Below, in pieces: positions 1 to 64,000 of a DNA stretch of 64,000 nt. Origin of the DNA: Aequorivita sp. (GTDB lineage Bacteria; Bacteroidota; Bacteroidia; Flavobacteriales; Flavobacteriaceae); contig JAGXGE010000002.1 of assembly GCA_024637015.1 (NCBI GenBank), positions 1 through 64,000 of the forward strand. The letters run 5' to 3'. Each line of letters starts with the position of its first letter. The stretch's first letter is position 1. The notes below the pieces were generated by a model. It was not told where the DNA came from, did not search any database, and saw nothing but the letters and a program-made list of their open reading frames with translations. Made by a program: the position numbers and the translations under genes.

Positions 1-248
1 ATAATATTGCGACCATACTCCAGTAAGAGCTCGACTCCCTCAAAAAAATCTCAGAAAATCTTACTTAGTTTAGTTTCTTTGTCGATAAACATCCTTTCGA
101 ATGATTATCTACGCTGTCAATTTCAATATCTCAATGAACTTTTCTTTATTAAAAATAAAGATTCAATTGTTGGTGGAACGGAGTTGAACCGTTGCTATTA
201 TTTCCTTTTCACCATTTTTAAGACCGTGCCTATCTCTCTAAGCGGGTG
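1..248 (-). other. Leader of an rRNA operon (16S gene lies left of the window)
   Basis: No convincing protein is encoded here. Read on the minus strand, the stretch around 110-140 contains the phrase TTCATTGAGATATTGAA followed by ATTGACAGCGTA, which I recognise from the untranslated leader ahead of 16S rRNA in Flavobacteriia. A strong promoter sits just upstream at 249-281 and points into it. The leader runs off the left edge, so the 16S gene itself is not visible. An open frame on the plus strand across this region has no recognisable protein features and is judged spurious. Confidence 0.65.
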
Positions 249-281
249 CAAATATACAACCCCTTTTTTTAAACAACCAAA
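249..281 (-). promoter_or_regulatory. Probable rrn promoter, Bacteroidota type
   Basis: On the minus strand the -7 element TATATTTG lies at 256-249 and a TTTG -33 element at 281-278, separated by 21 bp. This matches the Bacteroidota sigma-ABfr consensus (TTTG, 19-23 bp, TAnnTTTG). It points toward the rRNA-type leader to its left. Confidence 0.65.
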
Positions 282-515
282 CTTAATTTGATTTATTTTG
301 AATGTTTTTTTTCAACAGGTTTCAAGCTACTGAAAGCTAAATAATTATACAGTAAAAAAGTTTTGACAAACTATTCAGCAAGAAAAAAAATTAGAGATTG
401 TACAAAACAAACCTACAAAACAAGCTTATTCAGTGAGTTAACAAACATTCAAAAATTAAAAGAGCGAACTACAAAAATACCACCTTTAAAACTTCTGTGC
501 AACCTGTACCTTATT

Positions 516-1217
516 TTAGTTATCAACAGGTTTTCTTTTCCAATGTGATGTCAAATCTAAATAATTAATTGGAAATGCAGGAGCTTGACGTTCAAGTATA
601 TTATCCCGAAAGGATCTCTCTAGGATATCTTCAATTAAATAATCTTCTTTCACCTCAAAAGGTTTGTATTCTTCTTTAAGGGAAATTTCAAAAAGACTGG
701 CAGTGGTATTATACCAAAAGGCCCGCCAGCCAGTTCGCAATTCTTTAACGAGATCGAAAGCCGTTCGGCCCGTTTGTCTATGAATGAGCTTTACCAATAT
801 CTGGCCCTCGGTATGTGTTAGTTTTTTCAACTTTTCAGAAAACTCTCCTTCAATATAGTTTTGTATACGTTTAGTATATCTTCTTCTATCACCTTTTTTT
901 TCTATGGTTTTTAATCTTTCCGTCATTGTAGTCAATCTTTCGGCAGCAAGCTTGGCATAAGGATAAACTTTTCGGGTTTTTCTTCGAAGTATTAAATAAC
1001 GGCGCCTATCCTTCTCTGACATGAACTTAACTTTTTTCAAAAGATACACTTCATCCAGATTAATAATTTCACGAGCTACAGTATCTCCTTTAATGATATA
1101 ATACATAATCTCAGTGGAATCTTTTTGCTTCTCAAGAGATTCAGTATCGGTCTGTCCATAAGTAGCGCTCAAACTGAATATTATGATACATATATATGTA
1201 GGTACTTTGATTTTCAT
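516..1217 (-). CDS. DUF4294 family exported protein
   Basis: This 233-residue protein has an N-terminal signal peptide (residues 1 to about 21, ending near TYGQT) and a basic, helical central region with many Arg/Lys pairs (EKDRRRYLILRRKTRKVYPY) that is characteristic of the DUF4294 family found in Bacteroidota. No enzymatic activity is known for the family. The gene is divergent from the M42 peptidase at 1346, an arrangement I associate with flavobacteria. A possible -7 element TATTTTTG lies at 1270-1263 on the minus strand, about 46 bp before the ATG. Family assignment is fairly certain; function is unknown. Confidence 0.8.
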   Translation of the reverse strand: MKIKVPTYICIIIFSLSATYGQTDTESLEKQKDSTEIMYYIIKGDTVAREIINLDEVYLLKKVKFMSEKDRRRYLILRRKTRKVYPYAKLAAERLTTMTERLKTIEKKGDRRRYTKRIQNYIEGEFSEKLKKLTHTEGQILVKLIHRQTGRTAFDLVKELRTGWRAFWYNTTASLFEISLKEEYKPFEVKEDYLIEDILERSFRDNILERQAPAFPINYLDLTSHWKRKPVDN

Positions 1218-1345
1218 TCAAATAGTTTTTTATAGAAAGCTATATGTTATCCAAAAACGTTCCAAAAATAAGCAAATTGCATTGCTGAGCTTAATAAGAA
1301 ATTGCTAATTTTACCGATATACATCTTTTCAGAACAAAAAACTAT

Positions 1346-2431
1346 ATGACTACTTCAATATTAACTGACAAATCATTAAAATTTTTAGAGGAATACCTAA
1401 ACAACGCAGCGCCTACTGGTTATGAATGGGACGGACAAAAATTGTGGATGAATTATTTGAAACCTTACGTTGATGAATTTTTTACGGATACCTACGGAAC
1501 AGCAGTTGGCGTTATAAATCCCAAAGCTAAATTTAAAGTAGTTATTGAAGGCCACGCAGATGAAATTTCTTGGTACGTAAACTATATCTGTGATAGTGGG
1601 TTGGTTTACGTAATTCGGAACGGAGGAAGTGACCATCAAATAGCTCCTTCAAAAATTGTAAATATTCACACGAAAAACGGCATTAAAAAAGGTGTTTTCG
1701 GCTGGCCAGCAATCCACACACGCGATAAAGCTAAAGAAGAAGCTCCAAAACCCGAGAACATATTTATAGACGTTGGTGCAAAAGACAAAGAAGAAGTAGA
1801 GAAAATGGGAATCCATGTGGGTTGCGTAATTACCTATCCCGATCAATTCCATATTCTAAATGAAGATAAATTTGTTTGCCGCGCCCTGGACAATCGAATG
1901 GGTGGTTTTATGATTGCCGAAGTCGCGAGGTTGCTTCACGAAAACAAAACTAAACTTCCTTTTGGGCTTTATATCACCAATTCGGTACAGGAAGAAATAG
2001 GTCTTCGAGGCGCAGAAATGATTGCCAATCACATTAAGCCGAACATAGCCATTGTTACAGATGTTACCCACGACACCACCACCCCTATGATTGACAAAAA
2101 GAAACAAGGGTTAGCGGAAATTGGTTGCGGCCCTGTAATAGCTTACGCGCCAGCAGTACAACAAAAACTACGCGACTTGATAGTTGAAACCGCAGAAAAG
2201 AAAATGATTCCATTTCAACGCGCCGCACTCTCCAAAGCTACTGGAACAGATACCGATGCATTTGCATACAGCAACAGCGGCGTCGCGAGTGCCTTAATTT
2301 CTCTGCCCTTGCGTTATATGCACACTACCGTGGAAATGGTACATCGCGATGATGTTGAAAATGTAATTAAACTCATCTACGAAACGTTGCTCAATATTAA
2401 AGACGGCGAAACTTTCAGTTATTTTGAATAA
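1346..2431 (+). CDS. M42 family metallopeptidase (aminopeptidase)
   Basis: This 361-residue cytosolic protein is a co-catalytic zinc aminopeptidase of the M42 (glutamyl aminopeptidase / endoglucanase M) family, expected to trim N-terminal residues from peptides. Visible metal and catalytic motifs are GHADEI near residue 70, RALDNRMGG near 180, QEEIGLRGA near 216, TDVTHD near 240 and YMHTTVEMVH near 330, in the expected order. Length fits the family. The ATG start follows a short upstream region. Divergent from the DUF4294 gene. A hairpin terminator follows the stop codon. Confidence 0.9.
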   Translation: MTTSILTDKSLKFLEEYLNNAAPTGYEWDGQKLWMNYLKPYVDEFFTDTYGTAVGVINPKAKFKVVIEGHADEISWYVNYICDSGLVYVIRNGGSDHQIAPSKIVNIHTKNGIKKGVFGWPAIHTRDKAKEEAPKPENIFIDVGAKDKEEVEKMGIHVGCVITYPDQFHILNEDKFVCRALDNRMGGFMIAEVARLLHENKTKLPFGLYITNSVQEEIGLRGAEMIANHIKPNIAIVTDVTHDTTTPMIDKKKQGLAEIGCGPVIAYAPAVQQKLRDLIVETAEKKMIPFQRAALSKATGTDTDAFAYSNSGVASALISLPLRYMHTTVEMVHRDDVENVIKLIYETLLNIKDGETFSYFE

Positions 2432-2475
2432 AGGCATCATGAGAATTTCAATATTTTAGAACTAGATTTACCCAA

Positions 2476-2521
2476 CAAAACAGAGCGTTATAAATGAAAA
2501 TTTGTAACGGTCTGTTTTTTG
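2476..2521 (+). terminator. Rho-independent terminator after the M42 peptidase gene
   Basis: An 11-bp stem with one mismatch is formed by ACAGAGCGTTA (2480-2490) and TAACGGTCTGT (2505-2515), followed directly by a run of T residues. It lies about 45 bp after the peptidase stop codon and just before the MBOAT gene. Confidence 0.6.
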
Positions 2522-2549
2522 TTATATTTACTGCAAAATTCCCTAACTT

Positions 2550-3980
2550 TTGTTATTCAACTCCTTTTCATTTGGATTGTTTCTACCCATTACCCTCCTA
2601 CTCTATTGGGCGGTTGGCTTCAAGAGAATAAAAACCCAAAACACAATTCTGCTTGTTGCAAGCTATTTTTTTTACGGCCTTTGGGATTGGCGTTTTTTGT
2701 TTCTTATTATTGCAAGTTCACTTGTAGATTACTATGCTGCACTTGCTATAAGAGAAAGCGAAAAGAATAATAACCAAAAGCTTTATCTCTACAGCAGTAT
2801 ACTTTGGAACCTGGGCGTGCTTTTCATTTTTAAATACTACAATTTTTTTATTGATGAGTTTGCGCTGCTCTTCAATATGCAGCAAGGCGAATATGCTTTT
2901 AGCACATTAAACCTTATTCTTCCTGTTGGTTTAAGTTTTTATACTTTTCAAACGATGAGTTACACTATAGATGTGTATAAAAAAAGAATTAAACCTACTA
3001 GAAACCTACTCAGCTTTTTATGCTTTGTTAGTTTCTTTCCACAGTTGGTTGCAGGGCCAATTGAAAAAGCTTCCAATTTACTGCCACAATTCAGTAAAAA
3101 GCGTTCTTTTAAAACAGAAGAAGTAAAAGAAGGCTTGCGCCAGATTCTTTGGGGACTTTTCAAAAAAATGGTGATTGCAGACAATGCCGCTTATATTGTG
3201 AATATGGTATACGCCTCACCAGAAGATTATGGAAGTCTTTCATTGCTTTACGCTTCAGTGCTTTTCTTTTTTCAGATATATGGTGACTTTTCTGGATATT
3301 CCGATATTGCAATTGGAACGGCGAAACTCTTCGGCTTTAAACTCAGCAAAAATTTCAATATACCATACTTGGCTAAGAGTGTTACAGATTTTTGGCAACG
3401 CTGGCATATTACCTTAACTCGTTGGTTTACAGACTATGTCTATTTTCCTATAATTCAAAAAAAACTGCGTAGCAATACACGCCGTAATGTGGCTATTTTT
3501 CTAACAATGGGTTTAATTGGTCTTTGGCATGGAGCAGATTGGACTTTTGTTATTTTCGGGATTTTTCAAGGTATTTTAATTATACTAGAAAGAACGCCCT
3601 TAACAAAAGAGAGAAAATCCAGTCTTTTCCATAAAGCTCTAATCCCAAATTTTTTAGTGCCACTTTTCAGCTTTGCCTTTATTACTATATCCAGCATACT
3701 TTTCAGAAGTTCAAATATTGACGAGCTATGGCTAATATTCAAAAGGATTTTTTACTTTATTCCTAGTGAGAACATTGGGCAATTGATAAACAAAACGTTT
3801 CTCGTTTTTCTATTTATTATGATGGCTTCCGAAATAGTAACGCGATATAAAAATTTTCCATTAACCCAAATCGACAAATATTTTAACAGACCTACACGAT
3901 GGATTATTTATTACATTTTAATTTTTTTAATTTTTCAATATGCCGGTTTCAAAGAAGATTTTATCTATTTCCAATTTTAA
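2550..3980 (+). CDS. MBOAT family O-acyltransferase (AlgI/DltB-like)
   Basis: This 476-residue, multi-spanning membrane protein belongs to the membrane-bound O-acyltransferase family that moves acyl groups across the membrane onto polysaccharides or other envelope molecules. The N-terminus MLFNSFSFGLFLPITLLLYW is typical, as are the PVGLSFYTFQTMSYTIDVY segment near residue 130, FPQLVAGPIEKA near 165 and the catalytic His motif LIGLWHGADWTFV near residue 328. The start codon is TTG at 2550; a stop codon lies two codons upstream, so no other start can supply the conserved N-terminus. Its 3' end overlaps the SGNH-like gene by 41 bp. A second copy of this two-gene cassette occurs at 52.8-55.2 kb. 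Confidence 0.9.
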   Translation: MLFNSFSFGLFLPITLLLYWAVGFKRIKTQNTILLVASYFFYGLWDWRFLFLIIASSLVDYYAALAIRESEKNNNQKLYLYSSILWNLGVLFIFKYYNFFIDEFALLFNMQQGEYAFSTLNLILPVGLSFYTFQTMSYTIDVYKKRIKPTRNLLSFLCFVSFFPQLVAGPIEKASNLLPQFSKKRSFKTEEVKEGLRQILWGLFKKMVIADNAAYIVNMVYASPEDYGSLSLLYASVLFFFQIYGDFSGYSDIAIGTAKLFGFKLSKNFNIPYLAKSVTDFWQRWHITLTRWFTDYVYFPIIQKKLRSNTRRNVAIFLTMGLIGLWHGADWTFVIFGIFQGILIILERTPLTKERKSSLFHKALIPNFLVPLFSFAFITISSILFRSSNIDELWLIFKRIFYFIPSENIGQLINKTFLVFLFIMMASEIVTRYKNFPLTQIDKYFNRPTRWIIYYILIFLIFQYAGFKEDFIYFQF

Positions 3981-4920
3981 CAAATCGCTTCTGCATTTTT
4001 TAAAATACAGTCTATTTTTTTCCATACCTCTAATTATTGCTTATTGCATACTGGAAACCGTAGCGCTAAACCTTCCAATAAGTTACAAGGTTGTTGGTAA
4101 TTATTTACAGTCCAATTCTCAAAAAATCGAAATTATGGCTTTGGGCTCATCCCAAGTAAAATGTGGATTTAATCCAGAATTTTGTGATAAAACGGCAATA
4201 AACCTCGCATCTACCTCACAGCATCACAAAGAAGATTTTTTAATTCTGCAGGGGACAATAGACCGACTTCCAAATTTAAAATATATTTTGTTTGAAGTAT
4301 CCTATATGCATTTGGAATTGCCCTATCACGAAAACGATTATTGGAAAAACACCATTTATTTAAAATATTACAACGTCAATGCTTTTGAAAGAGCTACCTA
4401 TTTTAAGGATAAACTTCTCTATCTTTCAAACGCACGGTTTTTCTCGGCTAAAATAAGAGATTACTATATTTGTAAAGACGACAAGTCACAATTCAATAAG
4501 TTCGGATTCGATACAAATAAATACTACGGTTCTTTCAACACATTGAATTACGATACTTTAAAAATTGCAGACAATAAATTTAAAATATATACACACGAAA
4601 ACTTAGCTATTTTCAAAAAGAACACAGCCTATCTTTTCGAAATGTTGGATTATATGCAAAATAAGAACTTGAAAGTAATACTCTGCACCCTTCCACTTTA
4701 CAAAACCTATTTGAAGGAAAGGAATCCAAACATCGTTCATCGCCGAGATAGCGTACTCGAAATAGTAAAAAGAAAATACAACAACGTAGTACTTTTAAAC
4801 GAAGAAACTGACACGCTAAATTTTACCGTAAAGGATTTTCTAAATGAAAATCATTTAAACCCTGATGGAGCCAAGAAATTTACTGCTATGGTAAACCGCA
4901 AACTTGATAGTTTGAATTAA
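3940..4920 (+). CDS. Membrane-anchored SGNH-hydrolase-like protein, MBOAT partner
   Basis: This 326-residue protein has one N-terminal membrane segment (about residues 17-45) and a periplasmic domain. The block MALGSSQVKCGFNPEFC resembles the SGNH Ser motif, and the C-terminal DFLNENHLNPDGAKKFT supplies an Asp and a His in the DltD/AlgX-like arrangement. I infer a role as the periplasmic acyl-transfer partner of the MBOAT protein, whose gene it overlaps by 41 bp. The ATG at 3940 is the only start before the membrane helix. The homologous protein at 52763-53704 keeps the same Ser and Asp-x5-His positions. The acceptor is unknown. Confidence 0.65.
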   Translation: MPVSKKILSISNFNKSLLHFLKYSLFFSIPLIIAYCILETVALNLPISYKVVGNYLQSNSQKIEIMALGSSQVKCGFNPEFCDKTAINLASTSQHHKEDFLILQGTIDRLPNLKYILFEVSYMHLELPYHENDYWKNTIYLKYYNVNAFERATYFKDKLLYLSNARFFSAKIRDYYICKDDKSQFNKFGFDTNKYYGSFNTLNYDTLKIADNKFKIYTHENLAIFKKNTAYLFEMLDYMQNKNLKVILCTLPLYKTYLKERNPNIVHRRDSVLEIVKRKYNNVVLLNEETDTLNFTVKDFLNENHLNPDGAKKFTAMVNRKLDSLN

Positions 4921-4936
4921 TTTTAATTTTTCTTTT

Positions 4937-5012
4937 CCCCGACTCTAAAAGGTGGGGGAATTCAAATTCCCTTTTAAGGGAAAGAGCTAGAAACCTCCCT
5001 TTAAAGGAAGAT
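4937..5012. repeat. Possible degenerate solitary copy of the 79-bp GC-rich repeat, with terminator
   Basis: The start (CCCCGACTCTAAAAGGTGGG) closely resembles the arm of the repeat units at 42.7-44.0 kb (CCCCGACCCCTAAAGGGG). Within it the sequence at 4956-4971 forms a six-base-pair stem with a TCAA tetraloop followed by TTTT, which could terminate the MBOAT-SGNH transcript. A second arm-like piece CCCTTTAAAGGAAG lies near 4997-5010. Relationship to the other repeats is by eye only. Confidence 0.4.
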
Positions 5013-6398
5013 TTAGAAGGGTATTTTTTTCTGCCTCAATTTCTGAAAATAAATTTTCGCTTCTTTAATGACCCTTGGTGCCAAAATAATAGTCGCCGTC
5101 ATCGTTGGAATGGCCATTAGCGCAAAGAAAGTGTCAATCAAATTGATCATCATGCTCAATGATGTTGTGGCACCCACAAGAATACTTATAATGTAGAAAT
5201 AATTATAGATTCCTTTATTTTTTGCGCCAAATAGAAAAGACATACACTTACTCCCGTAATACGAATAGGAAAATAAAGAAGAAATACTGAAAGTGATAAT
5301 ACAGGCCAATAAGCCAAATTTTCCAAAAACAGGAATGCTTTCCTCAAAAGCAGAGGCGGTTAAACTAACACCGTTTGCGTCGCTGCTTTGCCAAACACCT
5401 GTTACCAGTATTGCTAAAGCGGTCAATGTGCAAATAATCAACGTGTCTATCGCTGGCCCCAACATTGCCACCAATCCTTCGCGGATGGGCTCATTGGTTT
5501 TTGCCGCGCCGTGCGCCATTGGTGCTGTGCCAATTCCCGCTTCATTTGAAAAAGCACCACGGCGTATTCCCAAAAGGATTATTCCACCAATAGCACCGCC
5601 CAAAAAGGCATCTCCATTATAAAAGTTTGCTGAAAACGCATCTGTAAAAATCATTCCCAAATATTTTGGGATCAAATCAATGTGAACTCCTAAAATTATT
5701 AAAACTAAAAAAAAATAGAGCACAACCATCCCTGGAACCAGTTTAGAAGCGGTTTTGCTGATGCGAGACAGGCCTCCCAAAATAACAACAGCGGTAATCG
5801 CTGCCAAAACCAAACCGATTATCAAATCCGTTTTAAAACCATTGTATATTCCCGCTGGTTTTAAAAGTATGTCGTTTATTGCCTGTGTGAGTTGATTTAC
5901 GTTGAAAACTGGCAAAGCGCCAACCAATCCCGCAACGCTAAATAAAATAGCCATGGGCATCCACTTTTTCCCCAAACCTTCTGTTATAAAATACATTGGA
6001 CCTCCCTGAATTTTTCCTTCAGAATCTTTTCCTCTATACAAAATAGCTAGTGTAGCCGTAAAAAACTTGGTAGACATCCCAATAACAGCACTTACCCACA
6101 TCCAAAAAACCGCACCTGGCCCACCGATGGCAATGGCAACAGCCACTCCCGCAATATTTCCCATTCCAACGGTAGCTGAAAGTGCAGTGGTCAATGCCTG
6201 AAAATGGGTTATTTCACCAGCATCGCTTTCGTTGTCATACTTTCCGCGAAGTACAGCTATGGCGTGGCCTAAATAGCGAAAAGGAAGAAATCTAATCCGA
6301 ATTAAAAGATATAAACCACCACCAATTAAAAGTATTAATAAGGGCAAACCCCAAGCTGCGGAAGCCATTTCAGAAATAATATTGTCTAATTCTTTCAA
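5013..6398 (-). CDS. Alanine/glycine:cation symporter (AGCS family)
   Basis: This 461-residue inner-membrane protein is a sodium-coupled amino acid importer of the AGCS family (AlsT/DagA type). Diagnostic stretches are ALSATVGMGNIAGVAVAIAIGGPGAVFWMW near residues 73-102, KIQGGPMYFI near 130 and RRGAFSNEAGIGTAPMAHGAA near 280. About ten to eleven membrane helices are evident. The start is TTG at 6398, with the ATG at 6368 (MASAAWGLPLL) as the alternative; a stop codon lies just upstream of the TTG. It stands alone, divergent from the PagL-like gene. Confidence 0.92.
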   Translation of the reverse strand: MKELDNIISEMASAAWGLPLLILLIGGGLYLLIRIRFLPFRYLGHAIAVLRGKYDNESDAGEITHFQALTTALSATVGMGNIAGVAVAIAIGGPGAVFWMWVSAVIGMSTKFFTATLAILYRGKDSEGKIQGGPMYFITEGLGKKWMPMAILFSVAGLVGALPVFNVNQLTQAINDILLKPAGIYNGFKTDLIIGLVLAAITAVVILGGLSRISKTASKLVPGMVVLYFFLVLIILGVHIDLIPKYLGMIFTDAFSANFYNGDAFLGGAIGGIILLGIRRGAFSNEAGIGTAPMAHGAAKTNEPIREGLVAMLGPAIDTLIICTLTALAILVTGVWQSSDANGVSLTASAFEESIPVFGKFGLLACIITFSISSLFSYSYYGSKCMSFLFGAKNKGIYNYFYIISILVGATTSLSMMINLIDTFFALMAIPTMTATIILAPRVIKEAKIYFQKLRQKKIPF

Positions 6399-6476
6399 AA
6401 GAAATACTTAAAATTTCAACTAATGTAGGATTAAAATTTTTAAAATTAACAGGGATATTGTTACTTGCAGCGCCAA

Positions 6477-7733
6477 ATGAAACAACAACTAACCATTTTC
6501 TTTCTTTTTTTGTCTTTTTTGACATTGGCTCAAACTGAGACCGATTGGAAGAAAAACGCCTTCACTTTTACGCCAGAGATCCTTGTGGGATTAACCATGG
6601 AGGCCAATGATGGCTTTCCCGAAACAAAGTTGCAGAAGCAGGCTGTATTAAATTTTGGTCGTTATCACAATCACAACCCACAGGAATGGGCACAGCTGCT
6701 GAAAGGGCCAAAAACAGGCTTGTCTATTGGTATTACTGATTTTGGAAATTTGGATAGTTTAGGAATCGCTATAACAGCAATGCCGTTTATTGAATTTAAA
6801 GCCTTCGGAAGCGAACGTTGGAAAATATTGACGGGAATGGGGGCTTCCTACTTCACAAAAAAATTTAATGAAGAAACGAATCCACAAAATCAAGCTGTAA
6901 CTACAGACATTACTTGGGCTTTCCGAATGTATCTTTATTATCAATTTCTTTCAACAAAAAATATTGATTGGCGCACTGGCTTGGGATATTCGCACCATTC
7001 CAACGGACACACGCGTTTATTAAACCAAGGTTATAATTCGTTTTTGGTAAGTCTTTCAGCGGATATAAAAAGTCCTCTGAGTCGTTCTATAGCAGATACC
7101 GCTAACATCCTTCCTAACTACAAAAGGACTGTTTATGACTATTATGCAATGCGTGGTGGGCTTGGGCAAAATGTTTTCGCTCTAGCTTTTAACGATAAGA
7201 AAAATGTGTATACAATAGCTGGGGAATACGGCCGCGTTTACAATAACACTTTTAAAATTGGAATTGGCTTTTATTATCGTTTTTACCAGCACTATTACGA
7301 TTATATTGAAGGAAATGAATCTTTGGTACAATCAGGAAGGGAGTTTGATTACTTTAAAAGTGACCCTTGGTATTATGCAACCAACTTGGGCGTCAGTATT
7401 CACGGTGAAATATTCTTGAACCACTTTGGGATTGATCTTCAATTGGGCTACAACCTTCACAAACCAGCATACAAAATGGAATGGCGCATTAACGAAGGTT
7501 GGGACAACACACCGCGGGAAATTCCTCAGTCTTGGGTTTTGGGTGAACTTGACGGAAGCTATAAGAAAAAACATCGCATTTCTTCTAGATTGGGGCTTAA
7601 GTATTATTTAATTGGAATGGAGCAAGCTCCAAAAAATAATTTCTACATAGGCGCTCACCTCAATGCCAATCTAGGGCAAGCCGATTTTACAGAACTTAGC
7701 TTTGGTTACGTTCATAGCTTTAACTTCAGATAA
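6477..7733 (+). CDS. Acyloxyacyl hydrolase / lipid A deacylase-like (PagL-type) outer-membrane protein
   Basis: About 418 residues. A signal peptide (MKQQLTIFFLFLSFLTLAQ) is followed by a beta-strand-rich domain. The motif GYSHHSNGHTRLLNQGYNSF near residues 170-190 matches the His-Ser catalytic signature of the PagL / acyloxyacyl hydrolase family, which removes acyl chains from lipid A at the outer membrane. The ATG at 6477 is preferred to an upstream in-frame TTG at 6465 because it begins the signal peptide. The C-terminal half is longer than classical PagL and contains an extra barrel-like region ending in a terminal aromatic-Arg (SFNFR). Confidence 0.72.
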   Translation: MKQQLTIFFLFLSFLTLAQTETDWKKNAFTFTPEILVGLTMEANDGFPETKLQKQAVLNFGRYHNHNPQEWAQLLKGPKTGLSIGITDFGNLDSLGIAITAMPFIEFKAFGSERWKILTGMGASYFTKKFNEETNPQNQAVTTDITWAFRMYLYYQFLSTKNIDWRTGLGYSHHSNGHTRLLNQGYNSFLVSLSADIKSPLSRSIADTANILPNYKRTVYDYYAMRGGLGQNVFALAFNDKKNVYTIAGEYGRVYNNTFKIGIGFYYRFYQHYYDYIEGNESLVQSGREFDYFKSDPWYYATNLGVSIHGEIFLNHFGIDLQLGYNLHKPAYKMEWRINEGWDNTPREIPQSWVLGELDGSYKKKHRISSRLGLKYYLIGMEQAPKNNFYIGAHLNANLGQADFTELSFGYVHSFNFR

Positions 7734-7747
7734 AGAAAATAAAAAAA

Positions 7748-8704
7748 TTAAGCGCCTTTTGAAAGATACCGCAATGCATTACTCTCAATTCGCTCATGAA
7801 TATTGGAAACATCGGCTTTTACAAATTTCTCGCCAGTAATGTTTTCATAGAGTTCGATATATCTTTCTGAAACGGTTTCAATATATTCATCGCTCATAAA
7901 AGGGACTTTTTGTCCTTTCAAACCTTGAAACCCATTTTGAATCAACCACTGGCGCACAAACTCTTTTGAAAGTTGTTTCTGCGGTTCGTTGTTTTTTTGG
8001 CGTTCATCATAACCCTCTGCATAGAAATAACGCGAAGAATCCGGTGTGTGGATTTCATCAATCAGAACTATCTTACCATCCTTAGTTTTTCCGAATTCAT
8101 ATTTGGTATCTACCAAAATCAAACCTCTTTTAGCTGCAATATCACTTCCGCGTTGAAAAAGTTTGCGCGTATAATCTTCCAATTGAAGGTAATCCGCTTC
8201 GGAAACGATTCCTCTTTTTAAGATATCCTCTCGGGAAATATCCTCATCGTGATCGCCCATTTCTGCTTTAGTTGCAGGTGTGATTATCGGTTGTGGAAAT
8301 TTATCATTTTCCTTCATTCCTTCAGGCATCACAATACCACAGAGCATTCGTTTCCCTGCTTTATATTCTCGTGCAGCGTGACCACTCATATAACCGCGGA
8401 TTACCATTTCAACCTTAAAAGGTTCACAGGCTTCACCTATGGCAACGTTGGGATCGGGCGTAGCAATTAACCAATTCGGCACCAAATCTTCTGTATCGCG
8501 CATCATTTTGGTTGCTATTTGATTCAGAATTTGGCCTTTATATGGAATTCCTTTCGGCATTACCACGTCAAAAGCGCTCAGTCTGTCCGTGGCTACCATT
8601 AAAAGCAAATTGTTTTCCAAAGTATATACTTCGCGGACTTTTCCGTGATACACACTTTTCTGTCCAGGGAAGTTGAAATCGGTTGAAATTATAGTATTAC
8701 TCAT
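7748..8704 (-). CDS. purC: Phosphoribosylaminoimidazole-succinocarboxamide synthase
   Basis: This 318-residue enzyme makes SAICAR from CAIR, aspartate and ATP in purine synthesis. Visible signatures include YHGKVREVY near residue 18, [13 protein letters not shown] near 38, the catalytic-domain stretch [30 protein letters not shown] near 200, and [13 protein letters not shown]. Length matches the eukaryote-like / Bacteroidota PurC form. It lies 3 bp after phoH and is very likely in the same transcript. Confidence 0.95.
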
Positions 8705-8707
8705 TGT

Positions 8708-9658
8708 TTAATCTACGTTTTCAATATTTTTATAGGCAGCAATCACTTCTTTTACCAAACGGTGGCGGATAACGTCTTTGTCATCTAAATAAATCATTCC
8801 AACGCCTTTCACATCTTTCAAAACTAGCAAGGCTTCCTTCAATCCTGAAATTACACGCCGAGGAAGGTCAATCTGTCCAGGATCCCCAGTAATCATAAAC
8901 TTGGCATTTTTCCCCATACGGGTCAAAAACATCTTCATTTGGGCGTGCGTGGTGTTTTGTGCCTCATCTAAAATTACAAAAGCATTATCCAATGTCCGTC
9001 CACGCATAAATGCCAAAGGTGCAATTTGGATCACTCCAGTTTCAATATGCGAGGCCAATTTTTCAGCAGGTATCATATCGCGAAGGGCATCGTACAAAGG
9101 CTGCATGTATGGGTCCAGTTTTTCTTTTAAATCGCCGGGGAGAAAACCTAAATTCTCTCCAGCTTCCACTGCAGGTCTTGTCAAGATAATACGCTTTACC
9201 TCTTTTTCTTTCAGTGCTTTAACTGCGAGTGCAACACCTGTATAGGTTTTTCCAGTTCCAGCTGGCCCAACTGCAAAAACCATATCGTTTTTGCTCATTG
9301 ATGACACTAACTTTCGTTGATTGGCAGTCTGTGCTTTTATTGGTTTTCCGCTAACACCGTGAACAATTATTTCGCCACTGCCTACGGGAGCTTCGTATTC
9401 CTCTTTGTTTCTACTCAACAGTACACGTTCAATTACATTTTCGTCAATCTTGTTGTATTTCACGTACTGATCCAAAAGCATTGTAATGCGGCGGTCAAAT
9501 TCCTCCAACACATCTTCATCGCCATACGCCTTAATTTTATTACCGCGGGCAACGATTTTCAGTTTTGGAAAATATTTTTTAAGAAGGTCAATATTAGCGT
9601 TTTCAAGTCCGAAGAAATCCCTTGGGCTAATCTCTGTGAGTTCGATGATAAGTTCGTT
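8708..9658 (-). CDS. PhoH family ATPase
   Basis: About 316 residues. The P-loop GPAGTGKTYTG and Walker B FVILDEAQN identify the PhoH family, cytosolic ATPases linked to RNA metabolism and stress; biochemical role is not settled. The N-terminus matching the family is LNELIIELTEISPRDFFG, so the TTG at 9658 is preferred; an in-frame TTG at 9694 would add 12 residues. A -7 element TACTTTTG lies at 9721-9714 on the minus strand. purC follows 3 bp downstream, giving a phoH-purC operon. Confidence 0.9.
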   Translation of the reverse strand, partial: NELIIELTEISPRDFFGLENANIDLLKKYFPKLKIVARGNKIKAYGDEDVLEEFDRRITMLLDQYVKYNKIDENVIERVLLSRNKEEYEAPVGSGEIIVHGVSGKPIKAQTANQRKLVSSMSKNDMVFAVGPAGTGKTYTGVALAVKALKEKEVKRIILTRPAVEAGENLGFLPGDLKEKLDPYMQPLYDALRDMIPAEKLASHIETGVIQIAPLAFMRGRTLDNAFVILDEAQNTTHAQMKMFLTRMGKNAKFMITGDPGQIDLPRRVISGLKEALLVLKDVKGVGMIYLDDKDVIRHRLVKEVIAAYKNIENVD

Positions 9659-9703
9659 CAAAAGGCGTGCTTTTTTATTATTTGGAATATGCAAAAAATA
9701 GTT

Positions 9704-9732
9704 TTGCTACTAACAAAAGTAACCTATTTTTG
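9704..9732 (+). promoter_or_regulatory. Promoter for the SAM-hydrolase-like gene, overlapping a phoH -7 element
   Basis: On the plus strand TTG at 9704-9706 and TATTTTTG at 9725-9732 are separated by 18 bp, close to the Bacteroidota consensus. On the minus strand TACTTTTG at 9721-9714 sits inside the same interval and faces phoH, though no clear -33 element was found for it. The two divergent promoters would compete for the same DNA. Confidence 0.55.
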
Positions 9733-9768
9733 TGGTAAGTCTTTTAAGAAAATATCAACAATTCATTT

Positions 9769-10602
9769 ATGGCTATAATCACACTTACTACTGACTTCGG
9801 AGAGAAGGATCACTTTGTTGGTGCAGTTAAAGGTGCTATTTATACTGAAATGGAAGATGCGAAAATTGTTGATATCTCCCACTCCATTTCGCCATTTCAC
9901 TTGCACGAAGCTGCTTACATTATTCAAAATGCATACAAAAGTTTTCCACAGGGAAGTATTCATGTAATTGGGGTAGATTCCGAGTTAAATGCTGAAAATA
10001 AGCACATTGCCGTTTTAATGGATGGGCACTATTTTGTGTGTGCGGACAATGGCATTATATCGATGCTTACTTCGGAAATTCATCCCGAAAAAATTGTTGA
10101 AATAAATATTCACGACCGTATAATCAGCAATTTTCCAGTTTTGGACGTTTTTGTAAAAGTCGCCGGACATATTGCCCGTGGAGGAATGCTGGAGGTTATT
10201 GGTAAAAATATTTCAGAAATAAAGGAATTAACAGGCATCCGCCCTGTGGTGAGCAACAAAGAAAGTCAAATAATTGGTAACGTTATTTATATTGATAACT
10301 ATGGAAACGTGATCAGCAACATCAACAAAAAGCTTTTTGACGATGTGGGCCGAGGCAGAGAGTTTATAATTAATGCCAAAACTGCGAAATTTACCAAAAT
10401 TCATACACATTACAGCGATGCCATTAACTTTGATCTTCCACCGGAAAAACGTGAGGAAGACGGAAAAAAACTGGCGCTTTGGAATTCATCAAAATTTTTG
10501 GAATTAGCTATTTACAAAAGCAATCCTACTTCGGTGGGTGGGGCTTCCAGTCTTTTTGGATTGGGATTTAGAGATACCATTACAGTAAATTTTAATTTAT
10601 AA
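9769..10602 (+). CDS. SAM hydrolase / SAM hydroxide adenosyltransferase (DUF62 family)
   Basis: This 277-residue protein has the family hallmark LTTDFGEKDHFVGAVKGAIY at residues 5-24, followed by VDISHSISPF and ADNGIISML. Members hydrolyse S-adenosylmethionine to adenosine and methionine, or use halide in the fluorinase branch. Nothing here suggests halogenation. It begins a plus-strand run; the small ABM gene follows 10 bp after its stop and is probably co-transcribed. Confidence 0.88.
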   Translation: MAIITLTTDFGEKDHFVGAVKGAIYTEMEDAKIVDISHSISPFHLHEAAYIIQNAYKSFPQGSIHVIGVDSELNAENKHIAVLMDGHYFVCADNGIISMLTSEIHPEKIVEINIHDRIISNFPVLDVFVKVAGHIARGGMLEVIGKNISEIKELTGIRPVVSNKESQIIGNVIYIDNYGNVISNINKKLFDDVGRGREFIINAKTAKFTKIHTHYSDAINFDLPPEKREEDGKKLALWNSSKFLELAIYKSNPTSVGGASSLFGLGFRDTITVNFNL

Positions 10603-10612
10603 TTAGAAAGAA

Positions 10613-10909
10613 ATGTTTACGCGAATAGTGAAAATGGAGTTCAAAAAAGAAAATGTTTCTGCTTTTCTGGCTAATTTTGAAGTTGTAAAGGAGAAGGTTC
10701 GCAAATTCCCTGGCTGTACCTTTTTGGAACTCTATAACGATAAAAATGACGAAACAATCTTTTTCACCTACAGCCGTTGGAATGATGAAACAGATTTAGA
10801 AAATTACAGAACCAGCGAACTTTTTAAAAACGTTTGGAGCGAAACAAAACCAATGTTCAAAACAAAAGCCGAAGCTTGGAGCGTTGATACCCTTGTTAGC
10901 ATTCAGTAA
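10613..10909 (+). CDS. Antibiotic biosynthesis monooxygenase (ABM) domain protein
   Basis: This 98-residue protein is a single ferredoxin-like ABM domain: MFTRIVKMEFKKENVSAFLANF, then FPGCTFLELYND near residue 35 and YSRWNDETDLENYRTSELF near 53. The conserved Trp and the Y-R-S segment match the family, which includes quinol monooxygenases and heme-handling proteins, so the substrate cannot be assigned. It lies 10 bp downstream of the SAM-hydrolase-like gene. Confidence 0.8.
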   Translation: MFTRIVKMEFKKENVSAFLANFEVVKEKVRKFPGCTFLELYNDKNDETIFFTYSRWNDETDLENYRTSELFKNVWSETKPMFKTKAEAWSVDTLVSIQ

Positions 10910-10926
10910 GCAGTTGCAATGAAAAT

Positions 10927-10986
10927 TTAGATGGTTAGATGGTTAGATGGTTAGATGGTTAGATGGTTAGATGGTTAGATGGTTAG
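10927..10986 (+). repeat. Octamer tandem array TTAGATGG
   Basis: About 7.5 head-to-tail perfect copies of TTAGATGG lie between the ABM gene and gldF. There is no coding reading. A second, heptameric array follows 80 bp later, so this single intergenic gap carries two different arrays. Confidence 0.95.
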
Positions 10987-11067
10987 AAAACTTGGCGACT
11001 TTTCGCATTGGCGAAAAAATAATTGAATAGTAAAACAAAAAAAGAGTTTTATTTCCAGATAGAATTG

Positions 11068-11218
11068 GAACTTGAAACCTGAAATCCTGAACCCTGAACT
11101 TTGAACTTTGAACCCTGAACTTTGAACCCTGAACTTTGAACTTTGAACCCTGAACTTTGAACTTTGAACTTTAAACTTTGAACCCTGAACCCTGAACTTT
11201 GAACTTTGAACTTTGAAC
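11068..11218 (+). repeat. Heptamer array GAACTTT / GAACCCT ahead of gldF
   Basis: Around 21 copies of a 7-bp unit alternate irregularly between GAACTTT and GAACCCT, with a few diverged copies at the left end (GAAACCT, GAAATCC). The array stops 10 bp before the gldF ATG, so it makes up almost the whole 5' untranslated region. Read on the minus strand it gives a meaningless FKVQSSKF-type peptide. Confidence 0.95.
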
Positions 11219-11228
11219 AAAAAAATAA

Positions 11229-11936
11229 ATGTTTACAATAATTAAACGCGAAATAAACTCCTTCTTTTCCAGTACCATCGGGTATTTGGTGATTGCTGTT
11301 TTTTTGGTAATAAACGGTTTGTTTCTTTGGGTTTTTAGCGGAAATTTCAACATACTGGATTCTGGCTTTGCAGACCTTTCACCCTATTTTGAACTTGCAC
11401 CTTGGGTTTTACTATTTTTAATTCCAGCAGTTTGCATGCGCGCCTTTAGCGACGAAATGAAAATGGGCACATTGGAACTTTTGCTCACCAAACCTGTTAC
11501 ATTAAAAGAAATAGTTTTGGGAAAATATTTTGGAGCCGTAATCCTGATTTTAATAGCGCTAATTCCAACAATTCTGTACGTTTTTACAATTTCTGAATTA
11601 GGCAACCCGCCCGGAAACTGGGATGTTGGCAGTACCATTGGCTCCTATATCGGACTTTTCTTTTTGGTACTTGCTTATACTTCTATAGGAATATTTTCAT
11701 CCACTCTTTCACAAAACCAGATTGTGGCTTTTATAATTGCTGTCTTTCTGTGTTTTGTATTGTATTATGGCTTTGAAGGGGTTGCTTCTTCAAGCTTTAA
11801 TATTTCGCAACTTGGAATGAAGTCGCATTTTGACAGTGTAGCTCGTGGCGTTTTGGATACTCGGGATTTAATTTACTTTTTGAGCGTTACGGTATTTTTC
11901 ATTGCGCTGACCATTTTTAAATTGAAGAAACAATAA
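11229..11936 (+). CDS. gldF: Gliding-motility ABC transporter permease GldF
   Basis: This 235-residue membrane protein has six helices and the sequence style of GldF (N-terminal FTIIKREINSFFSSTIGYLVIAVF; AFSDEMKMGTLELLLTKPVTL near residue 78). With GldG and the ATPase GldA it forms an ABC transporter needed for gliding in some flavobacteria. The stop overlaps the gldG ATG by one base, giving translational coupling. Its leader is almost entirely a heptamer array, so array length could influence expression. gldA is not in the window. Confidence 0.93.
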   Translation: MFTIIKREINSFFSSTIGYLVIAVFLVINGLFLWVFSGNFNILDSGFADLSPYFELAPWVLLFLIPAVCMRAFSDEMKMGTLELLLTKPVTLKEIVLGKYFGAVILILIALIPTILYVFTISELGNPPGNWDVGSTIGSYIGLFFLVLAYTSIGIFSSTLSQNQIVAFIIAVFLCFVLYYGFEGVASSSFNISQLGMKSHFDSVARGVLDTRDLIYFLSVTVFFIALTIFKLKKQ

Positions 11937-13630
11937 TGAAGACTTCAATTAAAAAAAATATCGTTTCATTAATAGTTTTGATTGTGGGATTAGTCTTTTT
12001 GAATATCCTCGGAAACTATTTTTACAAGCGCTTCGACCTAACTCAGGATAAACGTTTCACTCTTTCTAAAGAAGCTAAGGAAATTGTGAATCAAGTGGAT
12101 TCTCCCTTGATTGTTGATGTTTTTTTAAAAGGAAATTTTCCACCGGAATTCCGAAGGCTTCAAAGCGAAACCAAACAACTTTTGGAGGAGTTTTCAGCAT
12201 ACAATCCCAATATAAAATTTGAATTCATCAATCCAACCGAAAAAGGCAATGAAGCCTTTCAAACACAATTTGAAAAATTTGGATTGACACCCGCGCAGGT
12301 TTCGGTTACCGAAAATGGCAAACAGAGCACCGAGCTCGTTTATCCATGGGCACTTGCACACCATGATGGCAAATCCGTTAAAATCGGTTTATTGAAAAAC
12401 CAACTCGGCGCTACTTCGGAAGAAAGAGTAAACAGTTCGCTTCAAAATTTACAATATGCCTTTGCTGACGGTTTTAAAAAATTGGCAACTGAAAAGTCAA
12501 AAAAAATAGCGGTGCTAAAAGGAAACGGCGAATACGACGATCGCTACATTGCCGATTTCTTTGCAACACTGCGTGAATATTATTTTATTGCACCATTTAC
12601 ACTCGATTCTGTTGCTTCAAATCCTGAAAAAACTTTGAAAGCATTGGAAGGTTTTGATCTAATTGTTGCCGCTCAGCCTACGGAAGCATTCAGCGATGCG
12701 GAAAAATATGTGCTGGACCAATATATTATGAATGGCGGGGAATCACTTTGGTTAATGGATGCTACGCAAATGCAGGTCGATACGGTTAGCGGAAAAACCT
12801 TTGCTTTTGGAAAAGATTTAAATTTGAACGATTTCTTTTTCAAATACGGAATCCGAATCAATCCAAATTTAGTAAAAGACGTGTATTCCGCGCCCATCGT
12901 TTTGGCTAGCGGAGATGAACGCGATTCTCAATACAACCGCTACCCCTGGTTTTTTAGTCCGTTGAGCAGCAGTGCAAACAATCATCCAATCGTTTCCAAC
13001 ATAGAAGCCGTAAAGTTTGATTATGCTAGTGCTATGGATACGCTTCCAAATAACATTAAAAAAACGGTTTTACTTTCTACTTCACCAATAACTAAAATCG
13101 TGGGACTCCCCTTCCCTATTGATTTTGATGTAGAAATTCCCGAGAATTTACAAGTAGTTAACCAAGGCCCAGACCCAAATGAATACAACGCGGGAGAAGT
13201 GCCTCTTGCAGTTTTGCTAGAAGGTAGATTCACTTCAGTATTTAAAAATCGTGTGAAACCTTTAAAATTAGAAGGAGAACTAAAAAACATTGATGAGGGT
13301 AAGCCTTCAAAAATGGTTGTTATTAGCGATGGAGACATTATTAAAAACCAAATGCAAGGTAACCGTCCACTTGAACTTGGCTTTGATAAAATGACCAATC
13401 AATTCTACGGAAATAAGGAATTTCTGCTTAATACCGTCAATTACCTTCTCGACGACAGTGGACTTATAAACATTCGAACACGGCAAATTGCAGTGCCATT
13501 TCTATATCCACAAAAAACTGTGGAACAAAGGAACAAGTGGCAAATGCTTAATATATTGTTACCGTTAGGTTTACTGGCCCTTTTCGGAATCGTTTTCACC
13601 TTCTATCGCAAACGTAAATACACTCGCTAA
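11936..13630 (+). CDS. gldG: Gliding-motility ABC transporter auxiliary protein GldG
   Basis: This 564-residue protein has an N-terminal membrane helix (about residues 8-30), a large periplasmic region of the ABC-transporter-auxiliary type, and a C-terminal helix (LLPLGLLALFGIVFTFY) followed by basic residues. DLTQDKRFTLSKEAKEI near residue 34 is a typical GldG start of the soluble domain. It overlaps gldF by one base and is expected to form a membrane complex with it. Confidence 0.93.
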   Translation: MKTSIKKNIVSLIVLIVGLVFLNILGNYFYKRFDLTQDKRFTLSKEAKEIVNQVDSPLIVDVFLKGNFPPEFRRLQSETKQLLEEFSAYNPNIKFEFINPTEKGNEAFQTQFEKFGLTPAQVSVTENGKQSTELVYPWALAHHDGKSVKIGLLKNQLGATSEERVNSSLQNLQYAFADGFKKLATEKSKKIAVLKGNGEYDDRYIADFFATLREYYFIAPFTLDSVASNPEKTLKALEGFDLIVAAQPTEAFSDAEKYVLDQYIMNGGESLWLMDATQMQVDTVSGKTFAFGKDLNLNDFFFKYGIRINPNLVKDVYSAPIVLASGDERDSQYNRYPWFFSPLSSSANNHPIVSNIEAVKFDYASAMDTLPNNIKKTVLLSTSPITKIVGLPFPIDFDVEIPENLQVVNQGPDPNEYNAGEVPLAVLLEGRFTSVFKNRVKPLKLEGELKNIDEGKPSKMVVISDGDIIKNQMQGNRPLELGFDKMTNQFYGNKEFLLNTVNYLLDDSGLINIRTRQIAVPFLYPQKTVEQRNKWQMLNILLPLGLLALFGIVFTFYRKRKYTR

Positions 13631-13669
13631 ATGTTGATAAGTTTGTTTTAGCAAACACTTCAATTGAAA

Positions 13670-13677
13670 TATATTTG
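13670..13677 (+). promoter_or_regulatory. Probable dnaN -7 element
   Basis: TATATTTG at 13670-13677 matches TAnnTTTG and lies 57 bp before the dnaN ATG. A TTTG at 13642-13645 is 24 bp upstream, slightly wide for a -33 element. Confidence 0.5.
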
Positions 13678-13734
13678 TAGGTATGCTAAAAACAAGGCAT
13701 TTATCATTATTCTGATCAAAAAAATAAATATTCA

Positions 13735-14853
13735 ATGAAATTCATCGTATCGAGTTCTTATTTATTAAAACAACTGCAAGTCTTGGGCGGTATTATCAAC
13801 AACAATAATACGCTGCCTATTTTAGATAATTTTCTGTTCAATTTGGATGGAAAATCCCTTACAGTTTCAGCTTCCGATCTAGAAACTACCATTTCTTCAA
13901 AATTGGAAGTGGAAAGTACCGAAAAAGGAATGGTTTGCATTCCTGCGCGACTTTTACTGGAAACCTTAAAAACCTTTCCTGAGCAGCCATTAACTTTTAC
14001 TGTTGAAGACAACAACACTATTGAAATAAGCAGCAATCATGGTAAATATGCTTTGGCATACGCCAGTGGCGAAGAATTTCCCAATGCTGTGGAATTAAAA
14101 GACCCTTCTTCAACTGTAGTGCAAGGCGATGTTCTAGCAACAGCAATCAGCAAGACTATTTTTGCTTCAGGAAATGACGATTTAAGACCTGTAATGAGCG
14201 GTGTTTTCTTTCAGTTTTCAACAGACAACTTGGTGTTTGTAGCAACCGATGCGCACAAATTGGTTAAATATACCCGTGACGACATCAGTGCTTCGCAAAC
14301 TGCGGAATTCATTATGCCTAAAAAGCCTCTAACACTTTTAAAAAGCATTCTTGCCGGTAGCGAAGACGAAGTGACTATTGAATATAACGACAGTAATGCA
14401 AAATTCATTTTTGAAAATACCGAAATGGTTTGCCGATTGATTGACGGAAAATACCCAAACTACGAAGCGGTTATTCCAAAGGAGAACCCAAACAAGTTAG
14501 TTATTGACAGAAACCAGTTTTTGAATTCTGTTCGTAGGGTTTCGATTTTCTCAAGCAAAACAACACACCAAATACGTTTGAAGATTGCAGGTGCTGAATT
14601 AAACATTTCTGCAGAAGATATTGATTACAGCAACAAAGCAGAAGAGCGTTTGACTTGTGATTACCAAGGCGATGATATGCAAATAGGCTTCAACAGCCGT
14701 TTCCTTACTGAAATGTTGAATAACCTAACTAGCGATGAAGTTTCTTTGGAAATGAGTCTGCCAAACAGAGCTGGAATTCTTACTCCAGTTGATGGTTTGG
14801 ACGAAGGTGAAACCGTTACAATGCTTGTAATGCCTGTAATGCTAAATAATTAG
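13735..14853 (+). CDS. dnaN: DNA polymerase III beta subunit (sliding clamp)
   Basis: This 372-residue protein has the three-domain clamp pattern: KFIVSSSYLLKQLQVLGGIINNNNTLPILDNFLF at the N-terminus, LRPVMSGVFF and ATDAHKLVKY near 155-175, and the C-terminal ETVTMLVMPVML. It forms the ring that tethers the replicative polymerase to DNA. It is not next to dnaA here; its neighbours are gldG and a DUF1573 gene, as is usual in flavobacteria, where dnaN is often detached from the origin. Confidence 0.97.
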   Translation: MKFIVSSSYLLKQLQVLGGIINNNNTLPILDNFLFNLDGKSLTVSASDLETTISSKLEVESTEKGMVCIPARLLLETLKTFPEQPLTFTVEDNNTIEISSNHGKYALAYASGEEFPNAVELKDPSSTVVQGDVLATAISKTIFASGNDDLRPVMSGVFFQFSTDNLVFVATDAHKLVKYTRDDISASQTAEFIMPKKPLTLLKSILAGSEDEVTIEYNDSNAKFIFENTEMVCRLIDGKYPNYEAVIPKENPNKLVIDRNQFLNSVRRVSIFSSKTTHQIRLKIAGAELNISAEDIDYSNKAEERLTCDYQGDDMQIGFNSRFLTEMLNNLTSDEVSLEMSLPNRAGILTPVDGLDEGETVTMLVMPVMLNN

Positions 14854-14881
14854 AGGGCAAAAACCTTATAATGATACTGTA

Positions 14882-15325
14882 TTACTTTCCGCTGGGCGTA
14901 GTTGAATCATCTGGTAAAACTTTTCCCTTAATTTTAAGAATAACAGTACCTTCACTTGCATTTGAGGTAACTGTAACAGTTTTTGAAAAAGCACCAATTC
15001 TATCTGTTTCGTATTTAACACCACTCTCAGCATTTTCACCTGGCATAATTGCATGATCTGGTTTTGTAGGTACCGTACAATCACAACTTCCTTTTACATT
15101 TGAAATTATGATTGGAGCATTTCCCACATTTTTAAATTTAAACGCACCAACACCATCTGCATTATGTGCAATGGTTCCATAATCAACTTCTGAAGATTCA
15201 AATTTAAAAACACCCTTTTCTTCTTGCGTTGCATCTTGAGCAAATAAAGCAATACAAAAAAGAAAACTTGCAATAAAAAATACGTTGCGAAAAAAATTAG
15301 TCCCTTTTAATGTTGTTGTTTCCAT
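14882..15325 (-). CDS. DUF1573 domain exported protein
   Basis: This 147-residue protein has an N-terminal hydrophobic signal (about residues 12-30, ending ALFAQ) and one immunoglobulin-like DUF1573 domain: FESSEVDYGTIAHNADGVGAFKFKNVGNAPIIISNVKGSCDCTVP. The SCDCT motif matches the SCGCT signature of the family. It is probably periplasmic or surface exposed; no function is established. It is convergent with dnaN. Confidence 0.85.
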   Translation of the reverse strand: METTTLKGTNFFRNVFFIASFLFCIALFAQDATQEEKGVFKFESSEVDYGTIAHNADGVGAFKFKNVGNAPIIISNVKGSCDCTVPTKPDHAIMPGENAESGVKYETDRIGAFSKTVTVTSNASEGTVILKIKGKVLPDDSTTPSGK

Positions 15326-15460
15326 ATTACTTAGAGTATTTTAGATTAACAAATTAGTTATACTAGAAACTTCGAATAAAAATTAATAAAATCTAGGGAT
15401 GAATGTGGTACTAGAGCCCTCTTTTTAAGATTAATTTATATTTAAAAGACATCAAAATTA

Positions 15461-15490
15461 AAAAAGGGCAGAATTTCTTCTACCCTTTTT
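15461..15490 (-). terminator. Bidirectional hairpin terminator after the DUF4870 gene
   Basis: AAAAAGGG (15461-15468) pairs with CCCTTTTT (15483-15490), extended by AGAA/TTCT around a small loop with one mismatch. The A/T tracts on both sides allow it to work in either direction; it lies 21 bp beyond the DUF4870 stop codon. Confidence 0.65.
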
Positions 15491-15511
15491 CATTCTAACT
15501 AAAACCAACTA

Positions 15512-15871
15512 TTAAATAAACTTGATAGTCATAAAATAACTAATCGGTTCATCTTTGTTAACTTTAATGGCATTAACGATGGGCATAATAAAACCTAAAA
15601 GTCCAACCGCTATAAGCATCAATATACCTAAGCCTAATAAGAGAATCGCAGGTATACTTATAAAAACATATAGCAATAATGATAATTGAAAATTCACTAT
15701 TGCCTTCCCTTGCTCATCCATTCCCTCTACCCTATCTCTTTGTGAAAGCCAAAGCACCAAGGGCACTATTAAGCCTCCAAAGCCAGTTATATAGGTTAAC
15801 AATTGTGAGAGATGAGTGAGAACCAGTAATTGACGGTCAATACGTTTTCCTGTTTGGCTGATGATTTCCAT
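15512..15871 (-). CDS. DUF4870 small membrane protein
   Basis: This 119-residue protein has three to four membrane helices and the DUF4870 / Tic20-like pattern: an N-terminal LTHLSQLLTYITGFGGLIVPLVLWL, then a VEGMDEQGKAIVNFQLSLLLY segment near residue 50. The D-x-x-G-K-x-x-x-N-F-Q motif is conserved in the family. Its function is unknown. It stands alone between the DUF1573 gene and mnmE, with a hairpin terminator downstream. Confidence 0.85.
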   Translation of the reverse strand: MEIISQTGKRIDRQLLVLTHLSQLLTYITGFGGLIVPLVLWLSQRDRVEGMDEQGKAIVNFQLSLLLYVFISIPAILLLGLGILMLIAVGLLGFIMPIVNAIKVNKDEPISYFMTIKFI

Positions 15872-16008
15872 AGTAATTGATTTTTTGATTGATGAATTAT
15901 TTCTACACTTTATTAGTAATATTTTTTTTGAAATGTTACAAACTTTTTCATTTCAGGCTGTATAATCAACTATTGCTGTACTAAACTATTCCAAACAACA
16001 ATAATTAG

Positions 16009-16016
16009 TACTTTTG
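16009..16016 (+). promoter_or_regulatory. mnmE -7 element almost touching the start codon
   Basis: TACTTTTG at 16009-16016 fits TAnnTTTG and ends 6 bases before the ATG at 16023. Transcription starting about 7 bases after the element would give an essentially leaderless mRNA. No clear -33 element was found. Confidence 0.5.
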
Positions 16017-16022
16017 CAACCA

Positions 16023-17426
16023 ATGACACACAAAGATACCATAGTGGCAATGGCAACTCCCGCAGGCGCTGGAGCAATAGCTGTTCTGAGGCTTTCAGGA
16101 CCAGAGGCTATCGCGATTGCTTCTTCAATATTTACTTCCTCTTCTAGAAAGGAACTCGCAAAACAGAAAACACATACCGTACATTTAGGCAATATAAAAG
16201 ATGGTGAACGCATAATAGATGAAGTACTCACTACGATTTTTAAAAACCCTCATAGCTACACAGGCGAAGATGTGATTGAAATTTCCTGTCACGGTAGCAA
16301 CTATATTCAACAGGAAATTATACAGCTATGCCTTCGGAAAGGTTGCAGAGTGGCCCAAGCAGGCGAGTTTACACTGCGTGCTTTTCTCAACGGAAAGATG
16401 GATTTGAGCCAAGCCGAGGCTGTGGCAGATCTTATTGCCAGTGATAGCGCAGCAAGTCACCAACTAGCTATCCAGCAAATGCGTGGCGGATTTTCTTCTG
16501 AAATAAAAAAGCTTCGCGAAGAATTGTTGAATTTCGCTTCTCTAATTGAACTGGAACTCGATTTTGCAGAAGAGGATGTTGAATTTGCCAATCGTGATGA
16601 ATTTCAAAAACTTATTTCAAAAATCACACAGGTTTTAAAACGTTTAATAGATTCCTTCGCCACAGGAAATGTTTTGAAAAACGGTATCCCAGTTGCTATT
16701 GTAGGAGAACCCAACGTTGGGAAATCTACATTATTAAACGCTTTGTTGAACGAAGAACGCGCTATTGTGAGCGACATTGCAGGTACCACACGTGATACAA
16801 TTGAAGATGAAATAACCATCGGTGGAATTGGTTTCCGATTTATTGATACTGCAGGAATCCGAGAAACGATAGACGTTATTGAAGGTTTGGGAATAAAAAA
16901 GACCTTTGAGAAGATTGAAGCTGCGCAGGTTGTCATTTACCTCTTTGATTCTGAAAAGTTTCAGGTTTCAGGTTCTAAGTTTCAGGTCGAAATTGAAACT
17001 ATCAAAAACAAATATCCCTTAAAAAACCTGCTGATTGTTGCCAATAAGGTTGATAAACTTTCCCAAGAAGAAACACAACAGCTAAATGACACTTTGGATG
17101 GCATAAAAGGGGCTTCTTATTTGCTATTGTCTGCAAAAACAAAGCAAGGCGTAGGAAAACTTCAAAATAAACTGCTCGATTTTGTAAACACCGGCGCCCT
17201 CCGCAATAACGAAACTATCGTTACCAACAGTCGCCATTATGATGCTATGCTGAAAGCATTGGAGGAAATAATAAAAGTACAGGAGGGAATTGACATCGGA
17301 TTGAGCGGTGATCTGCTTGCGATAGATATTCGGCAAGCCCTCTATTATTTTGGAGAGATTACTGGTGAAATATCAAACGATGAACTTCTTGGAAATATTT
17401 TTGCAAATTTTTGTATCGGGAAGTAA
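16023..17426 (+). CDS. mnmE: tRNA uridine-34 modification GTPase MnmE (TrmE)
   Basis: About 467 residues. With MnmG it builds the cmnm5 modification on wobble uridine of tRNAs. The N-terminus MTHKDTIVAMATPAGAGAIAVLRLSG is canonical, which picks the ATG at 16023 over an in-frame TTG at 16014. G-domain motifs are GEPNVGKSTLLNAL, DTAG and NKVD; the C-terminus ends in the catalytic FCIGK. Between G3 and G4 a short heptamer array (16957-16987) encodes FQVSGSKFQV. The gene ends 6 bp from a convergent dehydrogenase gene, and a diverged second copy of its 3' end lies at 26231-26302. Confidence 0.97.
   Translation: MTHKDTIVAMATPAGAGAIAVLRLSGPEAIAIASSIFTSSSRKELAKQKTHTVHLGNIKDGERIIDEVLTTIFKNPHSYTGEDVIEISCHGSNYIQQEIIQLCLRKGCRVAQAGEFTLRAFLNGKMDLSQAEAVADLIASDSAASHQLAIQQMRGGFSSEIKKLREELLNFASLIELELDFAEEDVEFANRDEFQKLISKITQVLKRLIDSFATGNVLKNGIPVAIVGEPNVGKSTLLNALLNEERAIVSDIAGTTRDTIEDEITIGGIGFRFIDTAGIRETIDVIEGLGIKKTFEKIEAAQVVIYLFDSEKFQVSGSKFQVEIETIKNKYPLKNLLIVANKVDKLSQEETQQLNDTLDGIKGASYLLLSAKTKQGVGKLQNKLLDFVNTGALRNNETIVTNSRHYDAMLKALEEIIKVQEGIDIGLSGDLLAIDIRQALYYFGEITGEISNDELLGNIFANFCIGK
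16957..16987 (+). repeat. In-frame heptamer repeat inside mnmE
   Basis: Four adjacent 7-bp units (GTTTCAG, GTTTCAG, GTTCTAA, GTTTCAG) are translated as part of MnmE. They are the reverse-complement family of the GAAACCT/GAAATCC/GAACCCT units ahead of gldF. The reading frame of mnmE stays open across them. Confidence 0.7.
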
Positions 17427-17432
17427 TACCCT

Positions 17433-18788
17433 TTATTTCACATAAACAGTCTTCCTATTTACAAATTCCATCATCCCATCCTTGGCCAATTCACGTCCAT
17501 AGCCTGATCGTTTTTCTCCTCCAAAGGGAAGACGAGGATCGCTTTTTACCAATTCATTTATAAAATAGGCACCGTCGCTTACTTCGGCAGCATATTCGAG
17601 TGCCTTTTCAATATTCATGGTACAAACTGTAACCCCAAGCCCATATCTGGATTGTTCTGAATAGGTAAAAGCTTCATCGATGGTTTTTACTTTAATCATG
17701 GCAGCAACGGGACCAAAAGTTTCTTCGTCAAAAACAGGCATCCCTGACGTTACATTACCTAAAATAGTAGGTTCGTGGTAAGCTCCCTTTTGGTTTCCAC
17801 CCAATAAAAGCTCTGCTCCCAATTGAATAGATTTTTTTACTTGTTGTTGAAGTTGGTCCGCCAAATCCTTTCGCGCTAAGGGACCTACATGGGTATCTTC
17901 TTCCATGGGATTCCCGGGTTTTAGGTTTTTTACTGCAGCTGTAAATTTCGACACAAATTCATCGTAAATTCCTTCCAAAAGAATAAATCTCTTGGCAGCA
18001 ATACAACTTTGTCCACAGTTCAACATTCTAGCAGTCAGCGCAGTTGCAACGGCTTTGTCAATATCGGCATCCTCCCAAACTATGAAAGCATTGTTACCTC
18101 CCAATTCCAGTAAACTTTTTTTGATGTATTTTCCAGCTATCTGGGCTACAGCCGCTCCTGCCCCTTCACTGCCTGTAAGTGTAATTGCTTTTACAACATC
18201 GTGGGCAATAATACTTTCGGTTTTGTCGTGGTGCACTATCAAATTCTGAAAAACACCATCCGGAAAACCAGCTTTTTTGAATACATTCTCAATCTGTTTG
18301 GCACATCCAAAAACGTTGGGGGCATGCTTCAAAAGGCCTACATTACCAGCAGTCAATGTAGGCGCAGCAAAACGAAACACTTGCCAAAACGGAAAATTCC
18401 ATGGCATTATAGCAAAAACGGCTCCTATCGGGTCATGTCGCACAAAACTTTTTTGGGCATCGGTTTCAATAACCTCATCCATGAGAAATGTTTGGGCGTT
18501 TTCTGCGTAATAATCGCATACCCAGGCGCATTTGTTCACTTCCGCGCGGGATTCCGCTATTGGTTTACCCATTTCCAAAGTGATCATTTTTGCGTATTCT
18601 TCAACATTTTCTCGTAAAACGTCACCAGCCTTGGCCATCAATAAACTGCGATCTTGCAGTGGTACTTTTCGCCAAGTTTTAAACGCGGTTTCAGCTTTTT
18701 TCAGCTTATCCATAACAGCTTCACCCGTTTCCGCAAGATAATTTCCAACGGTTTCCCCGTTGTAAGGATTTATACTCTTGAATTCCAT
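17433..18788 (-). CDS. NAD(P)-dependent succinate-semialdehyde dehydrogenase-like enzyme
   Basis: About 451 residues, an aldehyde dehydrogenase of the GabD/Sad group that oxidises succinate semialdehyde or a related omega-aldehyde to the acid. Visible: IMPWNFPFWQVFRFAAPTL near residue 130, LTGSEGAGAAVAQIAGK near 205, catalytic Glu in LELGGNNAF and catalytic Cys in NCGQSCIAAKR near 265, and GYGRELAKDGMMEFVNRKTV at the end. The ATG at 18788 (MEFKSINPYNGE) is preferred to the one 30 bp upstream. It is the last gene of the six-gene cluster and probably finishes the pathway begun by the decarboxylase and aminotransferase. Confidence 0.88.
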   Translation of the reverse strand: MEFKSINPYNGETVGNYLAETGEAVMDKLKKAETAFKTWRKVPLQDRSLLMAKAGDVLRENVEEYAKMITLEMGKPIAESRAEVNKCAWVCDYYAENAQTFLMDEVIETDAQKSFVRHDPIGAVFAIMPWNFPFWQVFRFAAPTLTAGNVGLLKHAPNVFGCAKQIENVFKKAGFPDGVFQNLIVHHDKTESIIAHDVVKAITLTGSEGAGAAVAQIAGKYIKKSLLELGGNNAFIVWEDADIDKAVATALTARMLNCGQSCIAAKRFILLEGIYDEFVSKFTAAVKNLKPGNPMEEDTHVGPLARKDLADQLQQQVKKSIQLGAELLLGGNQKGAYHEPTILGNVTSGMPVFDEETFGPVAAMIKVKTIDEAFTYSEQSRYGLGVTVCTMNIEKALEYAAEVSDGAYFINELVKSDPRLPFGGEKRSGYGRELAKDGMMEFVNRKTVYVK

Positions 18789-18845
18789 ATAATTTTTTAA
18801 ATTTTCCCTGAGAGGCAATAGCTAAGATTAATTCTTGATTTCAAT

Positions 18846-20438
18846 CTATTTTGTGAGGCTTCCGATAATTTCGTGCTGCTCTTCCTTGTTTTCCAAAACT
18901 GTGGAGGCATAGTTGTTGTGAATGGCGCTAATCCATGTTTTGGCACGTTGGGTAAGTTTAAAATTATCCGTCATCATTCTACCTCGGGTAACGAGTATGC
19001 CCATATCGGCCCCTTCATATAGGTAATCACCTTTGTTAGTTATACGAAGGAAGAAAGCCTCGTTTTCACTTTCCACAGAACGCCTATGGGTATCCATACG
19101 GTTAAACTGTATATGTCCATTATCAAAAATTCTCCAAATTCCAGATTTTGGAGCTTCAGTTACATGCTCAATGGTTTTTTTGGTATGTTTTATTATCAAT
19201 TGGCTCCAACTATCGGTATTTTCCTGTTTTGCCCAACGGTCATTTATAGCCTTTATGTTTAGATCATAATCTACATCCATCCATTCCAACATATGGAAGA
19301 GGTACAAAGGTGCATCAGCTAGAGCAAAAACTGCATGGTTTGTAATGGAACTTGCACCAGTAACCCTAGGATTTAACTCACCCAAATAGATTTCGCCATT
19401 ATCCTGATCGATCAAAAAGTCGAGTTCAAAATATCCTTTGTAACCTTCCTTACGCAATTGGTCACCGAAAAGCTGGGTATATTCACGGGCTTTTTTTCGA
19501 ATGGCAGGCGTAAAAGAACCTGGGTAGATCTCATTTCCACACCAACCACCCTTGTATGGAGTAAGCTCATTAAAGCCTACAAGCTCCGTCATCAAAGGAG
19601 CAACCACCGTGCCGTGTTTAGTAACGCACGCTTCAATGGCAGAACCACGACAATTAATGCGTTTCATTATTTTTACTTCCTTTTCTGCGATTATCTCATC
19701 CTCATTTTTTTTAAATTCTTCTTCGTTTGAAATAAAGAAAGTAGTATGTCCAGAATCACCAAAGGGAGTTTGAATCACCAAATCATCACCCAACTTCTTC
19801 GAAACTTTTTGTAGATGTGCATAATCCTTAACATTTGAAAGAACGTACGGTACGCAAGCTACTCCCGCTTTTTCGGCGAGGCGATTGGTGTTTACTTTAT
19901 TGTCCATGGATGTACGCATTTTTGCAGATGGGAACATAATTTCAAGCCCTAGTTTCTTTGCGAGTTTCTCTGTTTTTTCATTAAACATAAGAAACATAAC
20001 TTTTCCTGCTTTTCTTCCTTTTTTCCGGGACTTTATATATTCCTGTACTTCGGGGTGTTGCAAAAGGTAATTATTGATGTCCTCAATACTTTCGAAATCA
20101 TCATGTGGGATTTCTTCCTTCGGAGAAAAAACGTTGGGATGGAGCCCATCAAAACACTCAATATAGTTAATGAATTTAAAGCCTTTTATCCACTCATCGG
20201 CTCCTAAAAGATTAAAGTTGGTGGCGCTAATAAAATAAATAGGTGTTTCGTTTTTATAAAAGAAACGTCGTAAATCGGGAATTCCGTTGAGTACCGATTC
20301 TGGCTTAGCTACTTTTTTATCTGGCTTACTCGTTTGCTTATTTGTAGTTGCCATGGATTTATCTTTTGTTGTAGACTTCACTTTTTTAACTGTTGTAGTT
20401 TTGGTCTTTGCTTTGGATGTAGTATTATCGGTACTCAT
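18846..20438 (-). CDS. ATP-grasp ligase (biotin-carboxylase-like fold), diamine-cluster associated
   Basis: This 530-residue protein has a Lys/Thr-rich, probably disordered N-terminal tail (about residues 1-48) and then an ATP-grasp domain. Nucleotide- and metal-binding features include VIQTPFGDSGHTTFF near residue 220 and the Mg-binding block IYLGELNPRVTGASS near 355. ATP-grasp enzymes join a carboxylate to an amine or thiol through an acyl phosphate. There is no biotin-carrier partner here, so carboxylase activity is unlikely. It lies 30 bp after the decarboxylase. I infer that it acylates the diamine or the derived amino acid, but the substrate is unknown. Confidence 0.6.
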   Translation of the reverse strand: MSTDNTTSKAKTKTTTVKKVKSTTKDKSMATTNKQTSKPDKKVAKPESVLNGIPDLRRFFYKNETPIYFISATNFNLLGADEWIKGFKFINYIECFDGLHPNVFSPKEEIPHDDFESIEDINNYLLQHPEVQEYIKSRKKGRKAGKVMFLMFNEKTEKLAKKLGLEIMFPSAKMRTSMDNKVNTNRLAEKAGVACVPYVLSNVKDYAHLQKVSKKLGDDLVIQTPFGDSGHTTFFISNEEEFKKNEDEIIAEKEVKIMKRINCRGSAIEACVTKHGTVVAPLMTELVGFNELTPYKGGWCGNEIYPGSFTPAIRKKAREYTQLFGDQLRKEGYKGYFELDFLIDQDNGEIYLGELNPRVTGASSITNHAVFALADAPLYLFHMLEWMDVDYDLNIKAINDRWAKQENTDSWSQLIIKHTKKTIEHVTEAPKSGIWRIFDNGHIQFNRMDTHRRSVESENEAFFLRITNKGDYLYEGADMGILVTRGRMMTDNFKLTQRAKTWISAIHNNYASTVLENKEEQHEIIGSLTK

Positions 20439-20468
20439 AATTATTATATTTTAATTTTAATTTTAATT

Positions 20469-23228
20469 TTAATTTAAATCTTTATTCTTTTTTGAATTGC
20501 CCATTGCCAAAGCACCTAAAGCTGTTCCAGTTTTTTGACGGTTAAGCAAACTATCCCGGAAAATGCGCAGTCCGAGATCCGCGCGATAGCCGTGTATCTC
20601 CTTTACGTCAAGGACTAACATAAAGTTAATGATTTCTTCACTTACTACTTGTCCGGGAACCAATACGGGAAAGCCTGGTGGATAGGGTATCACAAAAGAT
20701 GAGGCTACCAACTCCCTCCCATTTTCCATGGCTTTTTTACAATCACTCAATGAAATATACTCGTAATTATTTTCATTATACGACATAAAAAATGCTTCGC
20801 GAATATTACCTCCTGGCACTCCAGGAACTGCCCTAAAAGAGGAATGAAAATAACTAAAATCTGGCAAAGGCGGCACGTCTTTTATAAGCGAATGGATACG
20901 TTTTTCAGCAATTTCGGCTTCACGGCTATTTAGTGATCTGAATTCTTCATCCAACTGTTCCGCAATTGTTAAAAGAGCATTGGTAAGATAAGCTACGCTC
21001 CCGCGTGTTGTACCAATATTAGTCATAAATAAAACAGTATTCCGGGAGGTTTTGTTTATCTGGATATTAAACTGATCCATCAAATATTTGTTTTTGAAAG
21101 TGTCTCCGTCCACACCTGTCCTACCAATAAAAAGGGTGATTTTTGTGGGGTCGAGCATAAACTCGTCTTTTTCCCAAGCTGTTTCCATACGGTTCCAGCC
21201 GATGGCTGGATCATAATATTCCCCCAAACCGGATTCCCTATATTCATTAGGTATAAAATCCTTTACGGTAAGTACATCAAAATATTTGTTCAGTTTTGGG
21301 TTGTTGGTAACTTTAGCGCGAAGTACCATTGCCATCTCTATGCTTTTTTCCACCATTTCAAAGCCTTCAAATTCTACTTGGCGTCTTCCCACGTCTAATG
21401 AAGCAAGCATTTGATAGTTAGGCGAAGTGGAAGTATGGGTCATATAGGCTTCCATAAAAGTATTTTCAGATTTTTTTCTAAAATCCTCGTCCCAAATATG
21501 TATCATGGACCCCTGTCTAAAACTGCTCAAGGTTTTATGTGTGCTTTGGGTGGAATATACCCGAATGCATACTTTATCTGGGTCGGGCAATTTGGGCTGC
21601 TCACCGTTAGAAAGATGTTTTAAATGTTCTTTGTATTCTTTTCTATATGCTTCACTCCTGTATTTATTGAAAAGTTTTCGCGCACTGAACATGGCTGTAC
21701 GCTGCTTATAAATATATGTAAAGCCAGCAAATGCAAACCAGGCCTCATCCCAAAGAAAAATCATATCTGGTTTTATGGCTAGGACTTCCTGCATCACTTT
21801 TTCAACGTTATAGACCAACCCATCAAAAGTACAATTGGTGAGCAACAACATTTTTACCTTGTCCAGTCTTTTGGCTTCCTTTAATTGCAGCAATTTATTT
21901 TTTATGCTTTCTAATGGCACAGCCCCGTACATGGAATATTCTTGAATGGGATAAGAGTCTAAATAAACCGGATATGCACCTGCTAGTACCATCCCATAGT
22001 GATGCGATTTATGACAATCTCTGTCAATTAGAACCAAATCACCGGGTTCAACAATGGCCTGGAGCACAATTTTATTTGCTGTAGAAGTTCCGTTGGTTAC
22101 AAAAAAAGTGCGTTGGGAGCCGTAGGTTTCAGCAGCCATTTCCTGTGCTTTTTTTAAAGGTCCAGTGGGTTGAAGCAAGGAGTCGAGACCACCAGTGGTG
22201 GATGATGTTTCGGCTAAAAACATGTTTCTTCCATAAAATTCACCAAAATCCTTAATCCATCGGGATTTAAAAACAGAATTACCTCTAGAAATGGGCATAG
22301 CGTGAAAAACCCCTGTGGGCTTTTGACTATATTCCTTTAAAGCACTGAAAAATGCAGTATCGAAACGTTCGCGAACTCCACGAATAATACCGAGATGAAG
22401 TTCCTGCAAATCCTCTTTGCGATAATAAATCCGGCTAAACTGTTGCAGTGTACTGTCCTTTAAATCGGTTAGCGAAGTATCAGTTACATAATAGGTATCC
22501 AACTCTGGTCGGAATTGTTTTACCAATTCGCCTAAAAGAGGCCCCAACGCTGATTCCTGTTTATGCTCCAAATCTATTTTCAATACATTCTGAATATAAG
22601 GGCGCAATAAGGATGAAATATTTGCCGATGCATACGGAGGGGCATACCGAATCACCACGGCCTGAAGATTTGGATTAAAGAGCAATGCTATAAGTGCATC
22701 TTGAAAAGAACGCTGTACCAAAAAATCATAGGTAAACTGCTCATTGGGCTCGCGTAACTCTTGCAATTTTTCATGAAGCGCCAATTCATCTTTAGCAGGA
22801 AGGTCTTCCACAAAAAGGACTTCAAAATAATTCTTCTTTTGACCAGAAGAAAGTTCTCGAATGTCATCAGGTTGGTTCTGTTCATTATCCTGTAAAGTAT
22901 TTGAAAAAGGATTGTTCAAATAACTATCACTTACCAACTGTCTGTTGATTTCAGTAATATTATGGGATAAAGATACATACTCTTGTCTTTCTAAAGCCTG
23001 GCTGAGTTTCTCCAATTTTACTTTTCCTGGATAAACAAAATACTGTTCTATGATGCTAAGGTTGTGCAATAAAGCTTTTACTTTATTGGTGTGTTCTTTT
23101 TCGGTTTTTGATTCTTTTTTGCTCTGGCTGAGTTCAGCACTTTCCAGCTTTAAATCCCGCCATGTGGCGACACGAAGTTGACCAATACTGTAATAAGGTG
23201 CACTAATATTTTTCTTTTTGGTCGACAT
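20469..23228 (-). CDS. Orn/Lys/Arg decarboxylase family PLP enzyme (919 aa)
   Basis: This 919-residue enzyme is a fold-type I PLP decarboxylase. After an N-terminal region of about 330 residues with no obvious motif come TSSTTGGLDSLLQPTGP near 340, FFVTNGTSTANKIVLQAI near 380, DRDCHKSHHYGMVLAGA near 405, the Asp of IFLWDEAWFAFAG near 495 and the PLP lysine in STQSTHKTLSSFRQGSMIHI near 570. It is expected to make a diamine (putrescine, cadaverine or agmatine) from the amino acid; which one cannot be told from sequence. It is longer than the common ~750-residue inducible decarboxylases. It lies 3 bp after the VOC gene. Confidence 0.85.
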   Translation of the reverse strand: MSTKKKNISAPYYSIGQLRVATWRDLKLESAELSQSKKESKTEKEHTNKVKALLHNLSIIEQYFVYPGKVKLEKLSQALERQEYVSLSHNITEINRQLVSDSYLNNPFSNTLQDNEQNQPDDIRELSSGQKKNYFEVLFVEDLPAKDELALHEKLQELREPNEQFTYDFLVQRSFQDALIALLFNPNLQAVVIRYAPPYASANISSLLRPYIQNVLKIDLEHKQESALGPLLGELVKQFRPELDTYYVTDTSLTDLKDSTLQQFSRIYYRKEDLQELHLGIIRGVRERFDTAFFSALKEYSQKPTGVFHAMPISRGNSVFKSRWIKDFGEFYGRNMFLAETSSTTGGLDSLLQPTGPLKKAQEMAAETYGSQRTFFVTNGTSTANKIVLQAIVEPGDLVLIDRDCHKSHHYGMVLAGAYPVYLDSYPIQEYSMYGAVPLESIKNKLLQLKEAKRLDKVKMLLLTNCTFDGLVYNVEKVMQEVLAIKPDMIFLWDEAWFAFAGFTYIYKQRTAMFSARKLFNKYRSEAYRKEYKEHLKHLSNGEQPKLPDPDKVCIRVYSTQSTHKTLSSFRQGSMIHIWDEDFRKKSENTFMEAYMTHTSTSPNYQMLASLDVGRRQVEFEGFEMVEKSIEMAMVLRAKVTNNPKLNKYFDVLTVKDFIPNEYRESGLGEYYDPAIGWNRMETAWEKDEFMLDPTKITLFIGRTGVDGDTFKNKYLMDQFNIQINKTSRNTVLFMTNIGTTRGSVAYLTNALLTIAEQLDEEFRSLNSREAEIAEKRIHSLIKDVPPLPDFSYFHSSFRAVPGVPGGNIREAFFMSYNENNYEYISLSDCKKAMENGRELVASSFVIPYPPGFPVLVPGQVVSEEIINFMLVLDVKEIHGYRADLGLRIFRDSLLNRQKTGTALGALAMGNSKKNKDLN

Positions 23229-23231
23229 CTT

Positions 23232-23639
23232 TTATTGTTTGGAATTAATGGCTAGTTTATTGCCCTCACTGTCTATAAACAGCGCAAAATGACCAGCATC
23301 GTCACTTATCTTAGTTTTTGACATAATAATACGTCCTCCGGCATCTTCCACTTTATCGAGTATAGGCTGAAGGTTTTTGCCTCCGTTTAAATAGACCAAG
23401 GCACCCGTTTCACTGGGCACACAGCCTTGTCCTTGAACCAAAGCTCCTCCAATACCAGTAGTCACTGGAAAAATTGCCATGGAATAATCGTTCATTTCCG
23501 TGGTTTCCATCTTGATACCGTAAATTTGATTATAAAAAGTTGTGGCCCGATGCAGGTTGAGTACAGGTATTTCGAACCAAGTAATGAAATCTTTCATCTT
23601 GTTATTTGCTTGTTTCGGCTTGGAGGACATTGTTCCCAT
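23232..23639 (-). CDS. VOC (glyoxalase/bleomycin-resistance fold) family protein
   Basis: This 135-residue protein has the paired beta-alpha-beta-beta-beta modules of the vicinal oxygen chelate fold: DFITWFEIPVLNLHRATTFYNQIYGIKM, then GALVYLNGGKNLQPILDKVEDAGGRI and HFALFIDSEGNKLAINS. Its activity is unknown. An internal ATG (MKDFITWF) at residue 15 could be the true start. It sits between the carbon-nitrogen hydrolase and the decarboxylase, 3 bp before the latter, so it is likely to act in the same pathway or protect against its aldehyde products. Confidence 0.8.
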   Translation of the reverse strand: MGTMSSKPKQANNKMKDFITWFEIPVLNLHRATTFYNQIYGIKMETTEMNDYSMAIFPVTTGIGGALVQGQGCVPSETGALVYLNGGKNLQPILDKVEDAGGRIIMSKTKISDDAGHFALFIDSEGNKLAINSKQ

Positions 23640-23710
23640 AATTATTTTATTTAAGTGTTACTGAAATATATTTTCTTTGACTTATTGAATTCTATAAATA
23701 GATAATCCGT

Positions 23711-24649
23711 CTATTTTTCATAACCACCACCTTTATAGGCTATTACGCTTACCGGAAGTTCTATTTCGCTTTCCATTTTCTTGAGATGTGCCAGTTCGTC
23801 AACTTTTGTAGGTTTAATAAGTGGGCCCAGTGAATCTAAATAAGGGTGCTTTACACCATTTTGATAGATATTGAAATCACCCATATGATCCCGGAAACTT
23901 TTAAGTGGTTGCCCCAAACGCATTACTCCCAGTTCACGGCTTCTTTTTACTCTTTCCATATCTATTTCAATGGGGAAAATTTCCTCGGTGGCACCAGCCT
24001 TGTACATTATTCTTCCGTCGGGGCCACATACCGTGGAACGCCCAATTCCGCCTGTTTCCAATCCGTTTATATCAAAAAAGAAACATTGGTTTACTGCTGC
24101 CATGGTCTGTGCGATGGAGTGTTCAATCTCACGGTCCATGGTGGCGGTCATTGTGGGGTGAAGTATCACTTCGGCACCCATAACTGCGAGGGTCCGGATG
24201 GTTTCTGGGAACCACATATCGTAACAAATTGAAACTCCAAAAATACCAACATTCGGAACTTCAAACGTACAGAATTCATGCCCAGGGGTTATGCCCACTT
24301 CAAATGGATAAAATGGAAACATTTTTCGATAGCGTTTCACAATTTCTCCATGTGGGTTAATGACCGTGGCGGTATTATAAATTTTATCACCCTCTTTTTC
24401 AAAAATAGAACCCGGTAAAAGCCAGATACCATATTTTTTGGCCATACCCTTCATTTCTTTTTCAAATTCCCCTGGAAACTCTTGGGCGTAATAGGTAAGA
24501 GGACCATAAGCACATAGCTCGCTGAACAATACCATTTGTACAGAGGGGTATAAATGCATGGTAATGTCCAATTTTAGCTTCATCATTTCCAGATTGCTCT
24601 GGGTGGCAGAAACCTTCATTTGGATACCTGCAATTGTAAATGGATTCAT
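23711..24649 (-). CDS. Carbon-nitrogen hydrolase (nitrilase superfamily amidase)
   Basis: This 312-residue enzyme shows the Glu-Lys-Cys triad of the nitrilase superfamily: FSELCAYGP near residue 43, KRYRKMFPFYPFE near 110, and SICYDMWFPE near 145. Members hydrolyse amides, carbamoyl amines or nitriles. Next to a decarboxylase it recalls N-carbamoylputrescine amidase, but removal of an acyl group added by the neighbouring ATP-grasp enzyme is equally possible. Its ATG overlaps the aminotransferase stop by 4 bp (ATGA), so the two are translationally coupled. Confidence 0.82.
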   Translation of the reverse strand: MNPFTIAGIQMKVSATQSNLEMMKLKLDITMHLYPSVQMVLFSELCAYGPLTYYAQEFPGEFEKEMKGMAKKYGIWLLPGSIFEKEGDKIYNTATVINPHGEIVKRYRKMFPFYPFEVGITPGHEFCTFEVPNVGIFGVSICYDMWFPETIRTLAVMGAEVILHPTMTATMDREIEHSIAQTMAAVNQCFFFDINGLETGGIGRSTVCGPDGRIMYKAGATEEIFPIEIDMERVKRSRELGVMRLGQPLKSFRDHMGDFNIYQNGVKHPYLDSLGPLIKPTKVDELAHLKKMESEIELPVSVIAYKGGGYEK

Positions 24650-25965
24650 ATAGTTTTGTTGATTATGTTTTTAATTTCATTTTCAAGAATATCTAAACCC
24701 TTGTTTAATTGTTCATCTGTAATAACCAAGGGGCAAAGTATGCGGATGATATTTTTGAATGTCCCTGCATTGATTATTATCAATCCATTCTCGGCACAAT
24801 TTTTTACAATTTGGAGACAAAGTTCGCCATCTGGTTGACGGGGATCATTGTTTTTCACGAACTCCATCGCCACCATGGCACCCATACCACGTACGTCGCC
24901 CACTTGTTTATATTTTTTCTGTATTGCGTTAAACCTTTCCTTAACTATTTTACCAACTTCCATTCCACGTTGATTTAGGTTATTGTCTTTCATAAATTGA
25001 ATGGTTGCAAGGGCGGCGGCACAACAGACAGGATTACCAATATAGGTCCCACCGATTGTGCTGGGACCTGCAGAATCCATAATTTCTGCCCTACCTATAA
25101 CAGCAGCAATGGGCATACCGGAACCAAGGGATTTTGCATAGGTACTAATATCAGGAGTTACATTGTAATTTTGCCAACTGGCCCAATTTCCAGTTCTACC
25201 GAAACCACTTTGGATTTCATCTGCAATGAGAATAATGCCATATTCATCACAAAATTCCCGAAGCCCTTCAAAATAACGTTCAGGAACAGCGTAAAATCCT
25301 CCTTCGCCCTGTATAGGCTCTATGATAATTGCGGCCAAGTTGTTGGGATCAACTAGGTTCTTGGCACTTTCTTTTAAGCGAGTCAGTTCCGATTCCACAA
25401 ATTCATCCATATCTAAATTTCCGTGGTAACGATAAAAGTTTGGAAATGGAAGCCTGTAAACTTCCGGTGCATAAGGACCAGAATTGATTTTGTAGTCAAT
25501 TTTGCTAGTAAGTGTCATGGCCATGAGTGTACGGCCATGAAATGCATCAGTGAAACATAATACTGCTTGTCTTTTAGTTGCTTGGCGCGCTAATTTTATT
25601 GCATTTTCTACCGCTTCAGCCCCTGTACTCACGAGCAAAGCCTTGGTATGCTCCCCATGTGGAAGTAATTCCACCAGTTTTTCACAAAGTTCGATATAGG
25701 GCTCATACGTAACGACATTAAAACTGGTATGAATGTATTTTTCCGCCTGATCCTGTATGGCTTTTACTACTGTTTCGGGACAATGGCCAGCATTTACAAC
25801 ACCAATGCCCCCAGCAAAGTCGATCAGCTCTCGGCCGTCTTCGTCAATAATAATGGCTCCTTTGGCCTTTTTTGCAGTTACAGTATTAAATATTCCAACA
25901 CCGTTGGGCACTACTTTTTTTCTTCTTTCAAGAAGTTCTTCAGATTTTGTCAATTGTTTTAACAT
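24646..25965 (-). CDS. Class III aminotransferase (GABA aminotransferase-like)
   Basis: This 439-residue PLP enzyme resembles 4-aminobutyrate:2-oxoglutarate aminotransferase. Key stretches are DFAGGIGVVNAGHCPETV near residue 49, STGAEAVENAIKLAR near 112, DAFHGRTLMAMTL near 140, the Asp of LIADEIQSGFGRTG near 245 and the PLP lysine in TYAKSLGSGMP near 273. It transfers an omega-amino group to 2-oxoglutarate, giving an omega-aldehyde for the dehydrogenase at 17433. It is the first gene of the cluster; no clear promoter was found in the AT-rich region upstream. Confidence 0.88.
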   Translation of the reverse strand: MLKQLTKSEELLERRKKVVPNGVGIFNTVTAKKAKGAIIIDEDGRELIDFAGGIGVVNAGHCPETVVKAIQDQAEKYIHTSFNVVTYEPYIELCEKLVELLPHGEHTKALLVSTGAEAVENAIKLARQATKRQAVLCFTDAFHGRTLMAMTLTSKIDYKINSGPYAPEVYRLPFPNFYRYHGNLDMDEFVESELTRLKESAKNLVDPNNLAAIIIEPIQGEGGFYAVPERYFEGLREFCDEYGIILIADEIQSGFGRTGNWASWQNYNVTPDISTYAKSLGSGMPIAAVIGRAEIMDSAGPSTIGGTYIGNPVCCAAALATIQFMKDNNLNQRGMEVGKIVKERFNAIQKKYKQVGDVRGMGAMVAMEFVKNNDPRQPDGELCLQIVKNCAENGLIIINAGTFKNIIRILCPLVITDEQLNKGLDILENEIKNIINKTI

Positions 25966-26230
25966 ATAGGGTTGAAAATTATTTTTAAAATATAATTAAA
26001 ATATAAAAAAAATATAGAGTATTTAAGATTAATTTAATAATCATACTCAATGAAAATAATGAATAATGCTAAAGCTTATTAGGGCTAATATCCACCAATA
26101 TAGTCCTTTAGTTCGCTTTTGAAAACTTTGAAAGAAATCACCAAAATTCATAAATGTACAAAAACGTATTAATTAGGAACTTGAATTCCAATCTGATAAT
26201 AAAATAAACCTGTATTGTTTTACTAATTTA
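25966..26230. other. AT-rich intergenic region without recognisable genes
   Basis: This stretch between the aminotransferase start and the mnmE remnant is strongly AT-rich and has no plausible coding frame, hairpin terminator or TAnnTTTG element facing the aminotransferase. It probably holds the cluster promoter, but I cannot place it. Confidence 0.5.
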
Positions 26231-26302
26231 ATGATTACACCTAAGATTACCAATGATAAATTGTTGGATAGTATATTTGCCAATTTTTGTGTCGGTGAGT
26301 AA
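26231..26302 (+). pseudogene. Remnant of the 3' end of an mnmE gene
   Basis: The frame starting at 26231 reads MITPKITNDKLLDSIFANFC followed by VGE and a stop. This aligns with the MnmE C-terminus at 17361-17426 (ITGEISNDELLGNIFANFC then IGK), with 14 of 22 residues identical and the stop in the same place. The last 18 bases (26285-26302) match the last 18 of mnmE at all but three positions. Nothing of mnmE is present upstream of it. It is a displaced or duplicated 3' end, in the same orientation as the intact gene 8.9 kb away. Confidence 0.8.
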
Positions 26303-26409
26303 CTTTCGGTATAAAAATCAATATAAATCTTATTCATATCGTTCCGTTAATATTTCCTTAAATCAGGAGATTATTGTCCTATTTCTGTGGAATTCGATAC
26401 TGAAACCTA

Positions 26410-26417
26410 TAGTTTTG
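26410..26417 (+). promoter_or_regulatory. Possible -7 element for the FKBP gene
   Basis: TAGTTTTG at 26410-26417 fits TAnnTTTG and lies 38 bp before the FKBP ATG. No convincing TTTG -33 element precedes it. Confidence 0.4.
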
Positions 26418-26455
26418 CCTTCTTATTGATTAAATAATTGAAAAAACAAAACATT

Positions 26456-26884
26456 ATGAGTCAAGTACAAGGAAATGAAACCGTAAAACTTCACTACACA
26501 GGAAAACTGAATGACGGACAAGTGTTCGACAGTTCTGTGCAACGCGAACCACTAGAGGTAAAACTTGGAGAGGGTCGATTGATTCCCGGTTTTGAAAAGG
26601 GTTTGGTGGATATGAAGGTGAACGAAAAGAAAACCATCACCATCCCAAAAGATGAAGCATACGGGGATGTTCAAAAAGAACTTTTCCAAAAAATACCAAA
26701 TGACAATCTTCCGCAGGAAATAAAGCCTGAAGTAGGTATGGGACTTGTCTCCAAAAACCCTGATGGCAGTGAGCGCCAGTTGCGTATTGCTGATGTAAAG
26801 GATGATTTTATTATAGTTGATGCCAACCATCCTCTTGCTGGACAAGATTTGACCTTTGAACTGGAATTGCTTGAGATAAAGTAA
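26456..26884 (+). CDS. FKBP-type peptidyl-prolyl isomerase (SlyD-like)
   Basis: About 142 residues, starting at ATG 26456 (MSQVQGNETVKLHYTGKLNDG). FKBP signatures are KLHYTGKLNDGQVFDSS and GRLIPGFEKGLVDMKVNEKKTITIP, followed by an insert-in-flap domain and the C-terminal HPLAGQDLTFELELLEI seen in SlyD-type enzymes. The metal-binding His-rich tail of E. coli SlyD is absent. No signal peptide is present, so it is cytosolic. An in-frame TTG at 26438 gives an unlikely longer form. Confidence 0.92.
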   Translation: MSQVQGNETVKLHYTGKLNDGQVFDSSVQREPLEVKLGEGRLIPGFEKGLVDMKVNEKKTITIPKDEAYGDVQKELFQKIPNDNLPQEIKPEVGMGLVSKNPDGSERQLRIADVKDDFIIVDANHPLAGQDLTFELELLEIK

Positions 26885-26905
26885 TTTTTTAGAATATATA
26901 GAAAG

Positions 26906-26937
26906 AAAAAGGCTGCCATTTTTGGTGGCCTTTTTTT
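26906..26937 (+). terminator. Rho-independent terminator after the FKBP gene
   Basis: AAAAAGGCTGCCA pairs with TGGTGGCC followed by seven T residues, with two G-U-type pairs and a T-rich loop. It begins about 20 bp after the FKBP stop codon. Confidence 0.7.
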
Positions 26938-27026
26938 GTTTGTGAATTATTGAAAATTAACTCACTACGGTAGGTTCAAATAATTTAGCTTGAAATACCT
27001 TACTACTTATGGCCTCCAAAATACGC

Positions 27027-27066
27027 ACTCACATATTCACATATTCACATACTCACATACTCACTT
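27027..27066 (+). repeat. Octamer array ATTCACAT / ACTCACAT
   Basis: Five copies of A(C/T)TCACAT, the last reading ACTCACTT. The right end overlaps the stop codon of the minus-strand FAD oxidoreductase gene: TCA at 27061-27063 is its TGA stop. It belongs to the same A(C/T)TCACNN family as the arrays at 28.65, 31.26, 32.62 and 40.59 kb. Confidence 0.85.
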
Positions 27067-28611
27067 CTTTTCAACAATCGCATCCACACAATTAATTCCA
27101 TCAATAGCCGCAGAAATTATGCCGCCAGCATAACCAGCTCCTTCCCCGCAAGGGTACAATCCTTTTACTTCAATATGTTCAAGTGTTTCAGGATTTCGTG
27201 GAATACTTATTGGCGAAGAAGTCCTACTTTCTGGTGCGTGCAAAACAGCTTCGTTGGTATAATAACCATTCATTTTTTTTCCGAAAGCCACAAAAGCTTT
27301 TTTTAAACGTTTTGAAAGTAAAGGCGGAAGCACTTCATTTAAATCTGCGGAAACAATTCCGGGTTGGTATGAAGTTTTTGGAAAATCCTCTGAAACTTTT
27401 CCTTCCACAAAATCAATCATCCGTTGGGCAGGCACTTTTTGCGTCTTCCCTCCTGCTTCCCAGCAACGTTGTTCTACATATTTTTGAAAATCGAGACATA
27501 CAAACGGGTCACCTTCTTTATAATTAGGTAAATCTTTCGGTTCGACGCTCACCACTATTCCACTATTGGCATATGGGTTATTCCGTTTGCTGGGGCTCCA
27601 GCCGTTAGTAACCACTTCCGTCTGTTCCGTTGCACAAGGCGCAATAATCCCACCTGGACACATACAAAATGAATAAACACCAAGCCCATTCACTTGTTCA
27701 ACAAGCGCATAACTAGCCGGCGGCAGATATGGGTTGTCAACCTCGCCGTGATACTGAATATAATCTATAAGTTCTTGCTGATGCTCAACACGAACACCAA
27801 TTGCGAAAGGCTTGGCTTCAATTTTTATGTTTTTATCGTGAAGCAAATAAAAAATATCTCTTGCGGAATGACCTGTGGCAAGTATTACATTATCAAATTT
27901 GCGCCACTCTTCGTTGTTTATTTCAATGGCTTCAACAGCATTCTCTTTCAGCTTTAAATCAGTCAACTTCGAATTGAAATGAACCTCTCCCCCATTTTCG
28001 AGAATCGCCTCCCGCATCGAAGTAATTATCTTCGGAAGCTTGTTTGTACCTATATGTGGGTGTGCATCAACCAAAATATCCTCATCGGCACCAAAATGTA
28101 CAAACCACTCCAAGGCTTTCAGTACGTTTCCTCGCTTTTTTGAACGCGTGTATAGTTTTCCGTCTGAATAGGTTCCTGCTCCGCCTTCACCAAAACAATA
28201 GTTACTTTCTGGATTAACAATCTGGTCTTTATTGATTGCAGCAAGATCCCTTCTGCGTTCGCGAACATCTTTTCCACGTTCAAAAACAATCGGTTTTAAT
28301 CCAGCTTCTATAGCTCGCAATGCAGCATAAAGTCCAGCAGGCCCAGAGCCTATGATTGCTATCTGTTTTGCTTCGGAAACATTTTGAGGAATAAACGGAG
28401 GGATTTTTTCTCGCTTTTCCCCTTTCAGCCATAATTCAACCTGCAAATTTATTTTTATGGGTTTCCGGCGTGCGTCAATGGAACGTTTCCGTATGCGCCA
28501 ATCGCTTATACCTTCCCTGCGAAGACTTTCCTTTTCCAAAGCAAGCTCCAGAATATAATCTAAATCTTCCTGTTGGTGAGGCAATACAGCTATTTGAATC
28601 AATGTACTCAT
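27061..28611 (-). CDS. FAD-dependent oxidoreductase, COG2509-type
   Basis: About 516 residues. After an N-terminal region of about 80 residues rich in basic residues comes a Rossmann FAD site IAIIGSGPAGLYAALRAIEAG, then CFGEGGAGTYSDGKLYTRSK near 143, ILATGHSARDIFYLL near 250 and a C-terminal YPCGEGAGYAGGIISAAIDG FAD-binding block. Proteins of this group are uncharacterised predicted dehydrogenases of the cytosol. The ATG at 28611 is preferred over a GTG six bases upstream. Octamer arrays lie at both ends of the gene. Confidence 0.85.
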   Translation of the reverse strand: MSTLIQIAVLPHQQEDLDYILELALEKESLRREGISDWRIRKRSIDARRKPIKINLQVELWLKGEKREKIPPFIPQNVSEAKQIAIIGSGPAGLYAALRAIEAGLKPIVFERGKDVRERRRDLAAINKDQIVNPESNYCFGEGGAGTYSDGKLYTRSKKRGNVLKALEWFVHFGADEDILVDAHPHIGTNKLPKIITSMREAILENGGEVHFNSKLTDLKLKENAVEAIEINNEEWRKFDNVILATGHSARDIFYLLHDKNIKIEAKPFAIGVRVEHQQELIDYIQYHGEVDNPYLPPASYALVEQVNGLGVYSFCMCPGGIIAPCATEQTEVVTNGWSPSKRNNPYANSGIVVSVEPKDLPNYKEGDPFVCLDFQKYVEQRCWEAGGKTQKVPAQRMIDFVEGKVSEDFPKTSYQPGIVSADLNEVLPPLLSKRLKKAFVAFGKKMNGYYTNEAVLHAPESRTSSPISIPRNPETLEHIEVKGLYPCGEGAGYAGGIISAAIDGINCVDAIVEKK

Positions 28612-28650
28612 AGGCACAAAGATAATTTTTTAAATGGTGGATTTGTAGAA

Positions 28651-28746
28651 TTGTGAATTTGTGAATCAGTAAATTTGTGAATCAGTGAATCAGTGAATTA
28701 GTGAATCAGTGAATTAGTGAATCAGTGAATGTGTGAATGTGTGAAT
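28651..28746 (-). repeat. Octamer array GTGAATCA / GTGAATTA / GTGAATGT
   Basis: About twelve copies of an 8-bp unit whose core is GTGAAT. Read on the minus strand the unit is ATTCACNN, so it is the same family as the other octamer arrays but inverted. It lies in the divergent gap between the FAD oxidoreductase and the TonB-dependent receptor. Confidence 0.9.
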
Positions 28747-28754
28747 AAATAAGT

Positions 28755-28845
28755 CTTGCCTCTTGGCTCTTGGCTCTTGCCTCTTGACTCTTGGCTCTTG
28801 GCTCTTGGCTCTTGGCTCTTGGCTCTTGGCTCTTGGCTCTTGGCT
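28755..28845 (+). repeat. Heptamer array GGCTCTT ahead of a TonB-dependent receptor
   Basis: Thirteen units, mostly GGCTCTT with GCCTCTT and GACTCTT variants. The array ends 18 bp before the receptor ATG at 28864 and is open in the receptor's reading frame (read as LLALGSW repeats), although translation from within it is unlikely. Confidence 0.95.
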
Positions 28846-28863
28846 AATAAAAACTATAAGAAA

Positions 28864-31173
28864 ATGAAGTTCCCTCTTCAAAATACACTGGCGGTTATTT
28901 TTTTGACTGCCTTTTTTAATTTTTCCTTCGGGCAAAGTATTAAAGGATCCGTTTTCTCTGAAGAAAACCTTCCTATTGAAAATGTTTCCATTTTTTTTAA
29001 AAATAAAATTATTGCTAAAACAGACAAAAATGGCTTATTTGCTATACCCGAAAAATTCAAATTACCACTTTCGCTTCGGTTTGAACATCCAGATTATTTT
29101 ATAAAAAATGCTGAAGTCACAGAAAACAATATGGTTTTCAACCTTTCTCTTCTTTCAAAAACTGAAAATTTAGAAGAGATTATTATTTCATCAGGCTATC
29201 AAAAAAAATCTTCCACAAGCTCAGCTGAACTAATAATACCCACAGAAAAAATTACTTCAGAAAAATTTGAGGAATACAGCCCCATTGATTTGGTTTCAGC
29301 GATTAATGAAATACCTGGGGTTTTTATTCAAAGTGGCGCTATAAACACCAATAGAATTGTAATTCGTGGAGTGGGCTCGCGAACCCTTTACGGCACCAAT
29401 AAAATTCGTGCTTATTTCAATGGAATCCCAATAACAAATGGAGTTGGCGAAACGACAATAGACGTTTTTGATCCCGAGGACGTACAAACTTTGGAAATTA
29501 TAAAAGGGCCAAAAACCACGGAATATGGCTCCAACCTAGGTGGGACATTGCTACTCAATTCAAAACAAGCCGCAGTAGGTGAATCTTTTTTGAGAAGCAA
29601 TTTAACGGTTGGCTCCTTCGGAATGATAAAAAACTCTGTTTCGGTAGGAACATCCACTGAAAAGTTTTCACTGAATCTCAATTATGACCATTTGGAAACG
29701 GAAGGTTTTCGGGAGAATAGCGATTATGATAGAAAAACCGTGCTGCTTACTTCAAAATATATTTTCAATCCAAAAAATGAGCTCTCTATCTTGGTAAATT
29801 ATATAGATTATTTTGCACAAATACCAAGTTCAATCGGAAAGTCCGCTTTCGAAGAAAATCCCAGTCAAGCAGCTTTTACGTGGGCACAGGCCCAAGGTTT
29901 TGAAGATAATAAACAAACACTTGCAGGCATCAGCTTTACCCATCGCTTTTCTGAAAATTTCAGTAATACCAGCAGTGTTTTTTATACCTATTTGGACCAT
30001 TATGAACCGCGACCTTTCAATATTCTCGATGAGTTTACAAACGGCTATGGCGCTAGAACCGTGTTTGCCAAAGATTTTATATTTCTTAAAAACAAAGCGA
30101 ATTTCAGTTTTGGTGGGGAATTATATAAAGACGAATATCACTGGAAAACCATTGAAAATCTTTACGAAGAAAACAATGGCAATGGAAGTTTGGAAGGTAA
30201 CCAGTTAAGTGATAATTTAGAAATTCGCGACAACCTGAATCTTTTTGTAACGGCAACGCTACCTTTCACTGAAAAGCTAAAAGCCCAAATTGGCCTCAAT
30301 TTCAATATGACACATTACAATTTTAAAGATCAATTCAACTTTGATGAAATTGATAAAAGCGCCAAACGAAATTTCGATCCAATCCTGGCGCCGAATTTCA
30401 ACATTTTATATCAATTTACTCCAGATTTAAGCACGTACTTCAACTTTAGCAAAGGATTTAATTATCCATCCATAGAAGAAACGCTTACCCCGGAAGGTGT
30501 AATAAATCCAGAGCTGGGTCCGGAAAAAGGTTTTAATTATGAATTGGGAAGCGAGCTATTCCTTTTCGAAAGAAAATTTCATTTGCAAGTAGCCGCTTAC
30601 CTTTTAAATATTGATGATTTATTAGTAGCAGAGCGTGTGGGCGACGATCAATATATTGGTCGTAATGCAGGAAAAACAGAGCATAAGGGAATTGAAATTA
30701 ATACAGAATACACTATTCCAGTCAATGGAAATTTTTACGTTTCTCCCTTTATTAATGCTGAATTCAACAATCATAAATTTGTTGATTTTGTAGATGGGGA
30801 AGATAACTTTTCGGGAAACCAACTTACCGGCGTTCCCAACAAAAAAATAAACGCAGGTATCAATTTTTTCAGCAATTACGGTTTTTCACTAAATACTAAT
30901 TATCTATACATCAGTGAAATTCCATTAAATGATTCCAATTTACTTTTTAGTGATCCGTACAATATTTTCAACTTAAAGGCTTCCTACAGGAAAGTAGTTT
31001 CAAAAAATATTAAACTTGAAATAAACGGTGGGGTAAACAATTTTACGGATGAAAAATACGCATCTTCAGTATTGATAAATGCTACAGGTTTTGGTAATTC
31101 AGAACCTCGATTTTACTATCCCGGAATGCCACGAAATTGGTACGGTGGATTTAAGATCGTTTATAACTTTTAA
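28864..31173 (+). CDS. TonB-dependent outer-membrane receptor
   Basis: About 769 residues from the ATG at 28864. A signal peptide (to FSFGQ) is followed by a carboxypeptidase-regulatory-like domain (about 22-100), the plug (LVSAINEIPGVFIQSG, RIVIRGVGSR, EIIKGPKTTEYGSNLGGTLLL near 150-240), and a 22-strand-type barrel ending in GGFKIVYNF with a terminal Phe. The architecture is FecA/siderophore-receptor-like, but the ligand is unknown and there is no SusD partner. An in-frame extension through the heptamer array is rejected because it would precede the signal peptide. Confidence 0.88.
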   Translation: MKFPLQNTLAVIFLTAFFNFSFGQSIKGSVFSEENLPIENVSIFFKNKIIAKTDKNGLFAIPEKFKLPLSLRFEHPDYFIKNAEVTENNMVFNLSLLSKTENLEEIIISSGYQKKSSTSSAELIIPTEKITSEKFEEYSPIDLVSAINEIPGVFIQSGAINTNRIVIRGVGSRTLYGTNKIRAYFNGIPITNGVGETTIDVFDPEDVQTLEIIKGPKTTEYGSNLGGTLLLNSKQAAVGESFLRSNLTVGSFGMIKNSVSVGTSTEKFSLNLNYDHLETEGFRENSDYDRKTVLLTSKYIFNPKNELSILVNYIDYFAQIPSSIGKSAFEENPSQAAFTWAQAQGFEDNKQTLAGISFTHRFSENFSNTSSVFYTYLDHYEPRPFNILDEFTNGYGARTVFAKDFIFLKNKANFSFGGELYKDEYHWKTIENLYEENNGNGSLEGNQLSDNLEIRDNLNLFVTATLPFTEKLKAQIGLNFNMTHYNFKDQFNFDEIDKSAKRNFDPILAPNFNILYQFTPDLSTYFNFSKGFNYPSIEETLTPEGVINPELGPEKGFNYELGSELFLFERKFHLQVAAYLLNIDDLLVAERVGDDQYIGRNAGKTEHKGIEINTEYTIPVNGNFYVSPFINAEFNNHKFVDFVDGEDNFSGNQLTGVPNKKINAGINFFSNYGFSLNTNYLYISEIPLNDSNLLFSDPYNIFNLKASYRKVVSKNIKLEINGGVNNFTDEKYASSVLINATGFGNSEPRFYYPGMPRNWYGGFKIVYNF

Positions 31174-31263
31174 GTTTTCGTGCAGTGAAATTCCATTGAA
31201 TATCAATACATCGCTGAGACAATTGAAGTGAAAAGGCCACTCCAAATATTCACACTTTCTAAA

Positions 31264-31369
31264 ATTCACTAACTCACTAATTCACTAACTCACTAATTCA
31301 CAAACTCACAAACCCACAAACCCACAAACCCACAAACTCACAAACTCACAAACTCACAAACTCACAATT
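31264..31369 (+). repeat. Octamer array ATTCACTA / ACTCACAA / ACCCACAA
   Basis: About 13 copies of A(C/T)TCACNN, drifting from ATTCACTA and ACTCACTA at the left, through ACCCACAA in the middle, to ACTCACAA at the right. The array ends about 40 bp before the lipoate ligase ATG. Confidence 0.95.
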
Positions 31370-31409
31370 CCCTCAACAACCCCTATCTTTACAAACCAAA
31401 TAAAAACAA

Positions 31410-32417
31410 ATGATTTTCATAGAAAACGAAGGTATTACCAACCCAAAACTAAATCTTGCTTTGGAAGAATATGCACTGCGAAATTTTAGTGCAGAGAACG
31501 ACTATTTATTGTTCTACATAAATGAACCTTCCATCATCATTGGTCGAAACCAAAACACCTTGGAAGAGATTAACCACGAATATGTAAAAGAAAACAACAT
31601 GCATGTGGTACGAAGAGTTTCAGGTGGTGGTGCAGTATATCACGATCATGGTAACCTAAATTTCAGTTTCATCACCAATCACGATGGGAAGAGCTTAAAC
31701 AACTTCAAAAAATTTACAGCTCCCGTTATTAAAGTTTTGAAAAATTTAGGATTGGATGCCGAACTAAAAGGTCGCAATGACATACAAGTTGAAGAAAAGA
31801 AAATATCCGGCACCGCACAGTTTTCCACAGGAAAGAGAATGGTGAGCCACGGTACGCTTTTGTTAAATACAGATTTAGGCGAAGTGGTGAATGCACTGAA
31901 TGTAAAAATGAGCAAGATTGAGTCCAAAGGCCATAAATCAGTCCGTAGTCGGGTGGCTAATATTTCTGAATTTTTAAAAGAACCCCTAAAGATTGAAGCC
32001 TTCCGGCAACTTTTATTGGAAGGACTTTACGAAGAAAGTGAGCCTTTTAACAGCTATCATTTAACTCCCGAAGAATGGAAAGCCGTTCACCAGTTAAAAG
32101 AAGAAAAATATGACACTTGGGACTGGAACTATGGCCGCTCCCCAAAATTCAATATTCAACGTAGCAAGCGCTTCCCTATTGGAGAAATAGACCTACGTAT
32201 TTTTGTTGAAAAAGGACACATCAAGGATTTTAAGGTTTTTGGCGATTTCTTCGGAAAGGAACCAGTGGAAAATCTCGAAAAACTTTTGGAAGGTGCTCGC
32301 TATGAAAAAGAAGATATTTCAGAACTCTTGAAAGATATTGAGCTAAAAGAATATTTTGGGGATATCCCGAAGGTGGATTTTATTGAATTGGTGTATGGTG
32401 CAGGTGAAGTCAATTAA
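31410..32417 (+). CDS. lplA: Lipoate-protein ligase
   Basis: This 335-residue enzyme activates free lipoate with ATP and attaches it to E2 and GcvH subunits. The family motifs are LNLALEEYAL at residue 12, VVRRVSGGGAVYHDHGNLNFSF near 70, and the catalytic lysine block GRNDIQVEEKKISGTAQF near 123. A C-terminal accessory domain (about 250-335) is present, matching the full-length E. coli-type enzyme. It is flanked by octamer arrays on both sides and followed by a small membrane-peptide gene. Confidence 0.92.
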   Translation: MIFIENEGITNPKLNLALEEYALRNFSAENDYLLFYINEPSIIIGRNQNTLEEINHEYVKENNMHVVRRVSGGGAVYHDHGNLNFSFITNHDGKSLNNFKKFTAPVIKVLKNLGLDAELKGRNDIQVEEKKISGTAQFSTGKRMVSHGTLLLNTDLGEVVNALNVKMSKIESKGHKSVRSRVANISEFLKEPLKIEAFRQLLLEGLYEESEPFNSYHLTPEEWKAVHQLKEEKYDTWDWNYGRSPKFNIQRSKRFPIGEIDLRIFVEKGHIKDFKVFGDFFGKEPVENLEKLLEGARYEKEDISELLKDIELKEYFGDIPKVDFIELVYGAGEVN

Positions 32418-32477
32418 TATTTTCTGATTGGCCAAACGCATTCTAAACCATGTTACTTTCTATTTTCACTATAAACT

Positions 32478-32612
32478 ATGAAATCCAATTACAAAATACC
32501 CTTAATGATTATAGCAGCTTTGATTACCGTTATTGGCCTTGTGACAGGTAAATTTTATTCCTTTTTATTTGGCTCCCCTTGGGCTTTCTTTTTAAGAAAA
32601 AAAAAGCAATAA
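32478..32612 (+). CDS. Small membrane protein, 44 aa
   Basis: ATG at 32478 to TAA at 32612. The peptide has a short polar start, one hydrophobic helix (IPLMIIAALITVIGLVTG), an aromatic stretch (KFYSFLFGSPWAFFL) and a basic tail RKKKQ. It follows the lipoate ligase by 60 bp on the same strand and ends 8 bp before an octamer array. I do not recognise it; it may be a real single-pass membrane peptide. Confidence 0.5.
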   Translation: MKSNYKIPLMIIAALITVIGLVTGKFYSFLFGSPWAFFLRKKKQ

Positions 32613-32620
32613 TTCCACAA

Positions 32621-32708
32621 ATTCACTTATTCACGTATTCACGTATTCACTTACTCACTTACTCACTTACTCACTTACTCCCTTACTCACTTACTCACTT
32701 ACTCACTT
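32621..32708 (+). repeat. Octamer array ACTCACTT / ATTCACGT
   Basis: Eleven copies of A(C/T)TCACNN. The right end overlaps the stop codon of the minus-strand Wzi-like gene: TCA at 32703-32705 is its TGA stop. Confidence 0.95.
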
Positions 32709-34040
32709 AAAACTATAAGAATATTCAACCCCACCCCCCACACGAGTATCCTCCACATTCGAGAAATCTAGGCCTCCCATAACTTTAAAAGTACCGAGTT
32801 TCTCAGTTTTATATGCGAAGGAAATATAATTGTAAAGATTTTTAATGGGATTATCGAAAAGTGAAGCCTTTCTCCCCAGGTTTTTCACATAAGAGGTTTT
32901 TAATACCCAATCAATTTTTTTAAAGCTTCCAGAAATTCCCAAATGATGCATTTTTAAACTGTTGCTCACAATGGCGACAGAGTTTTCCGTAATTTCTTCA
33001 TTATTCGTGATCATAAATGGAAGTCCGATAACATTTCCTTCATAGGTCCATCCACTTCGATAAATACTGTTGTTAAAATAATTGTCGTAACCACTTCCTA
33101 CGGAAATACCGCTTTGATCCATAGTATCTATATACTCATAAAGTACAGATGAAATAATACTTTGGTTTTGGGGTTTAAAATAAACTCCCCAAAGTCCATC
33201 GGGAAAATTCGCCCAACGGGTGCCAGATCCATCCTCTATATAATGGTCATGATAAAGTGAAAAGGCTCCAAATCTATTTTTAAATTCGTATTTGATTAGG
33301 ATACTTCCTAAATGATTACCCAACTTATTAATAGTCTCACCCTCTATTCCATATTCTTCTGCATTGTGGGCAAAAAAAACGTTGACATAATCCTTAAAGC
33401 CGCTTTTTAATTTTCCCAATTCAGGAGAAGTACCGCCCCATTGGACAAAATGCTGCACATTTAAGGTCAGTTTGTGATTTTCGTTAAATGTGGTAATTAC
33501 TCCCAATCTTTTGTAATGTAACTGGGTATTATCAACATATCGGGTATCGTTCAATATATAGTGCCCAATTCCCCAGTCTATTCCAAAGGTTTTGGAAATT
33601 TTAAATGGGTTATTGGCTTCCAAAAGTATTCCCGGTAAAGGCCTTGCATTTCCAGACCATAAAAAGTTTTGATTTGTAGATGAAAGACCGTCCAGCATTT
33701 CCTTTTGTCTTTTTGCTCCAACCGTTGCAAGAAGCCAAGAGTTTTCAAATTGCAAATACAAATCTCTTCGCTGAACAGCATCTTCCACGCCATCCCTTCC
33801 AAATACAGCGGCACCACCTCTAATCTTAAAGTAAGAATAAGTTAAACTTGCGGTCAATTCGCCAGTGGCAGAAAGGTTTGTTTGTTCTCCAACAGCATAG
33901 TTTGTGTTGGTATGGAACCAAAAAGGATTTTTAGCTTCATTGGATAACATTGCTTTTGCTTCAACAGTTCCAACGATATCAAATTCCTGTGAAAAAATTA
34001 AAAATGGTGCAAGGAAGATAAATATTTTTAGAACTTTCAT
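32703..34040 (-). CDS. Capsule assembly Wzi-family outer-membrane protein
   Basis: This 445-residue protein has a signal peptide (MKVLKIFIFLAPFLIFSQ) and a beta-barrel-like domain of the Wzi family, with NPFWFHTNTNYAVGEQTN near residue 38 and GAAVFGRDG near 75. In enteric bacteria Wzi helps hold capsule at the surface. It is the last gene of the polysaccharide operon, 11 bp after the Wzc-like kinase. The final aromatic-Lys (YSFK) and stop are encoded at the edge of an octamer array. Confidence 0.85.
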   Translation of the reverse strand: MKVLKIFIFLAPFLIFSQEFDIVGTVEAKAMLSNEAKNPFWFHTNTNYAVGEQTNLSATGELTASLTYSYFKIRGGAAVFGRDGVEDAVQRRDLYLQFENSWLLATVGAKRQKEMLDGLSSTNQNFLWSGNARPLPGILLEANNPFKISKTFGIDWGIGHYILNDTRYVDNTQLHYKRLGVITTFNENHKLTLNVQHFVQWGGTSPELGKLKSGFKDYVNVFFAHNAEEYGIEGETINKLGNHLGSILIKYEFKNRFGAFSLYHDHYIEDGSGTRWANFPDGLWGVYFKPQNQSIISSVLYEYIDTMDQSGISVGSGYDNYFNNSIYRSGWTYEGNVIGLPFMITNNEEITENSVAIVSNSLKMHHLGISGSFKKIDWVLKTSYVKNLGRKASLFDNPIKNLYNYISFAYKTEKLGTFKVMGGLDFSNVEDTRVGGGVEYSYSFK

Positions 34041-34051
34041 AATTGAATATG

Positions 34052-36433
34052 TTAATGTCGATTAAATATTCTCTTAAGGAATGAGCGTTCTTGGCGACCA
34101 TAGGCATAGCCATATTTATTTCCATAGCCAAAATTGTTTAAATTTACATTGTTAAGCACAATAGCTACATTTGTCAGCCTACCATCATTTATAGCGTCGT
34201 GTGGAAAATCCAGTAAACGCTTATCGGTAAATCCTGCCCTAACCACATAAAGTGTAATGTCTGCCAGTTTATTGATAAGGATAGTATCAGTAACAAGCAT
34301 GGATGGTGCGGTATCCATAACTATAAAATCGAATTCGTCCCTTAAACGCTCAATGAGTACACTGGTTCTTTTTTGCATCAGTAACTCCGCTGGATTCGGG
34401 GGGATTGCACCCGAAAGGACTATACTTAGATTTTTGTGGTATTTGCTTTGCGAAATAACTTCTTCCATCTCCAGGTCTTCATAGACTATAAATTCTGTAA
34501 GTCCTTTTTTAGATTTTTCGTTATCTGGTAGATAACGCTGCAATTGTGGATTACGGATATCTGCCCCCACCAAAACAACTTTTTTCCCGGTAAGAGCCAA
34601 GGTGAGGGCTAGGTTGAAAGCTACAAAGGTTTTTCCTTCCCCTTTAACAGTAGAGGTTACAATAAGCGATTTGCCTTTACTGTTGTCTTCAAGCTTATTG
34701 ATAAACAGGTATTGAAGGTTTGTACGGAAGATTCTATAGGATTCCGCCATAATACTTCTGTCGTTATCCTGTATAAGTTCAGATTCTCCTTTTTGTATTT
34801 TTGGGATTTCCGCTATGATGGGGGTGGTAGGCAAATGACTTTCCACATCCTTTCTGTTGGTCACTTTAGTACTTAGCATTTTGGTTCCATATATGCCAAG
34901 AAAGGGAATTATTAGTCCTCCCAAAAGTGCCCCAAGATAAATAAGGGATGTTTTGGGCGAAACGGGCGACTGGCTGCTATAGGCCAGATCAACCACTTTG
35001 GCCTTTGGCGAAGTGGCTGCCAGAGAAATGGAAGCTTCCTCGCGTTGTTGTAAAAGAAACAAATAAAGTTGTTCCTTTATGGTTTGTTGTCGTTCAATGC
35101 TTCGGAAAATCTTTTCTTTTTGGGGTACCTGTGCTAATTTTGAATTCATGGAAGACTCTTGGATATTCAGGTCTTTCATTGCAACTTTTAAGGAGTTGCT
35201 CGTATTTTTTAAACTTCCCAAAATATTGGAACGCATTTGTTCAATTTGATTATTTACATTAACCACCACAGGGTTTTTGGAAGTGGAATTCTGCAATAAC
35301 TTGTTTCGGTATAAAATTAACTGATTGTAGTTGTTGACGGATTGCCCTACATTTTCGGACTGAATGCCGATATTTGACGGCAACAGTTCAGTTTTGGAAC
35401 TGTTTTCCATATAATCTATCATGGAATTAGAAAGTTCCAATTGCGTGGAAATATCAAACTGTTTTTGATTAGATTCGCTCGAGTTTTCGAGTATCATCTG
35501 CGCCTCTGCCTCTATATCTGTAAGCCGGTTACTGCTTTTAAACAATTCCTTGTTGCGTTCTACCGAATCAAGTTCCCGAGTTATTATATTAATTCTGGAA
35601 TCGATAAACTGGGATGTTTTCTTTGCAACTTCGTTACGGTCGCTAATAGCATCATCGTTATACTGAACCACCAATTCATTTAAAAAAGCCTCAGATTTAT
35701 CGGTTACAGAGGATAAAAGGCTAAGTTCAACCACATTACTACTTTTAATCTCATTACCAACGGAAACTCGGGACTGGTAATTGAGTGCTACCGCATCTAT
35801 AGGGGAATAAGTAACCATAACGGTTCGCCCAATATAGACTTTAAAACTATCGGGTTGGTCAATATTGGGCAATACCGAAATATCGCCAAAGGGAAGGGAA
35901 ACCCGTTCTCCAAATTTATGGGTACCCGAAAATGATTGCGACTCGTCCTCTATCTTATATTCAGAATCGGAAAGAATTTCAAAATACAGCTTTGGCACCC
36001 CTTTACCGCTGCTTTTCAAAGACTGATATTGCACTTTAAATGGGATGTACGAATAGAGCTCAGAAGTTTTTATGGACCCAACAGTTTCATATTTTATGTT
36101 GAGTCCAAGGTCTTTTACCGTTGCCTCGATAAGCCGTTTTGAATTGAAAATGACCAGTTCATTCTCAATTTTGGTACTGTTGAATTTGGAGAAAAAGCCT
36201 CCCATTTGTGAGAGGCCAGAAGCATCAATGATATTATTGGAAGACTTTTCGTCCTTTATTACAATAGTGGCTTTGCTTAGGTATAATTTAGGGGTGTACC
36301 GCAAATAAATAAATGCCCCGATTATAGCAACAAGTACCGCCAGCACAAACCAATACCAATAGCGCAGGTACTGTTCCACCTGCTCCCTTAAGGAAGTATC
36401 TTGATTTTCTGAACTGTTATTTCGCTCTTCCAT
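34052..36433 (-). CDS. Polysaccharide co-polymerase and tyrosine autokinase (Wzc-like)
   Basis: This 793-residue inner-membrane protein joins a Wzz domain (two membrane helices near residues 30-50 and 500-520, with long coiled-coil between) to a BY-kinase. Kinase motifs are the Walker A VTSTVKGEGKTFVAFNLA near 590, Walker A' KVVLVGADIRNP near 615 and Walker B FDFIVMDTAPS. The C-terminus carries a tyrosine cluster (GYGNKYGYAYG) expected to be phosphorylated. It controls chain length and export of the polysaccharide and lies 2 bp after the Wza-like gene. Confidence 0.93.
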   Translation of the reverse strand: MEERNNSSENQDTSLREQVEQYLRYWYWFVLAVLVAIIGAFIYLRYTPKLYLSKATIVIKDEKSSNNIIDASGLSQMGGFFSKFNSTKIENELVIFNSKRLIEATVKDLGLNIKYETVGSIKTSELYSYIPFKVQYQSLKSSGKGVPKLYFEILSDSEYKIEDESQSFSGTHKFGERVSLPFGDISVLPNIDQPDSFKVYIGRTVMVTYSPIDAVALNYQSRVSVGNEIKSSNVVELSLLSSVTDKSEAFLNELVVQYNDDAISDRNEVAKKTSQFIDSRINIITRELDSVERNKELFKSSNRLTDIEAEAQMILENSSESNQKQFDISTQLELSNSMIDYMENSSKTELLPSNIGIQSENVGQSVNNYNQLILYRNKLLQNSTSKNPVVVNVNNQIEQMRSNILGSLKNTSNSLKVAMKDLNIQESSMNSKLAQVPQKEKIFRSIERQQTIKEQLYLFLLQQREEASISLAATSPKAKVVDLAYSSQSPVSPKTSLIYLGALLGGLIIPFLGIYGTKMLSTKVTNRKDVESHLPTTPIIAEIPKIQKGESELIQDNDRSIMAESYRIFRTNLQYLFINKLEDNSKGKSLIVTSTVKGEGKTFVAFNLALTLALTGKKVVLVGADIRNPQLQRYLPDNEKSKKGLTEFIVYEDLEMEEVISQSKYHKNLSIVLSGAIPPNPAELLMQKRTSVLIERLRDEFDFIVMDTAPSMLVTDTILINKLADITLYVVRAGFTDKRLLDFPHDAINDGRLTNVAIVLNNVNLNNFGYGNKYGYAYGRQERSFLKRIFNRH

Positions 36434-36435
36434 AA

Positions 36436-37194
36436 TTAACGTGATAAAATAATTACGGTACTGAGCACAATGGTGAATAGTGATAGCAATGCAGGTACAT
36501 CAGGTATAAACCCCGACTTTTTAACGCCTTTAAGCGAAGGTTCTACATAAACAATATCATTTTGTTTTAAAAAGTAAAAGGGACTTGAAAAAAGGGCAGT
36601 GTTCGTAAAATCTATTTTGGCAACTTTTCGCACCCCGTTTTCTTCCCGTATTACGGTAATTTCTTTCCGTTTCCCATCTACAGTAAGATCTCCGGCAAGC
36701 GCTATGGCCTCTGGCAGGGTTATGCGTTCGTTTTCAATGCGGAACACCCCAGGATTGGAAACCTCTCCAATCACTGTTACCTTAAAGTTGATGATTCTTA
36801 CATCTACTACTACATCTGTAATATATTCAGAAAGACTTGCCTTTAGTTCTTGCTCCAGCGTACCTCGCGTTTTTCCCATAACAACTATGGAGCCGAGTAC
36901 TGGAAAACGTATTTCTCCTTTTGAATCTACCAAATATCCTTGTAATTCTAAACTATTACTGCCCGAAGAAGCACCTTCGCCCCCTATATTTCTTTTAAAA
37001 GGTTTTGTAACATCAGCATCTATAGAAGAAACAGTTATGTAAAGAATATCATTCGGCTCAATAATAGGTTCAAAAGAAGTTTCAATTTCTTTTGAATTTA
37101 GACTTTCAGCATCCTGAAAATAGAGTATTTCCTTTTTGGTCGCACACGAAAAAAGATTTACTGACACTAAAACCAGAATTGCGATTTTATTCAT
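36436..37194 (-). CDS. Polysaccharide export lipoprotein (Wza-like)
   Basis: This 252-residue lipoprotein has a type II signal with lipobox LFSC (Cys17), a poly-export domain (EPIIEPNDILYITVSS near 45; ELQGYLVDSKGEIRFPVLGSI near 105), one SLBB-type segment (VTVIGEVSNPGVFRIENERITLPEAIALAGDL) and a C-terminal hydrophobic helix. It forms the outer-membrane export channel with the Wzc-like kinase downstream. Promoter element TATATTTG lies at 37220-37213. Confidence 0.92.
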   Translation of the reverse strand: MNKIAILVLVSVNLFSCATKKEILYFQDAESLNSKEIETSFEPIIEPNDILYITVSSIDADVTKPFKRNIGGEGASSGSNSLELQGYLVDSKGEIRFPVLGSIVVMGKTRGTLEQELKASLSEYITDVVVDVRIINFKVTVIGEVSNPGVFRIENERITLPEAIALAGDLTVDGKRKEITVIREENGVRKVAKIDFTNTALFSSPFYFLKQNDIVYVEPSLKGVKKSGFIPDVPALLSLFTIVLSTVIILSR

Positions 37195-37212
37195 TACGAT
37201 TTTTTTAGGCTA

Positions 37213-37220
37213 CAAATATA
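37213..37220 (-). promoter_or_regulatory. Probable -7 element for the Wza-Wzc-Wzi genes
   Basis: TATATTTG on the minus strand, 18 bp before the Wza-like ATG. It would let the export genes be transcribed separately from the long upstream operon. No clear -33 element. Confidence 0.5.
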
Positions 37221-37274
37221 AGGCCTTAGTAAAATATACAGGTTGTTTTTAATGAGTATATATTGGGGGGACAA

Positions 37275-39239
37275 TTATGATTCTTGTTTCTGCGTATCCA
37301 AAACTTCATATTCTGAATTATTGCTTAAAAATTCTGGGACTAACTCCTTTATCTTTTGAACCACTACATTTCTTTTGGTTTGGGAAGTGGCTTCAATTAT
37401 TTCCTGTATCTTTTGGTTAACGTACCTAAAATTCTCAACAGGAACTTTGGATACCATAATTTTTGGGTGATATGTTGGAAGCGTTGTCGCTGTATCGCTT
37501 AGCAATTCCTCATAAAGCTTCTCACCAGGACGCAAACCGATAATTTGTATATCAATATCTTTGTAAGGTTTTAGACCTGAAAGGCGTATCATATGCTCCG
37601 CCATATTTAATATTTTAATTGGTTTGCCCATATCAAAAACATAAACTTCACCCCCATTGCCCATAGTTCCTGCCTGTAAAACTAATTGGCATGCTTCTGA
37701 GATGGTCATAAAATACCGAATAATATCTTTGTGGGTAACGGTAACAGGACCGCCGGCTGCAATCTGTTTTCTAAAATAAGGAATTACCGATCCATTGGAA
37801 CCTAAAACATTCCCAAAACGAGTGGTAATAAATCGCGTTTGAGTGCCTAAATGCTCCTGTAAGGATTGTATATACATCTCTGCCGCTCTTTTGGAAGCCC
37901 CCATTACATTTGTTGGATTTACAGCCTTATCGGTAGAAATCATCACAAACTTATCAATATCATGCTGTATCGATAAATTAGCTAAATTCATAGTCCCACG
38001 AATGTTCACCGAAACCGCTTCGTGTGGATTTTTTTCAGTTAAAGGCACATGCTTGTAAGCTGCAGCGTGATAAACAATGTCAAATTTGTACTTTGAAAAT
38101 ATCATTTCCATCCGATCAATACTTCTCACATCCGCAAGTATTACCTCGAAATTTATTGACGGGTAGTCATGTTGAAGTAACAGCTGCATATGGTGAAGGG
38201 GGGATTCGGCATTGTCGAGTATTATTACTTTTTTCGGATTGAAAGCAGCCAATTGCTTTACTATCTCACTACCAATAGAACCTGCTCCACCAGTAACCAA
38301 TATTGTTTTACCATCCAAGTCCTCTTTAATAATCTCGGTATCAATCTTTATGGGATGTCTGTCCAAAAGATCCTCTATTTCTATAGGTTTTATTTGAGTT
38401 TGTAAATCTTCTTTTTTATTCCAGTTTTCAACTAACGGCACATTAAACACTTCAATATCATTCGCCAAACACGCTTCCACAATCTGATTGGTTTCTGTTA
38501 TGGAAAGGGAGTCACGCACCATCAAAACACCGTCTAACTTGGTTTTGGCTATTAATTCTGTAAATTGCCGTGAGTTTTCATTTATTGGCACTGAAAAAAC
38601 TGGCTTACCTAGAACGCTTAAGCTTTTATTCGATTGGTTCTCGGTAAGAAAACCAACCAATTTAAAAGATGTATTAGATTCGGTAGTTAGGGCCCGGCCC
38701 AAACTAATGGTTTGGTTATCCATACCTACTATTAGCACCCTTTTCTTAAAATTACTGGAATTCAATCTTTGCAAATATTGATAAGTTTCTTTCACTGCTA
38801 ATCTGAAAAAAAGCATAATTGAGAAGGAAAAAAACATATAAAGCAAAATGCCCGTAGTCAAAAATATCTTTTGTCCCGTAAAAATAAAGAAAGCATAGTT
38901 AAATGTTATCGCTGTAACTGCTGTTAAAAAAGAAGATGAAGCTACTTTAAAAACGTCAGTAAATGTGGAATGGCGAATTATTCCTGCATATGTTCTAAAT
39001 GCATAAAAAAAGATAACATTTATGGATATCAAAAAAAACGCCTGCAATGGAATGGGCCAAGTTTGATTAAACTTTAGTGGGGTGCCGTCTAATATGAGAA
39101 ACATCATCACATATGAAGCAAGACAAATGACAATATCCAATAAAAAAACAGCCCAACGGGGCAGGTAGTGCTGATTTAATAAAACCAATTTTTTAGTTCG
39201 CATTCTTAATTTTTCTACAAACGAGTATTTCTCTACCAC
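37275..39239 (-). CDS. Membrane-bound UDP-sugar 4,6-dehydratase (PglF/FlaA1/CapD-like)
   Basis: This 654-residue protein has four N-terminal membrane helices (about 20-150), a CoA-binding-like Rossmann region (about 165-300), and an SDR domain with TILVTGGAGSIGSEIVKQLAAF near 310 and ISTDKAVNPTNVMGASKRAAEMYIQ near 430, where Lys replaces the usual Tyr as in PglF. It is expected to convert UDP-GlcNAc to the 4-keto-6-deoxy sugar. Start is GTG 39239 or ATG 39206. A good promoter lies just upstream, overlapping the aminotransferase 3' end. Confidence 0.9.
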   Translation of the reverse strand: MVEKYSFVEKLRMRTKKLVLLNQHYLPRWAVFLLDIVICLASYVMMFLILDGTPLKFNQTWPIPLQAFFLISINVIFFYAFRTYAGIIRHSTFTDVFKVASSSFLTAVTAITFNYAFFIFTGQKIFLTTGILLYMFFSFSIMLFFRLAVKETYQYLQRLNSSNFKKRVLIVGMDNQTISLGRALTTESNTSFKLVGFLTENQSNKSLSVLGKPVFSVPINENSRQFTELIAKTKLDGVLMVRDSLSITETNQIVEACLANDIEVFNVPLVENWNKKEDLQTQIKPIEIEDLLDRHPIKIDTEIIKEDLDGKTILVTGGAGSIGSEIVKQLAAFNPKKVIILDNAESPLHHMQLLLQHDYPSINFEVILADVRSIDRMEMIFSKYKFDIVYHAAAYKHVPLTEKNPHEAVSVNIRGTMNLANLSIQHDIDKFVMISTDKAVNPTNVMGASKRAAEMYIQSLQEHLGTQTRFITTRFGNVLGSNGSVIPYFRKQIAAGGPVTVTHKDIIRYFMTISEACQLVLQAGTMGNGGEVYVFDMGKPIKILNMAEHMIRLSGLKPYKDIDIQIIGLRPGEKLYEELLSDTATTLPTYHPKIMVSKVPVENFRYVNQKIQEIIEATSQTKRNVVVQKIKELVPEFLSNNSEYEVLDTQKQES

Positions 39240-39260
39240 TTTTATTAAAATTTAGGTATG

Positions 39261-39293
39261 CAAATATACCTAATTATCGATAAAATGTATCAA
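39261..39293 (-). promoter_or_regulatory. Promoter for the PglF-like gene
   Basis: TATATTTG at 39268-39261 and TTG at 39293-39291 on the minus strand are 22 bp apart. The -33 element lies in the 3' end of the aminotransferase gene, so this is an internal promoter of the polysaccharide operon. Confidence 0.55.
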
Positions 39294-40406
39294 AACATCG
39301 TTAATCTTAACCTTTTCTTCACTTTTCAAGTTAGAACCCGATGGCAAACATAGTCCAATTTCAAAAAGTTTCTGAGCAACTTTTTCACCATAATAAGGTG
39401 CATTTTTAAATACAGGTTGCAAATGCATTGGTTTCCATAACGGTCTGCATTCAATATTATTTTCATTCATCCCCAATCTGATGACTTCTGATGAAAAACC
39501 ACAAAGCTCTCTATCAATCAAAATACACGACAACCAATGATTGGAAAAACAATCAGAATTCGGTTCTGAAAAAACTTTCACTCCCGCACGGTTCTGAAAA
39601 ATTTCATGATAAAACTGATTCATGTTTCTTCTCAAACCCACGTGTTCGTCCAGAACCTCCATTTGTCCTCTTCCTATACCTGCGGAAATATTGCTAAGTC
39701 TGTAATTATAACCTATTTCGGAATGTTGGTAATGTGGCGCAGCATCTCTGGCTTGAGTTGCCAGAAATATTGCTTTTTCTTTATGCTTCAAATTCTTTGA
39801 AACCAATGCCCCTCCCCCTGATGTTGTAATAATTTTATTGCCATTAAAAGAAAGAATAGACATATCTCCAAAAGTGCCGCACTTTTTCCCTTTATAACTA
39901 CTACCCAAGGCTTCTGCGCTATCCTCCACAATAGGGATTTCGTATTTCTCCGAAATCCTTTTTACCGCATCAACTTTATAGGGCATACCATAAAGATGCA
40001 CAGCTATAATGGCCTTTGGTTTTTTGCCTTTAGCTATTCGGTCTTTGATAGCTTCTTCCAAATGATTGGGGCAGATATTCCAAGTATCAAGTTCACTGTC
40101 TACAAATATAGGTGTAGCACCTAGATATACAATGGGATTTGCGGAAGCGGAAAAAGTCATGCTCTGGCAAATTACTTCATCGCCTCTCTCTACACCTAAC
40201 AATATCAGTGCTAAATGCAACGCAGCTGTGCCAGAGCTTAATGCAGCTACATGATTTCCACTACCAAGGTAATTTTCCAAATCTTTTTCGAAGCCTCCTA
40301 CATTTGGCCCTAATGGGGCTATCCAATTGGTTTCAAAGGCCTCCTTAACATAGGTTTGCTCACTTCCGCCCATATGCGGCGATGATAAATAAATCTTTTC
40401 TTTCAT
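39270..40406 (-). CDS. DegT/DnrJ/EryC1/StrS aminotransferase (PglE-like)
   Basis: This 378-residue PLP enzyme aminates a nucleotide-linked keto sugar. Features are FETNWIAPLGPNVGGFEKDLENYLG near residue 28, ALSSGTAALHLALILLGV near 55, the Asp of IVEDSAEALGSSYKGKKCG near 160 and the PLP lysine in SFNGNKIITTSGGGALV near 190. It is well placed to act on the product of the PglF-like dehydratase, giving a 4-amino-4,6-dideoxy sugar. A possible -7 element TAACTTTG lies at 40489-40482. Confidence 0.92.
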   Translation of the reverse strand: MKEKIYLSSPHMGGSEQTYVKEAFETNWIAPLGPNVGGFEKDLENYLGSGNHVAALSSGTAALHLALILLGVERGDEVICQSMTFSASANPIVYLGATPIFVDSELDTWNICPNHLEEAIKDRIAKGKKPKAIIAVHLYGMPYKVDAVKRISEKYEIPIVEDSAEALGSSYKGKKCGTFGDMSILSFNGNKIITTSGGGALVSKNLKHKEKAIFLATQARDAAPHYQHSEIGYNYRLSNISAGIGRGQMEVLDEHVGLRRNMNQFYHEIFQNRAGVKVFSEPNSDCFSNHWLSCILIDRELCGFSSEVIRLGMNENNIECRPLWKPMHLQPVFKNAPYYGEKVAQKLFEIGLCLPSGSNLKSEEKVKINDVLIHFIDN

Positions 40407-40481
40407 TAGCTAAATGGTTTTTGGGGCACCATTTTTTATTCCTATAAGAATTCCAGAATATGAACACCCCTCAGGAGTGGA

Positions 40482-40489
40482 CAAAGTTA
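40482..40489 (-). promoter_or_regulatory. Possible -7 element for the PglE-like gene
   Basis: TAACTTTG on the minus strand fits TAnnTTTG and lies about 75 bp before the aminotransferase ATG, between the octamer array and the gene. No -33 element was recognised. Confidence 0.35.
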
Positions 40490-40586
40490 AAAATAATTCC
40501 AAGCCCACAGACTGTTTTAGTAAAAATTGGCGTTCAAAAAGTGGTGGTTAATTGATGGTTGTTAATAGTCTGTAATAAAATAACGA

Positions 40587-40689
40587 ATTCACCTATTCAC
40601 TTATTCACCTATTCACCTATTCACCTATTCACTTATTCACCTATTCACATATTCACCTATTCACATATTCACTTACTCACTTATTCACT
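40587..40689 (+). repeat. Octamer array ATTCACCT / ATTCACTT
   Basis: Thirteen copies of ATTCACNN. The right end supplies the last codons and stop of the minus-strand sugar transferase: its terminal SE and TAA are encoded by the array's reverse complement. It fills much of the gap before the PglE-like gene. Confidence 0.95.
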
Positions 40690-41253
40690 AAAGCCTAAAG
40701 CCAAATGCTTCCAAACAACCACCTCCAAAATAATCTTCAAATCCCCAAAAAATGACCGATTATAATAATATTCCAAATTCATCCGCACTTTATCCGGAAA
40801 GATAACCTCATCATTATATTTCAAGGGTTCCTTTTGTTTTGCCAATAGCGTTTCTTCATTATAGTATTTTAGGGCAGCACGGCTGCATAAGCCAGGTTTC
40901 AGTTCAAGAATTTTTTGGGCCTCTCCTTCCAAGGTATCGTAATAACCAGGCACATCGGGTCTTGGCCCCACAAAGCTCATCGTCCCCAAAAAGATGTTTA
41001 GCAACTGCGGGAGTTCATCAAGCTTAGAGCTTCTAAGAAAGTTTCCATAGGAAGAGATAGTTCCACAACAAACTTGCATGGAGCGAATTTTAAAAATTTT
41101 AAAAGGTTTACCGTATTGACCAATTCGGGTTTGGAGAAAGAGGCCTTCGCCAGTGTCAATAGCCGCAATTATTATCAATAATAGTATGAGCCAACCGAAA
41201 AGTATTAATAGGAAAGCCGAGAACAGTATGTCGAAGATTCTTTTGATGGAAAT
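40681..41253 (-). CDS. Bacterial sugar transferase (initiating-type), start codon missing or non-canonical
   Basis: The catalytic domain is complete: [49 protein letters not shown] and LKPGLCSRAALKYY. It transfers a sugar phosphate to undecaprenyl phosphate. The normal N-terminal membrane helix is encoded in frame (ISIKRIFDILFSAFLLILFG) upstream of the first canonical start (TTG at 41178, in the middle of the helix). Between that helix and the upstream stop codon there is no ATG, GTG or TTG; the codon in the Met position (41253) is ATT, next to a short TTGTTAA repeat. It is either an ATT-initiated gene or a gene that has lost its start. Confidence 0.7.
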   Translation of the reverse strand: MSIKRIFDILFSAFLLILFGWLILLLIIIAAIDTGEGLFLQTRIGQYGKPFKIFKIRSMQVCCGTISSYGNFLRSSKLDELPQLLNIFLGTMSFVGPRPDVPGYYDTLEGEAQKILELKPGLCSRAALKYYNEETLLAKQKEPLKYNDEVIFPDKVRMNLEYYYNRSFFGDLKIILEVVVWKHLALGFSE

Positions 41254-41275
41254 ATTATTGTTAATTGTTAATTGC
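41252..41275 (+). repeat. Short heptamer repeat TTGTTAA at the sugar-transferase start
   Basis: ATTATTGTTAATTGTTAATT contains about 2.5 copies of a 7-bp TTGTTAA unit, directly at the expected start codon of the minus-strand sugar transferase. Confidence 0.55.
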
Positions 41276-41288
41276 TAAATGATTGTCT

Positions 41289-41308
41289 GGTCGAGCGCAG
41301 TCGAGACC
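41289..41308. repeat. Imperfect palindrome of the TCGAGCGCAGTCGA type
   Basis: The 20-bp sequence at 41289-41308 (GGTCGAGCGCAGTCGAGACC) is an imperfect inverted repeat. I recognise this sort of GC-rich element as recurring in intergenic regions of Bacteroidota genomes. It stands in the 119-bp gap between the PglD-like and sugar-transferase genes. Confidence 0.5.
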
Positions 41309-41372
41309 TTATTCAAACTTTCTAAAATACGGCCTACAGCATTAAGCATATATTCTAATGCCTAATAATAAA

Positions 41373-41963
41373 TCAATCAATGATTCTTCCAGGATTTCCA
41401 ACAACTACTGCCCCGTCAGCCACATCCTTAATAATAACAGCTCCTGCCCCAATTGTGACCCATTTTCCAATTTTGATTTCCGGCAATACACAAGCTCCAA
41501 TCCCAATATGCGTGCCCTCCCCGACTGTTACTCCTCCCGCCAAACTGGCATTGGGAGAAATATGAACAAAATCGGCTAGCTTACAATCGTGCTCGATTAC
41601 CGCTGCGGAATTTATTATACAATGTTGACCAATGCTCACACAGGCATTGATGACTGCCTTTGCCATTACAACAGATCCATCCCCCACAGTAGACCATGAA
41701 GAGAGGCTGGCGGTTCTGTGAATTAAAACTCCAAACTTTTTTCCTAGCTTTTTACTTATATCATGTCGTGTTTTATTGTTCCCTATAGATATAATCCAAG
41801 TATCCGCTGAACGGGAAATTTCTGGTAAATATCTTTGCACAGGAATGTGGCATATAGCTTCCGCTTTTGGATTATCGTCATAGATAATATCAATCGTTTC
41901 TCCGATGGATTCAGCTATATCAATTACAGATTTACAATGCCCACTGGCTCCAAATAATATCAT
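41373..41963 (-). CDS. Sugar O/N-acetyltransferase (PglD/NeuD family)
   Basis: This 196-residue protein has an N-terminal nucleotide-sugar-binding Rossmann-like domain (MILFGASGHCKSVIDIAE) and a left-handed beta-helix of hexapeptide repeats (about residues 90-185), with the catalytic His in INSAAVIEHDCKLADFVHISPNASLAGGV. It is expected to use acetyl-CoA to acetylate the amino sugar made by the PglF/PglE-like pair, giving a bacillosamine-type sugar. Confidence 0.88.
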   Translation of the reverse strand: MILFGASGHCKSVIDIAESIGETIDIIYDDNPKAEAICHIPVQRYLPEISRSADTWIISIGNNKTRHDISKKLGKKFGVLIHRTASLSSWSTVGDGSVVMAKAVINACVSIGQHCIINSAAVIEHDCKLADFVHISPNASLAGGVTVGEGTHIGIGACVLPEIKIGKWVTIGAGAVIIKDVADGAVVVGNPGRIID

Positions 41964-42024
41964 AGAATCACTTTTTTTACTTCAATCTCTTTTAAACGAA
42001 TATACAAGAAAATCGTCAGGTGTT

Positions 42025-42624
42025 TTATTTTTTAAATGGTTCCGCAGAAGCATGCCCACCTTGTGTAATCCCCTCCTTTTTAAAAACTTTTTTTACGGTT
42101 TTAAAAAATATTTTTAAATCAAGCCAAAAGGACTGGTGTTCAACATACCATACATCATATTCAAATTTCTGTTGCCAACTAATAGCGTTACGCCCGTTTA
42201 CTTGTGCCCAGCCAGTTATTCCAGGCCTTACGTCATGTCGCTGTTTTTGGGTTTCATTATAAAGAGGAAGGTATTCTGGCAATAAAGGTCTTGGCCCTAC
42301 AAAGCTCATATCTCCCATTAAAACATTTAGCAGTTGTGGCAGTTCATCCAGAGATGTAGAGCGAATAAACTTCCCCATAGTAGTAAGTCTTTCAGAGTCT
42401 GGTCGTAAATTTCCTTTAGTATCCTTTTTATCATTCATTGTTTTAAACTTTACAATGGTAAATATCCGTTCGTATTTCCCCGGTCTTTTTTGGAAAAAAA
42501 AAGGGGAGCCTCCATTTGAAAACCCTAATATAACAGATACCAACAAGATAATTGGACTTGTAATTAGCAATAAAATAAGAGCCCCAATAAAATCGAAGAA
42601 TGGTTTTAGTATGTCTTGGTACAT
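42025..42624 (-). CDS. Initiating phosphoglycosyltransferase (PglC/WcaJ type)
   Basis: This 199-residue membrane enzyme has one N-terminal re-entrant helix ([26 protein letters not shown]), then [57 protein letters not shown] and [18 protein letters not shown]. It moves a phospho-sugar, possibly diacetylbacillosamine, from its UDP carrier to undecaprenyl phosphate. Its length fits the minimal PglC type. It is 61 bp upstream of the PglD-like gene. Its C-terminal HASAEPFKK tail is a feature of many flavobacterial copies. Confidence 0.9.
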
Positions 42625-42701
42625 TTACAGGATATTTTCTTAAGGTTTCAAAATTACAGAAAAGTAATGACTGGTGGGGTGCAATTTATATTTGTTGTTT
42701 A

Positions 42702-43084
42702 CCCCCAGCCCCTAAAGCGGTGGAACAAAACTCAGCAATATTTGAAGGTACCTTTAGGGGTGGGGCAGATGAAACTTTACCCCCAGCCCCTAAAGGGGAG
42801 AAAGAAAACTCAGCAATATTTTAAGGCACCCTTTAGGGCTGGGGGCAGATGAAGCTTTACTCCAAGCCCCTAAAGGGGAGAAAGAAAACTCAGCAATATT
42901 TGAAGATAACCTTTAGGGGCGGGGTCAGATGAAACTTTACCCCCAGCCCCTAAAGGGGAGGAACAAAACTCAGCAATATTTGAAGGTACCCTTTGGGGGC
43001 GGGGCAGTGAAACTTTACCCCCGACCCCTAAAGGGGAGAAAGAAAACTTAGTAATATTTATTGGCTTCCTTTAGGGTTGGGGTC
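42702..43084. repeat. Block A of 79-bp hairpin repeats (5 units)
   Basis: Units begin near 42702, 42780, 42860, 42940 and 43018 (spacing 78-80 bp). Each has a left arm CCCCCAGCCCCTAAAGGGG, a conserved A-rich core (AAAACTCAGCAATATTTGAA), a right arm CCCTTTAGGGGCGGGG and a linker (CAGATGAAACTTTA). The arms are complementary over about 16 bp, so every unit can fold into a long hairpin with a ~30-nt loop. The last unit contains the stop codon of the DUF559 gene. The core is conserved between units, so this is not a CRISPR array. Confidence 0.95.
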
Positions 43085-43484
43085 GTTCTTGTGAGCTATT
43101 TATAAAAGATTTTATTTCAGCTAATACTTTTTGTATATCGTTTTCTATTTCCTCATTCTTGAATCTAATAATTGAAACATTTTGAGACTTCAATAAATCA
43201 GTTCGTTCTTTATCTTTCAGCTTTTGCGCTTTATCATTGTGATATTCTCCATCCAATTCGATTATTAATCTTAATTCGTGACAATAAAAATCTGCAATGA
43301 ATAAATGTATCGGATGCTGCCTTCTAAACTTGAAGCCTCCCAATTGTTTGTTTTTTAGGAATTCCCACAATTTCGTCTCGGCAGACGTCATATTATTCCG
43401 AAGTATTTTTGCAAAAGCAAAAATACTTGGTGGTGCGCCTTTATGCATACCAGTATCCTGATGGTTATTTTTAAAAGAAGACAT
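43071..43484 (-). CDS. DUF559 domain (Vsr-like) endonuclease
   Basis: This 137-residue protein (125 if it starts at the conserved MHKGAPPS, 43448) has the DUF559 core: RNNMTSAETKLWEFLKNKQ, then FKFRRQHPIHLFIADFYCHE and LIIELDGEYHNDKAQKLKDKERTDLL, with the Asp and Glu-x-Asp-Gly/His residues expected of the Vsr/PD-(D/E)xK-like nuclease fold. Its cellular role is unknown. The last residues (RPQP) and the stop are encoded by a 79-bp repeat unit, and six more units lie on its upstream side. A perfect 12-bp inverted repeat sits in its coding sequence at 43401-43428. Confidence 0.85.
   Translation of the reverse strand: MSSFKNNHQDTGMHKGAPPSIFAFAKILRNNMTSAETKLWEFLKNKQLGGFKFRRQHPIHLFIADFYCHELRLIIELDGEYHNDKAQKLKDKERTDLLKSQNVSIIRFKNEEIENDIQKVLAEIKSFINSSQERPQP
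43401..43428. repeat. Perfect inverted repeat inside the DUF559 gene
   Basis: Arms AAGTATTTTTGC (43401-43412) and GCAAAAATACTT (43417-43428) are exactly complementary around an AAAA loop. It encodes part of APPSIFAFAKILRNN and would make a 12-bp hairpin near the 5' end of the mRNA. Confidence 0.95.
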
Positions 43485-43543
43485 CTCGTAATATATTAAT
43501 AAAATTACACTCGATTGATAAACCTTTAAATATAATAAATTTT

Positions 43544-43578
43544 GGGTTTTGCCCCTTGCCCCTTGCTCTTAGCTCCTT
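43544..43578 (+). repeat. Short heptamer-like repeat GCCCCTT / GCTCTTA
   Basis: TTGCCCCTTGCCCCTTGCTC followed by TTAGCTCCTTA looks like a diverged relative of the GGCTCTT heptamer array at 28755-28845. It directly precedes block B of the hairpin repeats. Confidence 0.5.
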
Positions 43579-44045
43579 ACCCCCGGCCCCTATAGGGGGG
43601 GAACAAAACTCAGTAATATCTGAAGGCACCCTTTAGGGCTGGGGTCTGATGAAACTTTGCCCCCCGGCCCCTAGCCCCCAGCCCCTAAAGGGGAGAAATA
43701 AAACCCAGCAATATTTGTAGGCACCCTTTAGGGACGGGGGCAGATGGAACTTTACCCCCGGCCCCTAAAGGGGAGAAATAAAACCCAGCAATATTTGTAG
43801 GCACCCTTTAGGGCTGGGGTCTGATGAAGCTTTACTCCAAGCCCCTAAAGAGGAGAAATAAAACTCAGTAAAAACTGAAGGCACCCTTTAGGGTTGGGGT
43901 CTGATGAAACTTACCCCCGGCCCCTAAAGGGGAGAAACAAAACTCAGTAAAAATTGAAGGCACCCTTTAGGGCTGGGGTCTGATGAAACTTACCCCAAGC
44001 CCCTAAAGGGGAGAAATAAAACTCAGTAAAAACTAAAGGGGCAGG
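43579..44045. repeat. Block B of 79-bp hairpin repeats (6 units)
   Basis: Units begin near 43579, 43660, 43754, 43834, 43913 and 43992, the last one truncated by the end of a glycosyltransferase gene. Arms and core match block A in the same orientation; the core here is AAACTCAGTAAAAACTGAAG or AAACCCAGCAATATTTGTAG. One unit has a partly duplicated left arm (near 43660-43685). Block B and block A flank the DUF559 gene. Confidence 0.95.
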
Positions 44046-45209
44046 CTATAATACATCATTGACGCATTTTCGGTATTCTGCCAGTAAAGCTTCCCAAACC
44101 TCTTTTCTATTGTATTTTTCAACAATGATTTTCCGTGCCGAAGATTTTAAGCTGGAATGCATCAATGCTTTTGTAGCCATTTGTTCCATTGCCTCATAAA
44201 GAGCTTCCTCATTTTTTGGTGGTACAATAAGGCCGTTGACGCCTTGTTGAACAATTTCATTGCAACCGTTAATATCCGTTACAATTGATGGCAAGCCCAT
44301 AGCTCCAGCTTGCATAACCACATTTGGAAACCCTTCGCGATAACTTGGAAATACCAGTGCATTGGCAATAGCCAAATAGGGACGAACATCGTTTTGATAG
44401 CCTATAGAGTATATATTGGGGTTCTCTCCTATGCTTTTTAAAGACTCAGGCGATAAGGGATCCAAATCATTTTCAAAAGGGCCCACTAAGAGAAGTGAAA
44501 TGTTGCTTTTTGATTTGGAAAGTTTTGAAAAAGCAGCAATCAATTCGTTGATGCCTTTATCTTTTACCAAGCGTCCCACAAAAATGAATAGAAAATTGTT
44601 TTGAGGAATTTTCCATTTGTCCCGCAATGAGATTTTATCACTCTCTGAAAAATTGGTTGGGTTAAAATGATCGGTATCAATCCCATTGCTACTACCGTTT
44701 GCTATTATAGAGAGTTTTGAAGATTTTGTAAACTTTTCAGAAATAATAAAATCATATAATCCCTGTGAATTGGGATATACCCTTGTAGCAAAACGATACG
44801 TTAGTTTTTCAACAAAATCCAAAATCGTTCTTTTAAACCCCGTTGCTTCCATCAACGGAAGGCCGGCAACTGTATGTAGCCTATTTGGAATCCCTGCAAG
44901 CCAAGCCGCCATCATCCCCACAATACCAGCCTTTGGCGTATGGGTATGAACTATGGATGGCTTTTCTTTTTTTAAAAACTGGTATAATCTAAAGACCGCA
45001 ACAATATCTTTTATCGGAGTGATTTTTCTTGTGAGTTCCAAGGGAAAAAAACGCACCCCCTCCTTCTTGGCATAACTTTCCAATCTTTCGGGCTCTGCTG
45101 AAATGGCAACTATTTCAAAATAGTCTTTCATAAAAGCCAGTTGCCCTTCAAGGAGTTTTTCCAGCGAAAGCGGGATGGTGGTAATCCGTATTAAGCCTTT
45201 CCGTTCCAT
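44046..45209 (-). CDS. Glycosyltransferase family 4 (PglA-like)
   Basis: This 387-residue GT-B enzyme has HTHTPKAGIVGMMAAWLAGI near residue 90, LFIFVGRLVKDKGINELIAAF near 210 and the C-terminal donor-site block YREGFPNVVMQAGAMGLPSIV, in which the second Glu of the usual E-x7-E motif is Gln. Such enzymes often add a sugar to bacillosamine-type acceptors; specificity is not known. It overlaps the next glycosyltransferase gene by 19 bp. The stop is followed at once by block B of the hairpin repeats. Confidence 0.85.
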   Translation of the reverse strand: MERKGLIRITTIPLSLEKLLEGQLAFMKDYFEIVAISAEPERLESYAKKEGVRFFPLELTRKITPIKDIVAVFRLYQFLKKEKPSIVHTHTPKAGIVGMMAAWLAGIPNRLHTVAGLPLMEATGFKRTILDFVEKLTYRFATRVYPNSQGLYDFIISEKFTKSSKLSIIANGSSNGIDTDHFNPTNFSESDKISLRDKWKIPQNNFLFIFVGRLVKDKGINELIAAFSKLSKSKSNISLLLVGPFENDLDPLSPESLKSIGENPNIYSIGYQNDVRPYLAIANALVFPSYREGFPNVVMQAGAMGLPSIVTDINGCNEIVQQGVNGLIVPPKNEEALYEAMEQMATKALMHSSLKSSARKIIVEKYNRKEVWEALLAEYRKCVNDVL

Positions 45210-46303
45210 AATTGGTTGTATAGTTTAATATGGTTACTTACCATTTTTTCAATACTGTATTTTTTTGCCCTTTCCATACAGCTCTTTGTTATTTGTTCGT
45301 AATATGCCGAATCTTTCAACAGCCTGTTTATTTTGGTTGCAAGATCGGTTTCCTCTTTGTGGGTAAACAATATTCCCGCACCAAAAACAAGGTTTGAAAG
45401 CCCCGGCACATTAGATGCCACCAGTGGGGTCCCAGAAGCCATGGCCTCCAAGCCCGATAAAGATTGGCCCTCATAATGTGATGACAATACCGCCACATCT
45501 GCCATTTTCAATAAATTGGGCACATCTGTCCGAATGCCCAGAAAAATCACTTTTTCATTAAGCTCCAACGAATCTACCAGCGCCTTCATTTCTTCCATCA
45601 TGTGGCCTTGCCCAACCAGTAATAATTTCACGGGCTTTTTGATAAACGGGATAGCCCTGATTAATGTTTCTTGATCCTTTTGTGGAGTAAAGCGGGATAC
45701 TTGAATAATTATTTTTAAGGCCTTATCATTTATAAACTCACTGCTATCCGCAGCCACAGCATTTTGTATTTTTTGCAAGTCCACCCCATTTGCAATAGTA
45801 ACATAACGGGAGCCCCTTATTTTAACATGTTTTATAAGAGCCAACTTTACCTCGGTAGAGATGGTGACAATTTTTGAATAGCGCCTGTATATAAATCGAT
45901 CCGTCCAGATTAAAAAAGGATGTTCCCTGCGTTTGTTTGTGGTACTGTGCTCGGTGTAAAGCAGCTTTGTTTTCGAAAACGAAATCATTTTGGCTATTGC
46001 TACCCAATAAAGGGATGGGAAGAGGTGTACGTGCACCAGATCGTATTCATTAAGCAAGGGAGCAATCTTTAAAATAAATATGGGATTGTATGGACTGTGC
46101 TTTCCAACCGTAAAAATAGTAAGGTTTTTATGGGTTCTAAGTTCTTCGAGAAATGGAAACGGGGCCCCGTTGAGCAATAGCACCTCCACTTGTAATCCCG
46201 CTTCACTAAGCCGTGGAACCATCTCCCCCAAAAGCCGCTCCGCCCCACCAGTGGCAAGGCTGTTTATTACGTGAAGGACTTTTATGGGTTTTTGGGTAGC
46301 CAT
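45191..46303 (-). CDS. Glycosyltransferase family 4
   Basis: This 370-residue GT-B enzyme starts MATQKPIKVLHVINSLATGG and carries GGAERLLGEMVPRL, VSRFTPQKDQETLIRAI near 200 and the donor-binding SSHYEGQSLSGLEAMASGTPLVA with an intact E-x7-E motif. It is cytosolic or peripheral and is expected to extend the lipid-linked repeat unit. It overlaps the following gene by 19 bp; its start lies about 58 bp after the Wzy-like stop. Confidence 0.87.
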   Translation of the reverse strand: MATQKPIKVLHVINSLATGGAERLLGEMVPRLSEAGLQVEVLLLNGAPFPFLEELRTHKNLTIFTVGKHSPYNPIFILKIAPLLNEYDLVHVHLFPSLYWVAIAKMISFSKTKLLYTEHSTTNKRREHPFLIWTDRFIYRRYSKIVTISTEVKLALIKHVKIRGSRYVTIANGVDLQKIQNAVAADSSEFINDKALKIIIQVSRFTPQKDQETLIRAIPFIKKPVKLLLVGQGHMMEEMKALVDSLELNEKVIFLGIRTDVPNLLKMADVAVLSSHYEGQSLSGLEAMASGTPLVASNVPGLSNLVFGAGILFTHKEETDLATKINRLLKDSAYYEQITKSCMERAKKYSIEKMVSNHIKLYNQLWNGKA

Positions 46304-46360
46304 ACTCTAAAATATGGGTTGCTTACCATTTTTTCCCAATACAGGTTTTTCAGTCATAAG

Positions 46361-47527
46361 TCAACTAGGTTTTTTTGCGGCTTGTTTTTGTTGGTATGAA
46401 TAGGAAAGCCCCCATAGGCAGATAAAGAGGAGAGCGGGCGTAAACATATTTTTTTCGCGTAGCATGATTCCGAGATTCCCCAATATCAATGAAAATGTAA
46501 GGGCGCCCATCAAAAAAAACAAAAACATTCCTTTAAAAATATAATTGCCTCTTTTAAAAAGTTTGAAAGGGTTCAATCTTATAAACTTTATACTTAAAAT
46601 TAATAATAACAAATTTTCAAAGGAAGCTACAACAGCCAATATCGAATTAATATCAAAAAAGAACGGGCGGTATAAAAATGTTAGTACTTTTAATGGGTAA
46701 GGATAGGCAGAAATATCTACGCCACTCCCTGCACCTTCGGTTAAATTCCCTGTACTTGTTTCACTAAAACTATTTATAGCTTCCGCATTCAGCGATTCCA
46801 TTTTCATAAAAACCAGAAATTGGAAAAATAAAAAACTAAAAACTCCAGTAAAAATTAATCCGAGTATAATCTTATACTTTTTACTTAAGTTTCCATCTAA
46901 TAAAAATGCCATACCAAAAGCTGCGACTAAAAACATACTGATATGTGGTCTTACAATATATGTAAGAATTAGGGCTAAGATAATTTTAATAATATGCTTC
47001 CGGGGTGCTAACATTGAATAACTGAAAAGTGCTATTGCCAAAAAACAAATTGTGTCTTTGCCAAGTCCCGCTGACCAAAAATGTAGATTTGGCAGAAAAA
47101 AAATAAAAGGAAACAATTTAATATTCCCAATCCTGCTGTTGTATTTAATTTCAGAATTAAATAGACCGTAAAAGAAAACCATTCCCACGTAACCTAATAA
47201 CGTATAGATAAGTGACACACTGAAAAAGCTTAGGACTTTCGCAGGGAAGGCATTTAATAAATACATTCCTACGTTACCAGGACCATTCATTAATAACTCA
47301 TCAATAGCGCTTGTGAAGGAGAGCGCTTTTCCTGCTTTATAATAATGACTTGCGTCACCACCGGGGCCGTATGCTATATAAGCCCAATAAATTACTCCAA
47401 ATAAGAGATGATAGAGCCATAGACGGTTCAATATTTTTTTATTGTGAGCGTCAAATGGTACTCCCACCCAATTTTTAACTGAGAAACCAATAACAAAAAC
47501 AAAAATGATTACGATTATATCCAGCAA
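46361..47527 (-). CDS. Polytopic membrane protein, candidate Wzy polymerase
   Basis: This 388-residue protein has about ten membrane helices and a larger extracytoplasmic loop (about residues 225-265, FSETSTGNLTEGAGSGVDIS). It lacks enzyme motifs. O-antigen/capsule polymerases (Wzy) are poorly conserved and have this form, and no other candidate lies in the locus, so I infer this role. The start is TTG at 47527, 8 bp after the asnB stop; no in-frame ATG can replace it without losing a helix. Confidence 0.55.
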   Translation of the reverse strand: MLDIIVIIFVFVIGFSVKNWVGVPFDAHNKKILNRLWLYHLLFGVIYWAYIAYGPGGDASHYYKAGKALSFTSAIDELLMNGPGNVGMYLLNAFPAKVLSFFSVSLIYTLLGYVGMVFFYGLFNSEIKYNSRIGNIKLFPFIFFLPNLHFWSAGLGKDTICFLAIALFSYSMLAPRKHIIKIILALILTYIVRPHISMFLVAAFGMAFLLDGNLSKKYKIILGLIFTGVFSFLFFQFLVFMKMESLNAEAINSFSETSTGNLTEGAGSGVDISAYPYPLKVLTFLYRPFFFDINSILAVVASFENLLLLILSIKFIRLNPFKLFKRGNYIFKGMFLFFLMGALTFSLILGNLGIMLREKNMFTPALLFICLWGLSYSYQQKQAAKKPS

Positions 47528-47535
47528 AGTGTGCG

Positions 47536-49440
47536 CTATTGATTATTGTATTTTATAAAGGTATTTACATACCATTTTTGAAAGCAATAGTAGGTCCATA
47601 CCCTAAAGGTATTATCCTCCTTGGCATCTATATGGTTTCGAACTAGGGGAATGATTACAGATGAATCAAAAATACCCTGTCGTGCTAAAAAGTCAATCTC
47701 TAAGTATTTTTCAAGCTCTGGTCTTAATCCTTCCCGCAACCAATCCCCCACTGGTACCCCAAAACCTTTCTTTGTTTTATTTAAAAAACCATTGGGAAAA
47801 TATTGCTTAAAGGATTCTTTTAATAAATGTTTTTTGTCCAAACCTTTTATCAAATAATTTTCTGGTACCTGGCTTGTAAAATTCCATAGTTTCTTATTTA
47901 AAAATGGAGCTCGGCATTCCAAACTTGTTAGCATACTGCTTCGGTCTACTTTTACTAGCATATCCCCCTCCAAACTTAATAATCTATCTATATTTCTAAA
48001 ATCTTTAAGGGTTTGGTTGTTTTTACCAATCTTATTTTTAAAACTTTCAAATCCTTCCGTATTCCTAAATTCATTTTTTAATATTATACTGAGCTCATTC
48101 TCTTGAAAGCCCAACGATATAATATCGTAATAAAAACCTCCTTTGTAATCAATCGCCTTTAGAAGTCTATTCATCTTAAACCGCTTTCCTCTATTATCTC
48201 CTTGGGTACGCAACAAAGGTTGTGCGGTATTCATAATAAACTTGTGTAGATTTTGTGGAATAAATTGGGTGTATTTTTTATTGAGTGCGGCCATATAGTA
48301 CTTATTGTACCCACCATACACCTCATCTCCACCATCTCCCGTAAGCGCAACTTTTACATACTGCCTGGTTTTATTTGATACTACATAATTTGCCAGTGCT
48401 GAAGAATCTGCAAATGGTTCATCAAAATTTAGTAATATCTCATCTAAATTTTCAGATAGGTCTTTCTCCCCAATTATAAATTCATGGTGGTTACTTCCTA
48501 TCAGCTTAGCCACTTCACGACTCTTATCAGTTTCGTCAAAGGATTTTTTTTCAAAACCAATAGAAAAAGTATCAATCTTAGCTGCAGTTTGTTGTGCCAA
48601 ACTCAATGATATAATTGAGGAATCTACGCCCCCTGACAAAAAAGTCCCCAAGGGCACATCAGAAACGGATCGTGACAGTACAGTCTGCTGCACCAAATCG
48701 TGATTCAGCTTAATTACTTCCTTCTTATCACCTAAATCGAAATTTTTAAAGGAATGTTTTATAGGGAAAATGTCATATTCAAACCTCTTGCAATCAAAGC
48801 TAATATAAGTATCAGCTTCCAGTTTATGGATTCCTTCATATATTGTGTACGGTGCAGGGATATAGGTAAGTTGAAAATATAGGTTAAGGCCCTCTTTAGA
48901 TATTTCGGATGCCTGTTCTTTTACTGCAATAATAGACTTAAGTTCAGATGCCCAATAAAAGTTGTTGCCCTCTTGTGTATAGTAAAGTGGCTTTTCCCCA
49001 AAATAATCCCTCGTTATAAATAGTTTCTCAATGGCAGCATCATAAATACTAAAGGCAAACATACCATCCAGTTTTGAGAACGCAGCCGTTCCATATTTTT
49101 CATAAAGCTTGAGAATTACTTCGGTATCAGAAGAAGTTTCAAATTGAACACCATCCTTATCAAGTGAAGTACGTAAAGTTTTATAATTATATATTTCGCC
49201 ATTAAAAACAATTACTTTGCTTCGGTCCGTCGTATAGATGGGCTGTTTCCCAGATTCTAAATCTATAATGGCAAGCCGCCGCATTCCCATGGCAATAGTG
49301 TAGTCGTCTTTTAATTCGATAAAAATCCCATCATCATCGGGCCCACGATGCACAATGCAGAGGTTCATCAACTGCAACTTTTCAATTGCACTTGTGCCTT
49401 TTTTAGGATTTTGTTCAAAAACGCCGTTTATGCCGCACAT
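47536..49440 (-). CDS. asnB: Glutamine-hydrolysing asparagine synthase family protein
   Basis: This 634-residue protein has an N-terminal glutaminase domain with the Cys2 nucleophile (MCGINGVFEQ, then IVHRGPDDDG and VFNGEIYNYK) and a synthetase domain with the PP-loop SGGVDSSIISL near residue 265 and LTGDGGDEVYGGYNKYY near 365. Located amid glycosyltransferases it probably amidates a sugar carboxylate (uronic acid) or related group rather than serving general asparagine synthesis. It is the usual length for polysaccharide-cluster AsnB proteins. Confidence 0.88.
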   Translation of the reverse strand: MCGINGVFEQNPKKGTSAIEKLQLMNLCIVHRGPDDDGIFIELKDDYTIAMGMRRLAIIDLESGKQPIYTTDRSKVIVFNGEIYNYKTLRTSLDKDGVQFETSSDTEVILKLYEKYGTAAFSKLDGMFAFSIYDAAIEKLFITRDYFGEKPLYYTQEGNNFYWASELKSIIAVKEQASEISKEGLNLYFQLTYIPAPYTIYEGIHKLEADTYISFDCKRFEYDIFPIKHSFKNFDLGDKKEVIKLNHDLVQQTVLSRSVSDVPLGTFLSGGVDSSIISLSLAQQTAAKIDTFSIGFEKKSFDETDKSREVAKLIGSNHHEFIIGEKDLSENLDEILLNFDEPFADSSALANYVVSNKTRQYVKVALTGDGGDEVYGGYNKYYMAALNKKYTQFIPQNLHKFIMNTAQPLLRTQGDNRGKRFKMNRLLKAIDYKGGFYYDIISLGFQENELSIILKNEFRNTEGFESFKNKIGKNNQTLKDFRNIDRLLSLEGDMLVKVDRSSMLTSLECRAPFLNKKLWNFTSQVPENYLIKGLDKKHLLKESFKQYFPNGFLNKTKKGFGVPVGDWLREGLRPELEKYLEIDFLARQGIFDSSVIIPLVRNHIDAKEDNTFRVWTYYCFQKWYVNTFIKYNNQ

Positions 49441-49481
49441 ACTTCTTTTTCTAGACGATAAAAATACTTTATTTTAAGGAG

Positions 49482-50543
49482 CTACTCGGACTGTAGTTCT
49501 TTAAATACGGCCGCTAATTTTTGGCCTTGAACTTGTAGCGTGTAATTTTCTATAACCTTAATATAACCAGCATGCCCCATCTGTGCACGAAGTGTTGCTG
49601 ATTCTATTAATTTTTCAAAAGCATTTTCCCACTCTTCTTCGCTGTCTGCCAGAAAACCATTGATACCATCATCTACTACTTCAGTATTCATTCCTACGGG
49701 GCTGCAAATTACAGGAATACCACAAGCCATATACTGTATCAGTTTGTAGGAGCATTTACCTTTTGCCCAAGGTGTATCCTCCAGTGGCATCACCCCAATA
49801 TCAAAAGTTAATATGGAATCTACTTCGGTAGCTTCACTCCAAACCAACTGTTTTTCTATGTTAGGTAATCCCAAAGTTTTGTTGGCTCCAACTATTCGTA
49901 TTTCTATATCATACTGTTCTGCAAGTTTTGAAAGTACCGGGGTAATTATTTGAAGATATTTAAAGGTAGATGGTGAGCCAATCCAGCCTATCGTCACCGT
50001 TTTAACGGGTAAAAGTTGTTTTTGTTTATAGCGGTTTGCATCAATTACGGTGGGCAGTATTTCAACCCTTTTGGCTCCAGCATTTTCGGCATAGCTTGCC
50101 AAATAGTTGTTTCCTACAAGCACACAACTGCCGTATTTCATTACAGTTGCTATTTTATTGCCCAGCAAATACCGAATAGCATTATTTGAGCTTAGATTGT
50201 AATTATGGAAAATAGCATCATCATAATCCACCACATATTTTACGCCCAATTTGGATAATAGATATTCAAAAACAGCGGGAAAATAAGGAAAAAGCTCATA
50301 TTCAATAACCACTAAATCATAACCTCCAACAGCAAACAACTTAAAAAAGCGATTTAAATACCCCATTATAATTGACCCATAAACTCTTTTGCCGCTAAAT
50401 ATACCATCAACATAAGCTTCATCAAAAAGCGGTGAGACACTCACGGTATAACCAGCTTCTTCCAGTTTGGAAAAATATTGGTAGCTCCTTAATCTACTAC
50501 TTGCTCCAAGTCTTGGGTATTTTGTGAAATAAAGTATTTGCAT
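49482..50543 (-). CDS. Glycosyltransferase, GT4-like
   Basis: This 353-residue GT-B protein shows an N-terminal MQILYFTKYPRLGASSRLRS, VVDYDDAIFHNY near 112, and a C-terminal donor domain with VTIGWIGSPSTFKYLQII near 185 and KLIQYMACGIPVICSPVGMN near 265. The E-x7-E motif is not clear. Its ATG overlaps the upstream gene's stop by one base. Donor and acceptor are unknown. Confidence 0.82.
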   Translation of the reverse strand: MQILYFTKYPRLGASSRLRSYQYFSKLEEAGYTVSVSPLFDEAYVDGIFSGKRVYGSIIMGYLNRFFKLFAVGGYDLVVIEYELFPYFPAVFEYLLSKLGVKYVVDYDDAIFHNYNLSSNNAIRYLLGNKIATVMKYGSCVLVGNNYLASYAENAGAKRVEILPTVIDANRYKQKQLLPVKTVTIGWIGSPSTFKYLQIITPVLSKLAEQYDIEIRIVGANKTLGLPNIEKQLVWSEATEVDSILTFDIGVMPLEDTPWAKGKCSYKLIQYMACGIPVICSPVGMNTEVVDDGINGFLADSEEEWENAFEKLIESATLRAQMGHAGYIKVIENYTLQVQGQKLAAVFKELQSE

Positions 50544-51724
50544 TACACTTTTAAGACTGTTAAATAACTTTCCGCGCTTTTATCAATAGAAAAATACCGA
50601 ATACCTGGATTTCGAATTTCCTCCGACGTATTTTTTAAATTTTCAGCAAAGGTAACGGCATTTTGAATATTTTTCGGGTCTTTATGATCGAATAGAAAGT
50701 TGCCCTTTAGCTCGCTTAAAATTTCCTCCGTATCGCCAATTCCTTTTGAGGCGATGGTAGGTAGTCCCATAAGGATATATTCACCCAATTTTATAGGAGC
50801 TACACCCTGCATACTATACATGGGTTTACGAATGGCGAAGGCTACATCCGCTGCACTTAAATAAGTTGGCACTTCTTTAAAAGGCACACTTTTTATAATA
50901 CAGCAGTCTTTCATTTCCTCAGCTAAATGCTTTTCGGCAAACGTAACATTCCCGGTAAGAATCAAAAACTTAGAATTTAAATGACTATTATGGAAGCTGC
51001 CAAAAACAGAAACCATTTCCTCCCACCCGTATTGCGGTCCCAAAGAACCACAGTATACCCAAAGTAAAGCATCATTTTCAATTTGCACTTCTTTCCGTAC
51101 CCTTTTCCGTTTTTCTTCGTTGCGTTTAAAATGGTCAGCATTCCGCCCATTTGTAACTACAAAAAATTTATCCCGAAACGACTCGCCTATTGCCATTAGA
51201 TGGATTTCAATAGATTTTTGGGAACGCACCAGCACACTATCTGCGTTTTGAAGCAGTTTGGTTTCTTCGTTTTTCAATAATCTATACTGAAAACTTTTTC
51301 TTGAAAGCCCTGAAAAATCGACCCGTTCTTCAAGAGGCAAACCATCCGCATCAAATATAATTTTTAACCCATTCTTGTTTAGTCGGTTTACCATCATTGC
51401 CGGAAATGTACTTCTGGGCATGAGGATTTGAATATTATGATTTTTTATATACTGCTGAATAACCTTGATTCCCTTAAAAACTGTAAGAAAGCTACCAATG
51501 CTGGCTACTGGTTTTCGATTGATTTTAGCTGAAGTATAATGAATTCCCGCTTTTTTTGCCGCATTAATAATCGCCTCTTTTTTGGCATCATCAGCCCACG
51601 TAAACTGTAGGACATGGAATTCAAAAGCTGCTTGCTTTTGAACCGCTTGAAATATAGGAAAAAACAATCCCTCCATATAACTGGTTTGTGGGCCATCCCA
51701 AGATATAAAGAGGATTTTTGTCAT
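50543..51724 (-). CDS. Glycosyltransferase, GT4-like
   Basis: This 393-residue protein has a GT-B layout: TKILFISWDGPQTSYMEGLF at the start, IFDADGLPLEERVDFSG near 140, LWVYCGSLGPQYGWEEMVSVF near 222 and IKLGEYILMGLPTIASKGIGDTEEIL near 315. It overlaps its downstream neighbour by one base and its upstream neighbour by four (ATGA), so the three glycosyltransferases are tightly coupled. Specificity is unknown. Confidence 0.82.
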   Translation of the reverse strand: MTKILFISWDGPQTSYMEGLFFPIFQAVQKQAAFEFHVLQFTWADDAKKEAIINAAKKAGIHYTSAKINRKPVASIGSFLTVFKGIKVIQQYIKNHNIQILMPRSTFPAMMVNRLNKNGLKIIFDADGLPLEERVDFSGLSRKSFQYRLLKNEETKLLQNADSVLVRSQKSIEIHLMAIGESFRDKFFVVTNGRNADHFKRNEEKRKRVRKEVQIENDALLWVYCGSLGPQYGWEEMVSVFGSFHNSHLNSKFLILTGNVTFAEKHLAEEMKDCCIIKSVPFKEVPTYLSAADVAFAIRKPMYSMQGVAPIKLGEYILMGLPTIASKGIGDTEEILSELKGNFLFDHKDPKNIQNAVTFAENLKNTSEEIRNPGIRYFSIDKSAESYLTVLKV

Positions 51725-52776
51725 TGGTATATTTCCATTAACTTATTAATATGATTATCTAAAGAAAAGTTTTCTTCAATTTGCTTTTTTCCAATTAATC
51801 CAATTTGCTGCCTTGCTTCATTACTCAAATTTATTACTTCCTTTAAAGTGGCATATAAATCATCATTATTTCCCACTTCCACCAACCAACCGTTTAATCC
51901 GTGTTTAATTATTTCTTCGGCAGAACCTGATTTTGAGGAAATGGAAGCTGTGCCACTATACATTGCTTCAACTAAAGAATTGGAAAACCCTTCAGTAAAT
52001 GAATTAATTATATAAGCATCTGCTTCTAACAATAACGGATAAGGATCTGAAATGAAACCCGAGAAAATTACATCATCACTCAGTTTTAATACTTCAACTT
52101 CATTTTTTAAATCCTCCTCAATTGTACCACTCCCAACTATGGTGTATTCAATGGAAAAACCTTCTTCCTTTAGACGCTTTACGACCCTTAGTACACCTTC
52201 AATATTTTTTACTTTTTCCAATCTTGAAACCGAAATAAGTTTAAAGGTACCATTGCTGTTTTGCTTCTCTGGCAATGCTCTAAAAAGTATAGGGTTGGGT
52301 ATAAGTACTAATTTTTTAGCGAGCACTTTGTTTTGGCTCTTTAAATACTTTAATACTGGCAAGGAGTTACCTACTACATAATCTGTTAGTTTGTAGACAT
52401 AACTAAATATTAACCTTCCAAAAAACCCTTGACTGGGGGTGCCAATTTCTTCCGCAATAATCTTAGGAACCCTAGCAAGTTTAGCTGCCAATACTCCATA
52501 AAAATTTGCTTCAGCCCCAGAAGTATGGACAACCGCTGGTTTTTGTTTTTTTATAAATGTATAAAGATTGTACAACGTTTTAATATTTGGAATCTTGTAA
52601 GGCAAATTCAAACAAAACACCGTTTTATTTTTTAACAAAATTTCTTTTTCAGCTTGCCCCCCCTTATTAATTGCACAGAAAATCCATTCATGTTCATCTT
52701 CAACGGATGCCACGTTTGTTAAACGTTTTTCAACACCGCCAAAATCTAAAAATGTAGAAAATCTAATTATTTTCAC
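51721..52776 (-). CDS. Glycosyltransferase family 4
   Basis: This 351-residue enzyme shows HTSGAEANFYGVLAAKLARV near residue 84, LISVSRLEKVKNIEGVLRVV near 182 and NSFTEGFSNSLVEAMYSGTAS near 255, where E-x7-E is intact. It overlaps the SGNH-like gene by 14 bp upstream and the next transferase by 4 bp downstream. Confidence 0.87.
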   Translation of the reverse strand: MKIIRFSTFLDFGGVEKRLTNVASVEDEHEWIFCAINKGGQAEKEILLKNKTVFCLNLPYKIPNIKTLYNLYTFIKKQKPAVVHTSGAEANFYGVLAAKLARVPKIIAEEIGTPSQGFFGRLIFSYVYKLTDYVVGNSLPVLKYLKSQNKVLAKKLVLIPNPILFRALPEKQNSNGTFKLISVSRLEKVKNIEGVLRVVKRLKEEGFSIEYTIVGSGTIEEDLKNEVEVLKLSDDVIFSGFISDPYPLLLEADAYIINSFTEGFSNSLVEAMYSGTASISSKSGSAEEIIKHGLNGWLVEVGNNDDLYATLKEVINLSNEARQQIGLIGKKQIEENFSLDNHINKLMEIYQ

Positions 52777-53704
52777 TCTCTAATTTATTAATAGAATCAT
52801 TTATCATTTGTGTTAACTTCTTTGCTCCTCCATTATTTAAATGACTCCCATTTGCAAAATCACTTACCCTAAAATTTCCATTTCTCTCAAAATTCCAAAA
52901 TAGTTTCCCGTTTTTTTGTTCATTTGAAATATAATTTTTCCAAATATTATAGGTTTTATAAGATTCTAAATTTTTATAGTAAGTAATAAACATAGGGTAA
53001 GAAACCTTAATAAACTTAATATTTTTTTTAAGTGCTAATGATTCAATAAGTTTTAATCGCTTTAAATTAGTTTTTAAGGACTTTTTATTTTTATCATTTA
53101 ATAATTCGAACTCGGGCAACCCGATTGTACTTATTTCTATTTTATTTTTATTATAATCTTGTCGATAAAACTCACCCTGTACTTCTACATCATCATATCC
53201 ATATAAATTAATATTATTCTCATCAAAAAAATAGTTTTTAAAATAATTATTAAAAAAATCAGGATTTGATAAATATAGACTCCATTTTTTATATTTTGGA
53301 TAGGATCCCAATTTAAAACCGTAGTATTTCTCATACCAAGGATATCTAAAGTAAGTAGAATCCCTTTTTTTATATAAATCTATAAAATCAACTTCTTCTA
53401 TTATATATTTAAGATTAGGCAGTTGATCTATGTAACTATTCAAAATTGCCAAATCAATTTGATAATCTTGGTTACCATAGCCTAAATTAGAGCTATTAAG
53501 ATTCATAAACGCAGGATTGATGCCATTTTGAGTATGAGAAGAACCTAAAAATAGTACCTCAATATTGTTTTTATTTTGATTTAAGTATTTCGCTTTTTGA
53601 TTGAAAGTATTTGGCGTTTTATGCAATATTATCTCTGCTATAAGAAATAAAGCAATCATAGGAAGCATTAGGAATAATATGATTTTAAATATAAATTTTT
53701 TCAT
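52763..53704 (-). CDS. Membrane-anchored SGNH-hydrolase-like protein, MBOAT partner (second copy)
   Basis: This 313-residue protein has an N-terminal helix (IFKIILFLMLPMIALFLIAEI) and a periplasmic SGNH-like domain: LFLGSSHTQNGINPAF supplies Ser and VSDFANGSHLNNGGAKKL supplies Asp and His. It corresponds to the protein at 3940-4920 in length, topology and motif spacing. It starts 5 bp after the MBOAT stop. Base composition is more AT-rich than in the flanking glycosyltransferases. I infer that it accepts the acyl group from the MBOAT and places it on the polysaccharide. Confidence 0.65.
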   Translation of the reverse strand: MKKFIFKIILFLMLPMIALFLIAEIILHKTPNTFNQKAKYLNQNKNNIEVLFLGSSHTQNGINPAFMNLNSSNLGYGNQDYQIDLAILNSYIDQLPNLKYIIEEVDFIDLYKKRDSTYFRYPWYEKYYGFKLGSYPKYKKWSLYLSNPDFFNNYFKNYFFDENNINLYGYDDVEVQGEFYRQDYNKNKIEISTIGLPEFELLNDKNKKSLKTNLKRLKLIESLALKKNIKFIKVSYPMFITYYKNLESYKTYNIWKNYISNEQKNGKLFWNFERNGNFRVSDFANGSHLNNGGAKKLTQMINDSINKLESENN

Positions 53705-53709
53705 AATTA

Positions 53710-55152
53710 TTAAAATTGAAAATAGATAAAATCTTGTTGTGGTCCCTTAAATAAAATAATGGTGACTATAATGAAGTAAAACAAGCCATACCGTAAAATT
53801 TTATTTTCTGAACATACTTTTTCTATAGCAAATTCATCTTCTCTACCAATCCATTCAATTATCATAAATATTACTGTAAGAATTATAGTTGGAATAATTA
53901 ATCCAATACCAGAAAAATTAGGTATTTGAAATATTGAAAATGAAAAAATACCATCAATATAAGAAAATGCATGAGTTAAGTTATCTGCTCTAAAGAATAT
54001 CCATGCAAAAACTGTTAAGGCAAACGTAACACTTATAGAAATTAACTCACGAAAAGTGGGGAAATAGCTGTTTTGAGCAACAGTATTTAAATTGTCTCTA
54101 TTCTTATTTAATACTAATAGAGGTAAAAAGTAGAGGGCATTTAGGGCTCCCCAAAATATAAAAGTCCAATTGGCACCGTGCCAAAATCCGCTTACAATAA
54201 AAATTATAAATATATTTTTAATTTTAAAAGCTAAGCTCCCTATACTTCCACCTAACGGAATATATAGGTAATCCCTAAACCAAGTACTAAGTGAAATGTG
54301 CCATCTTCTCCAAAATTCAGCCATATCTCTACTGAAGTAAGGAAAGTTAAAATTTTTCATTAGGTCAAATCCAAACAGTCTTGAAGTTCCAATAGCAATG
54401 TCAGAATAACCAGAAAAATCACCATAAATTTGAAAAGTAAAAAATAATGCCCCCAAAATTAAAGTACTCCCATTTAAATTATCAGATTGAGAAAAAATGA
54501 TATTGGCAAATCTTGCACAATTATCTGCTATCACCACTTTTTTAAATAATCCCCAAAGTATTTGTCTCAATCCGTTTACAGCTAGATCATACTTAAATTT
54601 TCTTTCAGTTTCAAACTGTGGTAGTAAATGACTTGCTCTTTCGATTGGTCCAGCTACTAATTGAGGAAAAAAACTGACAAATGCAGCAAATGAAATAAAG
54701 TGCTTGGTAGGTTTTATTTTATTTCGGTAAACGTCTAGTGTATAACTTAAGGTTTGAAAGGTATAAAAGCTAATTCCAACTGGTAATATGATGTTAAGCA
54801 TCCAGCCATCAAAGTGATATCCAAAAAAACTAAATGCATTTGTAAAGTTATCTATGAAAAAGTTGAAATACTTGAAGAAGCCCAAAAGTCCTAAATTGAT
54901 TACCAAACTTGAGAGCAAAAGTAATTTCCGATTCCTTTGAGTATCCGCTTTATTTAATGTTATTCCAATTAAATAATCTACAATGGTGCTAAATAAAATG
55001 AGAATTAAAAATCGCCAATCCCACCAACCATAGAAAACATAACTAGCGATAGCTATTAAAATATTTTGTTGATGTTTGTTTTTAAAAACAAACCAATATA
55101 AAATAAAGACTATTGGTAAAAATATCGCAAAATCAATAGAATTAAAAAGCAT
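53710..55152 (-). CDS. MBOAT family O-acyltransferase (second copy)
   Basis: This 480-residue membrane protein begins MLFNSIDFAIFLPIVFILYW from an ATG and shows PVGISFYTFQTLSYTLDVYR, FPQLVAGPIERASHLLPQFE, WRRWHISLSTWFRDYLYIPLGG and the catalytic His segment VSGFWHGANWTFIFWG near residue 325. It keeps the RDYLYIPLGG motif of classical AlgI better than the copy at 2550, which has TDYVYFPIIQ. Inside the polysaccharide locus it is likely to O-acylate the repeat unit at the outer face of the membrane. Confidence 0.92.
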   Translation of the reverse strand: MLFNSIDFAIFLPIVFILYWFVFKNKHQQNILIAIASYVFYGWWDWRFLILILFSTIVDYLIGITLNKADTQRNRKLLLLSSLVINLGLLGFFKYFNFFIDNFTNAFSFFGYHFDGWMLNIILPVGISFYTFQTLSYTLDVYRNKIKPTKHFISFAAFVSFFPQLVAGPIERASHLLPQFETERKFKYDLAVNGLRQILWGLFKKVVIADNCARFANIIFSQSDNLNGSTLILGALFFTFQIYGDFSGYSDIAIGTSRLFGFDLMKNFNFPYFSRDMAEFWRRWHISLSTWFRDYLYIPLGGSIGSLAFKIKNIFIIFIVSGFWHGANWTFIFWGALNALYFLPLLVLNKNRDNLNTVAQNSYFPTFRELISISVTFALTVFAWIFFRADNLTHAFSYIDGIFSFSIFQIPNFSGIGLIIPTIILTVIFMIIEWIGREDEFAIEKVCSENKILRYGLFYFIIVTIILFKGPQQDFIYFQF

Positions 55153-55350
55153 TAATTTTTAATTTAATTTATTATTTGAACAGCTATTATAAATGATTTT
55201 TAATCTTTCAAACATGAAGAGTTTTTATGATTCTTTAACCCGAATCCCTGTCTTTCAACTTATTATAGTCTTTAGATATCCGTTCAATGGAAATAAATCC
55301 CAATATAACATTGAATAAACATTATTCAACCCTGCCAAAATTTGGAAATT

Positions 55351-56403
55351 CTAATTATTTTCATGTAGTTTATTTATAAAATAATTTACTGCATAAGCAT
55401 AGGTTTTTTCTAAATTAGAAGATGTCACTATTTTTATCCATTCTCCTTTTTGAAAAATGTAGTATTTATCAGACTGAGTAATTCCAATCGGGCCAAATGC
55501 AGTGCCTTGAAACTCGAAGAGATAGCATTCTTTTAGTTTGTCTATTCCAATATCTAAAGAGATAAATGCTACGTCCATTTTTTTAGATATTAGCTTAGCA
55601 TAACTTAGAACCTCTTTTGGCGGTTCTACCCAACTAAATTTACCGCTACCACTGGCTCGAAAATCATTTTTTCTTGTTTCTCTTTTAAAAACAAAATACT
55701 TTTCTCCAAAGATCAATACCTTATAATCACATTCAAGCCCTGGGATAAATTCTTGAGTGACAACTGGTTTTCTTTTTTGGAAGAAATCTTCAAAGTTTTT
55801 TTCTAACAATCCTTCATGCGGATTTAAGTTATTGTCTTTATTGAAACTGTTCTTTTTATTTAAGAGATAAGCCGCCTTTTCCTTTAAAGTCCTTTTTTTT
55901 ATGCGCGCTTGAAACTTTAATAATTCTTCAGCAGATTGGATTAATTGTACTCCACTTGACAGAGCACCTTCATTCAACTTTAATACAAAAGGAAAACTCA
56001 TCTTAGTTTGATCCTCTATTAAATCATTGATATCGCCATAGTATTTACCTACTACTCGTTCAATCCCAAGTTGCATCTTATAATATTCTTGATACCCTTT
56101 ATTCTCTAGTGCTCGTAATTGATCTTGGTTGGGCAATAAAACTATATCTGGTCTTACAATTGAAATATAATGTATGGTATCTTTTATATATTTTAGATAC
56201 TCTTTATTATATGTGCTTGAATAAAAAAGCAAACTTCCTTTTTCTATAGTATCTAACTGTGAGACAATACACTTGAAAGGGACTATTTTAGTTTGTAGGT
56301 TATATTCTTCAGTAAGTGTTTTTTTAATTTTTTCAACTTCCAAACCCATCCAAATGCGGCCTGAAAAGAACTGTTGAAATATGGGAGATATAATAATATT
56401 CAT
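55351..56403 (-). CDS. ATP-grasp domain protein of the polysaccharide locus
   Basis: This 350-residue protein has an ATP-grasp layout: PFVLKLNEGALSSGVQLIQ near 135 (ATP-binding Lys and Gly-rich loop), VVTQEFIPGLECDYKVLIFG near 213, FKRETRKNDFRASGSGKFSW near 238 and the metal-binding ECYLFEFQGTAFGPIG near 292, where Gln replaces the usual Asn. It presumably ligates an amine or amino acid to a carboxylate, perhaps decorating a sugar acid. It lies 2 bp after the hexapeptide acyltransferase; 198 bp separate it from the MBOAT gene, without other visible features. Confidence 0.6.
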   Translation of the reverse strand: MNIIISPIFQQFFSGRIWMGLEVEKIKKTLTEEYNLQTKIVPFKCIVSQLDTIEKGSLLFYSSTYNKEYLKYIKDTIHYISIVRPDIVLLPNQDQLRALENKGYQEYYKMQLGIERVVGKYYGDINDLIEDQTKMSFPFVLKLNEGALSSGVQLIQSAEELLKFQARIKKRTLKEKAAYLLNKKNSFNKDNNLNPHEGLLEKNFEDFFQKRKPVVTQEFIPGLECDYKVLIFGEKYFVFKRETRKNDFRASGSGKFSWVEPPKEVLSYAKLISKKMDVAFISLDIGIDKLKECYLFEFQGTAFGPIGITQSDKYYIFQKGEWIKIVTSSNLEKTYAYAVNYFINKLHENN

Positions 56404-56404
56404 T

Positions 56405-57001
56405 TTAATTTTGTTTAATTAATTTAGATGGATTGCCCCCAAACAAAGAGTTTGCAGGAACAAGGCCTTTCACGACACTATTAGCAGAGATTACAGCACC
56501 TTCTTCAATAATGGTTCCGCCCAAAATTAAACATCCTGTTCCTATCCAAACATTGTCTCCAATAATAATTGGTTTTCCTTTATCTTGGGTATGTATTCTG
56601 TTTGAAGTATCATCAAAGGACAATAAATGTCCATTTGAATCAATAATATGGGTGTTCGCTGCTATTAAACAATTTTTTCCTATTTGAACACTATTGAATG
56701 CATGTATACAAGTTCCATTAATTCTGGAGTTATCACCGACCTTTATCACACTGTTTTTTTTATCAGCTACTAATTTTACGTTGGCAAACATCCCTAAATG
56801 ATAGTATTTTCTATCGGAATTTAAAGTAACATTATCTCCCAAAATAATCTTCGCATTTTTGTGTTTAATTATCATAGGGTGAAATAAAATATTTATTTTT
56901 TTTCCGTAATTCACACCTAAAAATTTCATTATAGATCTAGAATAGATTGAAAATAAAAAAATCTTTATTCTGTATATTTTGTAAATTAAAAAGGATAGCA
57001 T
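56405..57001 (-). CDS. Hexapeptide-repeat acyltransferase (WcaF-like)
   Basis: This 198-residue protein has an N-terminal hydrophobic, basic segment (MLSFLIYKIYRIKIFLFSIY) and a left-handed beta-helix with repeats such as IKVGDNSRINGTCIHAFNSV and PIIIGDNVWIGTGCLILGGTII. The catalytic His is expected in ANTHIIDSNGH. It belongs to the xenobiotic/maltose O-acetyltransferase-like branch and is predicted to acetylate a sugar of the repeat unit. Two bases separate it from the neighbouring genes on each side. Confidence 0.85.
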   Translation of the reverse strand: MLSFLIYKIYRIKIFLFSIYSRSIMKFLGVNYGKKINILFHPMIIKHKNAKIILGDNVTLNSDRKYYHLGMFANVKLVADKKNSVIKVGDNSRINGTCIHAFNSVQIGKNCLIAANTHIIDSNGHLLSFDDTSNRIHTQDKGKPIIIGDNVWIGTGCLILGGTIIEEGAVISANSVVKGLVPANSLFGGNPSKLIKQN

Positions 57002-57003
57002 AT

Positions 57004-57915
57004 CTATTTTATAAATCTTACGGTTAATTTTAAATATTTATTAATTACCATTCTCAGTTTTGAACTTCTAATTCTATTAAAGTGTGAAGAATTAATTCTA
57101 TAAAGAGAAAAAAAGGGACTATTCAATTTCAATTCTTTAATAAAAAATGCTGTTTGTTCGGGATTAGAAAAGTGATATTGAAATAATCTGCAATACATAA
57201 ATCTTTTAGTAAATAGTCGGTATTTATCATCAGTTTTGGAAAATTGCGCCAATTTACTTGCAAAACTATATTTAAAATCTGGTTTTTTATTAGTTGCCTG
57301 TCCTTCAATATTTAAATCATAAAAAGATAAAATATTTTCAATTTTTATAAATCGTTCAGAATGCTTAACAAGTCTTAACCACATCTCTATATCTTCACCT
57401 CTTTTAAGACCCACATCAAAACCTGATGTTTTATTATAAATGTCTTTTTTTACTATTACTGCAGAGGAATTTATAATAGCTGAATAAGTTGATTTCAATA
57501 AATATTCATCTTCCGACATTTCATTAAAAACCAAATTAACTTTGCCTTTTTGCAATTCTAAAACGTTATTTGTAAACCCTGTAGAAATTAAATCAGAATC
57601 GGTAATATTTATGGTTTTATATACAGTCATTAGGTATTCTTGATGCCAATAATCATCAGCATCAAGAAAGGCAATATAATCATTAGTTGCATGTGCAATG
57701 CCAGTGTTTCTTGCTGAAGAAACACCTTGGTTTTCTTGCGTTAAAAGTTTTACTTTATCTCCATACTTTTTACTGCACAACACAGAAATATTATCTAGGG
57801 ATCCATCATCCACTACTATAATTTCAAAATCTTTAAAAGTTTGATTTAAAACTGAATCAATACAACGTTCGATGTAATTTCTTTTTTTATAATAAGGAAT
57901 TATTATTGAAAACAT
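57004..57915 (-). CDS. Glycosyltransferase family 2
   Basis: This 303-residue GT-A enzyme has SIIIPYYKKRNYIERCIDSVLNQTF at the start, IIVVDDGSLDN near 34, NTGIAHATNDYIAFLDADDYW with the DxD-type metal-binding Asp pair near 82-86, and LKRGEDIEMWLRL near 178 with the catalytic ED. It adds an unknown sugar to the lipid-linked unit. 92 bp separate it from the flippase gene. Confidence 0.9.
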   Translation of the reverse strand: MFSIIIPYYKKRNYIERCIDSVLNQTFKDFEIIVVDDGSLDNISVLCSKKYGDKVKLLTQENQGVSSARNTGIAHATNDYIAFLDADDYWHQEYLMTVYKTINITDSDLISTGFTNNVLELQKGKVNLVFNEMSEDEYLLKSTYSAIINSSAVIVKKDIYNKTSGFDVGLKRGEDIEMWLRLVKHSERFIKIENILSFYDLNIEGQATNKKPDFKYSFASKLAQFSKTDDKYRLFTKRFMYCRLFQYHFSNPEQTAFFIKELKLNSPFFSLYRINSSHFNRIRSSKLRMVINKYLKLTVRFIK

Positions 57916-58007
57916 TAGCTGAAATTTAGTTTTATAAAAATTGTGCTGTTAAAAATCATTTTTTGGCGTTATGTAAATCACTTTATCTAAGTTTTATATT
58001 TATACCT

Positions 58008-59444
58008 TCATTTTTTTAAATAGGTTTTCAATTGCCAAAGGGCTTTTAATGACGGTACCTTAAAAATATAACTTAATAACACGTATATAAAGACACCTAT
58101 GAAAATGCTATACAGAACCTGATATATTTTTGATAATTCCGTCATTTTCAAAAAACTAAAGATTACCCCATACATAATAGCACTGATTATTATTGTAAAG
58201 CGCATATCATATAACTGTTGTAAAAGCGAATAATTAACTAACTTATTCGAGTAATGTGTATTAATAACTAAAGATAAGAGCGAAATTATAACACTGCTCC
58301 ACACCAACCCATATATACCAAAAGGCAAGGTGATTACAATGATTATAACTGTAATAATTTTTTTATAAACTTCTGCTTTTAAAAACCAGTCACTACGACC
58401 ATACACTTTTAAAATATTTAAATTAAAGGCGTGTAAAGGATATAGCATCCCAGCTAAACACAATATTTTAAAAAATAACGCTGCCTGCAGCCACTTGTTT
58501 CCAATTGCAAGGGTAATTAAAGGTTCAGCTATTACAGACAAAAGCAACATTAACGGTGCAGTTATAAAAAATACAACCTGCAAAATTTGTTTATAGGCTA
58601 ACTTTAAACGCTCTTCTTCATCTTGAATTCCTGAGAACAAGGGATAGGTTACTTTACCTATCATGACTGTGAGTATCTGAACAGGATAATCACTAAACAC
58701 CCTTCCTCTGTCAAATTGCCCTAAAGTTTGCGTAGAGAAAAACTTCCCAATAATTACGTTATAAATATTGTTAAAACCTGCATTCAGAATGCTTGTTAAC
58801 GTTAACTTATATCCAAAATTAAAATGTCTTTTTAAACTGGCATAAGAGAATATCATTTTTGGTTTCCAAGAGCTCCTAAGCCAATACATTACAGAATACA
58901 TACCCTTTGTAGTCAAATGCATAAAAATAATACTCCATACCCCATAATTAAAATAGGCCATACAAATTCCTATTAATGCCCCCATAATAATTCCAGGAAT
59001 GTTCATAAGCATATGACTTCGAAAATCCATCTTTCTTGTAAACAAACAACTTTGTACAGCGTAAAAAGCCTCAATTATAAAAAGTACAGCATATACCCTT
59101 ATTATTAACGTCAGTTGAGGTTCCTGATAAAAAGTCGCTATAAAAGGTGCTAATGTAAAAGTAACAACGTATAGAGTTAATGCTAAAACCATATTCGTAA
59201 AAAATATAGTTGAAAAGTCAATATCGTTAACATTCTTTGATCGGACTAACGAAGCTGTTAGGCCACTATCAACAATTGCGGCTGCAATTGAAGTAAAAAT
59301 ATAAATCATGCCCATTAAACCAAAATCTGTGGGGCTCAACAAACGTGCTAATAGAATAGATGCAATTAGTCCAACTCCTCTCGAAACACCTGTATCAAGA
59401 AAAGTCCAAAATAATCCATTAATCGCACTTTTTTTTAAGGACAT
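58008..59444 (-). CDS. Polysaccharide flippase (Wzx / WzxC-like, MOP superfamily)
   Basis: This 478-residue protein has about fourteen membrane helices and begins SLKKSAINGLFWTFLDTGVSRGVGLIASILLARLLSPTDFG, a typical polysaccharide-transporter start. It should flip the undecaprenyl-linked repeat unit to the periplasmic side. Its ATG overlaps the rfbA stop by one base. A second MOP-type flippase lies at the right edge of the window. Confidence 0.92.
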   Translation of the reverse strand: MSLKKSAINGLFWTFLDTGVSRGVGLIASILLARLLSPTDFGLMGMIYIFTSIAAAIVDSGLTASLVRSKNVNDIDFSTIFFTNMVLALTLYVVTFTLAPFIATFYQEPQLTLIIRVYAVLFIIEAFYAVQSCLFTRKMDFRSHMLMNIPGIIMGALIGICMAYFNYGVWSIIFMHLTTKGMYSVMYWLRSSWKPKMIFSYASLKRHFNFGYKLTLTSILNAGFNNIYNVIIGKFFSTQTLGQFDRGRVFSDYPVQILTVMIGKVTYPLFSGIQDEEERLKLAYKQILQVVFFITAPLMLLLSVIAEPLITLAIGNKWLQAALFFKILCLAGMLYPLHAFNLNILKVYGRSDWFLKAEVYKKIITVIIIVITLPFGIYGLVWSSVIISLLSLVINTHYSNKLVNYSLLQQLYDMRFTIIISAIMYGVIFSFLKMTELSKIYQVLYSIFIGVFIYVLLSYIFKVPSLKALWQLKTYLKK

Positions 59445-60310
59445 TAAATTAGATTTTTCAAATAATCAAAATAATCGCCCTTCATTTCTTCAATACGGGT
59501 ATTAATGGTTTGCTTTGTTATCCATTTAAAGTTTAAAGCTACTTCCTCCAAACATGCAATTTTAAGCCCCGTGCGTTTTTCCACTGCCTTTACAAATTCC
59601 GTAGCCTCGGTCAGGGCTTCGTGGGTGCCCGTATCCAACCATGCAAAGCCGCGGCTCAATATCTGCATTTTCAGGGCTTCCTGCTTTAAATAGGTTTGGT
59701 TTACCGTGGTAATTTCCAGCTCCCCCCTATGCGAAGGTTTTACTTGCTTTGCAATCTTTACCACAGAATTGGGATAAAAGTAAAGCCCCACCACGGCAAA
59801 GTTCGATTTTGGTTTTATAGGCTTTTCCTCAATACTTATCACATTCATTTGTTCATCAAATTCAGCAACCCCGTATCTTTCTGGATCGCTAACATAGTTT
59901 CCAAAAACCACGGCTTTCTTTTTCTTTTGCACGGTTTCTACTGCCTCGCGCAACATTTTTTGAAATCCTGCCCCATAGAAAATGTTATCGCCCAATACCA
60001 AACACACATCATCATCTCCAATAAATTCTTCACCAATAATAAATGCCTGCGCCAAACCATCGGGGCTGGGCTGGGCTGCATAGGTAAATTGCACCCCAAA
60101 CTGGCTGCCATCACCCAACAAACGTTCAAAATTTGGCAAGTCATGCGGGGTGGAGATGACCAAAATATCCCGAATGCCGGCAAGCATCAACACCGAAAGG
60201 GGGTAATAGATCATTGGTTTATCGTAAATGGGCAATAGTTGCTTGCTTACGGCTAGGGTAAGTGGGTGCAGTCTGGTGCCCGAACCTCCGGCTAGAATAA
60301 TTCCTTTCAT
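59444..60310 (-). CDS. rfbA: Glucose-1-phosphate thymidylyltransferase
   Basis: This 288-residue enzyme forms dTDP-glucose from glucose 1-phosphate and d[41 protein letters not shown] at the start and [13 protein letters not shown] near 108 are diagnostic. Length is standard. It lies 3 bp after rfbC and, with rfbB, supplies dTDP-4-keto-6-deoxy sugars to the locus. Confidence 0.96.
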
Positions 60311-60313
60311 GGG

Positions 60314-60859
60314 TTATTTGTTTTGAAGCTGAAATACGGGTAAACTCAAATCCTTTTCAGATAGATTTCTGTCTTCATCAGGTATTTTCCAGTCTATGTT
60401 GAATTGTGGGTCTTTATAAAATGCCCTGATTTCTGACGCTTTATGGTAATAATTATCACATTTATAAAAGAACATGGCCGTTTTGCTTAACACAGCGAAA
60501 CCGTGAAGAAAACCTTTGGGAACAAAGAATTGTGTCATATTTTCAGCACTTAAATGAACAGCAATGTGTTGTAAATAGGTGTTGGATTCCGGTCTTATAT
60601 CCACCGCTACATCCAATACTTCTCCCTGTAAAACCCGAACGAGTTTTGCCTGCGCATAGGCTCCTGTTTGAGCGTGCAACCCCCTGATAACTCCATAGGT
60701 TGAAAAGGATTGGTTGTCCTGTACGAAGTCTGTAAGTATTCCAGTTTTTCGGGCAAACTCATCTTTATTAAAAGTTTCCATAAAAAAGCCCCTCTCGTCT
60801 TCAAAAACGGTGGGCTTGATTATAAAACAGTCTTTTAAAAAAGTTTTTTCAATAGTCAT
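60314..60859 (-). CDS. rfbC: dTDP-4-dehydrorhamnose 3,5-epimerase
   Basis: This 181-residue cupin enzyme shows KPTVFEDERGFFMETFNKDEF near residue 16, the catalytic His in GVIRGLHAQTG near 57, VLQGEVLDVAVDIRPES near 78 and FVPKGFLHGFAVLS near 112. It converts dTDP-4-keto-6-deoxyglucose to dTDP-4-keto-L-rhamnose. It lies 10 bp after rfbB. Confidence 0.94.
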   Translation of the reverse strand: MTIEKTFLKDCFIIKPTVFEDERGFFMETFNKDEFARKTGILTDFVQDNQSFSTYGVIRGLHAQTGAYAQAKLVRVLQGEVLDVAVDIRPESNTYLQHIAVHLSAENMTQFFVPKGFLHGFAVLSKTAMFFYKCDNYYHKASEIRAFYKDPQFNIDWKIPDEDRNLSEKDLSLPVFQLQNK

Positions 60860-60869
60860 CTATAAATTT

Positions 60870-61916
60870 TTACTGATATTGTTTTTCGTAATATTCCTGA
60901 TAGGTTCCCGTGGTAACATGATTCAGCCATTCAGAATTTCCCAAATACCAATCTATGGTGCGGGAAAGTCCTTGCTCAAAAGTTACGCTGGGCTCCCACC
61001 CTAACTCGGTATTGATTTTGCTTGCATCTATGGCATAACGCAAATCATGGCCCGGCCTATCCTTTACATAGGTTATCAATTTTTCGGAACTTCCTTTCGC
61101 CCGTTCCAATTTTACATCCATTTGGGCGCATAGCAGTTTTACCAAATCAATGTTTTTCCACTCATTAAAGCCGCCAATATTATAGGTTTCTTTTACTTTT
61201 CCTTTATGCAGAATAAGGTCTATGGCCTTGGCATGGTCCAGTACATACAGCCAATCCCGGGTGTAATTTCCATCCCCATATACGGGCAGGGGTTTATTTT
61301 CTATGATGTTGTTTATAAACAAGGGGATCAACTTTTCAGGAAATTGGTTGGGGCCATAATTATTGGAACAGTTTGAAATAACAAATGGCAGCCCATAGGT
61401 TTCGCCATAGGCCCTTACAAAATGGTCAGACCCAGCCTTGGAAGCTGAATAGGGTGAATTTGGATCATAGGGTGTGGTTTCGGTAAACAAGCCTTCCTTG
61501 CCCAAGGTTCCGTAAACTTCGTCTGTACTGATATGATAAAACAATTTGCCATCGTAATTTGAAGCCCAAAGCTTTTTCGAGGCCTCCAGTAAATTCAAAG
61601 TCCCAATAATATTGGTCTTTGCAAATCCTATAGGGTCGGTAATGGATCTATCTACATGCGACTCGGCAGCCAAATGGACAACTTGATCGAATTGGTGTTT
61701 TTGGAAAAGAGCGTCTATTTCCGCTGTATTGGTGATGTCGGCTTTTATAAAACAATAATTTTCCTTGTCTTCAATATCCCTCAGGTTTTCCAAATTGCCG
61801 GCATAGGTTAGATTGTCCAGATTGAAAATTTTATAATCATGATATTTGGCAACCAATAAGCGAACTACATGGGAGCCTATAAATCCTGCACCTCCAGTTA
61901 ATAAAATATTATTCAT
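60870..61916 (-). CDS. rfbB: dTDP-glucose 4,6-dehydratase
   Basis: About 348 residues from ATG 61916 (MNNILLTGGAGFIGSHVVRL), which aligns with the family start; another in-frame ATG at 61955 would add 13 residues. SDR motifs are the Gly-rich NAD loop, HLAAESHVDRSI near 80, STDEVYGTLG with the Thr-Asp-Glu triad near 130 and YSASKAGSDHFVRAY with the catalytic Tyr and Lys. It makes dTDP-4-keto-6-deoxyglucose. Followed by rfbC and rfbA; no rfbD was seen in the window. Confidence 0.96.
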   Translation of the reverse strand: MNNILLTGGAGFIGSHVVRLLVAKYHDYKIFNLDNLTYAGNLENLRDIEDKENYCFIKADITNTAEIDALFQKHQFDQVVHLAAESHVDRSITDPIGFAKTNIIGTLNLLEASKKLWASNYDGKLFYHISTDEVYGTLGKEGLFTETTPYDPNSPYSASKAGSDHFVRAYGETYGLPFVISNCSNNYGPNQFPEKLIPLFINNIIENKPLPVYGDGNYTRDWLYVLDHAKAIDLILHKGKVKETYNIGGFNEWKNIDLVKLLCAQMDVKLERAKGSSEKLITYVKDRPGHDLRYAIDASKINTELGWEPSVTFEQGLSRTIDWYLGNSEWLNHVTTGTYQEYYEKQYQ

Positions 61917-62023
61917 CGGGTTGTATTTGGATGCAATACTTTCTTTTTTAAGCATTTACATTAGAAGTTGGCAAAGGTACTACTCTCCTATTTTAAAGTT
62001 TCCCATTTTATCAAAAAAAATGT

Positions 62024-62911
62024 TTAATTATTCTTAAAAATAGTTTCCAATTCGTCAATCATATCTTGTGGAAGCGCAAGTGTAAGTTTTTTTTTATCTC
62101 TTACCCTTTTTAAAATTTTACTTTTAAAATTGCTGGTCAAAAATTGTGAAAGCAAATCTTTCAGACCTATTCTTTTTAGAAAGTAAAATAATTTTTGGTA
62201 TTTCAAAGCATGCCCTTCATTCACTTTTTTCAGAAAGAGGTCCGGAAACTGTGCTATATTCAGAAAATTGGCAACCTTCCCCATTTCATTTTCGGTATTT
62301 GCAACTAGTTCTTCAAGGGAAAGCACCAGCACACTTTCAAAAATATTTTGATAATGGCGTATTGGGGTGTTGTAGCAACTCATATTCAAATAACTGAACC
62401 AAGGTAATGTTCCCTTTTTATAAAGATCAAGATCCCGTGCCATAACAGTGGCAAATGATTTTCTTTCACGCCCCACGCCCAGGTCCATATTATAATGAGA
62501 AAACGCCCTTTTTAGGGGATTGCGCGTTAGTATTATTATTTTTGCATTTGGATTATAATTGTAGATTCTCTCAGCGGCTTCGGGCGCATGTAAATAAGCG
62601 GTACTGGCTTCGGCCCTGTATTGTTCGGCGGTAGCATTGGAAAACAACCGTTGGTAATGTTCTTCTTTTGAAACTTGAACACTGTGCCGAGGGGCCAGGT
62701 ACTGATTTTTAAAATAGTTTTCCAATGAAAAAAAACGGGAAGTCTCTAAAAATGCTTTGGGGAGTGGATCTGCAAAATGATGAGGCTCTTTTATGGGAGA
62801 CATAAAAATCATCGGGTGTTGGGATAAAAGCGTCGCAAAAGAGGTGGTTCCAGCTTTCATGGCTCCAACAACAAATATGTCAACTTTCTTATCCTCCATT
62901 AAAACAGACAA
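62024..62911 (-). CDS. PAPS-dependent sulfotransferase
   Basis: This 295-residue protein has the 5'-phosphosulfate-binding loop FVVGAMKAGTTSFATLLSQHP at residues 14-34, the region KEPHHFAD near 42, and the 3'-phosphate site IIILTRNPLKRAFSHYNMDLG near 125, as in the P-loop sulfotransferase family. It is expected to transfer sulfate from PAPS to a hydroxyl, probably on a sugar. Its place among polysaccharide genes suggests a sulfated polymer, common in marine bacteria. Confidence 0.87.
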   Translation of the reverse strand: MSVLMEDKKVDIFVVGAMKAGTTSFATLLSQHPMIFMSPIKEPHHFADPLPKAFLETSRFFSLENYFKNQYLAPRHSVQVSKEEHYQRLFSNATAEQYRAEASTAYLHAPEAAERIYNYNPNAKIIILTRNPLKRAFSHYNMDLGVGRERKSFATVMARDLDLYKKGTLPWFSYLNMSCYNTPIRHYQNIFESVLVLSLEELVANTENEMGKVANFLNIAQFPDLFLKKVNEGHALKYQKLFYFLKRIGLKDLLSQFLTSNFKSKILKRVRDKKKLTLALPQDMIDELETIFKNN

Positions 62912-62979
62912 CTCAATTCTTTTTTAAAATCTTTATAAAATTACCAAAATCAATAAATACCAATAGATATATTAATTCC

Positions 62980-64000
62980 TCAAAGAATGGTCGTATCGAT
63001 ATTTAAATTCTTTTTTGTGTAAAGCACTAAAACTACGTTTTGAATAATTAACAAACTACTATAGATTAATGCTGCTCCTATAACATCAAAATAAAAAACC
63101 AAAGGTATACACAACAAAATATTTAATAGGGCATTAAAACCTATAACCTTTGTTATATAAGCTTGGTGTCCCGTCATATTCAAAACAAGCCCTACGGAGC
63201 CCGTTGCTACATTAATCAGCTGCCCTAAGCACATAATTACCAATGGAATATATGAATTTTGATAGGCTTCCCCAAACAGAAAAACAAGAAGTTTCTCACC
63301 TCCCAAAATAAATATCAACACTACTGGCAATGCAAAAATAAAAGTCAATCGACTGGATTTAGTAGCAATTCTTTGAAGTGAATTTAAATTATTCTTTTCG
63401 AATGCTGCAGAAATATAAGGCGCTATTCCTGTATTTAAAGCATCCAACGCAAATGCCACCAAGGATGCTCCACGAATGGCAATATCAAATAAAGCAACTG
63501 CTTCAACACTCCCAAAGATTGCCAAAACATATACCAGTAGTTTATTTTTTATCACTTGAATACCACTGTTTATAGAAAAGGGCATCGTTTGTTTTAACCA
63601 TTCTTTATTTTTAAAAATTGGTTTCAAGTTTCTTATTTTTTTTACAATTTCTTTTCTATAAAAAACATAGCCTACTATATAAGCTATCAAAGTGGCCAAG
63701 ATATGGATTTGCATGGCTAAAGGTGGAGTTAGTTTGAAGTTGAAAATATAAAAAACTCCTAATCCAAAACACAGTAGAAAGTTTTTAAGTAAAGAATCAG
63801 GTAATTGCGCCAGTATTATAAATCGCATACCTCGTAAGGCTGCCGCACGTATCGATTGCAATCCTATAAATGGCAATAAAACTAAGCCATACCAAATAGT
63901 TTGAACTAAAATTGGATTCAAATTTTTCCACCAAAAGTAATAGCTTATCAAAGCAATGATTAAAATGCCGGAAGAAGATCCATAGACTATTTGTTTAGTG
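62980..64000 (-). CDS. Polysaccharide flippase (MOP superfamily), cut by the right edge
   Basis: About 340 C-terminal residues are visible; the frame stays open through the window end, reading GSSSGILIIALISYYFWWKN before the first internal start-like codon (TTG at 63951), so the N-terminus lies outside. Eight to ten membrane helices remain, with the MOP-type KNKLLVYVLAIFGSVEAVALFDIAIRGASL and the C-terminal IGFNALLNILLCIPLVFYFDVIGAALIYS. It would be a second repeat-unit or lipid-linked-sugar flippase in this locus. Confidence 0.85.
   Translation of the reverse strand, partial: TKQIVYGSSSGILIIALISYYFWWKNLNPILVQTIWYGLVLLPFIGLQSIRAAALRGMRFIILAQLPDSLLKNFLLCFGLGVFYIFNFKLTPPLAMQIHILATLIAYIVGYVFYRKEIVKKIRNLKPIFKNKEWLKQTMPFSINSGIQVIKNKLLVYVLAIFGSVEAVALFDIAIRGASLVAFALDALNTGIAPYISAAFEKNNLNSLQRIATKSSRLTFIFALPVVLIFILGGEKLLVFLFGEAYQNSYIPLVIMCLGQLINVATGSVGLVLNMTGHQAYITKVIGFNALLNILLCIPLVFYFDVIGAALIYSSLLIIQNVVLVLYTKKNLNIDTTIL

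Follow-up and report, generated by a model that had tools for sequence, protein, structure and literature searches.

Several described systems come close to the locus analyzed here. In REP/RAYT systems (REPtrons), as at this locus, a small enzyme gene is flanked by its own class of hairpins, gene-free copies of the hairpins are dispersed, and presence is patchy. RAYT is an HUH tyrosine (Y1) transposase and its REPs bear a GTAG tag; REPs with a CGTC tag are, according to the same source, without a dedicated transposase (PMC3733652). Intrastrand triplex motifs (TM; PIT/boxC in E. coli) were characterized by Holder et al. in 2015 as abundant intergenic repeats of many bacteria that are linked with instability (PMC4666352). 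That account presents the E. coli motifs as having no mobility genes around them, and a term search of its main text did not yield the words DUF, endonuclease, nuclease or Vsr. EDxHD homing endonucleases are represented by I-Bth0305I, a multi-domain enzyme (PMC3943268), and a DUF559 gene has already been assigned to this family (PMC9403480). Lastly, a DUF559 domain, the fold of which is related to Vsr according to the literature, is present in the Caulobacter protein VsrA, which is required for a DNA-damage response in cells without a cytosine methyltransferase (PMC12907096).

The window, i.e. the whole 64-kb stretch of Aequorivita DNA that was analyzed, contains an island in which one DUF559 gene lies between two blocks of inverted-repeat units. 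Its features are the following.

42665..44063, no strand: whole island (repeats and gene); at the orthologous site, the congener G097 lacks all of it (G097 alignment to 42500-42664 and 44064-44300, sequence read)
42702..42768, plus strand: unit 1, left block
42780..42847, plus strand: unit 2, left block (folding tested too)
42860..42927, plus strand: unit 3, left block (folding tested too)
42940..43007, plus strand: unit 4, left block (folding tested too)
43018..43085, plus strand: unit 5, left block, carrying the last four codons and the stop codon of the DUF559 gene
43071..43484, minus strand: DUF559 (PF04480) Vsr/EDxHD-type nuclease gene, 137 aa, N-terminus MHKGAP (profile match, AlphaFold2 model)
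43580..43647, plus strand: unit 6, right block
43660..43674, plus strand: partial unit (stub) of 15 bp (95-bp period)
43675..43742, plus strand: unit 7, right block
43755..43822, plus strand: unit 8, right block (folding tested too)
43835..43902, plus strand: unit 9, right block
43914..43981, plus strand: unit 10, right block (folding tested too)
43993..44039, plus strand: unit 11, truncated, without right arm (array end by tandem-repeat listing)

The eleven units form a block at positions 42702-44039 in a single orientation, with five on the left side of the gene and six on the right. The spacing is 78-80 bp, with a single step of 95 bp that contains the 15-bp stub. In the 10 complete units, the arms pair over 11-17 positions with 11-16 matches and enclose a conserved, AT-rich stretch of about 32 nt. 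The codons of the gene that fall within unit 5 encode RPQP. The initial annotation had described eleven 79-bp units in two equally oriented blocks of five and six, complementary arms around a conserved AT-rich loop, and a gene end merged with a repeat; this description was borne out, the unit size being about right. The inter-arm segments are conserved (mean similarity within the array 0.80) and there are no unique spacers, which speaks against a CRISPR array, as had been argued from the constant loop. The constant loops, the presence of arrays on either side and the dispersed gene-free units speak against both a CRISPR array and a tandem-repeat RNA antitoxin (type III toxin-antitoxin system). 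When the folding of five in-register units as DNA was compared with 200 shuffles each, 0, 3, 0, 10 and 7 shuffles folded equally well; for a sixth segment, which was excised out of register, 177 of 200 shuffles were equally good. When the 3.22-Mb genome was scanned with 30 nt taken from the left half-unit, allowing up to 3 mismatches, there were 11 matches, all of them in the window array, and the reversed control had none. The shorter core CCCTTTAGGGNNGGGG has 3 further genomic copies, a pair at C15:245395-245466 and a single one at C35:80130. The window additionally harbors several arrays of 7-8-bp tandem repeats, at positions 10927, 11068, 27027, 28648, 28754, 31262, 32623 and 40587.

The gene between the blocks had been proposed to encode a DUF559 nuclease, and the protein indeed matches the PF04480 profile with E=1.7e-35 and 121.7 bits (gathering cut-off 20.6), this being the single domain found in the profile search. 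In the AlphaFold2 model (mean pLDDT 86.4), helices surround a central set of strands. DUF559 profiles also match the PDB entries 3hrl and 3r3p, "mobile intron protein" (E=2e-5 for 3r3p); 3r3p we take to be I-Bth0305I. The residues E36, D65, H82 and D91 are invariant among 43 sequences, and by our own assignment they probably represent the E, D, H and D positions of the EDxHD motif. The residues E..W/DF..E.DG..H..D are present in 75 of 79 cross-phylum DUF559 domains, a count that leaves out L146, the length of which is not a multiple of three. The window protein thus shares a related nuclease domain and conserved residues with EDxHD homing endonucleases; in contrast to the multi-domain I-Bth0305I, one domain was found in it, its gene is flanked by repeats, and no intron or intein was seen there.

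The initial annotation had drawn an analogy with REP elements and RAYT transposases. Its anatomy holds and is wider than proposed, DUF559 genes being found among repeats in many phyla, but the Y1 enzyme and the GTAG tag are absent. Instead, the enzyme is a PD-(D/E)XK/EDxHD-type nuclease, no PF01797 gene lies between the window repeats, and among the window units GTAG is not constant, as it is present in 2 of the 11, within the loop. Typical DUF559 units also differ from REPs by a mirrored third arm. The best reading is a REP/RAYT-like partnership with an unrelated Vsr/EDxHD-type nuclease; the locus would work like a REP/RAYT system, but it is not a member, because the enzyme is unrelated and the tag is absent.

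The genome of the window contains four PF04480 matches. Three are standalone DUF559 genes, each in a different repeat; the two besides the window gene (L002 and L003) are each flanked on both sides by their own, different hairpin repeat. The fourth match (L004) is weak and Vsr-like, and no such repeats were seen there by eye. DUF559 proteins might be Vsr-like mismatch-repair enzymes, the repeats being irrelevant; in Caulobacter, the function of VsrA is linked to that of a solitary cytosine methyltransferase (PMC12907096). However, the Vsr-like match is the one without such repeats, the window-type gene is, unlike Vsr and VsrA, patchily present and bound to repeats, and the repeats, the patchy presence and the matching of units to protein subclades would all be left unexplained, so that we regard a pure repair role as highly improbable.

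Flanking repeats were scored with a sequence-free test, which asks whether the DNA upstream of a standalone gene is repeated downstream (threshold score of at least 25). In 80 sampled genomes of the window's family, direct repeats on both sides reached the threshold at 26 of 38 standalone DUF559 loci, and inverted repeats at one. The cross-locus null was 0.7%, and in a sliding control along the window 2 of 233 positions scored. For 3 of the 26 loci (L041, L049 and L058), the repeats were diverged and looked coding; L041 contains two DUF559 genes, 1392 bp apart and with equal score. None of 12 fused DUF559 loci reached the score. PF05635, a second standalone family that served as the one control family, had flanking direct repeats at 0 of 30 loci in the same 80 genomes. 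Simple chance was rejected on the basis of the null and the control family. In a cross-phylum set, 24 of 79 loci scored at least 25 for direct repeats and 5 for inverted repeats (null 0.5%); the query by which the 80 loci of this set were gathered came from a single DUF559 group. The positives include cyanobacteria (L135, L154), Ignavibacteriae (L142), Brocadia (L173), Atribacteria (L144), LCP-89 (L148) and Syntrophaceae (L162). Among further loci of the window's phylum, 5 of 10 scored, 6 of 16 having been left out at contig edges. Three rows were dropped, L064 because it is the same place as L041, and L061 and L132 because of a short flank. An Oscillospiraceae DUF559 gene (L168) has inverted instead of direct flanking repeats, with a score of 63.

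Gene and repeats are mostly intergenic and variable, and both might simply pile up in tolerant, unstable intergenic DNA. Such passive co-location is very unlikely in our view: the control family yielded 0 of 30 in the same genomes, albeit as a single family, the density of the unit motif is about 30-fold lower beyond 1 kb, DUF559 genes with hairpins also occur in conserved neighborhoods, and the matching of subclades and units would remain without explanation. The conserved neighborhoods, sufB/sufC, a GatB/YqeY-domain gene/dnaG and paaD/paaZ, were observed at L285, L292 and L295.

The hairpins beside DUF559 genes have a common architecture. Close to the gene (within 150 bp), the 80 cross-phylum loci contain 4.3-4.5 hairpins per kb in which the 5' arm is pyrimidine-rich, versus 0.03-0.04 per kb at a distance of 2-3 kb; the opposite type, with a purine-rich 5' arm, was encountered once. 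A perfect 8-bp stem with the pyrimidine arm first is present at 63 of the 79 cross-phylum loci, at 20 of the 38 loci of the family and at 0 of 30 control loci. Records from a plasmid collection (16 loci from Alphaproteobacteria, Neisseria, Photobacterium, Deinococcus, cyanobacteria and E. coli) had a pyrimidine-arm hairpin within 500 bp at 14 DUF559 loci, L296 and L298 being negative. A third, purine-rich arm follows the hairpin at 104 of 108 loci that have such a hairpin. With A or T accepted opposite A, this arm fits the mirror of the purine arm of its own locus at a mean of 7.66 of 8 positions, and perfectly at 80 loci. When the arms were shuffled between loci, the fit dropped to 6.37 of 8, and the observed value was reached in 0 of 2000 permutations. 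A plain direct copy of the purine arm fitted less well than the mirror (6.63), slightly above its own shuffle (6.27). Clustering of near-identical genes left 100 loci, 79 of them perfect, with a mirror fit of 7.70 of 8 versus 6.37 when permuted, and again 0 of 2000 permutations. Thus, the third arm covaries with the mirrored purine arm.

The bases of the third arm opposite A were T in 144, A in 137 and others in 34 cases, and opposite G they were G in 540 of 558 cases (99 of 103 loci used; as the register was fixed on G positions, the G fraction is partly by construction). Tolerance of A or T opposite A fits the triad rules of DNA purine-motif triplexes. Because the third arm mirrors the purine arm and does not complement it, with A or T opposite A, it carries the code of a purine-motif intrastrand triplex. 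The typical unit consists of a pyrimidine arm, a loop, a purine arm, a spacer and, as the third arm, a mirrored version of the second. With this design, a single strand of the unit can fold as a hairpin, and it could form an intrastrand triple helix.

This code also bears on the idea that the units function at the RNA level, where they would terminate or insulate transcription or serve in the processing of the nuclease mRNA. Hairpins do lie near both ends of the gene, and a dispersed unit (L305) and the L002 cassette come, by eye, after terminator-like hairpins. Yet a mirrored arm with A or T opposite A fits a DNA triplex, gene-free dispersed units exist, and earlier work, as cited in PMC4666352, saw no promoter or terminator activity of such motifs. 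We therefore give an RNA role very little credence.

A strict Y-R-R motif (stem of 6), which was defined after the loci had been seen, is present within 500 bp at 121 of 135 DUF559 loci from many phyla, at 115 of 129 after clustering of near-identical genes, and at 0 of 30 PF05635 loci. Its density is 2.46 per kb near DUF559 genes versus 0.080 per kb beyond 1 kb. The adjacency of gene and units, a rarity of which had been named in the initial annotation as evidence against a partnership, is therefore the common case. The polarity of the units relative to the gene has a weak bias (41 versus 20 loci, 74 undecided). Most units beside DUF559 genes fit the published intrastrand-triplex motifs (PMC4666352) in design; both share the Y-R-R arrangement, intergenic location, occurrence in many bacteria and a link with genomic instability, but here a DUF559 gene lies among the units. 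The initial annotation had known of no described function for such a pair. For the pair this stands, inasmuch as no paper tying DUF559 to repeats was found within the searched part of the open-licence PMC papers; the units, in contrast, mostly have the published design.

CGTC-tagged REPs had been considered as the DUF559 unit, an idea from the flank of L033 and PMC3733652. In the published form it was not supported: a tagged hairpin of that type was found within 1 kb at 0 of the 16 plasmid-collection loci, in a test that demanded a stem starting with A or G. By eye, CGTC lies directly before pyrimidine stems at L290 (Sinorhizobium meliloti) and L294 (Neisseria gonorrhoeae), a possible looser link to CGTC-tagged REPs.

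The window unit itself is a short-stem variant and not a strict triplex motif. No window unit passes the strict definition with a stem of 6, and with a stem of 5, 7 pass in the block and none outside it. The unit is built of two inverted CCC(C)-TTTA-(G)GGG-NN-GGGG cores about 32 nt apart. The pattern C3-5 TTTA G3-5 N1-3 G4-5, which was defined after the loci had been seen, occurs 13 times in the block and is absent from the remainder of the window and from 99 kb of control loci. By an N-terminal motif, M[HFWY]xGA[PT], and not by a tree, the window protein is assigned to a subclade. This core is present within 700 bp at 10 of 10 subclade loci versus 1 of 125 other DUF559 loci, and in the family set alone at 10 of 10 versus 0 of 29. 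Thus, the unit changes with the nuclease group, even within one genome (L001 versus L002 and L003). The subclade of the window uses a short form of the unit.

Co-occurrence was also quantified for whole genomes, with a generic hairpin pattern that misses the window's own unit type; whether a gene was standalone, whether Y1 was present and how many copies were adjacent was taken from tables manually, and the broken DUF559 gene of G013 was counted as absent. In the family, the pattern is present in 17 of the 23 genomes that have a standalone DUF559 gene versus 6 of the 57 that do not (p=5.6e-8), and the reversed pattern occurs in 1 of 23 versus 7 of 57. When copies within 2 kb of the gene were excluded, the values, counted by hand, were 12 of 23 versus 6 of 57 (p=1.5e-4). 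For 118 genomes of the phylum, 20 of 37 with a standalone gene contrast with 16 of 81 without (p=4e-4). Among the exceptions without a standalone gene, G190, G140, G111 and G180 have pattern counts of 20, 15, 9 and 9, respectively, including overlapping matches at one hairpin. The outcome is hence mixed for the concern, voiced at the outset, that units could be common in genomes without DUF559: gene-bearing genomes are enriched, but 6 of 57 family and 16 of 81 phylum genomes have hairpins without the gene. With respect to enzymes, the pattern was found in 9 of 12 of the 80 family genomes that have DUF559 without Y1_Tnp, in 2 of 10 with Y1_Tnp without DUF559, in 8 of 11 with both and in 4 of 47 with neither. 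Hairpin presence tracks DUF559 and not Y1_Tnp, which does not support a RAYT (Y1_Tnp, RAYT/IS200-type) as the responsible enzyme.

Gain and loss were followed in 28 genomes of the genus. At the window locus, G097 has the same two neighbors with a gap of 23 bp, without unit and without gene. G101 has the gene with arrays on both sides and its own loop sequence, and G102 has a related gene with arrays at a place without a match to the window's neighbors. The inter-arm similarity is 0.60 between the window and G101 and 0.38 between the window and G102, lower than the 0.80 within the window array, although the G101 array is heterogeneous within itself (0.57); arrays are thus species-specific. At the L002 site, G098 and G099 are without the entire unit-gene-unit cassette. 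At the L003 site, three congeners are gene-free, with no unit in G086, one in G080 and two adjacent units in G098. Consequently, gene-free orthologous sites exist for 3 of 3 loci examined, with 0, 1 or 2 units at one of them. The unit-free sites and differing unit numbers that the initial annotation had suggested looking for in relatives were both found, together with dispersed copies.

Dispersed hairpins in G038, G033, G016 and G007 share stretches of about 25 to 396 bp, with roughly 75-100% identity, with the units flanking DUF559 in the same genome. In G007 this is one stretch of 39 bp; copies at contig ends may be neighbors in the assembly, and some of those in G038, close to the end of a contig (L181), could be remnants split off from the gene-flanking array. 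In G077 the dispersed hairpins were compared only among themselves. The core CCCTTTAGGGNNGGGG has 9-24 copies in each of the 6 genomes of the genus with a located subclade gene, and 0-11 copies in the other 22, 15 of which have none (reversed control: 0 in all 28). As the gene was located by DNA similarity (plus L054), the class without it may hide diverged copies. In G091, the region C14:383131-444478 (L301-L304) contains 11 window-type cores in 62 kb, no DUF559 gene being found in the four stretches; these are orphan units. In G102, a second array of window-type cores (C56:7604-9124, L300) is located roughly 4 kb away from the DUF559 array, and the 9 kb inspected there contain no further DUF559 gene.

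The main rival explanation starts from the L003 site. There, the congeners with one or two units are without the gene; in the window's own genome, the gene together with more units lies between two such units, as if a free-standing homing-type endonuclease had invaded older host repeats. The repeats would then be a mere landing site, unstable by themselves through replication slippage or triplex-induced breaks, and triplex repeats have been reported to be unstable on their own (PMC4666352). In the window's family, DUF559 domains also occur in frame inside MetH, RecG and LeuRS and fused to HisD and HemD (L026, L052, L016, L018 and L019; 5 of 12 long-frame cases scanned), with the nuclease motif retained in 9 of the 12 long-frame domains; insertion inside host proteins could be expected of a mobile nuclease. 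However, both the gene and the units are missing from some congeners at the two other loci, the unit type follows the protein subclade, and the gene is enriched in hairpin-bearing genomes even when copies within 2 kb are disregarded. We thus consider invasion of host repeats unlikely, though less so than the other alternatives.

We favor as the probable explanation that the island is a two-part mobile element, consisting of a standalone nuclease of the Vsr/EDxHD type (DUF559) and the structure-forming repeat that is its cognate unit. It has the look of a mobile genetic element of a kind not described before. The matching of genes and units and the enzyme class suggest that the nuclease may recognize its own unit type and nick or break the DNA there. 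The gene-free sites, the array turnover and the dispersed copies suggest that repair could then copy units in tandem and spread them without the gene; occasionally, the whole unit-gene-unit cassette would be copied to a new intergenic site. The association and its wide distribution, the correspondence of genes and units, the covariation of the mirrored arms, the presence or absence of gene and units at orthologous sites, the species-specific arrays and the dispersed copies were demonstrated; binding and cleavage of the units and a role of the enzyme in copying or moving them are inferred. For a more general proposal, we see the chances as evenly balanced: standalone DUF559 proteins may be the missing dedicated enzymes of triplex repeats and form a phylum-spanning mobile class, in which each subclade recognizes its own unit and drives the copying of it, the widespread orphan triplex repeats, among them those of E. 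coli, Neisseria and cyanobacteria, being non-autonomous offspring.

Triplex-forming intergenic repeats are abundant in bacteria, and the DUF559 family is a concrete candidate for moving them. That the unit changes with the nuclease subclade makes the question of mobility testable in vitro. If the proposal is true, a role would be suggested for a common domain that is classed as of unknown function, REP-like systems would be joined by a second enzyme class, unrelated to the first, and DUF559 would stand out as a nuclease that may sense the structure of DNA.

The comparisons at the L002 and L003 sites revealed overlaps of 4-8 bp in T-rich sequence and no clear target-site duplication. Near the latter gene (L003:2051-2131) lies another dispersed repeat of about 80 bp, which starts with GTAGGAAAAAAGGG, has dozens of copies across the congeners and is not a hairpin unit.
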